A DNA stretch of 64,000 bases from NCBI RefSeq assembly GCF_000214595.1, contig NZ_AFIG01000001.1, positions 496,001-560,000 on the forward strand, given 5' to 3'. The position numbers and the translations under genes are program-made. Under the pieces are notes generated by a model. It was not told the DNA's origin. It did no database searches and saw nothing but the letters and a program-made list of their open reading frames with translations. Positions within the stretch are counted from its first letter, which is position 1, and each line of letters begins with the position of its first letter. This document shows positions 1 through 64,000 of the stretch, one piece after another. Source of the DNA: Methylophaga thalassica MP (lineage in GTDB: Bacteria; Pseudomonadota; Gammaproteobacteria; Nitrosococcales; Methylophagaceae).

Positions 1-284
1 TGTTCCTGTAAGTCAACACCTGAGGCGATTTCTGATTTGAGTTGCATTGCACGATGGCGAGCCTCAGCAAGTGTAATTTCAGTGGTTCGAGCAATTTTCT
101 GATGTGCCGTTTTGCCGCTGTTGTTTTTGTATCTGAGATAGTATGTTCCAATGCCGGGACTGGCAGGTGTGACTTTGACGTATAAACCATTGCGGAGCTG
201 TGCATCGGTGAATTCCGTCGGTTTGTTATTGATGCATTTTAGGTGTTTGTCGATAAATGCCTGCGTTAATTTTACTGAAGCCAT
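1..284 (-). CDS. Tyrosine-type integrase, N-terminal part (runs off the left edge)
   Basis: Reading the minus strand from an ATG at 284, 94 codons stay open to the window edge. The start has a clear GGGAGG ribosome binding site a few bases upstream. The peptide begins MASVKLTQAFIDKHL and contains the pattern GLYVKVTP, YYLRYKNNSGKT and ITLAEARHRA. This is the arm-type DNA-binding domain (DUF4102 family) found at the N-terminus of integrases from genomic islands and P4-like prophages. These enzymes recombine an element with a chromosomal site, often a tRNA gene. The catalytic domain lies outside the window, so intactness cannot be judged. The gene suggests the first 6 kb is an integrated island. 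Confidence 0.85.
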   Translation of the reverse strand, partial: MASVKLTQAFIDKHLKCINNKPTEFTDAQLRNGLYVKVTPASPGIGTYYLRYKNNSGKTAHQKIARTTEITLAEARHRAMQLKSEIASGVDLQE

Positions 285-376
285 AAAGCCTCCCACAAAA
301 GTGAAAAAAAAAGAGAGAAAAAAGACGAAGCACGCCAGTGCCTCGTCTCGGGTTGAAGTAGATTTTTGATTGCTGT

Positions 377-613
377 TCAGGTGAGTTCAGAAGCTTGAAT
401 ACCCAGTTGATACTGTTTGGCTGCAAGATAGCCAAGCAGGAAAGCAGATAGTTCCCCCTCGTTATAAAGGTGAGCCTCTGAGTCCAATATCGAGATGGCT
501 GTCATTTCGTAACACTGGTACAACAGCAAAGGCGAATAACTGTCATCAGCGATGTGAGCCACAGCTTTTTCCAGACGAGCAGAAGCCTCCGTAATATCAC
601 GACTTTTTTTCAT
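377..613 (-). CDS. Small hypothetical protein (78 aa), island gene
   Basis: A 78-residue ORF preceded by AGAGGAAC nine bases before the ATG, so it is probably translated. The protein is soluble-looking and partly helical, with an acidic middle (ILDSEAHLYNEGE) and no signal peptide or membrane segment. I do not recognise a family. It lies just upstream of the integrase start on the same strand, 92 bases away, so the two could share a transcript. By position it could be an accessory protein of the element, but nothing in the sequence shows a function. Confidence 0.6.
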   Translation of the reverse strand: MKKSRDITEASARLEKAVAHIADDSYSPLLLYQCYEMTAISILDSEAHLYNEGELSAFLLGYLAAKQYQLGIQASELT

Positions 614-812
614 TGTGTTGTTCCTCTAATTAATGGGAAATGGATGAGAAAATTGCCAGACTTTTTTAAGCTTGAAGACTATTAGTCACGGCTTTAATGT
701 AACGGGATAACTTAATTTTGGATAAAACCAAGATGAATCAGTTGGTTAGGGTGGATACTTAATAAAGAGATGATGTGATGAGAAAATCGCTTCTAATAAT
801 GCTTAAATTGCG

Positions 813-941
813 TTAATCAACTAGAGAAATACCCGCCAGAAAATGTGCTGTTTGAGATAGGGCATCAGATAACATTTCATCAGATACTTCTTGTTCAATA
901 ATGAGCTCAAGTGCTTCAAGGATAGTGTTTTGATATTGCAT
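813..941 (-). CDS. Micro-ORF, 42 aa acidic peptide
   Basis: Minus-strand ORF starting ATG at 941 and ending TAA at 813, with AAAGGAAC directly upstream of the start. The peptide begins MQYQNTILEALELIIEQEVS and is acidic and helical-looking, with no membrane segment. Its start follows the stop of the 54-codon ORF at 953-1117 by only 11 bases, which contain its ribosome binding site, so the two form a two-gene unit. Function unknown. The tight spacing and good Shine-Dalgarno sequence are the only support that it is real. Confidence 0.5.
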   Translation of the reverse strand: MQYQNTILEALELIIEQEVSDEMLSDALSQTAHFLAGISLVD

Positions 942-952
942 AAATAGTTCCT

Positions 953-1117
953 TTAAGATTTATGAAAGTAATAGATAAAAGCAATCACAATCAGTGTGAT
1001 AACGGTGGGGATGGGATATATGTAAAGAAATAACGCTACAAACGTGATGAGGGAGAGTTCAGGGGAACGAAAGAAAAAGCCAATAAATAGAGAAAAAATG
1101 ATGATGGATAAAACCAA
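953..1117 (-). CDS. Small membrane protein (54 aa), TTG start
   Basis: Minus-strand ORF with a strong AAGGAGGA ribosome binding site followed by a TTG start at 1117. The peptide (starting MVLSIIIFSLFIGFFF) has two hydrophobic stretches, about residues 2-16 and 24-50, separated by a short RSPE turn. It looks like a two-pass membrane protein. It is immediately followed by the 42-codon ORF at 813-941. No family recognised. Because it is short and uses TTG it is easily missed. The very strong ribosome binding site in front of a hydrophobic ORF argues that it is translated. Confidence 0.55.
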   Translation of the reverse strand: MVLSIIIFSLFIGFFFRSPELSLITFVALFLYIYPIPTVITLIVIAFIYYFHKS

Positions 1118-1361
1118 TAAATCCTCCTTGAATAATCAGAGTTGCAGGTATAACAAAGTAATGTGCAGAGAAAAGTTCACAAAAGGGCGATATAAGGTCG
1201 CTATTGAAAAAACAGAAAATTGGCTAGAGAAAAATAGCGTTAGAAATCAAAGGATATAAGAGGTTAAAGACGTGTGACGTAAGGGACTAGAGATCCCTGC
1301 CAACAAAACTTGGGACGGTTTCAGAAGTAGTTGGCTGTGGTTTATTTGATTTAATGTGATG
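1118..1361. other. Intergenic stretch, no gene supported
   Basis: About 240 bases with no ORF that has both a ribosome binding site and plausible protein composition. It holds a small inverted repeat, GCCAAC with GTTGGC about 30 bases apart near 1297-1337. It probably carries the promoter for the small genes at 813-1117, but I cannot point to a convincing -35/-10 pair. Confidence 0.4.
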
Positions 1362-1859
1362 TCATGACTTGGGTTGTCGAGTTGATTTTGAAGAATTTTT
1401 GGATGACTTCTTAACCGCATCAATATTCACATCAGCATCTACCAAAGCAAAGATACGTTCCTGAAAGTCTTTACTTGGTAGACGGTCATGTGCTCTCTGT
1501 CTAAGCGGTTGCGGTTTAATCAAGCCTTCAGCCTTTAACACAGCAAGAAGAAAAGCCGGTGTATTGACTGACTTACCGATAAACAAACTATCCAGATGAA
1601 AGGAAGTAATCCCTTCACCTTTTTTCATTGAATCAAATACGGCCTCAATGTCTGAGAGTTTGACCCACTCACAACTAAAAAAGCCGTTGCCAGAGTTATC
1701 AGCTATACGAAAGTAAATCTCGTTATCGCTATCGCATGCTATGTGATAAGTGAGGTCGGACTTGCCTGAGAGGCTTTTGCAGGTAGATGATTTAACGGTG
1801 ATAGGTTCTGATGAGTTAGGTGATGTAATCGAATGTGATGTGGATGGTGAATTTGCCAT
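1362..1859 (-). CDS. Hypothetical protein (165 aa), Ser/Thr-rich tail and N-terminus
   Basis: A 165-residue soluble protein starting MANSPSTSHSITSPN, with AAGGAGGC placed correctly before the ATG. The first 35 residues and last 20 are rich in Ser, Thr and Lys and probably disordered. The middle (about 36-135) looks folded and contains EIYFRIADNSGNGFFS and a WVKLSDIE segment followed by mixed alpha/beta sequence. No family recognised. It is divergent from the DUF5655-like and nuclease genes to its right, with about 110 bases between. It belongs to the island by position, and a role in the element or in defence is only a guess. Confidence 0.65.
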   Translation of the reverse strand: MANSPSTSHSITSPNSSEPITVKSSTCKSLSGKSDLTYHIACDSDNEIYFRIADNSGNGFFSCEWVKLSDIEAVFDSMKKGEGITSFHLDSLFIGKSVNTPAFLLAVLKAEGLIKPQPLRQRAHDRLPSKDFQERIFALVDADVNIDAVKKSSKNSSKSTRQPKS

Positions 1860-1903
1860 GGTGCCTCCTTAGTATGGTTGGGTATTCATATAAGGTGGGT
1901 GTT

Positions 1904-1932
1904 TTGGCGCTGACGAACCTTGCTATTATAGA
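1904..1932 (+). promoter_or_regulatory. Sigma-70-like promoter
   Basis: TTGGCG (1904-1909), a 17-base spacer and TATAGA (1927-1932), 38 bases before the ATG at 1971. It would drive the small gene at 1971 and, by read-through, the nuclease gene at 2341. Predicted from consensus only. Confidence 0.5.
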
Positions 1933-1970
1933 TTCTATTTTGAATAAGAATCACGACAGGGAAGTACAAG

Positions 1971-2189
1971 ATGGCTCTGAAAAAAGATAAAAATATCGTC
2001 TGCTTTGATCTCCAAAAGAAAAAGATGAAAATTTATATTGGAGCAAAATTTGGTACGTTAAAGGATGAAAAAGGCATAGCAAAAGACGTTTCAAATATCG
2101 GACATTTTGGAACGGGAGATTATGAAATCCTCGTTTCTGATGATTCCAATATTGAATATATTCTTAGCCTTATCAAACAGGTGCTTTAA
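1971..2189 (+). CDS. DUF5655-like small protein, probably a domain remnant (72 aa)
   Basis: A 72-residue ORF with a GGGAAG ribosome binding site. It contains KKKMKIYIGAKFG, then KGIAKDVSNIGHFGTGDYE and a helix ending LIKQVL. This matches my memory of the C-terminal half of DUF5655 domains, in which a basic strand is followed by an IGH-x-GTGD motif. In known proteins this domain is longer and is often fused to restriction or DNA-repair modules. Here only the end is present, so it could be a remnant of a larger gene or a genuine stand-alone version. It lies just upstream of the nuclease gene at 2341. Confidence 0.5.
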   Translation: MALKKDKNIVCFDLQKKKMKIYIGAKFGTLKDEKGIAKDVSNIGHFGTGDYEILVSDDSNIEYILSLIKQVL

Positions 2190-2340
2190 CTCTATCAGTC
2201 ACTTATTCTTTTTAAGGCTAACGTTAGAGTTTCACAACCAAACTAATTTTAGCAATTTTAAAATTAGAACATCTATTTCGAGCGGGGTTGACCGATTCAG
2301 TTTATGTAAATACTCTTCATCTTATTTCAAGGATGAAAGT

Positions 2341-4353
2341 ATGTTCACAGACAAATCGCTCAGACACCCTCAAATAAACATTCATGGCGATAATATTGTC
2401 GAGTGTGAACGAATACTTGAGCTTATTTTAAAAAGCATGGGTATCGATCCCAAATCCATTAACCCGCCTTCAGAATCGATTACTTGTCCAAGGTTTGATA
2501 TTGAGATAGGTGATAAAACATTGGCAGTGAGGTTTTTTCCAGGTTTTGGTCGGTGGGACCATAACATTTTAGATTCAGTCAGAGAGATGGGTGGTACTCT
2601 TCGAGAGGCGGCTGATGTCATTGTTACGGCTGTAGAAAGTGGGGAGGAAATACCCATTCTCGCAGTCGAATTCTGCGGGGCTCTTCCGGCTGGTAATCAG
2701 GCGTGGCAAAGAAGTGGGCGGGCCTATTCTTTTGGACTGGCTAAAATACCTTACTTATATGTTTCAGAACTTGGAGGCTACGAGCTAGACACAGAAAGGA
2801 ACAGAAAGGCGCCTAGGCTCCCAAACCCTGCAGTCCCTTTCAGCTATATTAGTTTTTCTCTCGAACGTGAGACTCCTGTATTCCCAATATTCATAACGGC
2901 TCCTGGAGCAGATGACGTCTCGAGGGACTACTATAAGGATGTTTTTGCCGATGACGAGTTACTGGAACTGATTCGAGAGATCATATTCACAGGTGCTTGT
3001 GATCATGTTTTTGAGAAATTGAATTTAAAAGTACTTTCATTCGTTGAAAAGAGAGCGAAGTCTTCCAAACGAAACGATTCATTAACATCATGCGAGTGGC
3101 AGAAATTGTACAAGAGGGTTCAGGGGAAATCCGGTTCAATTGAATATCTCGCTGAAGATATCAGCATGACATGGTCAAAAAAAGCATCCATAGATGCTTT
3201 AACAGAAAATGCAAAAGCAATTATGAAGATTGCCAGTAAATATGGTCTTGGGGTCACCGCTAAAGACTTACCAATTTGTGTGATTCCCTCAAAATCTAAG
3301 AATGGTTTTGCTCAAGAAGTATTGGAATTGATACCTCAAGTTAGTGATTGTTTTAAGCATTGGTTAAAATCTAAAGAAAATTTGGTAATTTGTTGGGTAA
3401 TGGGCTTTAAACCTGGTGGGGATGATGCGCGACCTGACAGAGGGTTGCCGCCTTTTGCGAGAATGTTGGTTGGTGAGGCTGCCACACTAATGACCATTGT
3501 GTATGGTCCCGCTCCCGCTAGCACATGGCCAAAATTCATTTCAGATCCCGCAGGGTTGGCTAAGCAGAATGGATTATGGGAGGCAATACTAGAAACCAGT
3601 GACGCAGTTTTAGTGGAATCCTATACTGATAATGTCACTGAAAAAGGTTATTTAAGGAGCCATTGGGAGGCAGAACTTGAAACGCCTGTTTTTAATTCAT
3701 TTTTAGTAACACCTGAACCGCTTAGGTTGGGTGAAAACGACGTTGACACTTCTATACACCTAAGCTTAACAAAATTTTGTTCTGGTAAGGTGTTCGAGGG
3801 AATGTGCAATCCTCCTGGCGGTGATTGGAGCGGTGTATCAATCCTATGTCCAGACTCAAATTCAGAGTATCGTTGGATTTCATTACCCAGGGTTAGTGCT
3901 GTCGGAGGGAAAAGGCCAGATCATGTTTTCGAATTTTTCCTAGAAGGTGAAAGGCCAATCATCCTTTCAATCGAATCTAAGGAAACATACAGATCTGTTG
4001 AAAAAAATATTGGGCCGAGATTAAACCAGTATCTGATCGACCTTTTACGAGGCAGTGCTAGTATTGAGCGAGCACATAATGACTCAGTTTGGAAACACTC
4101 TGAACACTCATTGAATTTAGATCATTACACCCTGGCATCTGGAGTAGCTTTTAAGATGACGCATATGGACAAATTGAAAGAGGTTTACTCAAAAGCTGGT
4201 GCTGACCTTATCATGGCTATTGATTTCGATGATATAGGTAAAGTCTGTAAATTGTGGCTTTACACTGAAAATGAGTTGGGCGAGGCCCTATCAGACTATA
4301 TAAGTGTGAATGTTGAGTCAGACTTAATCAGCATTGAGCGAATCAATAATTGA
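2341..4353 (+). CDS. Putative restriction endonuclease, PD-(D/E)XK type (670 aa)
   Basis: The chosen start ATG at 2341 has AAGGA seven bases upstream. The same frame is open further back to 2107, but that part overlaps the preceding gene and has no good start signal. Near the C-terminus residues 525-548 read KRPDHVFEFF then ILSIESKE, which is the PD-x(17)-E-x-K pattern of PD-(D/E)XK nucleases (Asp527, Glu545, Lys547). The N-terminal region has a second conserved-looking block, ILAVEFCGALPAGNQAWQR, that could be recognition or a second nuclease-like fold. The gene faces two DNA methyltransferases and overlaps the tail of the first by 11 bases, the usual layout of a type II restriction system. 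It is far longer than DpnII or MboI (about 290 aa) and I do not recognise its family. A type IIS or other asymmetric cutter is possible. Confidence 0.7.
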   Translation: MFTDKSLRHPQINIHGDNIVECERILELILKSMGIDPKSINPPSESITCPRFDIEIGDKTLAVRFFPGFGRWDHNILDSVREMGGTLREAADVIVTAVESGEEIPILAVEFCGALPAGNQAWQRSGRAYSFGLAKIPYLYVSELGGYELDTERNRKAPRLPNPAVPFSYISFSLERETPVFPIFITAPGADDVSRDYYKDVFADDELLELIREIIFTGACDHVFEKLNLKVLSFVEKRAKSSKRNDSLTSCEWQKLYKRVQGKSGSIEYLAEDISMTWSKKASIDALTENAKAIMKIASKYGLGVTAKDLPICVIPSKSKNGFAQEVLELIPQVSDCFKHWLKSKENLVICWVMGFKPGGDDARPDRGLPPFARMLVGEAATLMTIVYGPAPASTWPKFISDPAGLAKQNGLWEAILETSDAVLVESYTDNVTEKGYLRSHWEAELETPVFNSFLVTPEPLRLGENDVDTSIHLSLTKFCSGKVFEGMCNPPGGDWSGVSILCPDSNSEYRWISLPRVSAVGGKRPDHVFEFFLEGERPIILSIESKETYRSVEKNIGPRLNQYLIDLLRGSASIERAHNDSVWKHSEHSLNLDHYTLASGVAFKMTHMDKLKEVYSKAGADLIMAIDFDDIGKVCKLWLYTENELGEALSDYISVNVESDLISIERINN

Positions 4354-5212
4354 TATACAAAGCTTCTTGCACATTCTCAATTGGACCGCTTAAAACTTTT
4401 TTTACAGCTGAGTTACCGCTGTTCAAGTAGAGATGTTTTGTATAGAGTTCTTTGGGCAAGTCTTGGGTAAGATCCGTATCGCCTCGCTTGCCATCATAAG
4501 ACAATGCCCAATTTACACCTCTGATTGATAGCTGTTCCAGTTCTGAAAACAGTTCTTCAGGCTCCAATAAACTTGCATATCTAGATTTTGTGGCGGCATA
4601 TGGAGGGTCTAAATACACAAAATCTCCTTTTGTTGCCTGTGCTAAACACTCTTTGTAGTCAGTGTTTGTGAAGCTGACACCATTTAGTAATGGGTTCCAG
4701 GCATGGACGATACTGGAAAATCTTTCAGGCTGCATACCTTTCCTTGATAGGTGGAAAGAATTATTGAATTCACCTTTATCGTTAAAGCGCACAATTCCAT
4801 TAACGCAAGTTCTCATGAGAAAGTTTAAGTCTAGAGCGTTCGGAGACTCATTAAATTTCTTTCTAATTGAATAATAGTACTCGGGGATTGTTCTAGTAGA
4901 GTTGAGCTTTGTATGGTCAATTGTCAAAAGCTCTTCGTTTAGATGTTGCCACTTTACGCTGTAATCGTTTACTAGTTCCTCAGGGTTGTCTCTCACAAGA
5001 CACCACAGGTCGATTAATGGTTTATAAATGTCATTACCTAGTGCGCCTGGGTGGGCTGCTGTGTGCAAGATAGCACCACTCCCCAGGAAAGGCTCAATAT
5101 AGCGGTTAAAATTTGGAGCTAGTTGAGAAATGGCATAGGCCTGAGATCTCTTTGAGCCTGTCCATTTAATTAGTGAGGGGACATTTTTGACGACTCTAGC
5201 GTTTCTTGTCAT
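4343..5212 (-). CDS. D12-class DNA adenine N6-methyltransferase
   Basis: A 289-residue methyltransferase with the FxGSG S-adenosylmethionine motif near the N-terminus (IEPFLGSGAI, about residue 40) and the catalytic DPPY in FVYLDPPYAAT (about residue 190). This order, motif I before motif IV with the variable region between, is the alpha group that includes Dam, M.DpnII and M.EcoRV. It begins SLIKWTGSKR, a typical D12 opening. It should protect host DNA against the nuclease encoded by the convergent gene at 2341-4353, whose 3' end it overlaps. It follows the second methyltransferase with a 12-base gap on the same strand. The target sequence cannot be deduced. Confidence 0.9.
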   Translation of the reverse strand: MTRNARVVKNVPSLIKWTGSKRSQAYAISQLAPNFNRYIEPFLGSGAILHTAAHPGALGNDIYKPLIDLWCLVRDNPEELVNDYSVKWQHLNEELLTIDHTKLNSTRTIPEYYYSIRKKFNESPNALDLNFLMRTCVNGIVRFNDKGEFNNSFHLSRKGMQPERFSSIVHAWNPLLNGVSFTNTDYKECLAQATKGDFVYLDPPYAATKSRYASLLEPEELFSELEQLSIRGVNWALSYDGKRGDTDLTQDLPKELYTKHLYLNSGNSAVKKVLSGPIENVQEALYINY

Positions 5213-5224
5213 TGTGTGCTGTGC

Positions 5225-6052
5225 TCAAAAATTGAGTATCGGTTGATGAGAATTCAACCTTCTTTGAGCTAGTTCGAAGTATTCAGGATCGTTTTCATAG
5301 GCAAGGAATTCAAGCCCCAATTCCATAGCTGCGATGCACTCAGTGCCAGAACCTGCAAATGGTATGAGCACTTTATCATTAGATTTTGCTGAAATTTCTA
5401 GGATCCGTTTGCTCACTCGAAGAGGTTTCTGAGTGGGATGCTTGCCATGCTCAAGTTCAGACTTAAGTTTGTTGTTAGGTATGTCCCAAACAGTTCTCAT
5501 TTGTTTACCCTCTAATTTCATCATATCTCCGGGGAATGTCATCTCCTTCGATTTTTCGTAATTAAAGTTGTATTTACGAGACTTTGATGAACCAGTGTGT
5601 GCCCACAGGATTGTCTCATGGCTGGCGGTAAGTCTTCTGCCAGATAGGTTGGGAAAACTGTTTCTCTTGTACCAGATTACTTCGTTGATTATTTCGACTT
5701 CGAGCATTTGAAGGACAAAGTTAACCAGGCCAATATTGTGGTAGGTGCCGTGAACCCAAATCGAACCTGTCGGCTTAATTATGCGCTTTAGTTGAGAGAT
5801 CCAAGCAATCGAGAAATCCATGTATTGACCCAATGACATGTCGTCCCATTGTGCCATGAACTTGGTCCAGTTCCCTCCGAAACCTGGAACATTTGCACTA
5901 CTATCCCACGACCACTTATTGCCTTTACTTACATTGTAGGGAGGATCAGCAATTGCAATGTCAAAGGAGTTATCTGGCAGTTGTTGCATAAGCTCAAGAC
6001 AGTCGCCAAAGATAATTTTGGAATTTGAGCTTTTTATGTTTTCTTTTTTCAC
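5225..6052 (-). CDS. Beta-class DNA methyltransferase, DpnA/M2.MboI-like
   Basis: A 275-residue enzyme with catalytic ADPPY near the N-terminus (about residue 36) and the cofactor motif PFAGSGTE near the C-terminus (about 233), the beta-group order. Internal motifs W-x-HGTYHN, NSFPNLSGRRLTASHETILWA-like sequence and KHPTQKP match the DpnA/M2.MboI family as I remember it. DPPY favours N6-adenine methylation. The start is GTG at 6052 without an evident Shine-Dalgarno sequence. It is the first gene of a two-methyltransferase operon with 4343-5212. Two unlike adenine methyltransferases often mean either that each handles one strand of an asymmetric site, or that one protects single-stranded incoming DNA as in DpnA. 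Confidence 0.88.
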   Translation of the reverse strand: MKKENIKSSNSKIIFGDCLELMQQLPDNSFDIAIADPPYNVSKGNKWSWDSSANVPGFGGNWTKFMAQWDDMSLGQYMDFSIAWISQLKRIIKPTGSIWVHGTYHNIGLVNFVLQMLEVEIINEVIWYKRNSFPNLSGRRLTASHETILWAHTGSSKSRKYNFNYEKSKEMTFPGDMMKLEGKQMRTVWDIPNNKLKSELEHGKHPTQKPLRVSKRILEISAKSNDKVLIPFAGSGTECIAAMELGLEFLAYENDPEYFELAQRRLNSHQPILNF

Positions 6053-6114
6053 GTGCCGCGGTAAACCTATTTTGTGACACAGAGATTGGGCGCATTGAGG
6101 CTTTCATATTCTTA

Positions 6115-6202
6115 TGGTACCCAGGGCCGGAATCGAACCGGCACGCCGGATTAGGGCGAGGGATTTTAAGTCCCTTGTGTCTACCAATTTCACCACCTGG
6201 GC
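6115..6202 (-). tRNA. tRNA-Leu (anticodon UAA)
   Basis: An 88-base class II tRNA on the minus strand. The acceptor stem GCCCAGG pairs with CCTGGGT, the anticodon stem GGGAC/ATCCC-type loop presents TAA, a variable arm follows, and the T-arm contains GGTTCGATTCC. The CCA end is encoded (6115-6117). Its 3' end faces the island, which is the usual geometry of an integration site. Confidence 0.95.
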
Positions 6203-6254
6203 AACAAGCCGCACATTATAACGAAGATTTTCGATTTGTTCACTACCATTTTTA

Positions 6255-7988
6255 CTATTTTGTTACAGATTTGGGTAATTGGTAGTGGGCTTCGATCATT
6301 TCACGAGTCAGAATGCCGTAAATCCGTTCGATCATCGGGGCGTTCTGACGGCTGACATAAAGGGCTTCTACATGATGTTCGTTCAGGGCCTGATACGCTT
6401 CGAAGAGACTGGTATGTAAGGAAATTTTGTGTACATCCCGACGTGTGCCTGGAATCTGCATTAAGTCGATTTCGCTGTTTTCGCCCATCTCTTTGACGCT
6501 GACCGCTCTTGCCAGATCACTGGCAGGCATCATCACAACCGGGATGCGATCACGGGTGATGATGATCCATTCAGGACTGTTTTTTAGCGTTTGCATCGCC
6601 ATTTGAGCGTTGATCACTTGATTTAAGGTGACAAAATTACGTTGCATGGCTGCCCCAACACTGACTTTGCGTAAGGCTTGTGAGATCGGATCATTTTGAA
6701 AGTCGAGTCCACGATAGCGAAGAATGCTGACAAACAAGGCATCGAGCTTGAAGTAGTCATGAATAATCAGACTGGAGAAAACAATCGCCAACATACCTGG
6801 CAGGATGATTTCCGGGTTACCGGTTAATTCCAACATGGCCATTAAGGCGGCGAGCGGGGCTTTGAGCGTGGCCGACATCATTGCGCACATGCCGATAACC
6901 GCATAAAAGGTCATCGACGAAGCATATTCCGGTAACACTAAATTACCGATATAACCCAGAATGGCACCGGCACATGCACCGACTACCATGGTGGGGCCGA
7001 CCATACCTGCGGGAATGCCAAAACCAACACAGGCAGAAGACAGCAACAGTTTAAGAATCAGAATAATGACCAGGCTGCCAATCGCGATTTCATTAGCAGA
7101 AATACTGCCAATAATGCCGTAACCCATACCCATTACTTCGGGTACGGCCATGCCGAAAATCCCCATTAAAATGCCGGCATAAGTCGGACGCAACCAAGCC
7201 GGATGTTTACTGAATGTGCCAGAAAATAGTTTCAGACTTTTGAGCGACAATGTAGCTAAAAAGCCAATAATAATGCCGAGAAAGATGATGTAGGGCAGCT
7301 CCCATAATGATTGCATTTGGGTAGCGAGATTGACGAAAACGGTATCATCACCAAATGTCAGACGGCAGACTACTGCGCCGGTGACGGCTGCCAGAATGAC
7401 CGGAATAAAGCTGGCGATATGGTATTCCATCATGATGACTTCCATCGCGAAGATCACTCCAGCGATGGGGGTATTAAACGAGGCAGCAATGGCGGCGGCA
7501 GAGCCTGAGGCCACCAGAATACGCACGCTGTTATTTGGCAGTTCTAAACCACTGGCGAGTATACTGCCGCTGGCGGCACCCAGGTGAACCCCTGGACCTT
7601 CACGGCCAACAGAGTGGCCGGTGATAATGGCGATACTGGTACCGATAAATTGGCGAACCGCATTTTGCCAGGGAAGCCTGCCTTCATAAGAAGACAGCCG
7701 TTCGATCACATGTAAGATACCGGTATTTCGCTGCTCTGCATCCAGTCCACGAAATAACAATCCGATTAACAGACTGCCAATGATGGGCAGTACTAGTAAC
7801 CAGTACCACGGTAAGCTGTCGTAACTTTCGACTTCGCCGGAGGGAAATAAAGCCATCTGACCAAAATCAATGGTGAGACGTAACAGGATAATGGCCAGGC
7901 TCGACAGTAATCCGGTGATGACCGCAAGTACGTAAAGTTTTACGCCTAATCGACCAAAGATAAAGTACTGTCGGATTTTTTCCAGCAT
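6255..7988 (-). CDS. ClC-family chloride channel/transporter with CBS-type tail
   Basis: A 577-residue membrane protein with the ClC signatures GREGPGVHLG (carrying the gating glutamate), GSAAAIAASFNTPIAG and GFGIPAGMVGPTMVVG. About the first 430 residues are the channel with many membrane helices. The C-terminal 140 residues look like CBS regulatory domains. The position equivalent to the intracellular proton glutamate of E. coli ClcA (Glu203) appears to be valine (FAMEV), and the first GSGIP motif is replaced by NTGIL. That would fit passive chloride conduction or altered coupling, though the alignment is by eye. It follows hemN on the same strand with only 5 bases between, so it may be co-transcribed with it. 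Confidence 0.9.
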   Translation of the reverse strand: MLEKIRQYFIFGRLGVKLYVLAVITGLLSSLAIILLRLTIDFGQMALFPSGEVESYDSLPWYWLLVLPIIGSLLIGLLFRGLDAEQRNTGILHVIERLSSYEGRLPWQNAVRQFIGTSIAIITGHSVGREGPGVHLGAASGSILASGLELPNNSVRILVASGSAAAIAASFNTPIAGVIFAMEVIMMEYHIASFIPVILAAVTGAVVCRLTFGDDTVFVNLATQMQSLWELPYIIFLGIIIGFLATLSLKSLKLFSGTFSKHPAWLRPTYAGILMGIFGMAVPEVMGMGYGIIGSISANEIAIGSLVIILILKLLLSSACVGFGIPAGMVGPTMVVGACAGAILGYIGNLVLPEYASSMTFYAVIGMCAMMSATLKAPLAALMAMLELTGNPEIILPGMLAIVFSSLIIHDYFKLDALFVSILRYRGLDFQNDPISQALRKVSVGAAMQRNFVTLNQVINAQMAMQTLKNSPEWIIITRDRIPVVMMPASDLARAVSVKEMGENSEIDLMQIPGTRRDVHKISLHTSLFEAYQALNEHHVEALYVSRQNAPMIERIYGILTREMIEAHYQLPKSVTK

Positions 7989-7993
7989 ATTCC

Positions 7994-9373
7994 CTATATA
8001 ACTTTGGAAAATCGCTGCCTTGCTTGTTGACTGTATTTATCAAACACCATGCAGATATTACGTATTAACAAGCGGCCAGCGGGTAAGACTTCTATAGAGT
8101 CCCATTTATACTGCAACAGGCCGTCTTGGGCAAATTGTTCTAGGTCGGCAATGGCATCTGCAAAATAGTCGTTGAAGTTGATCTGATAGGCTTTTTCAAT
8201 GGCGGGTATGTCCAAGGCAAAATCACAGATAAGATGGGTGATGATATCGCGACGACATTTATCATCCTCATCCAGCTCTACACCACGTAATACCGGCAAT
8301 TTTCCCGCTTTGATCGCTTCATCGTATTCCGGCAGTGTTTTCACATTTTGCACATAGGCATCACCGACTTTGCCGATAGAGGTCACACCCAAACCAATCA
8401 GATCACACTCTGCGCGGGTCGAGTAACCCTGGAAGTTGCGATAGAGCTGTTTGTTTTGTTGGGCCAGTGTGAGTTCATCATCAGGTTTGGCGAAGTGGTC
8501 CATACCTATATATACATAACCGGCGGCGGTCAGTTTATCGATGGTGCGATGCAGAATTTGTAACTTCACTTGTGGTGGCGGGATATCGGCCGTGGCGATT
8601 TGGCGCTGAGTTTTAAACAATTCAGGCATGTGTGCGTAGTTAAACACAGATAAACGATCCGGGCTGGCAGCAATCACTTTGTCTAAGGTTTCGCTAAAAC
8701 TTTCCACGGTCTGATGTGGCAGGCCATAGATCAAATCCAGGCTGATGCTACGAAAACCTTCACGACGGGCGGCATCCAGAATGGAGAATGTTTGTTCTTC
8801 TGTTTGAATCCGATTGACGGCTTTCTGCACTTTAGGATTGAAGTCCTGCAAACCGAGGCTGATGCGGTTAAAACCCAGTTCTCTTAACAGTTTGATGGTG
8901 GCGTCATCCGCTTCGCGGGGATCAATTTCAATTGAAAACTCGCCTTTGTCATCATCCGCCAAGGTGAAATATTTCCGTGTCTGCGCCATCAGTTCACGCA
9001 TTTGTTGATGCGTTAAAAACGTCGGTGTGCCGCCGCCCCAGTGTAATTGTTCTACCACACGGTTTGTGTCAAACAACTCAGCCTGCATGCGAATTTCTTC
9101 ATAGAGATTTTCCAGGTAAGGCTGAGCATGCTGGCGGTTTTTGGTGATGATTTTATTGCAGGCACAATAGAAACAAACTGTATCGCAGAACGGCACATGG
9201 AAATATAAAGAGAGCGGGCCGCCACGCTGATTTGATAAGGCAATATGCTGAGCATAAGTGTCGGCAGTAAAACCATGATGAAATTCGACCGCAGTCGGGT
9301 AAGAGGTATAACGCGGGCCAGCTTTGTCGTAACGGCGGATTAATTCGGCATTAAATTCAATCGCATCAGTCAT
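7994..9373 (-). CDS. hemN: Oxygen-independent coproporphyrinogen III oxidase (radical SAM)
   Basis: Converts coproporphyrinogen III to protoporphyrinogen IX without oxygen in haem synthesis. The 459-residue length matches E. coli HemN. The radical SAM cluster motif is CDTVCFYCAC (CxxxCxxC), preceded by YFHVPF, and HWGGGTPTFL follows. I chose the ATG at 9373 because AGGAAC precedes it and MTDAIEFNAELIRRYD aligns with known HemN starts; an upstream in-frame start at 9460 would add 29 unlikely residues. An FNR-like site at 9447-9460 suggests induction at low oxygen. The oxygen-requiring counterpart hemF lies 2 kb away. Confidence 0.96.
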   Translation of the reverse strand: MTDAIEFNAELIRRYDKAGPRYTSYPTAVEFHHGFTADTYAQHIALSNQRGGPLSLYFHVPFCDTVCFYCACNKIITKNRQHAQPYLENLYEEIRMQAELFDTNRVVEQLHWGGGTPTFLTHQQMRELMAQTRKYFTLADDDKGEFSIEIDPREADDATIKLLRELGFNRISLGLQDFNPKVQKAVNRIQTEEQTFSILDAARREGFRSISLDLIYGLPHQTVESFSETLDKVIAASPDRLSVFNYAHMPELFKTQRQIATADIPPPQVKLQILHRTIDKLTAAGYVYIGMDHFAKPDDELTLAQQNKQLYRNFQGYSTRAECDLIGLGVTSIGKVGDAYVQNVKTLPEYDEAIKAGKLPVLRGVELDEDDKCRRDIITHLICDFALDIPAIEKAYQINFNDYFADAIADLEQFAQDGLLQYKWDSIEVLPAGRLLIRNICMVFDKYSQQARQRFSKVI

Positions 9374-9400
9374 GGTTTTGTTCCTAAATAATGTGCGCAA

Positions 9401-9406
9401 AGTATA
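9401..9406 (-). promoter_or_regulatory. Candidate -10 element for hemN
   Basis: Read on the minus strand this is TATACT, 28 bases before the hemN ATG. The centre of the FNR-like site at 9447-9460 lies about 60 bases upstream of the start point this would give, a spacing used by class I FNR promoters. There is no convincing -35, which is normal for activator-dependent promoters. Confidence 0.4.
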
Positions 9407-9446
9407 ACCAGCGAGGATTTGTGTTGTTTTAATATCCGAACAGATC

Positions 9447-9460
9447 TTGACCTGGATCAA
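9447..9460. promoter_or_regulatory. FNR-like binding site
   Basis: TTGACCTGGATCAA matches the FNR/ANR consensus TTGAT-N4-ATCAA at nine of ten positions. It sits 74 bases upstream of hemN in the divergent hemN/purD region. FNR-family control of hemN is well known in Gammaproteobacteria, so the site most likely serves hemN. No FNR gene is in the window. Confidence 0.75.
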
Positions 9461-9535
9461 AGCTGGCGCTGGCTACGGACTGATGAGTGGAGAAAAAGAA
9501 TCGCTTTGCCTATATAAATCATCGATTTTGGTGGT

Positions 9536-9563
9536 TTGGAAAAGCCGTTATCTACGGTATTAT
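9536..9563 (+). promoter_or_regulatory. Candidate promoter for purD
   Basis: TTGGAA (9536-9541), a 16-base spacer and TATTAT (9558-9563), 34 bases before the purD ATG. Consensus-based prediction. Confidence 0.4.
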
Positions 9564-9597
9564 TAGCCTCTTTTTTAAGCATCTCCGGCAATCATCT

Positions 9598-10884
9598 ATG
9601 AAAGTATTAGTCATCGGTAGCGGTGGGCGCGAACATGCTCTCGCCTGGAAACTGAATCAATCTCCAAAATGTTCTCAAGTCTTTGTCGCACCCGGTAATC
9701 CCGGCACGGCCAGTGAAAGCAATATCAGCAATGTGGATATCAAAGTCGAAGATATCGCCGGGCTGGTGAAATTTGCTCAGGACAATGCGATTGATCTCAC
9801 CGTGGTCGGGCCGGAAGTGCCATTAACCATGGGCGTTGTCGATGCGTTTGAAGCAGCGGGTTTACGTTGTTTTGGTCCATCAAAAGCGGCGGCACAATTA
9901 GAAGCCTCAAAGAGTTTCACCAAAGACTTTTTGGCTCGTCATCAAATTCCAACCGCGGCTTATCAAGTATTTACTCAGGTTGATGAAGCCAAAGCCTACA
10001 TTCAAGAGCAGGGCGCACCCATTGTGGTGAAAGCCGATGGTTTAGCTGCGGGTAAAGGCGTGATTGTGGCGATGACCGAAGCCGAAGCCATTGCTGCGGT
10101 AGAAGATATGCTGTCTGGTAATGCCTTTGGCGACGCCGGTAGCCGCGTGGTCATTGAAGAATTTATGACCGGCGAAGAAGCCAGCTTTATCGTGATGGTC
10201 GATGGCGAACATATTCTGCCACTCGCGACCTCGCAAGATCACAAAGCACGTGATGATGGTGATAAAGGCCCGAACACAGGTGGTATGGGTGCATATTCTC
10301 CAGCTCCGGTGGTGACCGATGAAGTGTTTACACGCATTATGGCCGAAGTGATTGAGCCTACTGTGAAAGGCATGGCGGCTGATGGTCGTCCTTACACCGG
10401 CTTTTTGTATGCCGGTTTGATGATTGATGAAGCCGGTGCGCCGCGTGTGGTTGAATATAACTGCCGTTTTGGTGATCCCGAAACCCAGCCTATTTTGATG
10501 CGTTTGCAATCTGACCTTATCACCTTATGTGAAGCGGCTTTAGATAAACGCTTGAATGAAGTCGAAGCTGAGTGGGACCCTCGTGCAGCTATCGGTGTCG
10601 TGATGGCCGCAGGTGGTTATCCCGATAGTTATCGTAAAGGAGACGTGATTACTGGTATTGCCGACGCTGAGAAAAATGGCAGCAAAGTGTTCCATGCTGG
10701 CACTGCAAGTCAAGGTGATGATGTGGTCACCGCTGGCGGTCGTGTGTTATGTGTCACCGCACTGGGTAATACCGTGGCAGAAGCGCAAAAGTCGGCTTAT
10801 CAGGCATTGGATCACATTAAGTGGAAAGATGCGTATTTCCGTACCGATATAGCCTACCGCGCTGTGGCACGTGAGCAGGGCTAA
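9598..10884 (+). CDS. purD: Phosphoribosylamine-glycine ligase
   Basis: Second step of purine synthesis: ATP-dependent joining of glycine to 5-phosphoribosylamine. The 428-residue protein starts MKVLVIGSGGREHALAW, the hallmark N-terminus of PurD. The ATP-grasp core follows, with IVVKADGLAAGKGV and the PNTGGMGAYSP and EYNCRFGDPE motifs. I chose the ATG at 9598 because of this N-terminus; the frame is open upstream to 9487 but without homologous sequence. The start has only a weak ribosome binding site. It stands alone here, divergent from hemN, and is closed by a strong terminator at 10904-10934. purH, often its neighbour, is not in the window. Confidence 0.97.
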   Translation: MKVLVIGSGGREHALAWKLNQSPKCSQVFVAPGNPGTASESNISNVDIKVEDIAGLVKFAQDNAIDLTVVGPEVPLTMGVVDAFEAAGLRCFGPSKAAAQLEASKSFTKDFLARHQIPTAAYQVFTQVDEAKAYIQEQGAPIVVKADGLAAGKGVIVAMTEAEAIAAVEDMLSGNAFGDAGSRVVIEEFMTGEEASFIVMVDGEHILPLATSQDHKARDDGDKGPNTGGMGAYSPAPVVTDEVFTRIMAEVIEPTVKGMAADGRPYTGFLYAGLMIDEAGAPRVVEYNCRFGDPETQPILMRLQSDLITLCEAALDKRLNEVEAEWDPRAAIGVVMAAGGYPDSYRKGDVITGIADAEKNGSKVFHAGTASQGDDVVTAGGRVLCVTALGNTVAEAQKSAYQALDHIKWKDAYFRTDIAYRAVAREQG

Positions 10885-10903
10885 ATTGACGGCTTAAGAA
10901 GGT

Positions 10904-10934
10904 AAAAAAGGGGTTACTGGTTAACCCCTTTTTA
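10904..10934 (+). terminator. Rho-independent terminator after purD
   Basis: AAAAAGGGGTTA and TAACCCCTTTTT form a 12-bp stem with a 4-5 base loop, the T-run being part of the right arm. It starts 20 bases after the purD stop. Confidence 0.9.
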
Positions 10935-10985
10935 TTGAGTGACATTAGGGTATTCAATCACTGTGGTCTGAATAGAGGCGAGAAC

Positions 10986-13523
<2,538 letters not shown>

Positions 13524-13527
<4 letters not shown>

Positions 13528-14783
13528 TTGGGATCCTTGATATTAAACAGACGCCGTGCTGCGCTGAGTAAATGGCCTTCTTCATCAAATCCGGATTGAC
13601 GGAGCTGGCGACTCGGTTCATGCAGTAAACGGTTGGTCAATGTACGTGCGAGCTCAGTCATGGCCTGTTCGGCAGGCATACCTTGCTCAAGTTGTTTTAT
13701 TGCTCTTTCCAGTGAATGCTTACTTATCTCTTCAGCATTGTCACGTATGGCTCTAATTACAGGAACGGCATCTTGGGTTCGGAGCCAGGCCTGAAAATGA
13801 TCCACTTGTGTATCGATAATTTCTTCAGCCTGTAAGGCGGCATCACGACGAGATTGTAAGTTCTCTTCGATGATTTCTTTCAAATCATCAACACAATAAA
13901 GGTATATATCATCCAATAATCCGACTTCGGCTTCAATATCGCGTGGTACGGCGATATCGACCATGAAAATTGGTTTACGTTTACGGATTTTTAAGGCTCT
14001 TTCAACAGCTCCTTTACCAAGAATTGGCAGTTGGCTGGCGGTTGAGCTGACCACAATATCGGCTTCGGCCAGATGTGCAGGTAGTTCACTGAGACTGATC
14101 GCGTAACCATCTACCTGAGTGGCGAGATTATGTGCCCGTTCAATCGTGCGGTTGGCGATGATGATCCGTTTAATACCATTGTCATAGAGGTGACGTGCAA
14201 CCAGTTCAATGGTTTCGCCTGCACCAATTAATAAAGCGGTAGAGTCAGCCAGATCGCTAAAAATTTGTTTCGCCAGACTGACGGCAGCAAAGGCTACCGA
14301 AACAGGACTGTTTCCGATCGCGGTATCCGTACGGACTTGTTTGGCAACTGCAAAAGCATGTTGAAACAAACGACCTAGAGATTTTCCAAGGGTATTGGCA
14401 TTGAGTGATTGGCTATAAGCATCTTTTAGCTGACCCAGAATCTGGGGTTCGCCCAGCACCATAGAATCCAGACCACAGGCCACGCGCATCAAATGACGAA
14501 TAGCGTCGGCTTGCTGGTAGTGATACAGATAAGGGGTGATAGTGCCATCTTCCTGCTGATGATACTGATGCAACCAAGCGAGGATTTGGTTGTCAGACTC
14601 TGCATCAACACAACAGTAGATTTCAGTACGATTGCACGTCGACAAGATAACGACTTCAAGTATGGAATCATCTTCATGTAAAGTGGATAAAGCTGCTGGA
14701 AGCATGCTCGCATCAAACGCAAATAGCTCACGGATATGAACCGGAGCGGTGTTGTGGTTGATGCCATAGGTGACAAGATGCAT
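13524..14783 (-). CDS. hemA: Glutamyl-tRNA reductase
   Basis: First committed step of the C5 haem pathway: NADPH-dependent reduction of glutamyl-tRNA to glutamate-1-semialdehyde. The 419-residue protein begins [19 protein letters not shown] and has the catalytic cysteine in [26 protein letters not shown], and an NAD(P)-binding [14 protein letters not shown] domain, ending in a helical dimerisation region. First gene of hemA-prfA and divergent from the TPR lipoprotein gene. With hemN and hemF nearby, three haem genes fall within 7 kb. Confidence 0.97.
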
Positions 14784-14900
14784 ATTAAGAAAAAGTCGTT
14801 ATTAAATGCTGTTAAACTTTACAGCCATTATTACAATCGTCTGTTATTAGTGAAAACAATTCGCCATTCTATCAAAATCAAACGTTCAGGTCGTTTTAAT

Positions 14901-16682
14901 ATGGATTCAACGAAATCATTCATGATGAATGTAGGGCAACATACTAAATATTTTGCTCTGATCGGACTTACCTCACTCATTACTGCCTGTGCTGCAACCC
15001 CCGCACAGCAAAGTAAAGCTACAGTTGATGAGGCGCAAAAAGTCGTCAAAGCTGCACCGGAAGTGAAAGAGGAAAAAAAGCCCGAAGTCACTATGCCAAT
15101 GTCACCTGAACTGATGTACTACATCCTTACTGCGGAAGTGGCGGGTCAGCGTGGTGAAGTCGGAGCCGCTGTCGAGCTATACGAGCGTGCTGCGGATATG
15201 GTCAAGTCGCCTAAACTAGCTGGCCGAAGTGCACAGGTGGCGACACTTTCCCGAAACGAAGAAAAAATTAATCACGCTCTGGATCGCTGGTTGGAAGTGG
15301 ATCCTAATAATGCTGATGTCTATATGATGCGCGCGCCATTTTTGATGATGGAGAAAGATTATGACGGTGCGGTTCAAGCTATAAACAAAGCATTATCTTT
15401 AGCGCCAGAGAATCAAAAGATTTATTTAGCCAGAGCGACAGAAAATCTGGCTGAAGTGGCGTCTCCGGAAGAAGCGCTTGCCACATTGAAGAAGCTGGAT
15501 CTGTATAAGCAAGGCCATCCTGATGCACATTATGCCTATGCTCGCTTAGCGTTCTTCTATCAGCAATACCCAGAAACACTGGCTGAAATTGATCCTTTAT
15601 TAAAAGCCGATCCTGAGAATGAAAGCTATCTCGTGTTAAAAGCCGATACCTTACAGCGATTGGGCAAAACCAAAGAAGGTGTGAAACTGCTAGCCAAACC
15701 TGCAGCAAAAGCTGATGCCAGTGATGAACTGCGTTTTACCTATGGCAAATTATTAGGTGATGCCGGCCAACTGGACAAAGCACGCACTATTTTTGAATCC
15801 ATTCAAGCGGATAACCCCGAAAATCGGGATGTGCTTTTTGCGCTTGGCTTGTTAGCGCTGGAAGAAAAAGATGGCGAGAAAGCCAAATCGTATTTCAGTG
15901 ATTTATTAAGACTGGGCGATCCCACCAACCAGGCTGCGTATTTTATGGGGATTGCTGAAGAATTGAATGCCAATGTCGATGCCGCGCTGGTTTGGTTTGC
16001 CTCAGTACCGGTGCAAAGCAGTCGTTTTGATTTGGCGCAGACCCATTACATTAATTTATTGCTGGGTCGCGATGACATCGAAAAAGCCCGTGAACATCTG
16101 GCACAGTTGAGACAGCAATTACCGAATAAAGCCCTGCAGTATTACTTATTCGAAGCCAGTTTGTTACGCGACCACGGCATGAAACAAGAGGCTTTTGACT
16201 TATTAACAAAAGCCATCAAGCATTACCCAAAAAATGAAGACGCGCTCTATAGCAGAGCGATGATTGCTGAGTCGATGGATAAGCTGGATGTGCTGGAAGC
16301 CGATTTAAGACAGATTCTGGCCAATGATCCTAATAATTCTCAGGCATTAAATGCACTGGGTTATACATTGACGGACCGTACTGATCGTCATCAGGAAGCA
16401 TTAAAGCTGATTCAACGTGCCTTAGAACTTAAGCCAGGTGACCCTTTCTACCTCGACAGTCTGGGTTGGGTTTATTATCGCCTGGGTGACTTAGAAAAAG
16501 CGGAAAAATACCTGCGGGAAGCGACGGAAGCCAATCCTGATCCGGAGTTCATTGCCCATTTAGGTGAAGTACTGTGGCAGCGCGGCAAAAAACAAGAAGC
16601 GAAAAAAATCTGGGATAAGGGTCTGTTGCAAGATCCTGACAATACCTTGTTAATTGAAACCATGCGCAGGTTTGGCCTATGA
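14901..16682 (+). CDS. TPR-repeat outer-membrane lipoprotein, LbcA-like
   Basis: A 593-residue protein. From the ATG at 14901 it has a lipoprotein signal ending LTSLITAC (Cys at about 30); ATGs at 14922 and 14925 are alternatives. The rest is almost entirely tetratricopeptide repeats, for example QKIYLARATENLAEV and PFYLDSLGWVYYRLGD. It sits between hemA and lolB, the position of the Pseudomonas aeruginosa TPR lipoprotein PA4667 (LbcA), which tethers the carboxy-terminal protease CtpA that degrades cell-wall hydrolases. That role is inferred from location and architecture. Its stop overlaps lolB by four bases, so it is co-translated with it. Confidence 0.85.
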   Translation: MDSTKSFMMNVGQHTKYFALIGLTSLITACAATPAQQSKATVDEAQKVVKAAPEVKEEKKPEVTMPMSPELMYYILTAEVAGQRGEVGAAVELYERAADMVKSPKLAGRSAQVATLSRNEEKINHALDRWLEVDPNNADVYMMRAPFLMMEKDYDGAVQAINKALSLAPENQKIYLARATENLAEVASPEEALATLKKLDLYKQGHPDAHYAYARLAFFYQQYPETLAEIDPLLKADPENESYLVLKADTLQRLGKTKEGVKLLAKPAAKADASDELRFTYGKLLGDAGQLDKARTIFESIQADNPENRDVLFALGLLALEEKDGEKAKSYFSDLLRLGDPTNQAAYFMGIAEELNANVDAALVWFASVPVQSSRFDLAQTHYINLLLGRDDIEKAREHLAQLRQQLPNKALQYYLFEASLLRDHGMKQEAFDLLTKAIKHYPKNEDALYSRAMIAESMDKLDVLEADLRQILANDPNNSQALNALGYTLTDRTDRHQEALKLIQRALELKPGDPFYLDSLGWVYYRLGDLEKAEKYLREATEANPDPEFIAHLGEVLWQRGKKQEAKKIWDKGLLQDPDNTLLIETMRRFGL

Positions 16683-17278
16683 GGTTAGTCTGGCTGGCAG
16701 CACTGAGTCTATTGCTGACCGCCTGTGCGCCTTTATGGCAAGCAAAAACGACTGAGTCGCCAGAGCAAAAATGGCAACAGCAACAGCAAGAAATAGCGTC
16801 ACTGAAAGACTGGCGTTTTCGCGGGCGTACGGCGATCACCCAAGGTCGTGAAGGCTGGAACGCGGGAATCACTTGGCAACAACAAGGTGATGGTTTTGAT
16901 ATCAAATTATCAGGCCCTTTTTCCCAAGGTGGGGCTGAGTTAATGGGTGATGCACAACAAGTTACCTTAACGCTGGATAATGGTGAGCAATATTCGGCGC
17001 AGACCCCCGAGCAACTTTTAGCCAAAACCTTGGGCTGGCTTCTGCCGGTGAGTGCATTACGTGATTGGGTGAGAGGCGTGCCTTATAAAGATGCTGCAGT
17101 AGATAAGTATCAACTGGATGAAAATGGGCGTCTGAAAACCTTAGAACAAGCCGGTTGGCAGGTGGAATACCTGCGCTATGTGCCATTTAATGGCTTGGTG
17201 GTACCCGCTAAAATTTTTATCAAACACCCTGATTTGAATATTCGATTAGTGATTGCAGATTGGAGTCGAGCTGAGTGA
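16679..17278 (+). CDS. lolB: Outer-membrane lipoprotein receptor LolB
   Basis: Receives lipoproteins from the periplasmic carrier LolA and inserts them in the outer membrane. The 199-residue protein has a lipoprotein signal ending LLTAC (Cys16), then the LolB-type core with [18 protein letters not shown] and [12 protein letters not shown]. Overlapping starts and stops couple it to the TPR lipoprotein gene upstream and ispE downstream, the conserved gammaproteobacterial hemA-lolB-ispE-prs order. Confidence 0.93.
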
Positions 17279-18114
17279 AAGCATGGCCAGCGCCGGCAAA
17301 ATTAAATTTATTTTTGCACATCACCGGACGGCGGGAAGATGGGTATCACAACCTTCAGACCGCATTTCAGTTTCTGGATTTTGGCGATAGTCTGTTTTTT
17401 GATACCAATAACTCAGGCAAAATCGATCTACAAACTGAATTTGCAGGTGTGCCCAGCGAAGATAATCTGATTGTTAAAGCGGCAACATTATTAAAACCCT
17501 TCACTGAAACACATCATGGGGTGGATATTTCCGTCACAAAACGCTTACCCATGGGGGGCGGTTTAGGAGGCGGTAGTTCAAATGCCGCTACAACATTAGT
17601 CGCGTTGAATAAGCTATGGCAATGTGGTTTGTCACAGCAAAAATTAGCGCAAATCGGACTCAGTTTGGGGGCAGATGTGCCGATTTTTATCGCTGGTCAC
17701 GCTGCCTGGGCAGAAGGCGTCGGCGAAGACTTAACGCCAATATCCCCGATAGAACCTTGGTTTGCGGTGATTTGTCCTGATTGTCATGTGTCTACTGCAG
17801 AAATATTTTCATCGGTGGAATTGACACGAGACTGCGAACCTATCAAAATACCGCGCTTCCTTTCTGGGGAAGGCAGAAACGTCTGCGAAGCGGTAGTGAT
17901 AAAACACTATCCGGCAGTTGCAAATGCACTGGAATGGTTGGCACAATACGCGCCTCCGAGAATGACTGGTACAGGAGCATGTGTTTTCGCTGATTTTCAA
18001 AGTCAGCAACAAGCACAAGACGTAATAGATAAACTGCCTTCACACTGGCAGGGTTTTGTGGCAAAAGGCTGTAATCAGTCGCCACTCACTGCAAGAGCAC
18101 TGGCAGAAAAATAA
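17275..18114 (+). CDS. ispE: 4-diphosphocytidyl-2-C-methyl-D-erythritol kinase
   Basis: ATP-dependent kinase of the MEP isoprenoid pathway. The 279-residue GHMP kinase begins with [21 protein letters not shown] and has the ATP-binding loop [16 protein letters not shown]. The C-terminal GTGACVF motif matches the family. The start is GTG at 17275, overlapping the lolB stop by four bases. The gene is followed by tRNA-Gln. Confidence 0.96.
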
Positions 18115-18155
18115 GCCAGATGTGACTGCAAGATGATAGAATGAGTTTTGTCAGT

Positions 18156-18230
18156 TGGGGTATCGCCAAGCGGTAAGGCACTGGGTTTTGATCCCAGCAT
18201 TCCCAGGTTCGAATCCTGGTACCCCAGCCA
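18156..18230 (+). tRNA. tRNA-Gln (anticodon UUG)
   Basis: 75 bases. The acceptor TGGGGTA pairs with TACCCCA, the anticodon loop is TTTTGAT giving UUG, and the T-arm has AGGTTCGAATCCT. CCA is encoded. It lies between ispE and prs, as in Pseudomonas and relatives. Confidence 0.96.
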
Positions 18231-18320
18231 CTCTTTTGTTTTTTTGATAGAAAACTCGGCGCCTCTACCGTGACACAAAACCGACTTCTCCAGTTACAAC
18301 AACGAACAGCCGACAGCCGT

Positions 18321-19256
18321 ATGATGGTATTCACTGGTAATGCCAATCGTAAGCTGGCTCAAAGCATCGCCAATTTCCTCAATATTTCCCTTGGCAAAGC
18401 CACGGTGGAAAAATTCAGTGACGGCGAAATCATGGTTGAAATCCTTGATAACGTACGTGGTAAAGACGTCTTTATCGTTCAACCTACCTGCATGCCAACC
18501 AATGATCACCTGATGGAATTGATGGTGATGACCGATGCCATCCGTCGTGCATCAGCAAAGCGTATTACGCTGGTTGTGCCTTATTTTGGTTATTCACGAC
18601 AAGATCGTCGTCCTCGTTCAGCGCGTGTAGCGATTACCGCGAAAGTCGTAGCGAATATGCTGACTGGCGTTGGTGCAGACCGCGTTTTAACCGTCGATTT
18701 ACATGCTGATCAAATTCAGGGCTTTTTTGATTGCCCTGTTGATAATGTTTATGCCTCACCGGTGTTACTGGGTGATATCTGGAAGCATAAATACGAAGAC
18801 CTAGTGGTCGTCTCGCCTGACGTGGGTGGTGTAGTCAGAGCGCGTGCCTTAGCGAAACATCTCGGTGTTGAATTAGCCATTATTGATAAACGTCGTCCCC
18901 GCGCTAATGAAGCCAAAGTGATGAATATCATTGGTGATGTGGATGGTCGCGTGTGTGTGTTGATTGATGACATGGTGGATACTGCCGGTACATTATGTGC
19001 GGCCTCTGCTGCACTAAAAGAACATGGCGCTACCCGTGTGGTCGCCTACACAACACATCCGGTTTTATCGGGCCCAGCTATAAAAAATATCAGCAACTCA
19101 GTACTGGATGAACTAGTGGTAACCGATACCATTCCATTGCAGCCGCATGCGCAGGAATGTGAAAAAATTCGCGTGTTAAGCATTGCAGAAATGCTGGCAG
19201 AAGCGATGTACAGAATTAGCAACGAGGAGTCAGTCAGCTCCTTGTATATGGATTAG
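18321..19256 (+). CDS. prs: Ribose-phosphate pyrophosphokinase
   Basis: Makes phosphoribosyl pyrophosphate from ribose-5-phosphate and ATP for nucleotide, His and Trp synthesis. The protein contains [26 protein letters not shown] and the PRPP-binding [14 protein letters not shown]. From the ATG at 18321 it is 311 residues beginning [14 protein letters not shown], which aligns with known N-termini (about 313-315 aa). A GTG at 18270 would add 17 residues with no homology, and neither start has a strong ribosome binding site. A terminator follows before rplY. Confidence 0.95.
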
Positions 19257-19307
19257 TTAGCTACGGCTGACTTTTACGTGCCGAACCTGGTCGCGGGGGA
19301 GGCTTAC

Positions 19308-19330
19308 GCCGCTTAAAAAGCGGCATTTTT
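19308..19330 (+). terminator. Terminator between prs and rplY
   Basis: GCCGCTT, a three-base loop and AAGCGGC followed by ATTTTT. It lies about 50 bases after the prs stop and 35 before the rplY start, so it would separate the two units or act partially. Confidence 0.8.
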
Positions 19331-19364
19331 GATGGGCAAAAGTCCATTGTTTTTGGAGAAAAAA

Positions 19365-20036
19365 ATGGAAAACTTATTTGAAGTACAAGCTGAAGCGCGT
19401 ACTGATGAGGGGAAAGGTGCGAGCCGCCGCCTTCGTCATGCGGGTAAAGTACCAGCTGTTGTTTATGGCGCTGAAAAAGAGCCAGTTTCGATCGCTTTAG
19501 ATCACAACCAATTCATTCGTCATTTAGCTGAAGAAGCATTTTATGCTCACATTCTGACGCTGAACATTGGCAAGAAAAAAGAGCAAGTTGTATTAAAAGA
19601 CCTGCAACGTCATCCTGCCAATGACAACAAAATCATTCACGCTGATTTCCTGCGTGTTGATGCAAAACATGAAATGACAATGACTGTTCCTCTTCATTTC
19701 ATCGGCGAAGAAAAAGCCGTAGGTGTGAAAGCCGGTGGTGTGGTTTCTCACGTGATGACTGAGGTTGAAATTGCTTGTTTACCAGCTGATCTGCCAGAGT
19801 TCATTGAGGTAGATATCAGCAAGCTGGAATTAGATCACGCTATTCACTTATCAGAACTTGTTCTGCCTAAAGGCGTTAGCTTACCTGCGTTGTCACACGG
19901 TCAGGAAGAGCACCTTGAAGAAGGTGAACGTTCTGCTTATGACCAAGCAGTGGTCAATATTCATATGCCTCGCGTACATTCAGTGGATGATGAAGCTGAA
20001 GACGCAGAGGGTGATGAAGAAGCAACTGAAGAGTAA
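19365..20036 (+). CDS. rplY: 50S ribosomal protein L25, CTC form
   Basis: Binds 5S rRNA in the large ribosomal subunit. The 223-residue protein is the long form: an N-terminal L25 domain (ending near residue 95) plus the C-terminal CTC/TL5 beta domain and a very acidic tail (DDEAEDAEGDEEATEE). The chosen ATG at 19365 follows TTGGAG and gives the usual MENLFEVQAEAR start; the frame is open to 19329 but that part overlaps the terminator. It is followed closely by pth, the common prs-rplY-pth-ychF order. Confidence 0.96.
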   Translation: MENLFEVQAEARTDEGKGASRRLRHAGKVPAVVYGAEKEPVSIALDHNQFIRHLAEEAFYAHILTLNIGKKKEQVVLKDLQRHPANDNKIIHADFLRVDAKHEMTMTVPLHFIGEEKAVGVKAGGVVSHVMTEVEIACLPADLPEFIEVDISKLELDHAIHLSELVLPKGVSLPALSHGQEEHLEEGERSAYDQAVVNIHMPRVHSVDDEAEDAEGDEEATEE

Positions 20037-20043
20037 TCTTTAG

Positions 20044-20616
20044 ATGGGGAGCTGGATCATTGCCGGTTTAGGTAATCCCGGCTCCCAGTATGAAGGAACC
20101 CGGCATAACGTCGGGTTCTGGCTTTTGGACCAGCTGGCTCGTGAGCTCGGGGTGAACTTCACTGTTCAAAACCGATATCACGGGGAGCTGGTTCAATGCT
20201 CTCTGGATGGTCATAAAGTTTTTTTGCTCAAACCACTGACTTTTATGAACAGAAGCGGTCAGTCTGTTGCCCCGTTAGCGAATTTCTTCAAAATTCCGTT
20301 AGAGAATATTCTCGTTATTCATGATGAATTAGATTTGTCTCCCGGAACCGTTAAACTGAAACGCGATGGCGGTCATGGCGGGCATAATGGACTGAGGGAT
20401 ATTATTGCTCAGACGGGTGGCAAGCAATTTCTGCGCTGTCGTTTGGGTATCGGTCATCCTGGTCATAGCAAGCTGGTTTCTGATTATGTTCTCAGTAAAC
20501 CGTCACCGACCGATCGCCAACAGATCGAGCAAGCCATCGATAATGTTTTACGTATTTTGCCAGAGGTGTTATCCGGAAATATGGATAAGGCTATGAACTG
20601 GCTACATTCACAATAG
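20044..20616 (+). CDS. pth: Peptidyl-tRNA hydrolase
   Basis: Releases tRNA from peptidyl-tRNAs that drop off ribosomes. The 190-residue protein has [20 protein letters not shown] with the catalytic His, [23 protein letters not shown] and [15 protein letters not shown]. It starts seven bases after the rplY stop and is eight bases ahead of ychF, so these three form an operon. Confidence 0.97.
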
Positions 20617-20624
20617 GATTTCTC

Positions 20625-21716
20625 ATGGGATTTAAGTGCGGTATCGTCGGTTTACCTAATGTTGGCAAATCAACCTTGTTTAATGCATTGACTGAAGCCG
20701 GTATCGATGCGCAGAACTATCCTTTTTGTACTATTGAGCCTAATGTCGGCATCGTTCCCGTACCTGATCCACGTATGGATAAACTGGCAGCTATAGTAAA
20801 TCCAGAACGGGTTTTACCTACCACGATGGAATTTGTCGATATCGCCGGTCTGGTGGCGGGTGCCTCAAAAGGTGAGGGTCTGGGCAATAAATTTCTGGCC
20901 AATATTCGCGAGACAGATGCGATTGCACACGTAGTACGTTGTTTTGAAGATGACAATATCGTGCATGTCGCCGGTAAAGTGTCACCTTTGGATGATATTG
21001 AAGTGATTAATACCGAGTTAGCGCTTGCGGACTTGGAAAGTGTTGAAAAAGCCATCACCAAAACGACTCGTGATGCCAAAAGTGGTGACAAAACGGCTAA
21101 AGCCAGATTAGAGCTACTTACACAAATGCGTGATGAACTGGATAGTGGCAAACCTGTTCGTGCCATGGGCTTTGATAAAGAGCAGCTGGCTTTGATTCGT
21201 GACTTACATCTGCTGACGATCAAACCCACTATGTATATTGCCAATGTCTCTGAAGATGGCTTTGAGAATAACGCTGCTTTAGATGCCGTCAAACAATTCG
21301 CTGAGCAAGAAAATGCTAATGTCGTCGCGATTTGCGCAGCGATTGAATCAGAAATCGCAGGCTTGGAAGATGATGAAAAAGTCGAATTTCTAAGTGAAAT
21401 CGGACAAGACGAGCCGGGCTTGAATCGTGTTATCCGTGCCGGTTATGAATTGCTTGGTTTACATACTTATTTTACAGCCGGTGTAAAAGAAGTCCGCGCA
21501 TGGACGGTCAAAGTAGGCGCGACAGCACCAGAAGGCGCTGGCGTTATTCACACTGACTTTCAGAAAGGTTTTATCCGCGCAGAAGTCATCAGCTACGACG
21601 ATTTTGTTCAGTACAACGGTGAACAGGGTGCGAAAGATGCCGGTAAGTGGCGTCTGGAAGGCAAAGAATATGTCATCAAAGATGGCGATGTGATGCATTT
21701 CCGCTTCAACGTCTAG
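20625..21716 (+). CDS. ychF: Ribosome-associated ATPase YchF (Obg family)
   Basis: A conserved P-loop NTPase that binds ribosomes and is linked to oxidative-stress responses. The 363-residue protein has the P-loop GLPNVGKST, the switch region [24 protein letters not shown] in place of the GTPase NKxD specificity motif (typical of this ATP-preferring family) and a C-terminal TGS domain. Last gene of rplY-pth-ychF. Confidence 0.97.
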
Positions 21717-21769
21717 CATTCTGGGATATGATGTCGTGAGTTCTTATTTCTTTCTGACATAGGCAAGCT

Positions 21770-22819
21770 ATGAAGACGGCGTCATTCTCCTTTTACTTCT
21801 TATCGTTAGCTATCGGTTATACACCACTGGTCAATGCCGATGATAAGTTAAATCAATGCTTGCTCACTCAACTGGCGACAGCAGATGACACCATGTCAGT
21901 CGGTGATATTAAACAATTATGTGACTCCTCAATCACCCAGAACACTATTGAGGAAGCCTCTCCCAATCCTGAGCCTGTTGACGTTAAAGTAACCAGTACG
22001 GGTTTAGAGACAGAAGACAAGTCGGCGATTACCCGACGCTTATTTTTGGAAAAGAAAGAAGCCAAAAACCCGTTTGTATTATTACCGCATAAGCCGAATT
22101 ACATTATCTTAAGTAATAATATGTCTGCTCCGAATGAAGCGCCATTTGAAGCAGCCTATCCGAATGACAATATTCATTTGCAGCCGTGGGAAACCAAGTT
22201 CCAAATCAGCCTGAAGCTGCCAGTGGCTTACGATCTCTTCAATGGTCGGGCTGATGCCTATGTAGCTTATACCAACCGGTCATTTTGGCAGCAGTTTAAT
22301 AAACACAGTTCTTCGCCTTTCCGTGAGTCTGATCATGAACCGGAAGCCTGGTTATCATTCAAAAACGATTATGAATTGTTTGGTATAAAAAATTCACTTA
22401 TTCGTACAGGTATTGTCCACCAGTCAAATGGTCAGGCAGGTGAGTTATCACGTAGCTGGAACCGGGTTTATGCGGACTTTGTGTTTGAGCACAATGATTG
22501 GTACTACTCATTTAAACCATGGTGGCGAATCCCGGATAGCAGCAGCGATGACGATAATCCGGATATTGAAGAATATATGGGTAACTTTGAATTCGGCGCT
22601 GTCTATAAAATGGATAATCACAGCTTCGATATTCTGCTGCGGAATAACCTGAATTTTGATGATAACTATGGCGCTGTTCAGTTAGGCTGGAGTTTCCCGC
22701 TGACAGACCGTGTGAAAGGTTATGTGCAATGGTTTAATGGCTATGGAGAAAGCCTGATTGACTATGATGCCCACTCCAATAGTATCGGCTTTGGTATCCA
22801 GTTGAGTGACTGGTTATAA
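21770..22819 (+). CDS. pldA: Outer-membrane phospholipase A
   Basis: A calcium-dependent dimeric beta-barrel that removes surface-exposed phospholipids from the outer membrane. The 349-residue precursor has a signal peptide ending near residue 23 (PLVNA-D). About 100 residues of periplasmic linker follow, then a barrel with the OMPLA active-site pattern VHQSNGQAGELSRSWNRVY (His and Ser of HxSNG, then Asn of SWNR). It is a single gene, 53 bases after ychF. Confidence 0.93.
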   Translation: MKTASFSFYFLSLAIGYTPLVNADDKLNQCLLTQLATADDTMSVGDIKQLCDSSITQNTIEEASPNPEPVDVKVTSTGLETEDKSAITRRLFLEKKEAKNPFVLLPHKPNYIILSNNMSAPNEAPFEAAYPNDNIHLQPWETKFQISLKLPVAYDLFNGRADAYVAYTNRSFWQQFNKHSSSPFRESDHEPEAWLSFKNDYELFGIKNSLIRTGIVHQSNGQAGELSRSWNRVYADFVFEHNDWYYSFKPWWRIPDSSSDDDNPDIEEYMGNFEFGAVYKMDNHSFDILLRNNLNFDDNYGAVQLGWSFPLTDRVKGYVQWFNGYGESLIDYDAHSNSIGFGIQLSDWL

Positions 22820-22877
22820 ATATGATTATTTCACTTGAAACTTAAGCATTTATATCGTATTATTTCGCGCTTCGTGT

Positions 22878-22954
22878 GGCTATGTAGCTCAGTTGGTTAG
22901 AGCACATCACTCATAATGATGGGGTCGGTGGTTCGAATCCACCCATAGCCACCA
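22878..22954 (+). tRNA. tRNA-Met (anticodon CAU)
   Basis: 77 bases. The acceptor GGCTATG pairs with CATAGCC, the anticodon loop CTCATAA gives CAU, and the T-arm has GGTTCGAATCC. CCA is encoded. The 1:72 G-C pair indicates an elongator-type tRNA, although a CAU anticodon could also be the tRNA-Ile whose C34 is modified to lysidine. Confidence 0.92.
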
Positions 22955-22962
22955 ACAGATTC

Positions 22963-22994
22963 AAAAGCCGGAGTTTCTACTCCGGCTTTTTTTT
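22963..22994 (+). terminator. Terminator after tRNA-Met
   Basis: AAAAGCCGGAGT and ACTCCGGCTTTT form a perfect 12-bp stem around TTCT, followed by further T residues. It starts eight bases after the tRNA. Confidence 0.95.
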
Positions 22995-23086
22995 CGCCTG
23001 TGAATTTGTATAGTGATGAAATCAACGTATACATGGCGTGGTTAGGTTGAGCCTTAAAATCAGCCCAAACTATGACCTCATCAGGT

Positions 23087-23566
23087 TCAAAACATAGTAT
23101 TGTCGTTGGCTGAGGTTTCTGGCACAGCTTGAATAACATCCCAGTGTTCAACTATTACGCCATTTTCTACGCGGAAAATATCAACAACCGCTTGTCCACG
23201 ATCGTCTGCATTTTCAACAGAGTGCACATGCAGAAACACAAGATCATTATCTGTCGCACTTCTGACAATATCTGCTCTGGATTGTGGATGTGTTTTGAAA
23301 TATCCCTCGAAGTAGTCAAGCAAAGGCGCTTTGCCATCAGGAACATCAGGATTGTGTTGGATATAGTCCTCAGCCAGAACCTTTGCCGCTTGCTCAACCT
23401 TATGTTGGTTAAAAAACTGATTATAAAAGTGGATAACAAGTTGACGATTGGCTTCCTCTTTAGCCAGATCCCGATGGCTAGCTGGTTCAGCAGTCACATT
23501 TGCGGTGAATAATACTAAACCAAGGCTAAGCAGGACCGGGAAGACTTTTCGTGATAGTGTTTTCAT
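23087..23566 (-). CDS. Secreted SnoaL-like (NTF2-fold) protein
   Basis: A 159-residue protein with a Sec signal peptide (MKTLSRKVFPVLLSLGLVLF then TANVTAEPA), so probably periplasmic. The mature part has the SnoaL-like pattern FYNQFFNQHKVEQAAKVLAE, YIQHNPDVPDGK and VDIFRVENGVIVEHWDV, close to the COG4922 group annotated as predicted aldol-condensation enzymes. The actual substrate is unknown. It lies 20 bases downstream of the NmrA-like gene on the same strand, so both are likely under the HxlR regulator encoded divergently. Confidence 0.8.
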   Translation of the reverse strand: MKTLSRKVFPVLLSLGLVLFTANVTAEPASHRDLAKEEANRQLVIHFYNQFFNQHKVEQAAKVLAEDYIQHNPDVPDGKAPLLDYFEGYFKTHPQSRADIVRSATDNDLVFLHVHSVENADDRGQAVVDIFRVENGVIVEHWDVIQAVPETSANDNTMF

Positions 23567-23586
23567 TATTATTTCCTTGATATTTT

Positions 23587-24198
23587 TTAATAACCGACAG
23601 TAAAACGTTGGCGAGGGTGTTGTGGTGTTTCAATCTCATCGACCAGAGCCACAGCATAATCTTCATATGAGATGTGGCTGCCATTGTCTGAGGTGAGAAG
23701 AGTGTCTTTACCCAGCCTGAACTGACCTGTACGTTCACCTGGGCCAAACAGGGCTGATGGGGATAAGAAGGTCCAGTTAAGCTCCGTTTCTTTTTGTATT
23801 TCATCGAGAAAGTCTGCCCCTTTGTTTGCTTCAGCCTTATAGGCTTTTGGGAATTCAGGTGTGTCGATGAGACGAAGTCCGGGTTTTACTTCCAGACTGC
23901 CAGCACCACCAACTACTAAATAGCGCGGCACGCCGGATTTTTTAACCACATCGATAATGTGTTTTGCTTCAGTATCATTAAATTTTACGGCGCTTACCAC
24001 GACGTCATGCCCCCTAAGATGTGGAACAATGTCATCGATGTTAAGCAGATCGGCTTTTAATACAGTTACGCCGGGTAATGATGGAATGTTTTCTGGATGA
24101 CGTGAGATAGCCGTAATCTGATGATGTCTGTTTGATAGTTCTTTGACTATTCTTGAACCAACTTCTCCAGAAGCGCCAATGATGGCAATGTTTGACAT
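23587..24198 (-). CDS. NmrA-like NAD(P)-binding protein
   Basis: A 203-residue Rossmann-fold protein with IAIIGASGEVGSRIVKEL at the N-terminus, LRGHDVVVSAV, LVVGGAGSLEV and NWTFLSPSALFGPGER. It matches the COG2910 group of putative NADH-flavin reductases or epimerases. A good AGGAGG ribosome binding site precedes the ATG. Divergent from an HxlR regulator and followed by the SnoaL-like gene. HxlR proteins often control such genes in response to electrophiles or quinones, so a redox or aldehyde-stress role is plausible but inferred. Confidence 0.85.
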   Translation of the reverse strand: MSNIAIIGASGEVGSRIVKELSNRHHQITAISRHPENIPSLPGVTVLKADLLNIDDIVPHLRGHDVVVSAVKFNDTEAKHIIDVVKKSGVPRYLVVGGAGSLEVKPGLRLIDTPEFPKAYKAEANKGADFLDEIQKETELNWTFLSPSALFGPGERTGQFRLGKDTLLTSDNGSHISYEDYAVALVDEIETPQHPRQRFTVGY

Positions 24199-24208
24199 AA
24201 TAAACCTC

Positions 24209-24249
24209 CTAATAGTATCTAATAAATATTAGGTCTATAATGTAGACCT
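24209..24249. promoter_or_regulatory. Candidate HxlR operator (two inverted repeats)
   Basis: AGGTCTA-TAATG-TAGACCT (24231-24249) is a perfect 7-bp inverted repeat. Next to it, CTAATA (24209-24214) and TATTAG (24227-24232) form a second one. Both lie 10-50 bases upstream of the NmrA-like gene, between it and the divergent HxlR gene, where a dimeric winged-helix regulator would bind. Confidence 0.6.
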
Positions 24250-24325
24250 TTGAGTTAAGCGTAGATACTTTTTCTTGAGCTGACAAGAAGTCAATTTCAG
24301 CGTACTAAGTTACTTGGAGGTGACC

Positions 24326-24721
24326 ATGACAACGACTAATTCTGTCGAAACGCAGACAGAGACTGAGTTTGACCATCCTTGTCCGATACGAGATGTGTTG
24401 GATAGAATCGGCGATCAGTGGAGTTTATTAATCCTAACCACATTAGCGCCGGCGACTTTGCGCTTTAATGAACTTCATCGTGAAATTGGTGATATCTCCC
24501 GACAGATGTTATCTCGCACTTTAAAACGATTAGAGCAGGACGGGTTTATTGAACGTAAGATCTATGCCGAGGTGCCACCGAAAGTGGAATATAAACTCAG
24601 TCCTCTTGGCCATTCATTTCTTGAACCTATGCAAGCCCTTATTGCCTGGGCTGACAGCAATCATGCACAGATTTGTCAGAGTCGACGCCAGCACAGAGCA
24701 AAAAAAGATGGACAAGCCTAG
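24326..24721 (+). CDS. HxlR-family transcriptional regulator
   Basis: A 131-residue winged-helix protein with the family signature CPIRDVLDRIGDQWSLLIL, RFNELHREIGDISRQMLSRTLKRLEQDGFIER and YKLSPLGHSFL. The Cys in HPCPIRD is at the position used as a redox sensor in some HxlR proteins. The ATG at 24326 follows a perfect GGAGGTG. It is divergent from the NmrA/SnoaL-like pair and probably controls it and itself through the inverted repeats at 24209-24249. Confidence 0.92.
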   Translation: MTTTNSVETQTETEFDHPCPIRDVLDRIGDQWSLLILTTLAPATLRFNELHREIGDISRQMLSRTLKRLEQDGFIERKIYAEVPPKVEYKLSPLGHSFLEPMQALIAWADSNHAQICQSRRQHRAKKDGQA

Positions 24722-24785
24722 ATAGGTATTAATCAAAAGATAGGAATATCTTATCGGTGTAATTTAGAGTAGCCAGGAGAAGTGT

Positions 24786-25751
24786 TTACTTTCTGGCAGG
24801 CCATTTAGGTCTGAAAGGCTGATAGCAATAGAGAAGCAGTAATAGTGCTAATGCCGCCGCTATTTTATTAAACTGCGTGGGCTGTGTTGCCTCATAAGCA
24901 AAATCAGTGTTTTGTAGTGCCTTGGCCATATCCCTATTGTTTTCCAAGTGGTGATAGAGCATATGGTTTTGTTGAGCCAGATCCATTAAATAGTCTTGTT
25001 TGAGGCTGGATAGGTGTTCGATGCCAACGGCTTTGGCCGTGCCCCATGGGCCATTACGTGGAATGTATCCCTCGACCTTGCTGGGATCCTCCGGTAGGCC
25101 AAAGCGTGAAGCATGAGGCACATCTTCAGCAGTATAGAAACCTATCTGTACACCATCCTCGTCAAACTTGGGAATTTTACTCAGACCCAGTTCACCGACA
25201 CCAATAATCATGCCTGCCTTCCAATCTTCTTTTTGATCTTCAGTATCCAGATAACTGAAATCGGGAGCATAACGTGGATTGATGGGCGGTGCTTCGTGAC
25301 CATCGGTAAAAAAGACTAATTTACTGCCAGCGAGCACATCATTCAGCATCAGCTCACGCGTATTATATAAAGCCTGACCGATATTACTATCAGCTACCCA
25401 GGCCATTCGCCAGTCGAGTGCATGAATACTGGCCTCAAGAACAGGGTAATCACTACATACCTCAATGGGTGAATAGAGTAAAGCAGGTACGCGTTCGGTA
25501 AATACAGCTAAGCCTACTTTTGAGCCACATGGCAGGCTTCTGGCCGCATTCAGCATAGCGGTTTTCGCTTTTTCTAAACGACTGATTGCACCGCCGTGTT
25601 TATCAGAATAGTCCTGCACATTCATGCTACGGGTAATATCAAGCACAAACACAAAGTCATAGCTTTTTACTGTGAAGGGTAAAGGAGGCAGAACGATGGC
25701 TATCAGTAATAAGACGGCGGCAGCTATCAGTGCATATAAACGCTTCATCAT
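24786..25751 (-). CDS. mxaL: MxaL, methanol dehydrogenase maturation protein (vWA domain)
   Basis: A 321-residue protein with an N-terminal membrane segment, a von Willebrand A domain whose metal site is DITRSMN (DxTxS variant of DxSxS), and a C-terminal membrane helix before FRPKWPARK. The order mxaR-S-A-C-K-L and its vWA architecture identify it. MxaACKL are known from methylotroph genetics to be needed for an active, calcium-loaded methanol dehydrogenase; the precise biochemistry of MxaL is not settled. Last gene of the minus-strand mxa transcript, convergent with the HxlR gene. Confidence 0.88.
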   Translation of the reverse strand: MMKRLYALIAAAVLLLIAIVLPPLPFTVKSYDFVFVLDITRSMNVQDYSDKHGGAISRLEKAKTAMLNAARSLPCGSKVGLAVFTERVPALLYSPIEVCSDYPVLEASIHALDWRMAWVADSNIGQALYNTRELMLNDVLAGSKLVFFTDGHEAPPINPRYAPDFSYLDTEDQKEDWKAGMIIGVGELGLSKIPKFDEDGVQIGFYTAEDVPHASRFGLPEDPSKVEGYIPRNGPWGTAKAVGIEHLSSLKQDYLMDLAQQNHMLYHHLENNRDMAKALQNTDFAYEATQPTQFNKIAAALALLLLLYCYQPFRPKWPARK

Positions 25752-25757
25752 AACAAC

Positions 25758-26327
25758 CTAAGGCAGACCTAAGGGAAAACCAGGCATGGCTGACCACAGC
25801 TCTTCTGAGCTTTCCTGCACTTCACCAGACTCTTGTAGATCGCCGAGAGGCAAGTCTCGGGATAATCGTTGTGCTGCTTCGAAATTATATTTGGCTGCCC
25901 AAAACTCGGGATCTTTTTTTAATGCAGATTTATAGAGATCTTTTGCCACATCAGCCAAAGCTGTTGCACGATCAATCCCCATTTTTTCAGCCGTTTCAAT
26001 CGCCTGTTGTAGATAGAGATTGCCCATATTGTAGTAAACCAGTTTTAACATGGCTGGAGAGCTGATCCGTTCGGCTTTGCCATAGGCATCGACAGCATCC
26101 TCGAACATACCGCGTTGTTGCAAATGATGAGCATAGGCAAACTGTACTTCGGGCTCTGTCAGATCAATCTCAGTAGCCTCCACTAAGCGTGGTGACTGTA
26201 GCAAACGTATTGCATCGTTGATGTCTTGCTGATGTTGCCTTTCTATTATTTGCAGGCCGAGTAGGGTAAGAAAAACGAGGCTAATCGCCAGCGTTAGATG
26301 TTGTAGATAAATACGGCGCAACATCAT
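25758..26327 (-). CDS. mxaK: MxaK, methanol dehydrogenase maturation protein
   Basis: A 189-residue protein with one N-terminal membrane helix (about residues 10-26) and a TPR-like periplasmic part (EVQFAYAHHLQQRGMFEDAV, LVYYNMGNLYLQQA). The start chosen is the ATG at 26327, which overlaps the mxaC stop by four bases; a longer frame to 26396 would run inside mxaC. Its place between mxaC and mxaL and its TPR-like helices match MxaK. The role, shared with MxaACL, is in maturation or calcium insertion of methanol dehydrogenase. Confidence 0.87.
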   Translation of the reverse strand: MMLRRIYLQHLTLAISLVFLTLLGLQIIERQHQQDINDAIRLLQSPRLVEATEIDLTEPEVQFAYAHHLQQRGMFEDAVDAYGKAERISSPAMLKLVYYNMGNLYLQQAIETAEKMGIDRATALADVAKDLYKSALKKDPEFWAAKYNFEAAQRLSRDLPLGDLQESGEVQESSEELWSAMPGFPLGLP

Positions 26328-27304
26328 GAGCGTTTCTCCAAAGATTTCACTGCAACAAGTAACAAAACAAAAAACAAAGCAAAGCCATAACACCATGCTG
26401 AGAGGCTCTGTTTTGGAAGCTTTTCTTGATAAATTAATGGCAGGCTTTCCAGTTCATCCAGCTCAGCCAAAGCGGCTTGTAGTGATTCTGCCGTATCGAC
26501 TTCATATGCATGGTATGGCACTGATAAGGTATTGAAAAACTTATGTAAATATCGTTCAGGCATGACTCTTGGGTTATCATCGCGATGCGATTTGGGCTCA
26601 CTGAAGATGCCTTGTCCGTTTTCAGTACGTAAGAAGAACCAGTACAGACTTACCCGGTAACGTTCAAACCATTCACGTAGGGTTTTCTGGGCACGATGGT
26701 CCAGAGTGGCGGCGCCATCGGAAACCAAAACGATCACACGTGATCCGGTGTGAGGCTGGTCTTTGAAATAACTCAAGCCCATGCCTAAACCTTTTGCAAC
26801 GTTAGTAAACGCTAACCCTGGTGTCTCCAGGCTATTAATCGCTGCCTGAATTGCACTTTTATGTTCAGTCAGCGGGCTGATGTAAAAAGGCTGGGTACTA
26901 AAACCGGCTACTCCGAATAAATCATGGGGACGGCGATTTACAAATTCGGAGAGTAAACGCCGGGCTGCTTGTGCTTTGGATTGCTCATTTTCATCCGGTG
27001 TCTGGCCGCCGAAGGTTTCATTCATACTGGCACTGCGATCCAATACAAAAACGATATGGGCACCTTGTCCGGTACGAGTCACAATTTGCTCAAGACTATG
27101 CAAACCAGCGAGTCCGATAATGACTGTGGCTATAGCCAGAGAAGCAGCAAGCTTAATTAAGCGGTTTAGCCAGATCGTCAGCGGATTAAGTTTAATGAGC
27201 TGTTTGCTGGGCGTAGCATGTCGCTCAAATAAGCTGCTGAAGAAAGGTAATAAGCTGAGTGGTAATAACACCAGCAGCCATGGCAGATGAAAGGCGAGAT
27301 TCAT
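26324..27304 (-). CDS. mxaC: MxaC, methanol dehydrogenase maturation protein (vWA domain)
   Basis: A 326-residue protein similar in layout to BatA-type proteins: membrane helices near residues 7-25 and 50-70, a vWA domain with an intact metal site (DRSASMN, about residues 88-94; later VLVSDGAAT), and a C-terminal helix before VKSLEKRS. Overlaps mxaA upstream and mxaK downstream by four bases each. Needed in methylotrophs for active methanol dehydrogenase. Confidence 0.9.
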   Translation of the reverse strand: MNLAFHLPWLLVLLPLSLLPFFSSLFERHATPSKQLIKLNPLTIWLNRLIKLAASLAIATVIIGLAGLHSLEQIVTRTGQGAHIVFVLDRSASMNETFGGQTPDENEQSKAQAARRLLSEFVNRRPHDLFGVAGFSTQPFYISPLTEHKSAIQAAINSLETPGLAFTNVAKGLGMGLSYFKDQPHTGSRVIVLVSDGAATLDHRAQKTLREWFERYRVSLYWFFLRTENGQGIFSEPKSHRDDNPRVMPERYLHKFFNTLSVPYHAYEVDTAESLQAALAELDELESLPLIYQEKLPKQSLSAWCYGFALFFVLLLVAVKSLEKRS

Positions 27305-28242
27305 GACTTACCGGAAACCACTTTGTCAGCGGCAGCGAGTCTGTCGCATAGACGAATACAATCGTTCAGCAGGTTTGGCTTGGGGGCTTCATCAAAGAAA
27401 AACACACATCTGGATTGCTGAAAAAAATCTTCTATCTGTGTCCGGCTCTCATTAAATTGTGGGTGCTGCTGAATAAAATCATCAATTTGTGAGGCAAACA
27501 CGGTATAAGATGCCCGTGAATTAAACGCATCATGCATGGCTTGCAAGCCTTGTTGAATCTGATCAACGGTGATGTTTTTATGTCGATTTATACGCTTGAT
27601 TTGACGCCGTGCGGTGTGAAAAGGTGAGGTATCAAACTTAGGCAATAACCCTGCGAGAGCAGCCCAGATAAGCAAGCATAGAATCGACAAACTGGCGTAG
27701 ATGATAATGGGGGATTGATAACGAGAAAGTGAGTGTGTTCTAGGTGCGATATCCGCTTTCATGAAGCCATCACTACCGTCATTATTACCCACACCACTCG
27801 CGGTAATTTCTTTGATAGGTGACATGATGAAGTGCCAGTCGGGTAAGGTGATTTCTACACGCTGATTTGCACTGTCTGTGAACACTAACTGTTGCTCAGG
27901 AATCAGCAAGGTACGAACATCAAGTGGTGCGTAAAATGTTTGATAGCGGAGGGTAAGATTGTAGATGGTCTTTTTACCCTGTTGCTCAGATGTCATACTC
28001 ACGCTATTCAGATCGAGCCAGTATGTGAGTTCACCTTCCACTGGTAACGAGGATGGGGATAAGGAATAGCCTTCATCCACGGCAATCAGATAGCGGTGTT
28101 CGATAACATCACCCACCATCAGGCCATAATTTCGCCCCTGGTCCATTTTGATAAGCTGAGCAGGCAGAACCGGTTCCGCGTAACAGGCAGCAGACAGCAG
28201 AAATAAGCTCAAAAGCAGTGAAATGGTGTTAATAAGCTTCAT
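27301..28242 (-). CDS. mxaA: MxaA, methanol dehydrogenase maturation protein
   Basis: A 313-residue protein with a signal peptide (LLLSLFLLSAACYAEP), a periplasmic beta-rich region to about residue 165, one membrane helix (IIIYASLSILCLLIWAALAG) and a cytoplasmic helical tail. Position between mxaS and mxaC, with a 4-base overlap with mxaC, identifies it. Genetic work in Methylobacterium implicates MxaA in calcium insertion into methanol dehydrogenase. Sequence similarity could not be tested directly here. Confidence 0.87.
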   Translation of the reverse strand: MKLINTISLLLSLFLLSAACYAEPVLPAQLIKMDQGRNYGLMVGDVIEHRYLIAVDEGYSLSPSSLPVEGELTYWLDLNSVSMTSEQQGKKTIYNLTLRYQTFYAPLDVRTLLIPEQQLVFTDSANQRVEITLPDWHFIMSPIKEITASGVGNNDGSDGFMKADIAPRTHSLSRYQSPIIIYASLSILCLLIWAALAGLLPKFDTSPFHTARRQIKRINRHKNITVDQIQQGLQAMHDAFNSRASYTVFASQIDDFIQQHPQFNESRTQIEDFFQQSRCVFFFDEAPKPNLLNDCIRLCDRLAAADKVVSGKS

Positions 28243-28252
28243 AAAGGGGTTC

Positions 28253-29059
28253 CTACTGCATCGAAAAGTATCGACTCATTTGTTTGGCGTCATAGTGATC
28301 AATCAACCAAAAAGGCTGTTGATTAAAGCGGCGGAATTGTTGTGTGAGGTAGGCTCTCCGATCTTCATATTGTTGCTGAATTTTTTGTTTCTGATCGCGG
28401 GTGATAAACACTAGAGAGCTGACACCCGTTTCAAGATCGGTCAGCTCAACAAATCGCCATAACGGGAAGTCGAGATACTCTTTGGATTGCCATAACACTA
28501 TGGGTACAACTAAATGCGCTGATAAAACGGTCATCAATGACTGTAATTGTGTTTCCGGCCAGTGAAAGTCTGAGACTAAAAATATGAGTGCAGGTTTGCC
28601 TGGTAACACGGGGAAAACCTGTTGGGTAGCTTCCGCATGATTGGACTCGGGGCTAAGCCTCGTAAACTCGGTTGTTAGGGCATCGATATCATCGAGCTTT
28701 ATTAGTTTTTCCTTGAGTAGATAGCAGGAAAAACGGTCATTAGCGGCTTCAACTGAGGCCTTAGTACTCTCATAGACTTCATGCAGTAATGCCGATTTTT
28801 CGTCATACAGCATTGAGGATGAACCATCGATAAGTAATAACACATCGATTTTGCTACGTTGTCTGTAACTTTTGACATGCAGAGACTCAAAAGGATCGGT
28901 CAGGCTGGCATTCAGGTCCAGCCTTGATGTATCGGGTTCATCCAAAAATAATGATTTTTTATAAAAGTCAGCGCCTGTACCTCGTTGCCGACTTTTATGT
29001 GAGCCCAGCATTAAGCCACTGACCAGGCCAGTGGTTTTGTAATCAAACGTCTGGTTCAT
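28253..29059 (-). CDS. mxaS: MxaS, DUF58-type protein
   Basis: A 268-residue soluble protein with the DUF58 pattern: RGTGADFYKKSLFLDEPD, then a vWA-like core beginning IDVLLLIDGSSSM (metal-site DxSxS). Such proteins partner with MoxR-type ATPases, and mxaR directly precedes it with a 4-base overlap. The pair probably acts as a chaperone system on methanol dehydrogenase maturation factors; this is by analogy. Confidence 0.9.
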   Translation of the reverse strand: MNQTFDYKTTGLVSGLMLGSHKSRQRGTGADFYKKSLFLDEPDTSRLDLNASLTDPFESLHVKSYRQRSKIDVLLLIDGSSSMLYDEKSALLHEVYESTKASVEAANDRFSCYLLKEKLIKLDDIDALTTEFTRLSPESNHAEATQQVFPVLPGKPALIFLVSDFHWPETQLQSLMTVLSAHLVVPIVLWQSKEYLDFPLWRFVELTDLETGVSSLVFITRDQKQKIQQQYEDRRAYLTQQFRRFNQQPFWLIDHYDAKQMSRYFSMQ

Positions 29060-30090
29060 GGTGATTGAATGGTATTCAATGCGGCAGTGATGAGTGATTC
29101 AACAATCTCATCACGGTTGTAGTCATAAACGGGGTTTAAAAAGAGTCGATGCTTGGCGATTTGCCGGATAATCATATGAAAATCTTCTGGCACTAATGCA
29201 TCACGGCCATTGAGCCAGGCATTGACTCTGGCGCCACGGGCAAGATAACTGATCCCGCGTGGTCCCATACCACCACGTAACATATTGCTTGTATCGACAT
29301 CGGTGATCTGAATGCCATATTCAGCAGGTTCACGTAGCGCACGACACAAGTGATAGCCGTAGTCTTGCACTTTTTCACTAGTGTGGACATGCTCCTGAAT
29401 GGCGGCAGCAACATCATTCAATTGCTGGAATGGCACGATGGCTTTATCCGCTGAATCCACCAGTTTGTCGGCATCATGGTAACGTGGATTAAACATCAGG
29501 TCTTTCAATTGCACTTCAGATTTTGGCTGCTCAACATGCAGCTCCATCATAAAGCGATCACGTGCTGCGGCAGGCAGCTCAAAGGTTTCATCCTTTTCAA
29601 TACGATTACGATCAGCAAACACCTGTAAATGAGGGAAAAAGTGTGTTTGGTTGAAAGCATGCACGCTACGTTCGGCCATGATTCTCAATAACAGAGAGTG
29701 GACCTGTGGACGTGCCCGGTTAATCTCATTGAAAAAGAAGATAGAGAGTTCATCTCCATGTTTCAGAACCGGCCCTGAACTGACACCTGGTTTACCATTT
29801 TCAGCAATATAGGTGTAATAGACGAGGTCATGCGGCATCAGATCAATGGTGCCCTCAATACGTTCAAAGTTACCACCCAGACATTCGGCTACAGTTTTCA
29901 GCAAGGTGGTTTTACCGACACCTACATCACCTTCAAGCAGGATATGTCCTCTGGAGAGCGTTGCAATGGTCATCAATCTGACAATGTGTTCTTGACCCAG
30001 GATGGTGCTGTTGATGCTGGATTCCATCTTAGCAATAAGCGCATGCCAATCTGACATCGCTATCGTTGATGTTTTAGATAGCTGGTTCAT
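29056..30090 (-). CDS. mxaR: MxaR, MoxR-type AAA+ ATPase
   Basis: A 344-residue AAA+ protein with Walker A GDVGVGKT (about residue 55) and a Walker B-like IFFFNEINRARPQ (the usual DE written as NE), followed by sensor and lid regions (GGMGPRGISYLARGARVNAW). The MoxR family takes its name from this methanol oxidation gene and acts as chaperone ATPases with vWA proteins. First gene of mxaRSACKL, lying after a terminator-like hairpin downstream of mxaI. Confidence 0.93.
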   Translation of the reverse strand: MNQLSKTSTIAMSDWHALIAKMESSINSTILGQEHIVRLMTIATLSRGHILLEGDVGVGKTTLLKTVAECLGGNFERIEGTIDLMPHDLVYYTYIAENGKPGVSSGPVLKHGDELSIFFFNEINRARPQVHSLLLRIMAERSVHAFNQTHFFPHLQVFADRNRIEKDETFELPAAARDRFMMELHVEQPKSEVQLKDLMFNPRYHDADKLVDSADKAIVPFQQLNDVAAAIQEHVHTSEKVQDYGYHLCRALREPAEYGIQITDVDTSNMLRGGMGPRGISYLARGARVNAWLNGRDALVPEDFHMIIRQIAKHRLFLNPVYDYNRDEIVESLITAALNTIQSP

Positions 30091-30104
30091 AGCGGTTTCA
30101 CATG

Positions 30105-30143
30105 GAAGAAAAAGAAAAGACCGGCCTGAGAATTAGGCCGGTC
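30105..30143 (-). terminator. Terminator-like hairpin between mxaI and mxaR
   Basis: GACCGGCCT (30119-30127) and AGGCCGGTC (30135-30143) form a perfect 9-bp GC-rich stem with a seven-base loop. On the minus strand it is followed by a T-rich run (TTTTCTTTTTC). It starts 16 bases after the mxaI stop and would reduce transcription into mxaRSACKL, matching the low need for the maturation proteins relative to MxaF and MxaI. Confidence 0.88.
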
Positions 30144-30158
30144 AGCTTCAGTAATGGA

Positions 30159-30431
30159 TTAATAAACCCATTTACCTGTTTTTTTGAACTGTTCAACACG
30201 TTCTGCATTGCGTTTTTCCATTGCTTTTAACGCAGCATCTTGTTTGTTCAGTTCTTTTTCACTGTGTTTTGGATCGTACTTAGAACCTTTGATTTTGTCA
30301 GGGAAACCTGGTTTGGCTTCCCAGCAATCACCAGCGGCTTTGCATTTAGTACCATCGTAAGCCATAACTGCACTTGCACCTGACAACATCATCAGAGCTG
30401 AACAAGCAACAGCGATTGTTTTTAGTTTCAT
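30159..30431 (-). CDS. mxaI: Methanol dehydrogenase small (beta) subunit
   Basis: A 90-residue precursor with a signal peptide (cleavage near VMA-YDGTKC). The mature peptide is very lysine-rich and has the MxaI pattern YDGTKCKAAGDCWEAKPGFP with the conserved cysteine pair, then a long helix KALEK-like (AALKAMEKRNAERVEQF) that wraps the large subunit. A GGAGAGA ribosome binding site precedes the ATG. Forms the alpha2beta2 periplasmic methanol dehydrogenase with MxaF. A hairpin precedes it and a terminator follows. Confidence 0.96.
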   Translation of the reverse strand: MKLKTIAVACSALMMLSGASAVMAYDGTKCKAAGDCWEAKPGFPDKIKGSKYDPKHSEKELNKQDAALKAMEKRNAERVEQFKKTGKWVY

Positions 30432-30467
30432 ATTTCTCTCCTTATTTTTGCGACGACATAATGAATT

Positions 30468-30494
30468 GGCATGCTGCCACTATGGCAACATGCC
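30468..30494 (-). other. Stem-loop between mxaG and mxaI
   Basis: GGCATG-C-TGCCA-cta-TGGCA-A-CATGCC forms an 11-bp stem with one internal mismatch and no T-run. It lies just after the mxaG stop and before the mxaI ribosome binding site. Likely an mRNA processing or stability element rather than a terminator. Confidence 0.65.
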
Positions 30495-30503
30495 ACCCAT
30501 TAA

Positions 30504-31088
30504 TTAATGATGAGTTTTATTAAAGTTATCCATAGCTTCTTTGAAGTCTTCTGGCACTTCTGCTGGTTTAAAGTTAGCTTTCTGCTCTTCAGTCAACCAG
30601 TCTGCTTTATCTGCTGAACCCCAATAAACACTTCTTACCCAGGCCATGATGTGCAAGATTTCATCTTTAGTGAGGTTGTTGTACTGTGGCCCCATCATGC
30701 TACGGGCACCACCATAAATGGTTTCGAAGAGGCCTTTATCGTTAGCGTTTTTAGGATAGGTGTAATAATCATCTCCTAATGCTGGTCCTAACTTGCCTTC
30801 AGCATGATGACCATGGCAACCAGAGCAAGCTGTCATAAACAGGCTTTCACCTGCCTTGATGGCTTCATCATCGGTGTTGTAGAGGTTTTCACCGGTATTA
30901 AGGAAATGCTCTACAGCTTCTGTTTTTTCACCTTTCTTGCCAAAAGATAAGTCCAGCACATCACCTGTGACTGTATTTCTGAAAACCAATTGAGATTGAG
31001 CGACAGGAATCATTACCACGGAGAGTACCGAGACAGTAAGCAGTGCGATTCCTCGAATCTTCTTTGGCAAAAATGTTTTGATAGTCAT
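30504..31088 (-). CDS. mxaG: Cytochrome c-L, electron acceptor of methanol dehydrogenase
   Basis: A 194-residue c-type cytochrome with a signal peptide (about residues 1-32) and a single haem-binding motif CSGCH in TACSGCHGHHAEGKLGP. A later GGARSMMGPQ supplies a candidate axial Met. Takes electrons from reduced PQQ in MxaF and passes them to a typical cytochrome c. Third gene of mxaFJGI, 45 bases after mxaJ. Confidence 0.95.
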   Translation of the reverse strand: MTIKTFLPKKIRGIALLTVSVLSVVMIPVAQSQLVFRNTVTGDVLDLSFGKKGEKTEAVEHFLNTGENLYNTDDEAIKAGESLFMTACSGCHGHHAEGKLGPALGDDYYTYPKNANDKGLFETIYGGARSMMGPQYNNLTKDEILHIMAWVRSVYWGSADKADWLTEEQKANFKPAEVPEDFKEAMDNFNKTHH

Positions 31089-31133
31089 GATTTAAAAAAT
31101 TTCCTGTAGTAACAAAGAGTATTTTTATTTGAG

Positions 31134-31979
31134 TTATAAAAGAGGGATGCCTTCGTCTTTCAATACGGCTTTGATCTTGGGATCAGCTTTATGCAGCGCT
31201 GTATTGATTTCTTTCAACAGTTCCTGATCGTCACTGCGCACGGCGATCGATTGTTCAAACTGTTGTCTTACACCTTCCCCATCACGAGTCGGCGCAATTT
31301 CTTCAGATACCACCATTTTTAGTGGTACAGAGGCTGACTTAACATAGCGGGCAGCTTCTGGTGCCCAGATGTGAGCGATATCTGCTTTGCCTGAAACGAC
31401 TTCTGACACCAGTAAATCGGGTGCGTAACGTACATACTGGTTACGGCGTGACTTAAAACCGATTAATGACATGGTGTAATTGAAGTTGCCTTCATATTTA
31501 TCAATTTCACGCAGCATCACTTCTGAAGGACTACCTGGAACGATGGCAAATTTAGACATGTCCTTCAGAGCAGGACTTTGCCAGTTTTTAATATCCAGTC
31601 CTTTGTCTGCTGGGTAGATAAAGGCATAACCCGATTTATAGTAAGGGTCACTGGTCGCGACACGAGGGTCACCTTTGTCTACGCCCATGACGACATCACA
31701 TTGGTTTTTAAGCAGTTTTTCAGTAACAAGAAAAATAGCTGCTTTGTCGGACCAGACGAACTCTAGTTCCCGATCCATGGTATCCGCTAGAATTTTTGCC
31801 AGTTGATTCTCAAAGCCTTCCTGCTGCTTATTTGAATAAGGCATTTCATCACTGGCTGCACACACTTTGAGCGTGCTGGTATTGGCTTGTGCATTAAAGG
31901 CTAAGCCACTGCCTAATAGGAGTGCCAAAAAAGAAGGTAACATCCGACCTGATTTGGCTTGTTTCATGTTTCGTTTCAT
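31134..31979 (-). CDS. mxaJ: MxaJ, periplasmic binding-protein-like methanol oxidation protein
   Basis: A 281-residue precursor with a signal peptide ending AFNAQA, then a family 3 solute-binding fold (LKVCAASDEMPYSNKQQEGFENQLAKIL). MxaJ is always found between mxaF and mxaG; it binds methanol dehydrogenase and is thought to help assembly, without known transport function. I start it at the ATG at 31979; an upstream in-frame start at 32009 would fall inside the hairpin at 32001-32026. Confidence 0.94.
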   Translation of the reverse strand: MKRNMKQAKSGRMLPSFLALLLGSGLAFNAQANTSTLKVCAASDEMPYSNKQQEGFENQLAKILADTMDRELEFVWSDKAAIFLVTEKLLKNQCDVVMGVDKGDPRVATSDPYYKSGYAFIYPADKGLDIKNWQSPALKDMSKFAIVPGSPSEVMLREIDKYEGNFNYTMSLIGFKSRRNQYVRYAPDLLVSEVVSGKADIAHIWAPEAARYVKSASVPLKMVVSEEIAPTRDGEGVRQQFEQSIAVRSDDQELLKEINTALHKADPKIKAVLKDEGIPLL

Positions 31980-32000
31980 CGTGTTGGTCTCTTTGATGGA

Positions 32001-32026
32001 GGCCAGCAACCCTATGGTTGCTGGCC
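32001..32026 (-). other. Strong stem-loop between mxaF and mxaJ
   Basis: GGCCAGCAAC-cctatg-GTTGCTGGCC is a perfect 10-bp GC-rich stem with a 6-base loop and no T-run. It lies between the mxaF stop and the mxaJ start. It probably protects the 3' end of mxaF mRNA or lets only part of transcription continue, giving more MxaF than MxaJ and MxaG. Confidence 0.8.
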
Positions 32027-32074
32027 AGGTTTCTAACGAAATAAGTCTTAAGTTATTGACCTGTAAGCGACTGC

Positions 32075-33958
32075 TTACATGCCGTATTCACCTAAGCTCA
32101 CGTCGTCATATGGGCTCTTACCATCAAGTGAGAAGACCATGACACCACCACCCATTTGAGTGTTTTTAGCCAGTTCTTTAAAGGCACCTACTGCACCTAA
32201 ACCAGCTGATGGGTCATTTAGGTCAAATACCAGACCTACTGCAGGCCAACCACCGACACCGTAGTTGATAGCAACATACTGTGTACCTTTATGTGTGTAA
32301 GTCATTGGATGACCGATAACACCTGAAGGCAGTTTGAATTTCCACAGTAATTTACCTGTATCAGCGTCGCGTGCTTTGATGAAGCCATCTAATGTTCCGT
32401 AGAACACTAAGCCGCCTTCAGTTGCAGTCGTACCACCCCAAACAGAGAATTTCTCCATTTTTTCCCAGGCGAACTCACCCGTAATCGCGTTGTAGGCTTT
32501 AACTTGGCCTGAACCGATTCCGTTTTGACGATCACCTTTAGGACCAGGGTATGTCCATACGTTGGCACCAACGAAGAACTGACCTGCACGATATGGCAAC
32601 ATGAACGGTTCCCAATCCATACATAGGTGGTTAATACCTAAGTAGAACAATTCACGTTTAGGATCGTAAGAATCGAAACCTTGGTTATGGAAGCCCATTG
32701 CTGATGGACATACATCACGTGAACGGTGTCCCATACGTGTTCCATATTCAGGGTCACGAATTGGTAAACCTGTTTCCAGATCGACTTTTTTCACCCAGTT
32801 TGCCGTGTCATCCATTTTGTTAGCAGACACTAAGTCACCTGTTTCACGATCCAGTGTGTAGATGATGCCGTTACGGTCAGGGTGAGTCAGCAATTTACGC
32901 ATTTTGCCATTTTTGTCTTTTTGCTCAGAAAGCATCATGACGTTAACGCCCGCGTAATCCCATTCATCATGAGGTGTTTTTTGGTAACCGAATTTAGCTA
33001 AACCGGTTTCCAGATCACGACCCCAGATAGTCATCGTCCATTTGTTATCACCAGGACGCATCGTTTCGTTCCAGGGAGCAGGGTTACCTGAACCATAGTA
33101 GAACATGTCTAATTGTGGATCGTAGGCATACCAACCCCAGTTAGTACCACCACCGATTTTCCATGCGTTGTCTTCCCAGGTAGATGTACCCAGACCTTTT
33201 TGACCATAGTGAGGGTTATGTTTGTTGAAGTCTTTATCCAGACCCACATCTGCATCAGGACCCGTTGCATACCAACGCCATACCATTTCACCTGTGTGAA
33301 TATCGTATGCGGTGACATAACCACGAACACCTAATTCAGCACCAGAAGAACCTTGGATAACCAAGTCTTTAGCAACAAATGGTGCAGCTGTTTCTGTTTG
33401 ACCAACGCTGATATCACCATTTTCTACTTTCCAGTATTCTTCACCTGTTTCAGCATTTAATGCGACAACGTGACCATCCAGTAAGCTTTTCACGATCATC
33501 GCTGGCGCTTTGTCATCCCCTGGCCAGTAAGCTAGACCACGGTTAACAACGTCACAACAGGCAACAGCACGTGCAGCTGGATCTTGTTTTGGTTTGTGTT
33601 CCCATTTGATCACACCTGGCTCATCCAGATCGATAGCAAAAGTGTTGTTCGGGAAAGGTGTGTGAATGTACATAGTGCCGTTCACAACAAGCGGTGCACC
33701 TTCATGACCGTTTAGTACACCTGTTGAGAATGACCATGATGGACGCAGTTTTTTAACGTTGTCTTTGTTAATTTGTTTGGCAGTACTGTAGTGGGTGCCT
33801 GAGAAATCTTTCCCTTGCATTACCCAGTTTTCATTGCTTTTAGACAGTTCTACTAACTTATCATTTGCAACTGACATGCCTGACATCAATCCGAGTGCGG
33901 ATGAGACAGCAAGCGCAGTACCGATTTTTGACCACCGGCTATGATGCATTTCTCTCAT
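32075..33958 (-). CDS. mxaF: PQQ-dependent methanol dehydrogenase, large subunit (calcium type)
   Basis: Oxidises methanol to formaldehyde in the periplasm using PQQ. The 627-residue precursor has a signal peptide (cleaved near MSVA-ND), eight-blade propeller W motifs, the vicinal cysteine pair in [10 protein letters not shown], and the catalytic Asp in [11 protein letters not shown]. The residue two after that Asp is Ala; lanthanide-dependent XoxF enzymes have Asp there, so this is the calcium-type MxaF. AGGAGGA precedes the ATG. It heads mxaFJGI on the minus strand, downstream of a two-component system likely to control it. Confidence 0.98.
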
Positions 33959-34232
33959 ATATCCTCCTATTTGTTTTGAGAGTCAGTCAATGCTGACTTT
34001 GTGTATCAGCTGTAAAAAACACGGCTGAGCACAAAGGTCATCTTCTTATCTTTGCTGTGACAGGGGATAGAGAGCGACACCTGAAAGGTTCAGGGAAGTT
34101 ATCCTTAATTCGCTGGTGAAGCTATGTTGTTTAAGTTTTTTATTTTTATATATCAATAATTTATTTGTTGTTTATGTTTTTCTCTATGGGAGCTATGTGT
34201 AAAAACATAATGAACTTTTTCACTAGCCACCA
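33959..34232. promoter_or_regulatory. mxaF upstream region
   Basis: 274 bases with no gene, AT-rich in its distal half. A 6-bp inverted repeat AGTCAG-tcaatg-CTGACT (33981-33998) lies in the probable mxaF leader. I could not pick out a reliable -35/-10 pair. The strong mxa promoter and any response-regulator sites should be here. Confidence 0.5.
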
Positions 34233-34877
34233 TTAACTAGGCGGTGTAGTGATCAGGCCGGTTTTTTGTGCCAGGAAAATAATTTCGGCCAGATTATTAG
34301 TGCCTAATTTTCGCATCATATTGGTTTTGTAATTGGATACTGTTTTAGGCGCCAGAGCTAAGTTATCAGCCATTTCATTGATACTTTTTCCTTCTGCCAC
34401 CATGCGAAATACGGCAAATTCCTGATGTGATAACGAGTGCACTTTCTGATCAGCATGAATCAGTTTTTCCATGGCAATGGCGCGAGCAATCTCTGTACTG
34501 AGATAGTGGCCACGACTGGCTATCGTTTTAACGGCTTCAATCAATACGGATGATGGACAGGATTTAGTGATATAACCGCGCGCTCCCATATCCATCGCTC
34601 GCATAGCCAGCGTGGAATCATCGTGCATGGTGCAAACAAGAATTTTAGCTTGTGGATCACGGGATGTTATGCGGCGAATACATTCAAGGCCACCGGCACC
34701 AGGCATGCTGATATCAATGATACAAACATCCGGTTTATGACTGACATAGAGCCGGTAACCTTCTTCTGAATTACTGGCCTGACCGATGACGTCAAACCCT
34801 GAAGAGTTCAATAAATGTTGGTAGCCATCTCGTAAAATGGCGTGATCATCAATCAATAATATAGTCGTTTTAGACAT
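34233..34877 (-). CDS. NarL/LuxR-type response regulator, probable regulator of methanol oxidation
   Basis: A 214-residue two-domain regulator. The receiver domain has LLIDDHAILRDG, the phosphorylated Asp in DVCIIDISMPG and the Lys in ITKSCP. The LuxR helix-turn-helix is at about residues 150-205 (GKSINEMADNLALAPKTVSNYKTNMMRKLG). It directly follows a sensor kinase gene (10-base gap) and precedes mxaF. This matches MoxX/MxaX of Paracoccus or MxaB of Methylobacterium by position and class, so control of the mxa promoter is likely but not shown. Confidence 0.9.
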   Translation of the reverse strand: MSKTTILLIDDHAILRDGYQHLLNSSGFDVIGQASNSEEGYRLYVSHKPDVCIIDISMPGAGGLECIRRITSRDPQAKILVCTMHDDSTLAMRAMDMGARGYITKSCPSSVLIEAVKTIASRGHYLSTEIARAIAMEKLIHADQKVHSLSHQEFAVFRMVAEGKSINEMADNLALAPKTVSNYKTNMMRKLGTNNLAEIIFLAQKTGLITTPPS

Positions 34878-34887
34878 GATGGTTTAC

Positions 34888-35892
34888 TCAAATAATTGGG
34901 TCATAAGGAATCGTAATCGTTAAGCAGGTTCCCTGAGGCTGACGAGATGCAATATAAAATTCGCCGTCTAAAGCCTCACAACGTTCACGAATACTGATAA
35001 GTCCAAGGCCTTGTTGGGCTTCTATATTGCTGTTGAAGCCCTGACCGTCATCTTCCAGCTTTAATTGAATACAGGCATTGCCAGGTTCACGGAATTGATG
35101 CAAATAGATAAAAACCTGATCGGCATTGGCGTGACGGCTAATATTCGTCAGCCCTTCCTGTAGGCCTCGATATATCGACAGTGCAACTGCTTTGGGTATT
35201 TCATGATCCTGTATCTCCAGTGAGAGATGTTCTCTACCCTGGAAGGCTTGTTTCCATTCAGAAACCAGCTCACGAACAGCGCCTTTAAGGCCGATACTGT
35301 CAAGGCTCGGTGGCTTTAGATGACGTAATTTATTACGGGTAATTGAGCGAAGCACTGTTGTACTGTCCATGACAGATTCGAGGATAGGCTGGAGAGTGGG
35401 GTCGTCGGTTTGGTTTAAGGCGACAGTCAGGTTGGCATCCATTGCAGCAAGGTGTTGACCAAAGATATCGTGAAGTTCAGAGGCGAGATGATCGCGTTCA
35501 GACTCTCTGACCAAGGCTATTCGTTGGACTAAGGACTGTTTATCGTTGAGTAGCTGGCGTATTTTTTTATTGTTTTGGCTTAATTCTGCCTGCATCGCCA
35601 AATTGTGTTTGAGCGACAGTGATAACTCTGAAATACGTCGGGTGCTAAACCAGATAAGGCCCGCACAAAAAACCAGTAATACAAAAATAATCTCATCAAG
35701 CTGATAGAACTCGCCCAGAGCAGTCCAATCGATATAACGCTCTGCCAGATCCAAATACGATGCGACAAGATAAGTAATAAGTGACGAGATGGTAATCCAG
35801 ACGACGTCGCGTTTAATACTGTGTTTACGCTGATTATTATCAGTGTGATGCTTGAGCTGCTGCAGGCCTTCCATAATGTATTCATACGTCAT
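34888..35892 (-). CDS. Sensor histidine kinase (NarX/MoxY type), partner of the regulator at 34233
   Basis: A 334-residue kinase with two membrane helices (about residues 30-50 and 68-85) and a very short loop between them, so it probably senses within or near the membrane. The HisKA_3 dimerisation segment ERDHLASELHDIFGQHLAAMDANL carries the phosphorylated His (H in SELHD), and the ATPase domain has GLTNISRHANA and DDGQGF then GLGLISIRERCEALDG. Cognate to the response regulator immediately downstream. Similar to MoxY/MxaY of Paracoccus in class and location. Confidence 0.9.
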   Translation of the reverse strand: MTYEYIMEGLQQLKHHTDNNQRKHSIKRDVVWITISSLITYLVASYLDLAERYIDWTALGEFYQLDEIIFVLLVFCAGLIWFSTRRISELSLSLKHNLAMQAELSQNNKKIRQLLNDKQSLVQRIALVRESERDHLASELHDIFGQHLAAMDANLTVALNQTDDPTLQPILESVMDSTTVLRSITRNKLRHLKPPSLDSIGLKGAVRELVSEWKQAFQGREHLSLEIQDHEIPKAVALSIYRGLQEGLTNISRHANADQVFIYLHQFREPGNACIQLKLEDDGQGFNSNIEAQQGLGLISIRERCEALDGEFYIASRQPQGTCLTITIPYDPII

Positions 35893-36070
35893 TAAAAAAG
35901 AAAAGTATGAAGCAGAGGCAGCGATTTACCCATAGCCTAAGATGAGATGGGGAGCAAATCACGCAGACATAGATGAAAAGGTCCTGATGAAATACAAGGA
36001 CATGTCTCTAACGGTATCGGCACAATGCTCAGTACGATGGTCAAGTTTTCTATTCACTTTGAGGAAGAAC

Positions 36071-36391
36071 ATGAAACTCTTGCCACTACTGCTTTCAGTA
36101 CTACTTTTTTTCCCCGGAATAAGCCTGGCGGATTCCACCACACACAAAACCTATGAGGAAATGGCATTCCTCAAACACTTCACCGGAAAAACCCCCGAAT
36201 TTATCAGAACAGAGTTGGGTGAGCCTGACAGCATCGCTAAGAAAGAAAACGCCAGTGGCACGATTGAGTTCTGGATTTATCGTGATCTTGTGCAGCAAGC
36301 ACACTCTGACAAAATTTATCGCTATACCCAGTTCGGCATTGTTAATGGCCATGTTGAGACATTGGGACATACCAATCGCAACCCTAAATAA
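36071..36391 (+). CDS. Small secreted BamE-like protein near the mxa cluster
   Basis: A 106-residue precursor with a signal peptide (MKLLPLLLSVLLFFPGISLA). The mature part, LKHFTGKTPEFIRTELGEPDS then IEFWIYRD and YTQFGIVNGHVETLGHT, resembles the BamE/SmpA fold, in which a helix pair with a G-x-P turn precedes strands. ATG at 36071 chosen because GAGGAAGAAC precedes it and it gives a proper signal peptide. It is the first of three plus-strand genes with mxaD and a beta-propeller, divergent from the two-component system. I cannot say whether it corresponds to a named mxa gene. Confidence 0.7.
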   Translation: MKLLPLLLSVLLFFPGISLADSTTHKTYEEMAFLKHFTGKTPEFIRTELGEPDSIAKKENASGTIEFWIYRDLVQQAHSDKIYRYTQFGIVNGHVETLGHTNRNPK

Positions 36392-36430
36392 CATCCTATT
36401 TACGACACTTAAATTAAAGAGGAACACTTA

Positions 36431-36952
36431 ATGAAATTATGGGCAACCGCCTTGATGGCAAGTCAATTATTCGTCACCAGCCTTGCTTTCGCTCATGGAC
36501 CGACACCACAAAAAATCGATGAAAAAGTGGTGATTGCTGCACCGATTGATAAGGTTTGGGAAAAAGTCTCAGATTTTAATGGCATAGCCGATTGGCATCC
36601 CATGGTTGAGTCAGTGACATCGCCCGAAGAAGGCACGCGAGTTCTCAAGTTAAAAGGCAAGGGTGAAATTACTGATAGCCTGGATGAGAAAGACGATGCG
36701 AAACATTATCTGAGTTATCGTTTATTAGAAGAGAATATTGAAGCTTTTCCAGTGAGCTTTTATACAGTCAGTATTGAATTAAGCAAGGTGAATGATGGTA
36801 CGGAAATGAGTTGGAAGGGCCGCTTTTATCGTGCGGATACCGGCAATTTCCCACCTGAACAATACAATGATGAATCAGCAGTCAAAGCCATGGAAGCGTT
36901 TGCCAAAACAGGTATGGCCAGCCTGAAAGAATCACTTGAAGGGAAGAAATAA
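36431..36952 (+). CDS. mxaD: MxaD, periplasmic SRPBCC-fold protein of methanol oxidation
   Basis: A 173-residue precursor with a signal peptide ending SLAFA-HGPTP. The mature protein has the START/polyketide-cyclase pattern KIDEKVVIAAPIDKVWEKVSDFNGIADWHPM. MxaD of Methylobacterium (17 kDa) promotes electron transfer between methanol dehydrogenase and cytochrome c-L. AGAGGAAC precedes the start. Here it is separated from mxaFJGIRSACKL and placed on the opposite strand. Confidence 0.85.
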   Translation: MKLWATALMASQLFVTSLAFAHGPTPQKIDEKVVIAAPIDKVWEKVSDFNGIADWHPMVESVTSPEEGTRVLKLKGKGEITDSLDEKDDAKHYLSYRLLEENIEAFPVSFYTVSIELSKVNDGTEMSWKGRFYRADTGNFPPEQYNDESAVKAMEAFAKTGMASLKESLEGKK

Positions 36953-37900
36953 GTGAAGTTGCGTTTAGGTCTCTCATTGAGTTTATTGCTAGTGGCTATG
37001 CCACTAGCAGCGCAACATGCCTACATCAGTAGTCAGGCAGCCAGTAAGGTCACGGTTGTTGATATTGAAAAACAGGAAATCATGACTGCGGTTGATGTCG
37101 CAACAGGACCGGTAGGTGTCTCTTTAGACAATCAGCGTCATCAATTATTCGTCACCCATCCGGAAATGGGTGTTGTGACCATGATTGATACGCAAACCAA
37201 TAAGAAACTGGGTGAAATCAGAACGGGTGGGCAACCTTTTGCTGTTGCTGTGGATCCCTCAGGTAAACATCAGGTTTTTGTCTCTGACTGGGAGCGCAAT
37301 GCCGTTGTTGTGATTAACCCGGAGACAAAATTAGTCGTTGATATTTTATCTGTGGGTAAAAATCCTGCTGGCTTGGCCATCGATAGTGAAGCAAGGCGTA
37401 TCTATGTCGCTAATCGTAATAGTGACACACTAACCGTGCTGGATGCCGACACACCGCGTCAGTACGCTGAAGTGAAGACCGGTAAAGCACCTTATGCTGT
37501 TACCGTGAGTCCTGATGGCAGACGTATCTATGTCACAGCAATTCAGGACAATACGGTGACGGTCATCAATGGTGATGATTACAAGGTGATCAAAACACTT
37601 GAAGCCGGTACGGCACCGTATGGTATCGCTGTAACGCCAGACAATCAGTGGTTATATGTGGCGAACCAAGGCACGAATGATGTCTGGGTTTTTGATACAA
37701 AACGTTTAGAAAGAGTGGCAAAAATTGATGTGGGCGAAATGCCTGAAAGTGTGTCTTTTACCGAAGATAGTCAATATGCTTACGTGACTAATTGGTTTAG
37801 TAATAGCTTGTCAGTGATTGATACTAAATCCCAGAAAGTTATCAAGCAGATTGCTATGCCTGATGGCCCAAGAAGTCTGGGCCGTTTTATTGGTAACTAA
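36953..37900 (+). CDS. YVTN-type beta-propeller protein, periplasmic
   Basis: A 315-residue precursor with a signal peptide (LSLLLVAMPLAAQ-HAYIS) and seven or so beta-propeller blades of the YVTN type, for example RRIYVANRNSDTLTVLD and QWLYVANQGTNDVWVFD. The start is GTG immediately after the mxaD stop, so the two are co-translated. Similar proteins often accompany PQQ-dependent dehydrogenases and are proposed accessory or redox-partner proteins; no catalytic residues can be named. Confidence 0.82.
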   Translation: MKLRLGLSLSLLLVAMPLAAQHAYISSQAASKVTVVDIEKQEIMTAVDVATGPVGVSLDNQRHQLFVTHPEMGVVTMIDTQTNKKLGEIRTGGQPFAVAVDPSGKHQVFVSDWERNAVVVINPETKLVVDILSVGKNPAGLAIDSEARRIYVANRNSDTLTVLDADTPRQYAEVKTGKAPYAVTVSPDGRRIYVTAIQDNTVTVINGDDYKVIKTLEAGTAPYGIAVTPDNQWLYVANQGTNDVWVFDTKRLERVAKIDVGEMPESVSFTEDSQYAYVTNWFSNSLSVIDTKSQKVIKQIAMPDGPRSLGRFIGN

Positions 37901-40900
37901 TTATTGTTGTTTTTTTGGCATCCAGCAGTAATTCAATGGTTTTAAAGTGGGCTTTCAGTTCAGCAATACCAGCATCATTAATAGGATGCTGGTCTTCCTG
38001 ATACTGATATTTCAGACTATTGGCATTATGATAAAGCTCTGTATAAGCCAGTTTCATCGACTCTATCCATACTCTATCAAACAAATTCTGTTTCTTGGCT
38101 TGCTCCAGCCATAAACTGAAGTGACATTTCTTATGATTCATCAGTGGCCAATGAGTAATAGTGTCAGGACTCGACTCTAGATTGGCAATCACACGGTTTA
38201 GCCAATAATTGATCTGCAGCGTCATTAATTCCAGTAAGGTCTGTTCCGCATTAAGCTGACGATTAGCCAGATCGATCCATTGCTTATTTGGTTGGTAATC
38301 AGTGAACCATTGATTGCAGTCATCAGCCGACATTGGATACGCGATCGCATAACCTTGCGCTAAATCGCAGCCCATCGCCAGCAACATCATGCCATGCTCA
38401 GTTGTTTCTACACCTTCAGCGATGACCTGATGATGGAAAGCGTCTGTCAGACCAATAACGCCATCAATAATCGTATAGTCATTGGGATCGTCAATCAGAT
38501 CACGTACAAAACTTTGATCTATCTTGACGGTATCTACAGGAAGATGACGTAAATGTGTCAGTGAGGAATAGCCGGTGCCAAAATCATCCAGTGAAATCTT
38601 AAGGCCAAGCGTGTGGCGGCAGGTTTCGATGATAGAAGAGATATTGTTAATATCGGTTAAAACACTACTTTCCAGAACTTCTAATTGAATGAGATAAGAA
38701 GGTACATTGGGATACTTGGCTAGAACACGGTCCAGATGGTCAAACAAACCTTGCCATTGCAGATGACGTGATGAAATATTAATGCTCATTTCCATTGTCC
38801 AGCCACGTTCAATCCAGTTGTTTAGCTGTTTGATGGCGCGCTCAATGACCCAGTTTCCTATGTTTATTTCCAGATAACTGCCTTGAACAACAGGTAAAAA
38901 GTGAGCTGGTGTGATCAAGCCCCGTTTAGGATGTTGCCAGCGGATTAATGCTTCAGCGCCAATGATGTCGCCTGAGCGCATATTCACCTTGGGTTGGTAG
39001 AACAGCACAAGTTGATCCGATATCAAAGCATCTTCGATCGACTTAAATTGATTCTGCTGTTCAGACATTTGCTCGTCTTGTTGCGTATCAAACATATGAT
39101 GACGTTGGCGGCCAGATACTTTTGCCTGATACATTGCCTGGTCGGCATGGCGTAACAAGGTGTCGGCATCGGCATTGTCCAGAGGGTAAAGGGTGATACC
39201 AATACTCGCACTGCAACTGATGCTATTACCATCAATATGATAGGGCAGTTCAATAGCATGTCGGATACGATTTATCAGTGTTTCACAGTGCTCTGCTGAA
39301 CTGACATCATTGAGTAATAAAGCAAATTCATCACCACCGAGTCGGGATGCGGTATCGTCTTGCCTGATACAGGATTGAATACGGGCAGAGACTTCAATCA
39401 GTAACTGGTCCCCCGCTTCATGTCCATAGGTATCATTAACAGGTTTGAAGCCATCTAAATCTAAAAAGACCACAGCAAGCAGACTCTTATTGCGATTACT
39501 ATGGGCGATGGCTTGCTTGAACCTGTCGGCAAATAATGTTCTGTTAGGCAATTGCGTCAGTACATCATAGTGCGCCATCATTTCCAGGGCATGCTGTTGC
39601 TCTTTGCTTTGGGTAATGTCGGAGAACATGCCGAGATAATGTATGGTCTCACCATAATCATCGACCAATGTAGAAATAGTGAGTAACTCAGCATAGAGTT
39701 GACCATCTTTGCGTTTATTCCATATCTCGCCTTGCCAGTGGCCTTGCTGGCGGAGTTCATTCCACATCTCTTCAAAATATAAGGCGTCATGTTTATCAGA
39801 ACGTAATATTGAGGGATTCTGATGTAATATTTCTTCCCTGCTGTAGCCCGTTATCTCAGAGAATGCCGGGTTTACATCGACGATGAGGCCGTCCGCGTCG
39901 GTGATGAGAATTCCCTCGTGTGCTTGTGTAAAGACCCTGCCGGACAGTTTTAATTTTTCTTCTGCACGTTTTCGCTCAGTAATATCGTAAAGAATAATTA
40001 ATGTATCTGGTATCGTGTCACTGGTCACTTTACGGGCATTGGCAATGACAGAGCGTCGTTGCCCGTCTTTACAGATGAGATCGGTTTCAATAGATTCAAA
40101 ATTGAAAGAAACGTATTGTTTGTTAAACGCGATATCAGCTTGTGTGATAAATCGTTCACGAGTTTCTACTTTGGGGAAGGTCCTGAGTAACCAATCATCT
40201 AATGTTGGAATATCGCTGAGGTCATAGCCGAAAGAGGTAATGAACGCTTGATTAAGGTAAGTAATTTTACCGTGATTATCGATAATGATTTCTGGCACGG
40301 GTGAGGTGTTCAAAACATCACTTAAACGTCCCTCACTTTCCTGAAGGGCTCGTCGTGACTGGCGCAGCCGGTAAATCCAGTAGCTAAACAATAGAAACAA
40401 CAGCAGGATGCCAGAACCAAACTGTATCAGTGTTTTTAGTTGTGGTCCGGAGTCGATTTTAATACCCAGCCACTGAGACTCAATTTCTTTCTTTTCTTGC
40501 TCAGATAGCTGACTCAGCACTTTATTTATGATGCTTAATAGTTCTGGTTCATTTTTGACTATACCCATGCGGTATGCCGCTCTGGCTTGCGTTTGTCCGG
40601 CAAATTGAAGATTAATGAGGTCGCTGTTTTTTATTTGATAATTGGCATAGGCTGCATCTCCTATATAAGCATCTGCCTCGCCTCTAGCTACTTTTTCCAA
40701 TGCTTGTCGAGGTGTGTCAGTGAACAGCAAAGTAATTTCAGGGTACTCATCGCTCAGCAGCGCGTTACTAAAGTTACCTTTTTCTAATGCGACTGTTTTA
40801 CCAGCCAGATTTTTTAATGAACCAATGTAGCCATTGATATCCGTATTAATGATAACCACAGGATTTTGAATATACGGATCGGTAAACGTTAAGTATTCCT

Positions 40901-42158
40901 TACGTTCGGTGGTTTCATTCAGACAGGCCAGCATGTCGATTTCATCGTTTTGAGCCATAGTCATCAGTTCATCCCAGCTTCGATTAGAGATGATGTCGAA
41001 TTTCACGCCCAATCGTTCTTCCAGCAAATTGATATATTCAGCAGCCAGACCAACATACTCACCATCCTTGTTGATCCACTCATAGGGAGCGAAGTCTTTG
41101 TCTACACCGACTTTAATAACGGGATGAGCCTGTAGCCATGCCTGTTCATCTTCAGTGAGAGATAACATGGTGCTGGGTTGATGAATGAAGTGATTAAGGG
41201 TTTTTTCTGGCAGAGCAGGGGCGACCCCCAGCTGTGCATAAATATCGGCAATGCGTTTCAGGCGACCAGGCTCAATACTGCCTAACGGTATTAGATCGGC
41301 CAATATTAGTTTTTTTGTCTCTCTTGCTTCAAATCTAAGTCGCGACAGGCTTTGTTCAGCACCATATTTCTGCTTGATGATATTAATCATCTCTTCACTA
41401 TGCTCGAGCGCATAGTGCCAGCCTTTTAACGAGGCTTTCAGCATGCGTTGGGCTCGGCCTGGATATTTTTTCAGTTCGTCATCGCTGGTAAATAAAATAT
41501 CGCCGTAAAAATCAAAACCATAATTACGCGGGTTGATGATGTTTATAGGGATTTTTTTCTGCAAAAACTCATAGGGTTGATCGCTGATGTAACCAGAAAT
41601 GACATCAACTTCATTATTGATAAGGCTATCAATGCCCATTTTCTGAGGGATGATATTGATATCTTTCAGCTGGATTTCTGCATCATTCAGCAGGGTTCTT
41701 AAGATGGCGTCATTACCATTGCTGGCGTCAAACATGACACGCTTTCCAGCCATTTCATAAGGACTGACAATTCCGGATTCTGAGCGTGACATAAAGACTA
41801 AAGCATCATGCTGGAATACCGCGGCTAAGGCTTTTATCGGTGAACCATTCGCGTATTCAGCGAGGATCCCGATACCACCGATACCGTAATCCGCTTTTCC
41901 GCTGACGACCTCATTGACAACATTAATGTCAGGTTGACGAGGACGTAATTCAACATCCAGGCCTTCCTCTGTATAAAATCCTTTTTCTACGGCAGCGATG
42001 TAGCCAGCAAACTGATATTGATATTTCCATTTCAGTTGTAAACTGACTTTTTCCAGAGGTAGGTCTTCATTTGTCGCTTCCAGTTGAGCGTAGCTGGGTA
42101 GCGACAGGCTCAATAAAAGGTTAAGAAGACATACACAAAAAAATCGATGGCTTATCAT
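37887..42158 (-). CDS. Chimeric sensor: NMT1 + SBP_bac_3 + PAS + GGDEF + EAL + CZB-like
   Basis: A 1,423-residue inner-membrane signalling protein. Order: signal peptide (to about 25); an NMT1/THI5-like binding domain (LQLKWKYQYQFAGYIAAVEKG, about 35-300); a family 3 binding domain of BvgS type (VIKVGVDKDFAPYEWINKDG, about 330-560); a membrane helix near 586; two PAS domains (about 610-865); GGDEF with RLGGDEFALLL (about 939); EAL with GAEALIRW, LDDFGTGYSSL and AEGVET (about 1060-1300); and a C-terminal CZB-like segment (KKCHFSLWL, about 1343). Cyclase and phosphodiesterase motifs both look intact, so it could make or break c-di-GMP. The ATG at 42158 gives a clean signal peptide; an in-frame TTG lies at 42191. 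Convergent with the beta-propeller gene, overlapping it by 14 bases. Confidence 0.9.
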   Translation of the reverse strand: MISHRFFCVCLLNLLLSLSLPSYAQLEATNEDLPLEKVSLQLKWKYQYQFAGYIAAVEKGFYTEEGLDVELRPRQPDINVVNEVVSGKADYGIGGIGILAEYANGSPIKALAAVFQHDALVFMSRSESGIVSPYEMAGKRVMFDASNGNDAILRTLLNDAEIQLKDINIIPQKMGIDSLINNEVDVISGYISDQPYEFLQKKIPINIINPRNYGFDFYGDILFTSDDELKKYPGRAQRMLKASLKGWHYALEHSEEMINIIKQKYGAEQSLSRLRFEARETKKLILADLIPLGSIEPGRLKRIADIYAQLGVAPALPEKTLNHFIHQPSTMLSLTEDEQAWLQAHPVIKVGVDKDFAPYEWINKDGEYVGLAAEYINLLEERLGVKFDIISNRSWDELMTMAQNDEIDMLACLNETTERKEYLTFTDPYIQNPVVIINTDINGYIGSLKNLAGKTVALEKGNFSNALLSDEYPEITLLFTDTPRQALEKVARGEADAYIGDAAYANYQIKNSDLINLQFAGQTQARAAYRMGIVKNEPELLSIINKVLSQLSEQEKKEIESQWLGIKIDSGPQLKTLIQFGSGILLLFLLFSYWIYRLRQSRRALQESEGRLSDVLNTSPVPEIIIDNHGKITYLNQAFITSFGYDLSDIPTLDDWLLRTFPKVETRERFITQADIAFNKQYVSFNFESIETDLICKDGQRRSVIANARKVTSDTIPDTLIILYDITERKRAEEKLKLSGRVFTQAHEGILITDADGLIVDVNPAFSEITGYSREEILHQNPSILRSDKHDALYFEEMWNELRQQGHWQGEIWNKRKDGQLYAELLTISTLVDDYGETIHYLGMFSDITQSKEQQHALEMMAHYDVLTQLPNRTLFADRFKQAIAHSNRNKSLLAVVFLDLDGFKPVNDTYGHEAGDQLLIEVSARIQSCIRQDDTASRLGGDEFALLLNDVSSAEHCETLINRIRHAIELPYHIDGNSISCSASIGITLYPLDNADADTLLRHADQAMYQAKVSGRQRHHMFDTQQDEQMSEQQNQFKSIEDALISDQLVLFYQPKVNMRSGDIIGAEALIRWQHPKRGLITPAHFLPVVQGSYLEINIGNWVIERAIKQLNNWIERGWTMEMSINISSRHLQWQGLFDHLDRVLAKYPNVPSYLIQLEVLESSVLTDINNISSIIETCRHTLGLKISLDDFGTGYSSLTHLRHLPVDTVKIDQSFVRDLIDDPNDYTIIDGVIGLTDAFHHQVIAEGVETTEHGMMLLAMGCDLAQGYAIAYPMSADDCNQWFTDYQPNKQWIDLANRQLNAEQTLLELMTLQINYWLNRVIANLESSPDTITHWPLMNHKKCHFSLWLEQAKKQNLFDRVWIESMKLAYTELYHNANSLKYQYQEDQHPINDAGIAELKAHFKTIELLLDAKKTTIISYQ

Positions 42159-42407
42159 TTCTAGTGATTTACACCCATGAATAATGCTCAATGAATTGTA
42201 TAGAGGGTAAACATCTCTGTTTATAGCTTTCCCTAGCGTTTACACACAAAGATTTAGATGATGTGTTGATGCTTAGATGATAACCCAATCAAGTCGAATA
42301 AGAATAGCGGCGATATCCTGAAGCTTTGTGTGACACTCGCATCTTCTATTTTTTTATTGGCTCTAAAAACCAATATTTCACAACAAGCGGGTTTAGCGAA
42401 TCACTAT

Positions 42408-42887
42408 TTAGTTGTTATCAAACTGCTTGGCACCGGCAAAATCCAGTTGTTGCCATGCTTGGTACAAGATGATGGCCGTTGCATTAGATAGATTAAGGCT
42501 TCGACTGTCAGGCAGCATCGGTATGCGTATTTTTTGCCTATCATTCAGTTGATTGAGGACGTCTTCAGGCAAGCCGCGTGATTCCGGGCCAAATAACAGA
42601 ATGTCTTCATCTTGATAGCTGGCTTGATGATGATGTTGTCTGGCTTTTGTCGTGCAGGCAAAAATTCGTCTGCTGCCGCTCCATGCTAAGAACTCATCGA
42701 AGTTCTTATGCACAAGGACATCAGCGAACTCATGATAATCCAGTCCAGCGCGGCGTAGGCGTTTATCATCAATAGCAAAGCCTAGCGGTTCAATTAAGTG
42801 TAGGCCTGCACCAGCATTAGCGCATAAGCGAATTATATTGCCCGTGTTGGGAGGAATCTCGGGCTCATAGAGAGCAACATGCAGCAC
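42408..42887 (-). CDS. trmL: tRNA (cytidine(34)-2'-O)-methyltransferase
   Basis: A 159-residue SPOUT methyltransferase that 2'-O-methylates the wobble base of tRNA-Leu isoacceptors. It begins [21 protein letters not shown], and has [10 protein letters not shown] and the C-terminal knot motif [19 protein letters not shown]. Length matches E. coli TrmL. It starts 6 bases after the mltD stop, on the same strand. Confidence 0.95.
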
Positions 42888-42893
42888 AGCGGA

Positions 42894-44474
42894 TCAGGTT
42901 TCGTCTATATACAGTTTTAAGCTCTGACCTGGCTGTAAAGTTGAGCGATCACTGAGGCCATTCCATTCTTTCACATCAGCAACACTGACATTAAATTTAC
43001 GTGAGATTGCCCAGAGTGAGTCACCATCTTTGATAGTGTAACTGACCGACTTTCTGATATCTGCAGCAGCACTAGTGATGACAAGTTTTTCGCCTGCACG
43101 CAGGATGTCTTTGGCCGATTTATTATTCTGTTGAGTCAGCGTTTTTACATCGGTGTTATTTTTTCGGGCAATATCCCACCAAGTGTCACCCGCTTTCACA
43201 ACATAAGTCGTTTTTTTGACATTCTCAGGTGACACACTCTTCTGTGCTTTATTCAAAGCCAATTTACTGATGTCATGTGAGGCGACCGGAATCAGTAGAT
43301 TTCTTCCTGCACGGATTTGAGTCGTGCCGAGTTTATTGGCTTGTTTTATAACATCGACTGTGGTGTCGTAGTTTCTGGCAATAATACTTAAAGATTCACC
43401 ACGTTTAATTTCATGACGTGCCCATTGCACTCGCTGTGAAGCAGGCATTTTTGCTAAGGCGGTTTTAAAAGTAGGAATTTTTTCCAGCGGCAGTACTAAT
43501 TTATGGTTGCCTTGTGGTGCTGTTGCCCAGCGATTAAATGCCGGGTTTAATTGGTGTAGCTGTTTTTCGCTGATGCCTGCCATCTTGGCGGCCATCGCTA
43601 AATCGATCTGTGAACCAACATTAACCTGACCAAAGAACGGTTTGTTATCGATAGGGCTTAATTCTAGTTCGTAACGTTCAGGGTATTTCACCATGTGGCT
43701 GACAGCCATTAAGCGAGGTACGTAAGCAGACGTTTCTTTGGGGAGATCGAGCGACCAAAAATCAGTCGGTTTACCCTGTTCCTGATTCTTTTTAATAGCA
43801 CGTCCGACTGTGCCTTCACCACAATTATAAGCAGCAAAAGCGAGTTGCCAGTCACCAAAGTCGTTATGAAGTTTTTCAAGATAATCAAGTGCCGCTTGTG
43901 TTGACTTAACTACGTCACGTCTGCCGTCATACCACCAGTTCTGCTCCAGGCCATAAAGTTCACCAGTGCCTGGAATAAACTGCCATAACCCTGCCGCATG
44001 GCTGGGCGAATAAGCCATGGGTTTAAAGCCACTTTCGACAACAGGTAATAAGGCGACTTCCATCGGCATATTACGTTTTTTGACTTCTTCAACAATGTAA
44101 AACAGGTAAGGTCTAGCTCTTTCCACCACCCTGGCGACATAATCCTGATGATCAATAAACCAGCGAAGTTGACGTTCTGTATCTGGCTCAAGCGTCTTAT
44201 AATCAGAGATGACAAAGCCGTTTCGAATGCGTTCCCAAACATCGGTTGGGTCTTGGGGAGGAAGTGTAATTGGTGGGTTTTCTGAGGATAGAGGGTTTTC
44301 GTTTTCTTCTAGGGATTCGTTATATGCTTGTTCCCAGGGAGTATGTTTCTGCTTTTGCTTCGCTTTAGAATACGTAACAGACGGCGATGCCGAGGCCCCC
44401 GCGACTTTTTCGGGGGTGCTGCTACAGGAAGCGACAAGTAACGTAAATACCGATACGAGTGCTATTCTTATCAT
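42894..44474 (-). CDS. mltD: Membrane-bound lytic transglycosylase D
   Basis: Cleaves peptidoglycan glycan strands, forming anhydro-muramyl ends. The 526-residue precursor has a lipoprotein signal ending LLVASC, an SLT domain (catalytic Glu in LLPVVESGF, then SPSHAAGLWQFIPGTG) and three C-terminal LysM domains (IKRGESLSIIARNY, VKAGDTWWDIARKN, IKDGDSLWAISRKF). I prefer the ATG at 44474; the one at 44489 would sit at the predicted transcription start given the TATAAT at 44497-44502. trmL follows. Confidence 0.94.
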   Translation of the reverse strand: MIRIALVSVFTLLVASCSSTPEKVAGASASPSVTYSKAKQKQKHTPWEQAYNESLEENENPLSSENPPITLPPQDPTDVWERIRNGFVISDYKTLEPDTERQLRWFIDHQDYVARVVERARPYLFYIVEEVKKRNMPMEVALLPVVESGFKPMAYSPSHAAGLWQFIPGTGELYGLEQNWWYDGRRDVVKSTQAALDYLEKLHNDFGDWQLAFAAYNCGEGTVGRAIKKNQEQGKPTDFWSLDLPKETSAYVPRLMAVSHMVKYPERYELELSPIDNKPFFGQVNVGSQIDLAMAAKMAGISEKQLHQLNPAFNRWATAPQGNHKLVLPLEKIPTFKTALAKMPASQRVQWARHEIKRGESLSIIARNYDTTVDVIKQANKLGTTQIRAGRNLLIPVASHDISKLALNKAQKSVSPENVKKTTYVVKAGDTWWDIARKNNTDVKTLTQQNNKSAKDILRAGEKLVITSAAADIRKSVSYTIKDGDSLWAISRKFNVSVADVKEWNGLSDRSTLQPGQSLKLYIDET

Positions 44475-44496
44475 ATTTCGAGTAAACATTCGCGCT

Positions 44497-44525
44497 ATTA
44501 TAAGCAAGGATTTTCTACCTGTCTC
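44497..44525 (-). promoter_or_regulatory. Promoter of mltD
   Basis: On the minus strand a perfect TATAAT (44502-44497) with GAGACA (44525-44520) 17 bases upstream. The -10 ends only 8 bases before the ATG at 44489, which is why the ATG at 44474 is preferred. Confidence 0.6.
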
Positions 44526-44554
44526 CGAATAATTTATAAAAGTTGCAATTACTG

Positions 44555-45352
44555 ATGGTTGAACAGCTAAATAACTGGTGGGGTGTTTTTGATTTTCCCC
44601 AGGAAACACAATGGGTTATGCGATGTGCAGATGTCCGTCTTGGGCTTCGTTCTGCACCTCATCAATGGTGGGCAGGTTATGAATGGCAACAAAATATAAA
44701 CCAATTTGAGCCTTCATTAAGAAATGAAAACTGTCCCTTTGAGTCATCACCTAAACATGAGCAACGGTTTGTTTTTGCTCAACTTCCAGAGAAAATGGTG
44801 ATTCAGCCAGCGTTAGCCGATCGTCCTGTAGTGTGTCGGCCAGTGGTTTCGGTAAGTTTATTGCCGTTTCAGGAAGTCACTTTATTTGTGTGTCTACCTT
44901 TATGGTTGAAGATAGCGACTGGTGAATCCGATCAGACATTATTAGATATCCCAACGGTAAAAGTCTGTGACTCCTGGTTTGGTCCTAACACGCGTGAAGG
45001 GGTGTTGAGTTATGCCTCGCAAGTGAGTGAGCAGTTGGATGTAAAGCCCATTGCCAATAACAAGGCGAGAGCCGCGATTGAGGTACGGATTCAGAATCAG
45101 TCTGATCAAATGTTAACGCTGGATAAAATCAGTGTACCGGCACCTAATTTAAGTTTATATGCCGATAAACAAGGACAATTCTGGACGCCACGTATAACGC
45201 TGGTCAGGCGTAATCAGGATGATGCGATTTTGAGTTTGGACGATGTGATAAGTGGTGGACTAGCACTCAGCGAGCTTGAGCTGGTGTGTCCTGCGAGAGA
45301 AGATATTGGGCGTAGCAAAATTACCAAGGCCATTTCAGCCTTATTTGGTTAA
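44555..45352 (+). CDS. DUF432 family protein, partner of the MscS-type channel downstream
   Basis: A 265-residue protein without signal or membrane segments, matching the DUF432 family: RPVVCRPVVSVSLLPFQEVTLFVCLPLWLKI, DSWFGPNTREGVLSY and EVRIQNQSDQMLTLDKI. DUF432 genes are commonly next to MscS-like channels, as here (18-base gap), suggesting a cytoplasmic regulator or partner of the channel; its mechanism is unknown. The ATG at 44555 is chosen over a TTG at 44543. Confidence 0.8.
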   Translation: MVEQLNNWWGVFDFPQETQWVMRCADVRLGLRSAPHQWWAGYEWQQNINQFEPSLRNENCPFESSPKHEQRFVFAQLPEKMVIQPALADRPVVCRPVVSVSLLPFQEVTLFVCLPLWLKIATGESDQTLLDIPTVKVCDSWFGPNTREGVLSYASQVSEQLDVKPIANNKARAAIEVRIQNQSDQMLTLDKISVPAPNLSLYADKQGQFWTPRITLVRRNQDDAILSLDDVISGGLALSELELVCPAREDIGRSKITKAISALFG

Positions 45353-45370
45353 TTAGTTGAGTGAAAAGTT

Positions 45371-46231
45371 ATGACGGAATGGTTTAACAGTCTCAATGCA
45401 GAATGGTTTATCTCTGCATCGGAAGCACTGATTTATTTTATTGTCGGGCTGGTTCTGGCCAAGATGGCTAGTCGAGGTGTTCGTCAATGGAGTAAAAACC
45501 GTTTTGATACCCATCAACAGCTTTTGATGGCGCGCGTGGCGTCGTATTTGATTTTGCTGGTGTTTATTGTGATGGGCTTAAATGCGATCGGCTTCAACCT
45601 GGGCGTTTTAATTGGTGCTGCCGGTGTATTATCCGTTGCTATTGGTTTTGCTTCGCAAACATCGGCCTCCAATATTATCAGTGGTTTATTTTTAGTCGCT
45701 GAGCGTCCTTTTTCTGTCGGTGACTTAATCAAGGTGGGGGAGACCACCGGTGAAGTACTTTCTATCGATTTGTTATCGGTGAAATTGCGTACCTTTGATA
45801 ATTTGTTTGTGCGCATTCCAAACGAAACATTGATTAAGTCAGAAGTCACAACGTTGACGCGTTTTCCTATCAGACGAATTGATTTAAGTATTGCTGTTGC
45901 GCTGAAAGAAGATATCAAGGCGGTCAGAAAAGTCCTGGAGAAAGTGGCGGAGGCCAATCCACTTTGCCTTGATGAGCCCAAACCAAAATTTGTGTTTCTG
46001 GGTTTTGGCGACTCATCGCTGAATATGCAGTTTTCGGTATGGGTGAAGCGTGAGAGTTTTATTGAACTCAAAAACAGTATTCATGAAGAAATCAAAGAAG
46101 CGTTTGACGCTGAATCGATAGAAATTCCTTTTCCACATCGTTCCCTATATACCGGTTCTGTAACAGAACCTTTTCCGATTCGTTTGGTAAGAGATAATGA
46201 ACCAAAGCCAAATATGGACAACAAAGAATAG
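45371..46231 (+). CDS. MscS-family mechanosensitive channel (DUF432-linked)
   Basis: A 286-residue channel with an N-terminal membrane helix, a second near residues 58-75 and the pore helix GVLIGAAGVLSVAIGFASQTSASNIISGLFLV. The beta domain ERPFSVGDLIKVGETTGEV follows, then the cytoplasmic vestibule. It releases solutes on hypo-osmotic shock. It forms an operon with the DUF432 gene. A second MscS-type channel lies 2 kb downstream (48152-48973) with only moderate similarity, so they are probably not recent duplicates. Confidence 0.9.
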   Translation: MTEWFNSLNAEWFISASEALIYFIVGLVLAKMASRGVRQWSKNRFDTHQQLLMARVASYLILLVFIVMGLNAIGFNLGVLIGAAGVLSVAIGFASQTSASNIISGLFLVAERPFSVGDLIKVGETTGEVLSIDLLSVKLRTFDNLFVRIPNETLIKSEVTTLTRFPIRRIDLSIAVALKEDIKAVRKVLEKVAEANPLCLDEPKPKFVFLGFGDSSLNMQFSVWVKRESFIELKNSIHEEIKEAFDAESIEIPFPHRSLYTGSVTEPFPIRLVRDNEPKPNMDNKE

Positions 46232-46296
46232 CGGCTGTCGGCCACAGCCTATCTACGATAAGATCAGCAGAAAAACTCAGATTAAAGGGAGACTCA

Positions 46297-47127
46297 GTGG
46301 CAAAGCTCAGCGGACAATTGTCCAAAATGCAGGTCAGCCTGACTAACAACACGCAAGCACATTATGCAATAAAGCTCGATGAGCAAGTATTCGCTTTAAA
46401 TGAGGTGATCGGTCAGCCGATTTCCTTACACTATCAGGGTGAAATCCATTGTCTGAATTGCGATCGTCTAACGAAAAAAAGTTTCAGTGGTGGCTTTTGT
46501 TTTCCCTGTTCGCAGAAGTTAGCACAATGTGATTTGTGTTTTATGAAGCCAGAGCTTTGCCACTATGATCAGGGCACCTGCCGTGAACCGGAGTGGGGTG
46601 AGGCGGTATGTATGCAAGACCATATTGTGTATCTGGCAAACAGTTCTGGTTTAAAAGTCGGTATCACTCGTATCAATCAGATTCCAACACGGTGGATTGA
46701 TCAGGGCGCCACTCAAGCTGTACCTATTTTTCGGGTAAAAAGCCGTTATCAATCGGGCTTGGTTGAGGTGATGTTTAAACAGCATGTATCTGACCGAACT
46801 GACTGGCGGAAAATGTTAAAAGGCGAAGCAGAACCGCTTGATTTGGCTGCGGAAAGAGATCGATTATTAGCCTTGTGTGAGAGTGAAATAAGCTTACTGC
46901 AACAACAGTTTGGCGAGTCAGCTATTCAAGTATTAACAGCTGAGCCTGTGCAAACGATTGAATACCCGGTGAATGCCTATCCGAAAAAAGTCAGTTCATT
47001 TAATTTTGATAAAACGGCAACTGTTGAAGGACGGTTGGATGGCATTAAAGGCCAGTATCTGATTTTAGATAACGGTGTTATTAATCTCCGCAAATTTAGC
47101 GGTTATCACATCGAAGTGGAGGTATAA
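46297..47127 (+). CDS. DUF2797 family protein
   Basis: A 276-residue protein with the DUF2797 layout. A zinc-ribbon-like cysteine cluster comes first (HCLNCDRLTKKSFSGGFCF then PCSQKLAQCDLC). A GIY-YIG-like stretch follows, VYLANSSGLKVGITRINQIPTRWIDQGATQA, in which a nuclease fold without obvious catalytic tyrosine is possible. The function of the family is unknown. Start is GTG at 46297, preceded by AAGGGAGA. It ends directly against pyrD (no gap), so the two are co-translated. Confidence 0.85.
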   Translation: MAKLSGQLSKMQVSLTNNTQAHYAIKLDEQVFALNEVIGQPISLHYQGEIHCLNCDRLTKKSFSGGFCFPCSQKLAQCDLCFMKPELCHYDQGTCREPEWGEAVCMQDHIVYLANSSGLKVGITRINQIPTRWIDQGATQAVPIFRVKSRYQSGLVEVMFKQHVSDRTDWRKMLKGEAEPLDLAAERDRLLALCESEISLLQQQFGESAIQVLTAEPVQTIEYPVNAYPKKVSSFNFDKTATVEGRLDGIKGQYLILDNGVINLRKFSGYHIEVEV

Positions 47128-48150
47128 ATGTTTTACCGCATTATGCGAGATCTGATGTTTCGTCTTGATGCCGAGAAGGCCCATCATCTTGGTTTAGTTG
47201 GTCTTGATTGGTTGGAAATGACCGGTGCGTCATGGCTGATGACTCGCAAGATGAAAATGACGCCAGTTCGCGTGATGGGTCTGACGTTTCCGAATGCCGT
47301 CGGGCTTGCCGCCGGGCTGGATAAAAATGGTGATCACATTGAAGCGATGTCGGCACTCGGGTTTGGCTTTGTTGAGATTGGTACAGTCACACCACGACCA
47401 CAACCGGGTAATCCTAAACCGCGATTATTTCGTATTCCTGAAGCACAGGGCATTATCAATCGAATGGGTTTTAACAACCTGGGCGTTGATCATCTTATTC
47501 AGCAAGTACAAGCAGCGGATACAAAAACCTTAATTGGTATTAATATCGGTAAAAACTTTGATACCCCTGTTGAGAAAGCGGTCGATGACTATTTAATAGG
47601 TCTTAATAAGGTTTATCCTCACGCTGACTATGTCACTATCAATATTTCATCACCAAATACGCCAGGGCTTCGCACGCTTCAGTTTGGCGAGTCTCTGGAC
47701 AGCTTGTTATCAGCCTTAAAAAAGGCACAAGCTGATTTAGCAGGACAACATAACAAATATGTACCGATGGCCGTGAAGGTTGCGCCAGATCTGACAACTG
47801 ATGAAGTGTCGCAACTGGCGCAGGCATTCAATAAACATAAAATTGATGCGGTGATTGCCACCAACACGACGATGGATCGTGAGGCGGTAGCAGGTCTGCA
47901 GAATGCTGATGAGGCGGGCGGTTTGAGCGGTGCACCTGTTTTTGAAAAATCAACGGAAATTGTCAGACTTTTCCGCGAAGCACTTGATGATGACTTGCCT
48001 ATCATCGCTGCCGGTGGAATCATGTCTGCTCAACAAGCGTTAGCCAAGTTGGATGCGGGTGCATCCCTTGTACAAATTTATAGTGGCCTAATTTATCAAG
48101 GCCCCACGCTTATTCGAGAAGTGATTCAATCCATATCAAAGAGGAACTAA
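47128..48150 (+). CDS. pyrD: Dihydroorotate dehydrogenase (quinone), class 2
   Basis: Fourth step of pyrimidine synthesis, at the inner membrane and coupled to quinone. The 340-residue FMN enzyme has the class 2 N-terminal helix (FYRIMRDLMFRLDAEKAH), AAGLDKNGD, NRMGFNNLG, the catalytic Ser region NISSPNTPGLR and GGIMSAQQALAKLDAGASLVQIY. It lies between DUF2797 and mscS with overlapping or near-zero gaps. Confidence 0.97.
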   Translation: MFYRIMRDLMFRLDAEKAHHLGLVGLDWLEMTGASWLMTRKMKMTPVRVMGLTFPNAVGLAAGLDKNGDHIEAMSALGFGFVEIGTVTPRPQPGNPKPRLFRIPEAQGIINRMGFNNLGVDHLIQQVQAADTKTLIGINIGKNFDTPVEKAVDDYLIGLNKVYPHADYVTINISSPNTPGLRTLQFGESLDSLLSALKKAQADLAGQHNKYVPMAVKVAPDLTTDEVSQLAQAFNKHKIDAVIATNTTMDREAVAGLQNADEAGGLSGAPVFEKSTEIVRLFREALDDDLPIIAAGGIMSAQQALAKLDAGASLVQIYSGLIYQGPTLIREVIQSISKRN

Positions 48151-48151
48151 C

Positions 48152-48973
48152 ATGGAAACTGCAACCGGAAGTATTGTTGTATTCTGGCTGATCAATATTC
48201 TCTATGCTGCGATCATTGTTTTTGTCGGTCGTATAGTAGTCAAGTGGCTGGTAAAAATGTCACGCAAACTGATGGTCAGAGCAAACCTTGATCCTATTCT
48301 GATTAATTTCTTTAGCACCATTGCCAACGCCATTTTATTGTTATTCGTACTCATTGCGGCTTTAGACCAACTGGGTGTCGATACCACCTCGATGATCGCT
48401 GTGCTGGGTGCAGCAGGTTTGGCGATTGGGCTGGCTTTAAAAGACTCACTACAAAACTTTGCTGCCGGCGTGATGCTTATCCTTTTCAGACCCTTCAAAA
48501 TTGGTGATTTTGTTGAAGCTGGAGGTACCGCAGGTGTCATTGAGACAATCACTATTTTCAATACCATTATGAAGACGGGTGATAACCGTGAAGTTATCGT
48601 CCCCAATGGTTTGATTTATGGCGATACCATCACTAACTATTCAGCAAAAGATACCCGACGCATCGATATGGTGTTTGGTATCGGTTATGACGATGATCTG
48701 CTTAAAGCGAAAAAATTACTGACTGATATTGTCACCGGACATGAGAAAGTCATGGCAGATCCTGCTCCTGTTATTCGTGTGTCTGAATTAGCGGACAGTA
48801 GTGTGAATTTTGATGTGCGTCCATGGGTTGCTGCCGATGATTACTGGGCGGTCCGTTCGGAATTGATTGAAACTATCAAATTAGCGTTTGATGAAAACGG
48901 TATCTCTATTCCATACCCACAAATGGACATTCACTTTAATAATCTTGATAAAGAAGATGAAAAGGCCGCTTAA
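48152..48973 (+). CDS. mscS: Small-conductance mechanosensitive channel
   Basis: A 273-residue MscS. N-terminal helix about residues 8-28, second helix 47-72, then the pore helix SMIAVLGAAGLAIGLALKDSLQNFAAGVMLILF and the RPFKIGDFVEAGGTAGVI beta domain with the C-terminal vestibule (DNREVIVPNGLIYGDTI). Size and pore match E. coli MscS. It follows pyrD with one base between and converges with gloB (4-base overlap of stops). Confidence 0.93.
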   Translation: METATGSIVVFWLINILYAAIIVFVGRIVVKWLVKMSRKLMVRANLDPILINFFSTIANAILLLFVLIAALDQLGVDTTSMIAVLGAAGLAIGLALKDSLQNFAAGVMLILFRPFKIGDFVEAGGTAGVIETITIFNTIMKTGDNREVIVPNGLIYGDTITNYSAKDTRRIDMVFGIGYDDDLLKAKKLLTDIVTGHEKVMADPAPVIRVSELADSSVNFDVRPWVAADDYWAVRSELIETIKLAFDENGISIPYPQMDIHFNNLDKEDEKAA

Positions 48974-49740
48974 AACACATCTTTCCATGCTCTTAATGCT
49001 GTAAAAACAGCCTGACTATCTGCGAGAGGGCGACCGGAAAAGGATTCGGTCGCCTTTTTTATACTGTCTAACTCACAACGCAGGAAAGGGTTGGTGTCCA
49101 GCTCATCTTGCATCAATGAAGGAACGGTAGCTTGTTGCTGCTGGCGAGCTTTTTTTGTTTGTTCAAAGCGTTGTATCAGCAAGGCATTATCTGGCTCAAC
49201 TGCTTTAGCAAAACGTAAATTGGCTAATGTGTATTCATGAGCACAATAGATTTTTGTTGTGGCAGGCAAGGTTGCCAGATGGCTGAGTGAGGAATGTAAT
49301 TGCTCTGCGGTGCCACCTAATAAGCGTCCGCTGCCAGCTGCAAATAGTGTATCACCGCAGAACAGTTTTCCTTCAGCCAAATAGCTAATGTGACCGGGAG
49401 TATGGCCTGGTGTATTTAAAACAGTAAATTCAGGAAATGCGGGGTCGATAGCAATGGTGTCTCTGCCAGTTTGTGGATGAGTCACCCCATTTATGTTTTC
49501 ATTGGCAGGACCATAAACGGGAATGGCGACGTCTTTTGTTAACTCAACAATGCCCGCAGTATGATCGGCATGGTGGTGAGTAATCAATATAGCAATAAGG
49601 TCCAGATCTTTGGCTTTTAAGGTTTTTAAAACGGGCGTCGCATCACCTGGATCAACGGCAATGACTTTATTCGTACCTTGCGCTTGAATAAGCCAGATAT
49701 AATTGTCTTCAAATGCGGGAATTCTGTGCACATTCAGCAT
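48970..49740 (-). CDS. gloB: Hydroxyacylglutathione hydrolase (glyoxalase II)
   Basis: Hydrolyses S-lactoylglutathione to lactate and glutathione. The 256-residue metallo-beta-lactamase-fold protein has the dinuclear metal motif THHHADHTAG, NTPGHTPGHISY, LFCGDTLFAAGSGRL and CAHEYTLANLRFA. The ATG at 49740 follows GGAGAAATC; an upstream frame to 49815 overlaps the divergent gene and is unlikely. Divergent from the yafS-like gene with 26 bases between, as in E. coli gloB-yafS-rnhA-dnaQ. Confidence 0.96.
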   Translation of the reverse strand: MLNVHRIPAFEDNYIWLIQAQGTNKVIAVDPGDATPVLKTLKAKDLDLIAILITHHHADHTAGIVELTKDVAIPVYGPANENINGVTHPQTGRDTIAIDPAFPEFTVLNTPGHTPGHISYLAEGKLFCGDTLFAAGSGRLLGGTAEQLHSSLSHLATLPATTKIYCAHEYTLANLRFAKAVEPDNALLIQRFEQTKKARQQQQATVPSLMQDELDTNPFLRCELDSIKKATESFSGRPLADSQAVFTALRAWKDVF

Positions 49741-49766
49741 GATTTCTCCTTTAATGGGCTCACAGT

Positions 49767-50498
49767 ATGAATGAGAACAAACAACGACGACTGAATCAAT
49801 GGTGGCATAGTCCATTGGGAGAGATGCTCATCCAACATGAGCAGGATATCCTGACATCTCTCAATCATCCTCTAGTCGGCTATTTTTATGTTCAATTAGG
49901 TGGTCATTATTCTTTGTTTCCACCGTCGAATCGAGCCATTAAAACAAGTATTGTGGGCCCAACGGGAGATCTAAATGCCAGCGCTGAGTCGCTGCCTTTC
50001 AAGTCTCACAGTATAGATAATTTATTACTTTTGCATGTGTTGGAGTATGCCCATGACCCGCATCAGGTATTGCGGGAAACGGAAAGAGTTCTTGGCGCCG
50101 ATGGTCGAGTCATTTTATGTAGTTTCAATCCCTGGAGTTTATGGGGGCTGCGCCGCCTGTTTTCATGGCAGGACAATGCGCCCTGGCATGGTCATTTTTT
50201 TACCCAAACCCGTATCAGGGATTGGTTGGCACTATTAAATTTTGAAGTGGTTGAACATCATAAAGTCATGTTCAGACCGCCTTTTAGCCGGATGAGTTGG
50301 TTAAATAGGTGCCGTTTTTTAGAGCGCTGGGGAAAACGTTTATGGCCATGTTTTGGCGGCGTGGCGATTGTGGTGGCATGCAAAAGAACGATCCCGCTCA
50401 ACCCGCTTAAACAACGCTGGCGTCAACCGAATTTATTTCCGTCAGCCGGCTTAGTGAATAAGCCGATAACAAGAGAAGGAACAGATGGACCACGTTGA
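49767..50498 (+). CDS. yafS: SAM-dependent methyltransferase, YafS-like
   Basis: A 243-residue class I methyltransferase-like protein. It has [46 protein letters not shown] (the post-motif I region), but a weak first SAM motif, as in YafS proteins. Target unknown. Located between divergent gloB and rnhA, the same place as E. coli yafS; its end overlaps rnhA by 14 bases. Confidence 0.85.
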
Positions 50499-50928
50499 GT
50501 TATTTACTGATGGTGCCTGTAGTGGCAATCCCGGCCCAGGTGGTTGGGGCGTGATATTACGAGCAAAGGGACAAGAAAAAGAACTGTCCGGTGCCGAAAA
50601 AAATACCACGAATAATCAAATGGAAATGATGGCCGTAATCGCCGGACTTGAAGCATTAAAGCGCCCATGTCAGGTCACCATTACCACGGATTCACAGTAT
50701 GTCATTAAAGGCATGACCGAATGGTTAACAGGCTGGAAAGCCAAAAATTGGAAAACAGCAGTAAAAAAACCAGTGAAGAATGTTGAACTCTGGCAGCGCC
50801 TTGATAAAGCAGTAGCGCCTCATCAGGTAAAATGGGAATGGGTGAGAGGCCATCAGGGACATGTTGAAAACGAACGCGCGGATCAATTAGCTGTTGCCGC
50901 CAGAGAACAAATAGCCGCTAAGAAATAA
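50485..50928 (+). CDS. rnhA: Ribonuclease HI
   Basis: Degrades the RNA strand of RNA-DNA hybrids. The 147-residue protein has the catalytic acid pattern: Asp in [16 protein letters not shown], Glu in [10 protein letters not shown], Asp in TDSQYV and the C-terminal DQLAVAA. RNase HI also needs the conserved His in RGHQGH. Followed by dnaQ, nine bases downstream. Confidence 0.97.
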
Positions 50929-50937
50929 GAGGACACC

Positions 50938-51681
50938 ATGGCAGAAAATGTTGTTAAACGACAAGTGATTCTGGATACCGAAACCACCGGTATCAGCACC
51001 GCTGAAGATCATCGAATTATTGAGATTGGCTGTGTGGAAATGGTTAACCGCCGCCTCACTGGGCAAACATTTCATCAATATATTAATCCTCATCGTGAGA
51101 TTGATGCTGGTGCGATTGAGGTTCACGGTATCACCAATGAATTTTTAGCGGATAAACCCAGCTTTGAAGATATCGCTGAAGATTTTTTGCAATTCATTGA
51201 AGGTGCCGAGTTAATTATTCATAACGCCCCGTTCGACGTTGGCTTTATTGATCACGAGCTCAAAAAATTGAGCGGCGAAAATCGCCGGGTTAATTCGCTT
51301 TGCACAGTATTAGATACTTTAAAAATGGCCAGGGACAAACATCCGGGCCAGAAAAACAATCTCGATGCCTTATGTAAACGTTATGACGTCGATAACTCCA
51401 ACCGTGAGTTACATGGAGCCTTACTGGATGCTGAGATTTTAGCGGACGTTTATTTAGCGATGACCGGTGGCCAGGTTAGTATGTTGCTGGCCGCTAATGA
51501 AGAGGAAACGGTAACCTCAACCCCATCAGGAAGCGAAGCTGAAGAAGTGATTGCGACTGTGAAGTCCAGAAACCTCAAAGTCATCCGAGCCTCGGAGGAA
51601 GAACTTGCTGCGCATGAAGCAATGCTAGAGAAAGTGCAGAAAAGTAGTGGTGGGGAATGTGTTTGGTTGAGAGAATCATAG
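50938..51681 (+). CDS. dnaQ: DNA polymerase III epsilon subunit
   Basis: The 3'-5' proofreading exonuclease of the replicative polymerase. The 247-residue protein has ExoI VILDTETTGIS, ExoII IHNAPFDVGFIDHEL and ExoIII HGALLDAEILADVYL (DEDDh with His). The C-terminal part would bind the polymerase alpha subunit. GAGGACACC precedes the start. Last gene of the rnhA-dnaQ pair; accessory DNA starts right after it. Confidence 0.97.
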   Translation: MAENVVKRQVILDTETTGISTAEDHRIIEIGCVEMVNRRLTGQTFHQYINPHREIDAGAIEVHGITNEFLADKPSFEDIAEDFLQFIEGAELIIHNAPFDVGFIDHELKKLSGENRRVNSLCTVLDTLKMARDKHPGQKNNLDALCKRYDVDNSNRELHGALLDAEILADVYLAMTGGQVSMLLAANEEETVTSTPSGSEAEEVIATVKSRNLKVIRASEEELAAHEAMLEKVQKSSGGECVWLRES

Positions 51682-51700
51682 TCTTTAAGACTTTTTAGTT

Positions 51701-52578
51701 ATGGACTTTTTCAGTGAAAAAGAAGCAAAAAGTTATACATTAAGCATGATGACTGGATATTTAAGTCATGAGCAATTGCTTCAAAAACTTGATGACTTTA
51801 AAAATTTTCGCGAGATTGAGCCAAACGATGAAGAAAAAGAGTATTGGTCGAAAAAAATAACTGAGCTTGAGCACTGGTTGAATAGTTCTAAATATCAAGA
51901 TGGAGAATATCCTCAAGGTCTAGATCAATTATTTCTTGATTTAGTTGAGTGGAGAGCATCAATTTTTGCATTGCAGTCGGTCAACGCAACTAAAGAGCTA
52001 TTTAGTAAATATATCTTTTATAGTCAGTGGATGAATGGGGCTACATACGCTGTTTTTTCTATTCTTGGCAAACTTGTTAGTAAAGATCGTAGAGTAATAC
52101 ATTAAGAAATTTATGGGATGATGTAAAAAGCTATATTTCAAGATCTGAGTTACTTGGTGAAGGTGAGTTTTTCTTCATTGAAGAAAAAATGAATAAAAGC
52201 GTAGGTCATTTTAATAATAAAAATTCAAAAGCATTGTTCTTTCGTAATAAAACTGTTGCTCACAATGAGCTTTCCCCAAAAATCGATTGGAATGACGTAG
52301 ATAAAGATATACATTTATTGTCTCGGATCTGGTCGGTCCTCAGTATGTGGTCGTCTCATGGAAATATTGGTCTATTTTATGATTCGAAAGCTGCATTTTT
52401 AGGGTTTGAAAATATACTAAGTCAGCAAGATATTGTTGAATTAATACAAAAAAGAAAATTATATCTAGGGTTTGTTGAAGATTGGTTTGTATCAAGCTTA
52501 TTAGATGGCCGAAGAGTTGGAGATAGAACGCCTGAAGTAAAACTTCATATTCATACGTCTGATATAGAAAATACATAA
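51701..52578 (+). pseudogene. Frameshifted HEPN-like (AbiU2-like) gene
   Basis: Two ORFs, 51701-52105 and 52189-52578, are in frames one base apart. The second frame is open back to 52093, right after an in-frame TAG, and reads SNTLRNLWDDVKSYIS directly into it. The first ends LVSKDRRVIH and stops at 52105, so a single-base loss near 52090-52095 explains both and restores a protein of about 292 residues. The joined product contains RNKTVAH, an R-x5-H pattern like the RNase site of HEPN proteins, and the helical layout resembles AbiU2-type HEPN proteins. It lies in AT-rich sequence beside dnaQ and looks acquired. It is most likely an inactivated toxin or defence gene; a sequencing error is possible. 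Confidence 0.65.
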
Positions 52579-52595
52579 AACTACAACTTCAGACG

Positions 52596-53096
52596 CTGCC
52601 GCTGGGGCGTTCATTTATTTTGTTTGCCCAAAATAAACGAACCAAACAAAAGGGCACCCGATATTGCCTTATATCTAAAAATTAACTTCATTTTATGGCG
52701 TGGACACCAACTCGCTACGCTCAAACACGTGCCCACTTAACCCATAAAATGAAGCCAATTTTTAGCGGCAATAGACGGGAAGAAAAGAATTCTCTCTTTC
52801 CCCGTTTGTGCTGACGAGGAATGACATTTATTCAGGTCTGAGGGAGGCTAGTGTTTGAGCGTAGCGAGTTTTAGCCGACCGCCTGAATCAATGTTATGAC
52901 GAGTGGAGCCGCAGGCCAGCACGGTGGGGTGCCCTAGGGTTGTTAGGGAAATGGGCAAGCATTTCCCTGACTCGCCAGCAAGGCGAAACTAAAGACTTAT
53001 AAATCTAAAATAAACCTTCGTGTATTGATGATGGTTTGTTTTTTTACGTTGCCATTGAGGCGTGCATTTATTTTTGGACAAGCAAAATAAATGAAC
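52596..53096. repeat. Non-coding mosaic of inverted and direct repeats (about 500 bp)
   Basis: No gene is present. Inside are four palindromic modules. (1) GTTCATTTATTTTG-6-CAAAATAAACGAAC at 52609-52642. (2) A long imperfect pair, 52663-52698 with 52742-52772, including CTTCATTTTATGG and CCATAAAATGAAG. (3) A perfect 18-base inverted pair CTCGCTACGCTCAAACAC (52711-52728) with its complement at 52851-52868. (4) A 9-bp hairpin around AGGGAAATG (52945-52968). The end at about 53050-53096 repeats the start: GGCGTGCATTTATTTT versus GGCGTTCATTTATTTT, again followed by a complementary arm. The structure suggests a non-autonomous mobile or dispersed element. Confidence 0.7.
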
Positions 53097-53188
53097 TCGG
53101 ATTTAGCCGGAAACTTCGAAGCTTAAATAATCAAATAACGCTTTGAATACAAGTAATCACAAAAAAATCAATAAATTCCAAAGTTTTC

Positions 53189-53216
53189 CTTGAAATCAAA
53201 TTTTTTACCCCCAGAT
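53189..53216 (+). promoter_or_regulatory. Sigma-32 heat-shock promoter of grpE
   Basis: CTTGAAA (53189-53195), a 13-base spacer and CCCCAGAT (53209-53216) match the sigma-32 consensus CTTGAAA-N11-16-CCCCATNT, 37 bases before the grpE ATG. Confidence 0.9.
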
Positions 53217-53252
53217 TGACGTTCTGTTAGAAGCAAAGCGGAATACATCATC

Positions 53253-53792
53253 ATGAGCAATGAAGAAATTGAAAAGCCAGAAGTAGAAGCGAGTGAGCAA
53301 GCTGAAACTGAGGCATCATCAGAAACAGAAAAAACAACAGAGCAGTTGTTGGAAGAAGCACAAAAACAAGCAGAAGAAAACTGGAACCAGGTGTTATTAG
53401 CTCGTGCTGATCTGGAAAATGTTCGTCGCCGTCATGCTCGGGACCTGGAAAATGCCCATAAACACGCTTTAGATAAGTTTGTGAATGAGCTTTTACCCAT
53501 TTGTGACAGCCTTGAACTTGGCTTAAATGCGGCTAAGTCAGAATCAGCGACGCTAGATGCAGTTCGCGATGGTATGAGTATGACCATGAAAATGTTACTC
53601 GATAATATTGGCAAGCTTGGTTTGGAACAGGTTGATCCTGTGGGCCAACCGTTTGACCCTGAGTTACACCAGGCTGTGTCTATGCAACCTGCCGATGGCA
53701 TTGAAGCCAACCATGTCATTAGCGTGATGCAGAAAGGTTATAGCTTCAATGGCCGTTTACTTCGACCGGCAATGGTTGTGGTCTCTCAATAA
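53253..53792 (+). CDS. grpE: Nucleotide exchange factor GrpE
   Basis: Releases ADP from DnaK. The 179-residue protein has the long acidic N-terminal helix (to about residue 45), the coiled coil with LLARADLENVRRRHARD, and the beta-wing domain ending YSFNGRLLRPAMVVVSQ. It heads grpE-dnaK-dnaJ, with its own sigma-32-type promoter at 53189-53216. Confidence 0.96.
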   Translation: MSNEEIEKPEVEASEQAETEASSETEKTTEQLLEEAQKQAEENWNQVLLARADLENVRRRHARDLENAHKHALDKFVNELLPICDSLELGLNAAKSESATLDAVRDGMSMTMKMLLDNIGKLGLEQVDPVGQPFDPELHQAVSMQPADGIEANHVISVMQKGYSFNGRLLRPAMVVVSQ

Positions 53793-53806
53793 AAATACAT
53801 TCGGGG

Positions 53807-53834
53807 CTTGAAATTTTAATTTTATCCCCCAATT
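53807..53834 (+). promoter_or_regulatory. Sigma-32 heat-shock promoter of dnaK
   Basis: CTTGAAA (53807-53813), a 13-base spacer and CCCCAATT (53827-53834), 58 bases before the dnaK ATG. Spacing is identical to the grpE promoter. Confidence 0.88.
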
Positions 53835-53891
53835 ACTTATCCGAAGGCGGCTTAAATAGCCAGCAAGATACAAGATTGATGGAGTATAAAA

Positions 53892-55811
53892 ATGGGAAAA
53901 ATTATTGGTATTGACTTAGGAACAACAAATTCCTGTGTCGCAGTGATGGAAGATGGCAAAGCACGCGTTATCGAAAACAGCGAAGGCGATCGCACTACGC
54001 CATCAATCATTGCTTTTACAAAAGATGACGAAGTCTTAGTTGGTCAGTCTGCAAAACGTCAGGCGGTCACTAATCCAAACAATACACTGTACGGTATCAA
54101 ACGTTTGATTGGCCGTAAGTTTAAAGAAGATGTCGTTCAGCGTGACATCGATATGGTGCCCTACAAAATCGTTGAAGCAGACAATGGCGATGCCTGGGTG
54201 TCTGTTAACGATAAAAAAATGGCGCCACCTGAAATTTCAGCACGTGTTCTGATGAAAATGAAGAAAACCGCTGAAGAATTTCTGGGTGAACCTGTCACAG
54301 AAGCGGTGGTCACTGTACCTGCTTACTTCAACGACTCACAACGTCAGGCAACCAAAGATGCGGGTAAAATTGCCGGTCTTGAAGTTAAACGTATTATCAA
54401 CGAACCAACCGCTGCTGCACTGGCATACGGCATGGATAAAAAACGCGGCGATTCTACCGTTGTTGTTTATGACCTAGGTGGTGGTACATTCGACGTATCA
54501 ATCATTGAGATTGCGGATATTGAAGGCGAACACCAATTTGAAGTATTAGCCACTAATGGTGATACCTTCTTAGGTGGTGAAGATTTCGACCAACGCATCA
54601 TTGATTATTTAGTGGCTGAGTTCAAAAAAGATCAAGGTGTTGACCTGGCAAAAGATCCATTGGCTCTGCAACGTCTGAAAGATGCGGCTGAAAAAGCGAA
54701 GATCGAACTGTCTTCAAGCCAGCAAACAGATATTAACCTGCCTTACATAACAGCGGATGCATCAGGTCCTAAACACATGGAAATGCGTTTAACTCGTGCT
54801 AAGTTGGAATCATTGGTTGAAGACCTGATTTCACGCAGCATGGAGCCTTGCAAAATGGCACTGAAAGATGCCGGCCTATCTACATCTGAAATCAACGATG
54901 TGATTTTAGTCGGTGGTCAAACCCGCATGCCTAAAGTGCAGGAAGCGGTTAAAGAAATGTTTGGTAAAGAGCCTCGTCGTGATGTGAACCCTGACGAAGC
55001 GGTTGCAGTGGGTGCTGCTATCCAGGCAGCGGTGCTTTCAGGTGATGTTAAAGACGTATTGTTACTTGACGTCACGCCACTGAGCCTGGGTATTGAAACC
55101 ATGGGTGGTGTGATGACTAAACTGGTTGAGAAAAACACCACGATTCCAACAAAAGCGAATCAAGTGTTCTCAACAGCAGAGGACAATCAACCCGCGGTAA
55201 CCATTCATGTGCTTCAAGGTGAGCGTGAAATGGCATCAGCGAATAAATCACTGGGTCGTTTTGACTTGGCAGATATTCCTCCTGCTCCACGTGGTACACC
55301 GCAAATCGAAGTGACATTTGATATTGATGCTAACGGTATTCTTAACGTATCAGCAGCAGATAAAGCGACAGGCAAAAAACAATCTATCGTGATTAAAGCG
55401 TCTAGTGGCTTATCTGATGAAGAAGTTGAGAAAATGGTGAAAGATGCAGAAGCGCATGCGGATGAAGATCGTAAATTCCATGAACTAGTGACTGCACGTA
55501 ACCAAGCTGATGCATTAATTCACGGCACAGAAAAATCACTTAAAGATTTAGGTGATAAAGTTGAAGCTGATGAAAAAGCAAAAATTGAATCAGCGATCGC
55601 CGCTTTACAAGAAGCGATTAAAGGCGAAGACAAAGACGACATTGAAGCAAAAACAACCGCTTTAAGTGAAGTCGCTGGCAAGTTAGCAGAACGTGCTTAT
55701 GCAGAAAATGCAGAAGCCGGTGCTGATGCAGGCCAAGCCGATGATGCAAAAGCAGGTGATGACGTCGTTGACGCTGAGTTTGAAGAAGTTGACGACGACA
55801 ACAAAAAATAA
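53892..55811 (+). CDS. dnaK: Chaperone DnaK (Hsp70)
   Basis: A 639-residue Hsp70. The ATPase domain has [27 protein letters not shown] and [11 protein letters not shown]; the linker is [19 protein letters not shown]; the substrate domain and lid follow, ending in an acidic tail ([13 protein letters not shown]). GATGGAG precedes the start. It works with GrpE and DnaJ, encoded on either side, and has its own heat-shock promoter. Confidence 0.98.
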
Positions 55812-55839
55812 TCTTTAACGAGATTATGTTGAGCATGGC

Positions 55840-55873
55840 AAACAGGCGTCAGGAATTTCCGGCGCCTGTTTTG
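55840..55873 (+). terminator. Hairpin between dnaK and dnaJ
   Basis: AAACAGGCG and CGCCTGTTT pair, with GGAA/TTCC continuing inward, and a short T-run follows. It lies 29 bases after the dnaK stop. It is probably a partial terminator lowering dnaJ expression relative to dnaK. Confidence 0.75.
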
Positions 55874-55901
55874 TCGTTTTAGGTAGTTGGGAAAAAGAAT
55901 A

Positions 55902-57014
55902 ATGGCCAAAAGAGACTATTACGAAGTTTTAGAATTATCACGCACGGCGACTGAAGCTGAAATCAAAAAAGCCTATCGTCGCATGGCGATGAAATATCAT
56001 CCGGACAGAAATCCCGATGATGCTGAAGCTGAGTCCAAGTTTAAGGAAGCCAAAGAAGCCTACGAAATTTTATCTGATAGTCAAAAACGTGCTGCCTATG
56101 ATCAGTTTGGTCATGAGGGTGTGGATCAATCCATGGGTGGAGGATTCAGAAGTAGTGGCGGCTTCAGCGATATTTTTGGTGATGTATTTAATGATATTTT
56201 CGGCGGTGGTGGCGGTGGCCGACAGCAGGCTTATCGCGGTGCTGATTTAAGATACCGTCTTGATTTGTCATTGGAAGATGCCGTTGCCGGAACCACGGCG
56301 AAGATACGTATTCCGGTCAATGTTGAATGTAACACCTGTGATGGCAGTGGTGCCAAGAAAGGCACACAGCCTGTTACCTGTACCACCTGTGGTGGTCATG
56401 GTCAGGTACGTATTCAGCAAGGATTCTTCACCATGCAACAGCCGTGTCCTCATTGTCGGGGCACAGGTAAAATGATTAAAGAGCCTTGCCCAGACTGTCA
56501 TGGTGAGGGGCTGGTTCAGGAAGAAAAAACACTGCAAGTGAAAGTCCCTGCTGGTGTCGATACAGGCGACCGTATCCGTCTGGCGGGTGAAGGTGAAGCG
56601 GGTACTCACGGTGCCCCTGCTGGTGATTTGTATGTGGAAGTGTCAGTCAGCCGACATGATGTCTTCACTCGTGATGGTACAAATTTATTTTGCGATGTGC
56701 CATTGAGTTTTGTCACTGCGGCATTGGGCGGTGAAGTGGAAGTACCGACCTTGGAAGGCAAAGCCAATCTGAAGATTCCAGAAGGCACGCAAACTGGCCA
56801 GCAATTCCGCCTGAAAGGTAAAGGTGTGCAGTCAGTTCGTGGTGGCGCAACCGGCGATCTTTTATGTCGGGTTATTATTGAAACCCCCGTGAAGTTATCA
56901 AAAAAACAGAAAGAATTACTGCAAGAGTTTGAGGGCGATCTGAAAGGGGGCGGTGAAAAGCACAACCCGAAACATAGCTCCTGGCTGGATGCGGTAAAAC
57001 GTTTTTTTGAATAA
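55902..57014 (+). CDS. dnaJ: Chaperone DnaJ (Hsp40)
   Basis: A 370-residue co-chaperone with the J domain ([29 protein letters not shown]), the Gly/Phe-rich linker ([16 protein letters not shown]), four CxxCxGxG zinc repeats ([32 protein letters not shown]) and the substrate-binding C-terminus. ATG at 55902 chosen over an in-frame TTG at 55887. Confidence 0.97.
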
Positions 57015-57019
57015 TATGA

Positions 57020-57865
<846 letters not shown>

Positions 57866-57922
57866 ATTCCGACTGACAATTTTCTGTTAGAGCTCTGCTT
57901 CTGATCTCTAAATTTCTTTACC

Positions 57923-57960
57923 AATACCCTGCTTCATGCAGGGTATTGTACTTTTCTCTT
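57923..57960 (+). terminator. Terminator after dapB
   Basis: AATACCCTGC-ttcat-GCAGGGTATT forms a perfect 10-bp stem, with a T-rich tail a few bases later. Confidence 0.8.
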
Positions 57961-58004
57961 AACTTACTTATATAATCGAACCAACGCATTAACAGGTTGG
58001 ATTG

Positions 58005-59054
58005 ATGGCACCACATGCTCAGATTCTCATAGTTGACGATGTCCCTGACAATATTCAGGTCGCTATGAATTTGCTGAGAGAAGACAGTTATGAGTTTTCT
58101 TTTGCCAATAGTGGCGAAAAAGCATTATCAATTCTCAATAGTGATGATGCTGATTTTGACCTTATTCTGCTCGATATAATGATGCCTGGTATCGATGGTT
58201 ATGAAACCTGTAAACGCATAAAGGCTAGCTCACAATATCAGGATATTCCTATCATATTCCTCACGGCCAAAGCCGATGTTGACTCGATTGCCAAGGCATT
58301 TCAGGCTGACGGGGTCGATTATGTGACCAAACCGTTTCATGCTGCTGAGCTGTTAGCACGTGTCAGAACCCATATCCAGCTATACCAAACCAAAAAGTGG
58401 CTCGAACAACAAAATATTGACCTTGAGACAAAATCCCGTTTCGCCCAGGCTCGATTATTATCTGAATTAGAAAACAGCCAAAAAGAATTAATCTGGTTTT
58501 TAACTGAGCTGATGGAATCGACATCAGATGAAACAGGCAAACACATACGTCGTGTAGCAGAAATCTCAGCATTATTGGCAAAACTTCATCCGACATTAAC
58601 GGATATGGATGCAGATACCCTTTATCATGCTTCACCGATGCACGATATCGGTAAGATGACAGTGCCTCATGAGATTCTTCATAAGCCAGGGAAATATACG
58701 CCGGAAGAGTTTGAGATCATGAAATCGCATACCACTAATGCCTATAAATTATTGTCTGGTTCCAAACGTAAATTAATTAAATCAGCGGCGATTATTGCTC
58801 ATCAACATCATGAAAAATGGGATGGCAGTGGCTATCCGAGAGCGCTAAAGGGCGATGATATCCACATATATGGTCGTATCGTGGCATTAGCGGATGTGTT
58901 TGATGCCTTAACCCATCAACGTTGTTATAAACCTGCCTGGTCTGTGAATGAGGCTATTGAGTTCATTAAAGAACAGCGAGGTCTTCACTTTGATCCTGAA
59001 TTAGTGGACTTGATGATACAGAATCTTGATAAGTTTGCTGAAATAGTGAAATAG
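58005..59054 (+). CDS. Response regulator with HD-GYP domain
   Basis: A 349-residue RpfG-like protein. The receiver domain (1-125) has [10 protein letters not shown] and the phospho-Asp in [11 protein letters not shown] coiled linker follows, then the HD-GYP domain (from about 170) with [28 protein letters not shown] and ADVFDALTH, all needed for c-di-GMP phosphodiesterase activity. The start is the ATG at 58005. It is 11 bases upstream of a hybrid sensor kinase gene, which is its likely input. Confidence 0.93.
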
Positions 59055-59065
59055 AAGCATATAAG

Positions 59066-62000
59066 ATGAATGATGATTTAATAACAAAAAGAATGATGTT
59101 TATCACTTTGTTCTTTCTGTTATTAAATGTGGTCGTTACTTTGTTTAGCTCGACTGTTATGGCGGATAACGAAACGGTTAAAACACAGTATCAGACACCA
59201 GTATTACTAACGCAGGAAGAAATTGACTGGATAGAAACACATCCAGTAGTGATTGTCGGTGGAGGCGCTGAGTGGCCACCCTACGATTTTATTGATTCGA
59301 AAGGCCAGTATCAGGGTATAGCTAGAGACTACCTTAATATTATTTCATCGTTAACCGGTTTGAAATTCAAATATGAGGAGACGGGTACTTGGCGCGATCA
59401 CCTTAAACAGTTTGTGGCGGGAGAAATTGATTTACTACCCGCCGTATTTATGACACAGGAAAAGTCTTCATATATGGCTTTTTCCAGTCCCTATCACGAA
59501 GCAGTAGAGTATTTTTTTATTCGCAGTGATATCAAGCTGGATGACAAAAACTCTCTGGATAATTTACGGGTCGCTTTACCGAGAGATGACTCTCGCATCA
59601 GTACGATTAAACGTTATTTCCCTGAACTCAATATTGTTGAAACCAACACAGCAGATGAGGCTATTGAGCTGGTTTTAAATGGCAAAGCCGACTTATTGTA
59701 TGACTACTATGCAGTCTTAAGTTACAAGCTGGATAGACAAGGGATCCTGAATATCGAACCCTTACAGTCAACACGCTATTTAGGGAGTGAGAATCTCTAT
59801 ATGGCTACGCAGAAATCTGAGCCAGTGTTGTTATCCATTATTGATAAAGGTTTGCTGGCTATCTCTGCTGTGCAAAAACGTAGTATTGATGACAAGTGGT
59901 TCAAACGAAATATTATCGCAGAAGGCGTTTCCAAAAATATTATCCTGTCACCGACTGAACAAGCCTGGTTAAACGAACATAAAACAATTCGCTTTACGGG
60001 TGATCCAAATTGGTTGCCCTACGAAGCATTTGATAAAGATGGCAACTATATTGGTATTGTTGCTGAATATTTGCATTTGATAGAAAAGAAGCTGGGTATC
60101 ACGATTGAGTATGTTCCAACGTCCAGTTGGACTGAATCTATTGATCTGATTAAGTCTGGTAAAGTCGATATGATTTCAGAAACCAGTGATTCCACTCTGG
60201 GTCAGTTTCTTACTTTCACCAGGCCGTATTTAAATAGTCCGATTGTTGTCGTGATGCGTGATGACAATGTCTATGTCGAAAGTCTTTCTTCCATAAAAAA
60301 GAAAAAAATTGCGGTCATTCATGAATATGGTTATGTGAATAATATTCGTAACCAGTATCCCGAAATTAACTTCATCGAAGTCATGAGCATTCAGGATGGC
60401 CTAACAGCTGTGTCTACGGGAAAAGTAGATGCATTGGTCGCAACATTGGCACAAGCCAGCTATCACATTGCAGAGATGGGGATTAATAATATCAGGATAG
60501 TGGGTGAAACCGGGTTTAAAACCTCTCTTGCATTCGGCTTTAGTGAGGCATATCAGCCTATGGTGAGTCTTTTTAATCGCACATTTAATGCGATTTCGCT
60601 TACAGAGAAACAACGTATTCTGGATGAATGGGGAAAAGATAAATACGCAACGATCGTTGATTACAGTCTTGTTTTGAAGGTTATTGCAGTATTTCTGGTA
60701 GTAGTAGCATGGATTTTATATTGGAATAGAAAGCTCGCTGCTCAGATTCGTTTGCGGGAAGCGGCCGAAGCACAGACAAAAACATTGATAGATCATCTTC
60801 CCTTGCAAATTTCGGTGACACGCTATGATGGCCAGATTATTACTGGTAACCCGCAAGCCTTATTAGATTACAACCTACAAATAGATGAATTGGAGCGATT
60901 TAATATTCTCGATTTTTACGCCAATCCAAGTCAGCGTGAGGATGTTCTGGAAGATATAAGAACAAAAGGGTTTGTCGATCAGAAAATCGTCCAGTTTAAA
61001 AAACTGGATGGTGAAGAACGCTCAATGATGGTGTCTATCATGCCCATCAAATATCAGAATCAAGATGCCTTGTTGGGTATTGCGGTGGATCTCACGGACA
61101 GGCTGGAGATGGAAGCACAGTTGCTGGAGGCGAAAGAAAAAGCCGAGGTCGCTAATCGCACTAAATCTGAGTTTCTGGCCAATATGAGTCATGAAATTCG
61201 TACACCTATGAATGCCATTATTGGGTTTACCGAACTGCTTTATGAGCAGGTCAAAGACAACAAGATAAAATCCTATGTAAAAACCATTCAGTCTGCCGGC
61301 AATGATTTAATGTTATTAATAAATGATATTCTCGATTTATCCAAAATTGAGGCGGGAAAATTAGAGATTAATTACGCAGCGACAAACCCGCACGTCTTAT
61401 TTGAAGAGTTATCCCATATTTTCAGTGTGCCTTTGAGAAATAAAGGCGTAGAGCTGGTATTAGAAGTAGATGCAGAAATTCCACAAAGTCTGATGTTAGA
61501 CGTGGTTCGACTGCGCCAGGTATTGCTCAACTTATTAGGAAACGCCGTTAAATTTACTGAGTCAGGGCGAATAACCATGCGGGCACGTGTCGATAATAAA
61601 AATAATATCGGCAGTAAATTAGGGCTGCGTATCGATGTGGAAGATACCGGTCTTGGTATTCCAGAAGATCAACTAGACCGAATTTTTGAAGACTTTAATC
61701 AAACAGTAGGTCAGGATACCGCCAAGTTTGGTGGCACGGGGTTGGGATTATCGATTTGCAGTCGTCTCATTAAACTGATGGGTGGGACGCTTACCGTCAA
61801 GAGTCAATTGGGCAAAGGGTCGATATTTACTGTGCACTTGGATAATGTCGTTGTGGCAGCGATTGCTGCTGAAACAACATTGAATAATTACAGCGAGCCG
61901 ACATTGCCGGTTTTTGCTCCGGCAACCATTCTTGTGGTTGATGATATTGAAGATAACCGGCGCTTGGTAGCTGAGAGTTTCTCTACTTCTGCACTGAAAA

Positions 62001-62599
62001 TTATTGAGGCCGAAAATGGTAAAGAAGGGGTTGAAGCGATGAAACATCATCCTATTGATTTAGTGTTGATGGATTTACGTATGCCCGTGATGGATGGTTA
62101 TCAGGCGGCAGAAAAAATTAAGGCAGAATTTGATATCCCGGTCATTGCGCTCACAGCCTCTGTGATGAAGGATGATTTTGATCGTCTCAAATCAGAGCAT
62201 TTTGATGCGCATATCCGTAAGCCAGTCAAAAAGGCCGAACTCTACCATAAGCTGGCCGAATTCTTAGTGCATGAACAGCCTAGTGATTCAGACATGGCTC
62301 ACGCTAATGATCAGATGCCCGTCTTATCGAAACATGAAATTAGTGTATTACCGACTATTCTCGGCTTTATGGAGAGCAAAATGCCGATTTGGAAGATGGT
62401 CAAAGAAAGCAATAATATGAGTGAAATTAAACGTTTTGCTTCGGACCTGAACCAAGTCGCAGATAAAGAGAAATTCACACCTTTAGCCAATTATGCCCAG
62501 CAACTTCTGGATAAAGTAGAAGTATTCGATATTCAGGGCATGACCGACTTATTGTCCGATTATCCCTTCCTATATAAGCGCTTAAGTCAGTCTGATTAG
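59066..62599 (+). CDS. BvgS-like hybrid sensor histidine kinase
   Basis: A 1,177-residue membrane sensor. It has an N-terminal signal anchor and two tandem family 3 binding domains in the periplasm (about 55-285 and 300-530; for example [20 protein letters not shown] and [16 protein letters not shown]). A membrane helix lies near 541 and a PAS domain at about 570-690. HisKA has the phosphorylated His in [14 protein letters not shown] (about 708), the ATPase domain has [11 protein letters not shown] and GTGLGLSI, and the receiver has [13 protein letters not shown] (about 1000). The last 85 residues are helical and resemble the C-terminus of other BvgS/EvgS types but lack a clear HPt histidine. 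It is directly downstream of the HD-GYP regulator, so a c-di-GMP output is likely. Confidence 0.92.
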
Positions 62600-63150
62600 T
62601 ATTTCTGGGCTCTCAGTTTAGCTACTTCTGCTCCGGAGACGTCGCCAGCCCGTAATCTGATTTCGGTGATCAACTGCCAGAAACGTTTCAGAAGAACTTG
62701 ATTACCTGAGGATAACGACACGCCCTTTAAGGCGACTTGTTCTGCTAAGTCATAATCTTCCAGACTCATATGCGTCTGAGCTAAAGAGTAATAGACTTTA
62801 GGATCCCTTGGGGCAATTCGTTGTGCTCGTTGTAAGTTATTCTGCGCACTTCTTAAGTCTCCACTGACTCTTGCTTGCTCAGCCCTGTCCAGTAAAGCAA
62901 TAACAGCAGGGTTTTGTTTTTGTGGCAACTGAGCTTGCGGTGGTGGCGCTTGGTGTGAAGGGATAGATTGTCCAGGAATGGCTTCTTCCACAGGCGGATA
63001 GGCATGAGTTTCAGGCGTTGGCTGTTGAGGAGGCAGGTTACTACGATCATCAACTGGTGGTTGTGAGGGTTGATAAGGCGATGTTGTACAGGCAGCAAGC
63101 ACACTTAGCATAAGCCCCGTTACAAAAAAACGTGATACATAATTTGTCAT
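62596..63150 (-). CDS. TPR-repeat lipoprotein near mrcB
   Basis: A 184-residue lipoprotein with a signal ending LSVLAAC, a Pro/Gln-rich stretch (about residues 25-80, probably disordered) and two TPR repeats ([39 protein letters not shown]). Downstream of mrcB on the same strand, 12 bases away. A function as a PBP1b-associated factor is suggested by place only. Confidence 0.75.
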
Positions 63151-63162
63151 TGTTATACCTTA

Positions 63163-64000
63163 TTAGAACCAGTCTTTGATCCAGTTCAATGAACGTGTCA
63201 CTGGGTTAGATGATTCATCTGGTTTTGTCATACATTCGGATGCTTCAGTCGGTTCTGATCCAGAAATAAAGGGTAGCAGCCTTGCACCTTCGCAGTTTTC
63301 AGCAGACAGTAAACCGGTTTCAGCGTTTATCCATAGCCATTTTATATCGTCTGGTAACGGTGCCTCAAATGATTCAAGCGGCTGAGTTTTCATAAAGCTC
63401 TTCCAGACTCTGAGTGCACCACCGGAACCGGTAAACGGTAAGGGTGAATTATCATCCAGGCCTAGCCAGACGACGGCTAAACGATTGTTACTAAATCCTG
63501 CAAACCAACTGTCGCGCTGGTCATCGGTGGTTCCTGTCTTTCCGGCAGTATTGATACTGCTCGGTAATACGGAATAAATGCTGGCAGCAGTACCGCTGTG
63601 AGTGACTTCCTGCATGGCGGTTTGAATTAGATAAACATCATCAGCATCAATAGTTTGACGTAGCTGGAATGGATAGCTGGATAATGCTTCGCCCTGACTA
63701 TCTGTCACCGTGCGAATCGCTCGTACAGGTGTCTGGAAACCATTGGCAGCAATCGTTTGATACATGGTCGCTACTTCGAGGGGGGATAGTCCTTGTGCGC
63801 CAAGTAAAAGAGAGGGGTAAGCATCTAACTGACGTTTAATACCCAGCCGATTTAATGTGTTAATCACTTCTTTTAAGCCAACCTCCATACCAAGGCGAAC
63901 AGTTGCAATATTATAAGAATGGGCTAAGGCATCAATCAGCATGACCTGTTGGTGTGATTGTTTGCTGAAGTTTTGTGGTTTCCATGTTTGCCCATTAGGC
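63163..64000 (-). CDS. mrcB: Penicillin-binding protein 1B, C-terminal part (edge of window)
   Basis: Reading from the right edge toward 63163, 279 codons encode the last part of a class A PBP transpeptidase. It has the SxN motif in AHSYNIATVRLG, the KTG motif in NTAGKTGTTDDQRDSWFAG and LGLDDNSPLPFTGSGGALRVWKSFM. The pattern matches PBP1B, which polymerises and crosslinks peptidoglycan. The catalytic SxxK and the transglycosylase domain are outside the window. Confidence 0.9.
   Translation of the reverse strand, partial: PNGQTWKPQNFSKQSHQQVMLIDALAHSYNIATVRLGMEVGLKEVINTLNRLGIKRQLDAYPSLLLGAQGLSPLEVATMYQTIAANGFQTPVRAIRTVTDSQGEALSSYPFQLRQTIDADDVYLIQTAMQEVTHSGTAASIYSVLPSSINTAGKTGTTDDQRDSWFAGFSNNRLAVVWLGLDDNSPLPFTGSGGALRVWKSFMKTQPLESFEAPLPDDIKWLWINAETGLLSAENCEGARLLPFISGSEPTEASECMTKPDESSNPVTRSLNWIKDWF

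Follow-up and report, generated by a model that had tools for sequence, protein, structure and literature searches.

What occupies the palindrome-rich intergenic stretch between dnaQ and grpE in Methylophaga thalassica MP, and does it belong to this locus alone or to a wider family? The window analysed here, a 64,000-nt stretch of contig NZ_AFIG01000001.1, holds in this order dnaQ (50938-51681), which encodes an RNase_T exonuclease, a broken gene, the element and grpE. The original prediction, made from the sequence letters, had described a compound, non-autonomous element, possibly a dispersed family or an extensively folded RNA. Far from being a single copy with no similarity anywhere and no covariation, the stretch was found to have further copies in its genome, similar sequences in other genera and covarying partners.

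Anatomy and dispersal of the element

The element proper extends over about 400 bp (about 52594-52990) with the module order A-B-C-END, and is followed by a decayed partner hairpin (53046-53096). The predicted 500-bp mosaic is really these two parts together, although its ends are indeed related by a long-range inverted pair (52609-52633/53072-53096). HEAD (52594-52609, plus strand), an outer mini-hairpin CGCTGCCGCnnGGCG, marks the element start, as placed by an exact pattern and by the edge of similarity in a match list that includes chance matches. Module A (52609-52656, plus strand), delimited by repeat search and covariation, contains a hairpin with arms 52609-52622/52629-52642, whose loop TGCCC (52625-52629) can pair with GGGCA (52652-52656) in a loop-tail helix. 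Its R strand is AAAATAAA (52630-52637) and its third strand AAACAAAA (52644-52651), the whole reading GTTCATTTATTTTG-TT-TGCCC-AAAATAAA-CGAACC-AAACAAAA-GGGCA. Module B (52660-52775, plus strand, outer limits approximate) is a long imperfect stem-loop with the apical loop AACTCGCTACGCTCAAACAC (52709-52728), and module C (52805-52915, minus strand, limits equally approximate) is a stem-loop carrying the reverse-complement loop (52851-52870). The END module (52930-52990, minus strand) is of pseudoknot type, with TGCCC (52930-52934) facing GGGCA (52953-52957), a stem at 52942-52953/52960-52971 and an outer mini-hairpin (ACTCGCC..GGCGAAA). The decayed inverted partner of module A (53046-53096, minus strand) retains a hairpin (53062-53074/53084-53096) without a third strand. 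The spacer of about 57 bp that precedes it (52990-53046) resembles one common to three tandem elements of genome G000 (L121:5432-6740).

The nested inverted repeats of the original prediction were recovered by a repeat search which, besides the hairpins of module A, END and the decayed partner, gave the pairs 52675-52698/52742-52765 and 52709-52733/52846-52870 (25 nt, 92%), with a 20-nt perfect self-match also seen by BLAST. The predicted 18-mer pair is present at 52711-52728/52851-52868, its arms being 122 bases apart by recount instead of 123. The expected extensive folding was borne out on both strands: the predicted RNA fold of 52580-53110 reached -198.7 kcal/mol on the plus strand (z = -9.1) and -188.2 kcal/mol on the minus strand (z = -9.2), and none of 100 shuffles was equally stable on either. 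The gene list of the window places no gene inside the element which, together with its modular build, agrees with its description as compound and non-autonomous. Rfam covariance models at gathering scores returned three tRNAs only in the whole window, and sub-threshold matches only for 52500-53200 in evalue mode. An intrinsic terminator was considered and rejected, with one terminator-like match against 0.8 expected and no promoter-like match.

The suspected dispersal was confirmed by BLAST. The 3.26-Mb genome gave 33 matches at E<=1, corresponding to about eight elements at five or six loci, and the element was detected in 33 of 57 relatives, namely all 22 of the same genus and 11 of 12 of the same family, with none among six genomes from another family of the order and 17 others of the class (0/23). 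The exact HEAD pattern occurred in 60 stretches of named genome contigs, of which 46 bear the title Methylophaga and two the title Cycloclasticus; among the 14 with other titles, one from Planctomycetota (L213) stood without the rest of the element. Copies have in common HEAD, module A, one or two inner stem-loops (B, C) and END. The stem sequence of the inner stem-loops varies among copies and their 18-base apical loop, AACTCGCTnCGCTCAAACA, is constant, C bearing it reversed.

Beyond close relatives, two patterns were searched in 369 gammaproteobacterial genomes. The loop pattern matched 30 of them (reversed pattern, 0), with a maximum of 32 matches in one genome (G133). The outer-module pattern, TTTCTTTN{4,12}AAAGAAAN{4,8}AAAGAAA, matched 71 genomes in 62 of 271 genera (reversed control, 2/369), with 30 matches in G352 and at least 16 plus/minus pairs 400-540 bp apart among the matches listed. 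When 120 genomes were drawn from the whole phylum, the same pattern matched 16 (control, 1). Ten of these 16 belong to f191, a single family in a different class, and their loops are mostly shorter. None of the outer-module counts is a census, because the pattern covers the G-type module only and the matches were not each verified. In the f191 genomes, triplex motifs with loops mostly of 4-6 nt were seen as inverted pairs (G440, G443) and tandem arrays (G449).

Carriage of the element by plasmids or phages was rejected, since the window element matched nothing in the collections of plasmids and phages, and the HEAD pattern nothing in viral contigs. Two distant elements matched plasmids over short lengths only, including Caballeronia, Variovorax and Pasteurella records, which suggests relatives outside Gammaproteobacteria; one Caballeronia record was matched at up to 17 places. 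A generic triplex pattern matched at least 120 viral stretches, which are mostly read as chance, because the loop-tail helix was present in 29 of the 121 instances listed and the outer stem as well in six. No description of this element was found in the titles and abstract openings of open-access papers, nor is it mentioned in the accessible portion of PMC5918138.

An interspersed element with inverted ends and no gene of its own, reaching 32 loop-pattern matches in G133 and 30 module-pattern matches in G352, recalls an ordinary MITE, whose terminal inverted repeats would be moved in trans by a DDE transposase, the structure being a by-product. Against it, four complete elements from other genera fold as large nested palindromes whose two ends are alike in structure and share little sequence, and no target duplication was seen at the locus pairs compared, so that we regard a MITE as very unlikely.

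The outer module and its proposed folding strand

The layout of module A corresponds to an H-type pseudoknot with an added third strand. A set of 80 unique modules was assembled from 37 HEAD-pattern loci entries, 34 family or genus loci entries and nine loop-pattern entries, four of 84 matches being dropped for want of a [GT]AACC linker; because of these sources the set is mostly, not only, from Methylophagaceae. The third strand mirrors the R strand in 77 of the 80 modules, against a shuffled mean of 25.6 and a maximum of 41, and a parallel register was found in 14. The mirror pairs comprise G with G at distance 3 (31 modules) or 4 (8) from the linker, T with C (29) and all-A with all-A (9), and the rule was obeyed by all nine modules added through the loop pattern. 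G is known to recognise a T-A step in the pyrimidine triplex motif. Read on the minus strand, the mirror pairs give U.A-U, C.G-C and G.U-A triples in the parallel Hoogsteen sense, and a pyrimidine-motif triple-helix pseudoknot would form on that strand.

The loop-tail helix was counted across genera. In 34 modules from loci of 30 of the 71 genomes matched, retrieved by a search pattern in which this helix is not specified, it reached at least 4 bp in 26 (shuffled mean 5.6, maximum 14); it was missing in eight, two of which are probably chance matches. In the 80-module set it was present in 66, against a high shuffle background (mean 36, maximum 46). The outer stem, counted with L324 and L326 left out, pairs by Watson-Crick rules in 131 of 160 cases (82%), compared with 36% in shuffles (maximum 49%). 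The END module has the same topology, with the helix in 15 of 16 unique modules (shuffled mean 9.6), a count no better than its shuffles, whose maximum was also 15. All these module shuffle statistics ignore kinship. As far as can be judged from sequence, three consecutive triplex-forming blocks lie in one strand, as in an intrastrand triplex (77/80), and stem, loop-tail helix and third strand covary, as in a triple-helix pseudoknot. In sequence, the outer module thus has the hallmarks of an RNA knot that a three-stranded helix holds together.

The strand concerned was approached through mismatches. On the A-forward strand, A.C exceeded G.T by 16:3 in the cross-genus pattern loci and by 93:21 in the first module set, where 75 of the 93 fall at one conserved position. 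On the loop-forward strand of the B/C stems the ratio was 205:77, with 625 other mismatches counted in the stems around 122 of 140 unique loops. This excess implies that the opposite, outward-reading strand tolerates wobble, which suits RNA and also single-stranded DNA. A G.T wobble is better tolerated than A.C in single-stranded DNA too, and the asymmetry therefore does not separate RNA from DNA.

The sequences show that the element is dispersed and modular, that its partner strands covary, that it takes nested inserts and that it neighbours a variable gene slot. Probably, though with moderate confidence, the stretch is one member of an intergenic repeat family that is modular, non-autonomous and maintained for a folded single strand. 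The folded strand would be the outward-reading one, and a transcript entering from either side would therefore bear, close to its 3′ end, a triple-helix pseudoknot of canonical type. The element may spread in trans by some machinery, and it may persist at gene tails because it does least harm there or because it steadies transcript ends.

Nested inserts and locus comparisons

A 70-nt unit (GATTCGTG...AATTTGT) was found in 28 distinct contexts. In 24 of them, by eye, it plainly occupies the apical loop of a module A, B or C; the remaining four (L134:6879, L145 and two in L039) are decayed or cut short. At the xerC-polA locus this unit is present in one strain and absent from another of the same species (6499/6567 versus 7591/7589), with a 3-base overlap; a target duplication is not clear, because the other contexts have at most one or two bases in common. 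For the whole element, neither a clean empty site nor a target duplication was found in G000 versus G079 or in G022 versus G008, and the attempt to set its boundaries by empty sites was abandoned, as these pairs show replaced intergenic regions, the 70-nt nested insert excepted. At xerC-polA in two close genomes, with flanks 98.1-99.6% identical, the element stands in opposite orientation and with different modules. In G008 the element is split between modules A and B by an inserted segment of about 1.3 kb that has the look of a transposase gene (L132, reverse complement, about 6585-7915). A non-exhaustive search for a partner enzyme returned none.

Such replaced or inverted intergenic regions between close genomes could also be explained at the DNA level: the modules would be intrastrand-triplex and cruciform DNA that stalls replication, and the mosaic, the inserts and the intergenic replacement would be by-products of template switching or repair with no selected function. 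In the available part of their text, Holder et al. 2015 (PMC4666352) link a G/C-rich intrastrand triplex motif, TM_ECO, to variable intergenic loci of E. coli, and the TM_ECO consensus occurs inside some of the present elements as well (L144, L147, L310). The loop-tail helix kept across genera is not expected of a pure instability product, and the occurrence of one 70-nt insert in three module types is more suggestive of a moving unit than of local slippage. We hold this account to be possible but doubtful, and retain as the favoured one a repeat family maintained for its folded strand.

Gene setting and accessory-gene slots

The placement before the heat-shock operon, noted in the original prediction, is correct insofar as grpE adjoins the element; it is not special, because the same kind of element follows glmU, dinB, xerC and others (these gene names, like polA and ppc, were read by eye). 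A second GrpE-like match, 39% identical, lies at G079:C3:338238-338720 (L271) in another strain of the species. Between dnaQ and the window element lies an accessory gene (51701-52578, plus strand) in two frames, 51701-52105 and 52189-52578 (open from 52123), neither piece of which had a Pfam or PADLOC match. This gene is absent from the dnaQ locus in G013, G022 and G079, and the slot genes of G000 and G008 at this locus have no blastp similarity to each other. Where the accessory gene is missing, a GTAGGTTGGGTTGAGGAACGAAACCCAAC-type palindrome, which we take to be REP-like from its GTAG start, was seen between dnaQ and the element (L267:6490-6550; L129 in G022; L137 in G013), and G000 has one like it ahead of its glmU element. 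In G079 (L269:5690-6180) an HNH-like gene, by eye, flanks the element at its END side; the same locus of G000 lacks this gene.

The position of copies relative to genes was counted in 28 Methylophagaceae clusters with both module A and the loop, from loci that are partly orthologous and with mechanical ORF calls, some on the wrong strand. A modest gene-tail bias was observed: 37 facing gene ends were 3′ and 19 were 5′ (p = 0.011), and the gene pairs were 10 convergent, one divergent and 17 codirectional. A looser set of 52 clusters, including lone and partly spurious A matches, gave 64 versus 40 ends, with 18 convergent and six divergent pairs. In codirectional cases the module side faced the 3′ end in 11 of 16 (p = 0.105).

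For glmU, 30 loci were collected, two of which had no readable glmU end. Module A was found downstream within the fetched stretch in 19 of the 28 readable loci, in the same orientation for the first module in all 19, and 18 of the 19 have an ORF of at least 80 aa ahead of the module (slot ORFs not all being proven genes). The remaining one, G070, has the element and a coding-like stretch in which no ORF of at least 80 aa is listed. The element lies farther out in G005 and G079. In G063 and G072 neither element nor slot gene was present, a similar convergent gene coming next, and in G066 there was no element within 1473 nt and the ORF is on the other strand. Four loci were undecidable: G015, with no element within 1494 nt, and G018, G030 and G062, whose stretches end at 1280, 781 and 76 nt.

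The content of these slots changes from genome to genome. A blastp comparison of 24 hand-picked slot proteins gave one similar pair. Seven of 20 slot proteins (19 from glmU, one from dnaQ) passed the Pfam family cut-off, the families being SRA-HNH, T5orf172, FRG, SocA_Panacea (2), M78 with HTH and PemK-like. Five of 20 proteins scanned with PADLOC matched at E<1e-10 (PDC-S57, PDC-S15, PDC-S31, and RmrT with RmrA as a pair in one genome), all from the 16 glmU-slot proteins; the other four, from the dnaQ and xerC loci and the window pieces, had no such match. The element is often found next to a slot whose accessory genes vary, some of them defence-like, and its repeated copies could supply the homology alongside which such genes are exchanged.

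The same loci invite the explanation that the element is an attC-like recombination site ending small accessory-gene cassettes inserted behind housekeeping genes, as the constant orientation behind glmU in 19 of 28 loci, with an intervening ORF in 18, the two elements farther out, the two genomes with neither element nor gene and the PADLOC matches in five of 16 slot proteins would suggest. It is nevertheless unlikely: the element also stands directly behind core genes, such as dnaQ in G013 and G022 and, by eye, ppc in L145, the two glmU-slot ORFs of G013 run against glmU, and no common left boundary was seen in eight loci. If the favoured folded-strand family is taken together with the gene setting, a broader and decidedly tentative reading emerges. 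A widespread, uncatalogued class of natural triple-helix pseudoknots may end a selfish bacterial repeat whose symmetry would give a protected 3′ end to transcripts from both sides, and whose copies, lying behind housekeeping genes, could offer landing sites at which small defence genes replace one another.

To our knowledge, the triple-helix pseudoknots described in bacteria all belong to a small number of riboswitch-type RNAs. The present fold, if real, would add a common, multi-copy one, and the signature of the outer module matters because the family is missing from Rfam. The natural compensatory variants (R-strand G with third-strand G, T with C, and shifted positions) make the triple directly testable. 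The element would, moreover, mark loci at which cargo of one or two genes, partly defence-like and differing by species, lies behind essential genes.

Among known systems, the bacterial intrastrand triplex motifs described by Holder et al. 2015 (PMC4666352), where TM_ECO was earlier named PIT, are alike, judging by the accessible sections of that paper, in having pyrimidine, purine and mirror third strands in one DNA strand, and in being multi-copy, intergenic, also arranged as inverted pairs and located at variable loci. TM_ECO has a G/C-rich 9-nt consensus, whereas the arms of the present element are A/T-rich and it adds, relative to what those sections describe, a covarying loop-tail helix, inner stem-loops, nested inserts and a length of about 400 bp. 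The consensus, CCCTCNCCC N3-6 GGGNGAGGG N3 GGGNGAGGG, has no match in the window; elsewhere it gave 10 matches in eight loci, some of these loci overlapping; among the matches are an inverted pair (L310:1731-1841), L144:5008 and L147:5272 inside elements. The families R0-R200 of P. fluorescens are, in the available text of Silby et al. 2009 (PMC2718517), interspersed intergenic repeats, several of them hairpin-forming, with R200 and R26 of 320-352 bp and a bias to tail-to-tail gene pairs, suggested to be the least harmful place. The interspersion, the hairpins and the tail-to-tail bias are shared, but that text mentions no pseudoknot or triple, the comparison being by description and not by sequence.

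REP/BIME repeats with TnpA-REP (RAYT) resemble the element as intergenic palindromes in composite arrays, but REP units measure 20-40 bp and the element is absent from 30 Y1_Tnp loci, not all from element-bearing genomes. A REP/RAYT origin was rejected, these loci giving a single 17-nt match (E 0.48); the genomes G002, G005, G008 and G028 carry the element and have no Y1_Tnp match. Finally, in the major-groove triple-helix pseudoknots of telomerase RNA and the SAM-II riboswitch, a U-rich loop 1 lies in the major groove of stem 2 and forms U.A-U triples. The same arrangement is indicated here at the level of sequence, with the difference that those RNAs are single genes or riboswitches, whereas the present candidate would form the end module of an interspersed repeat.
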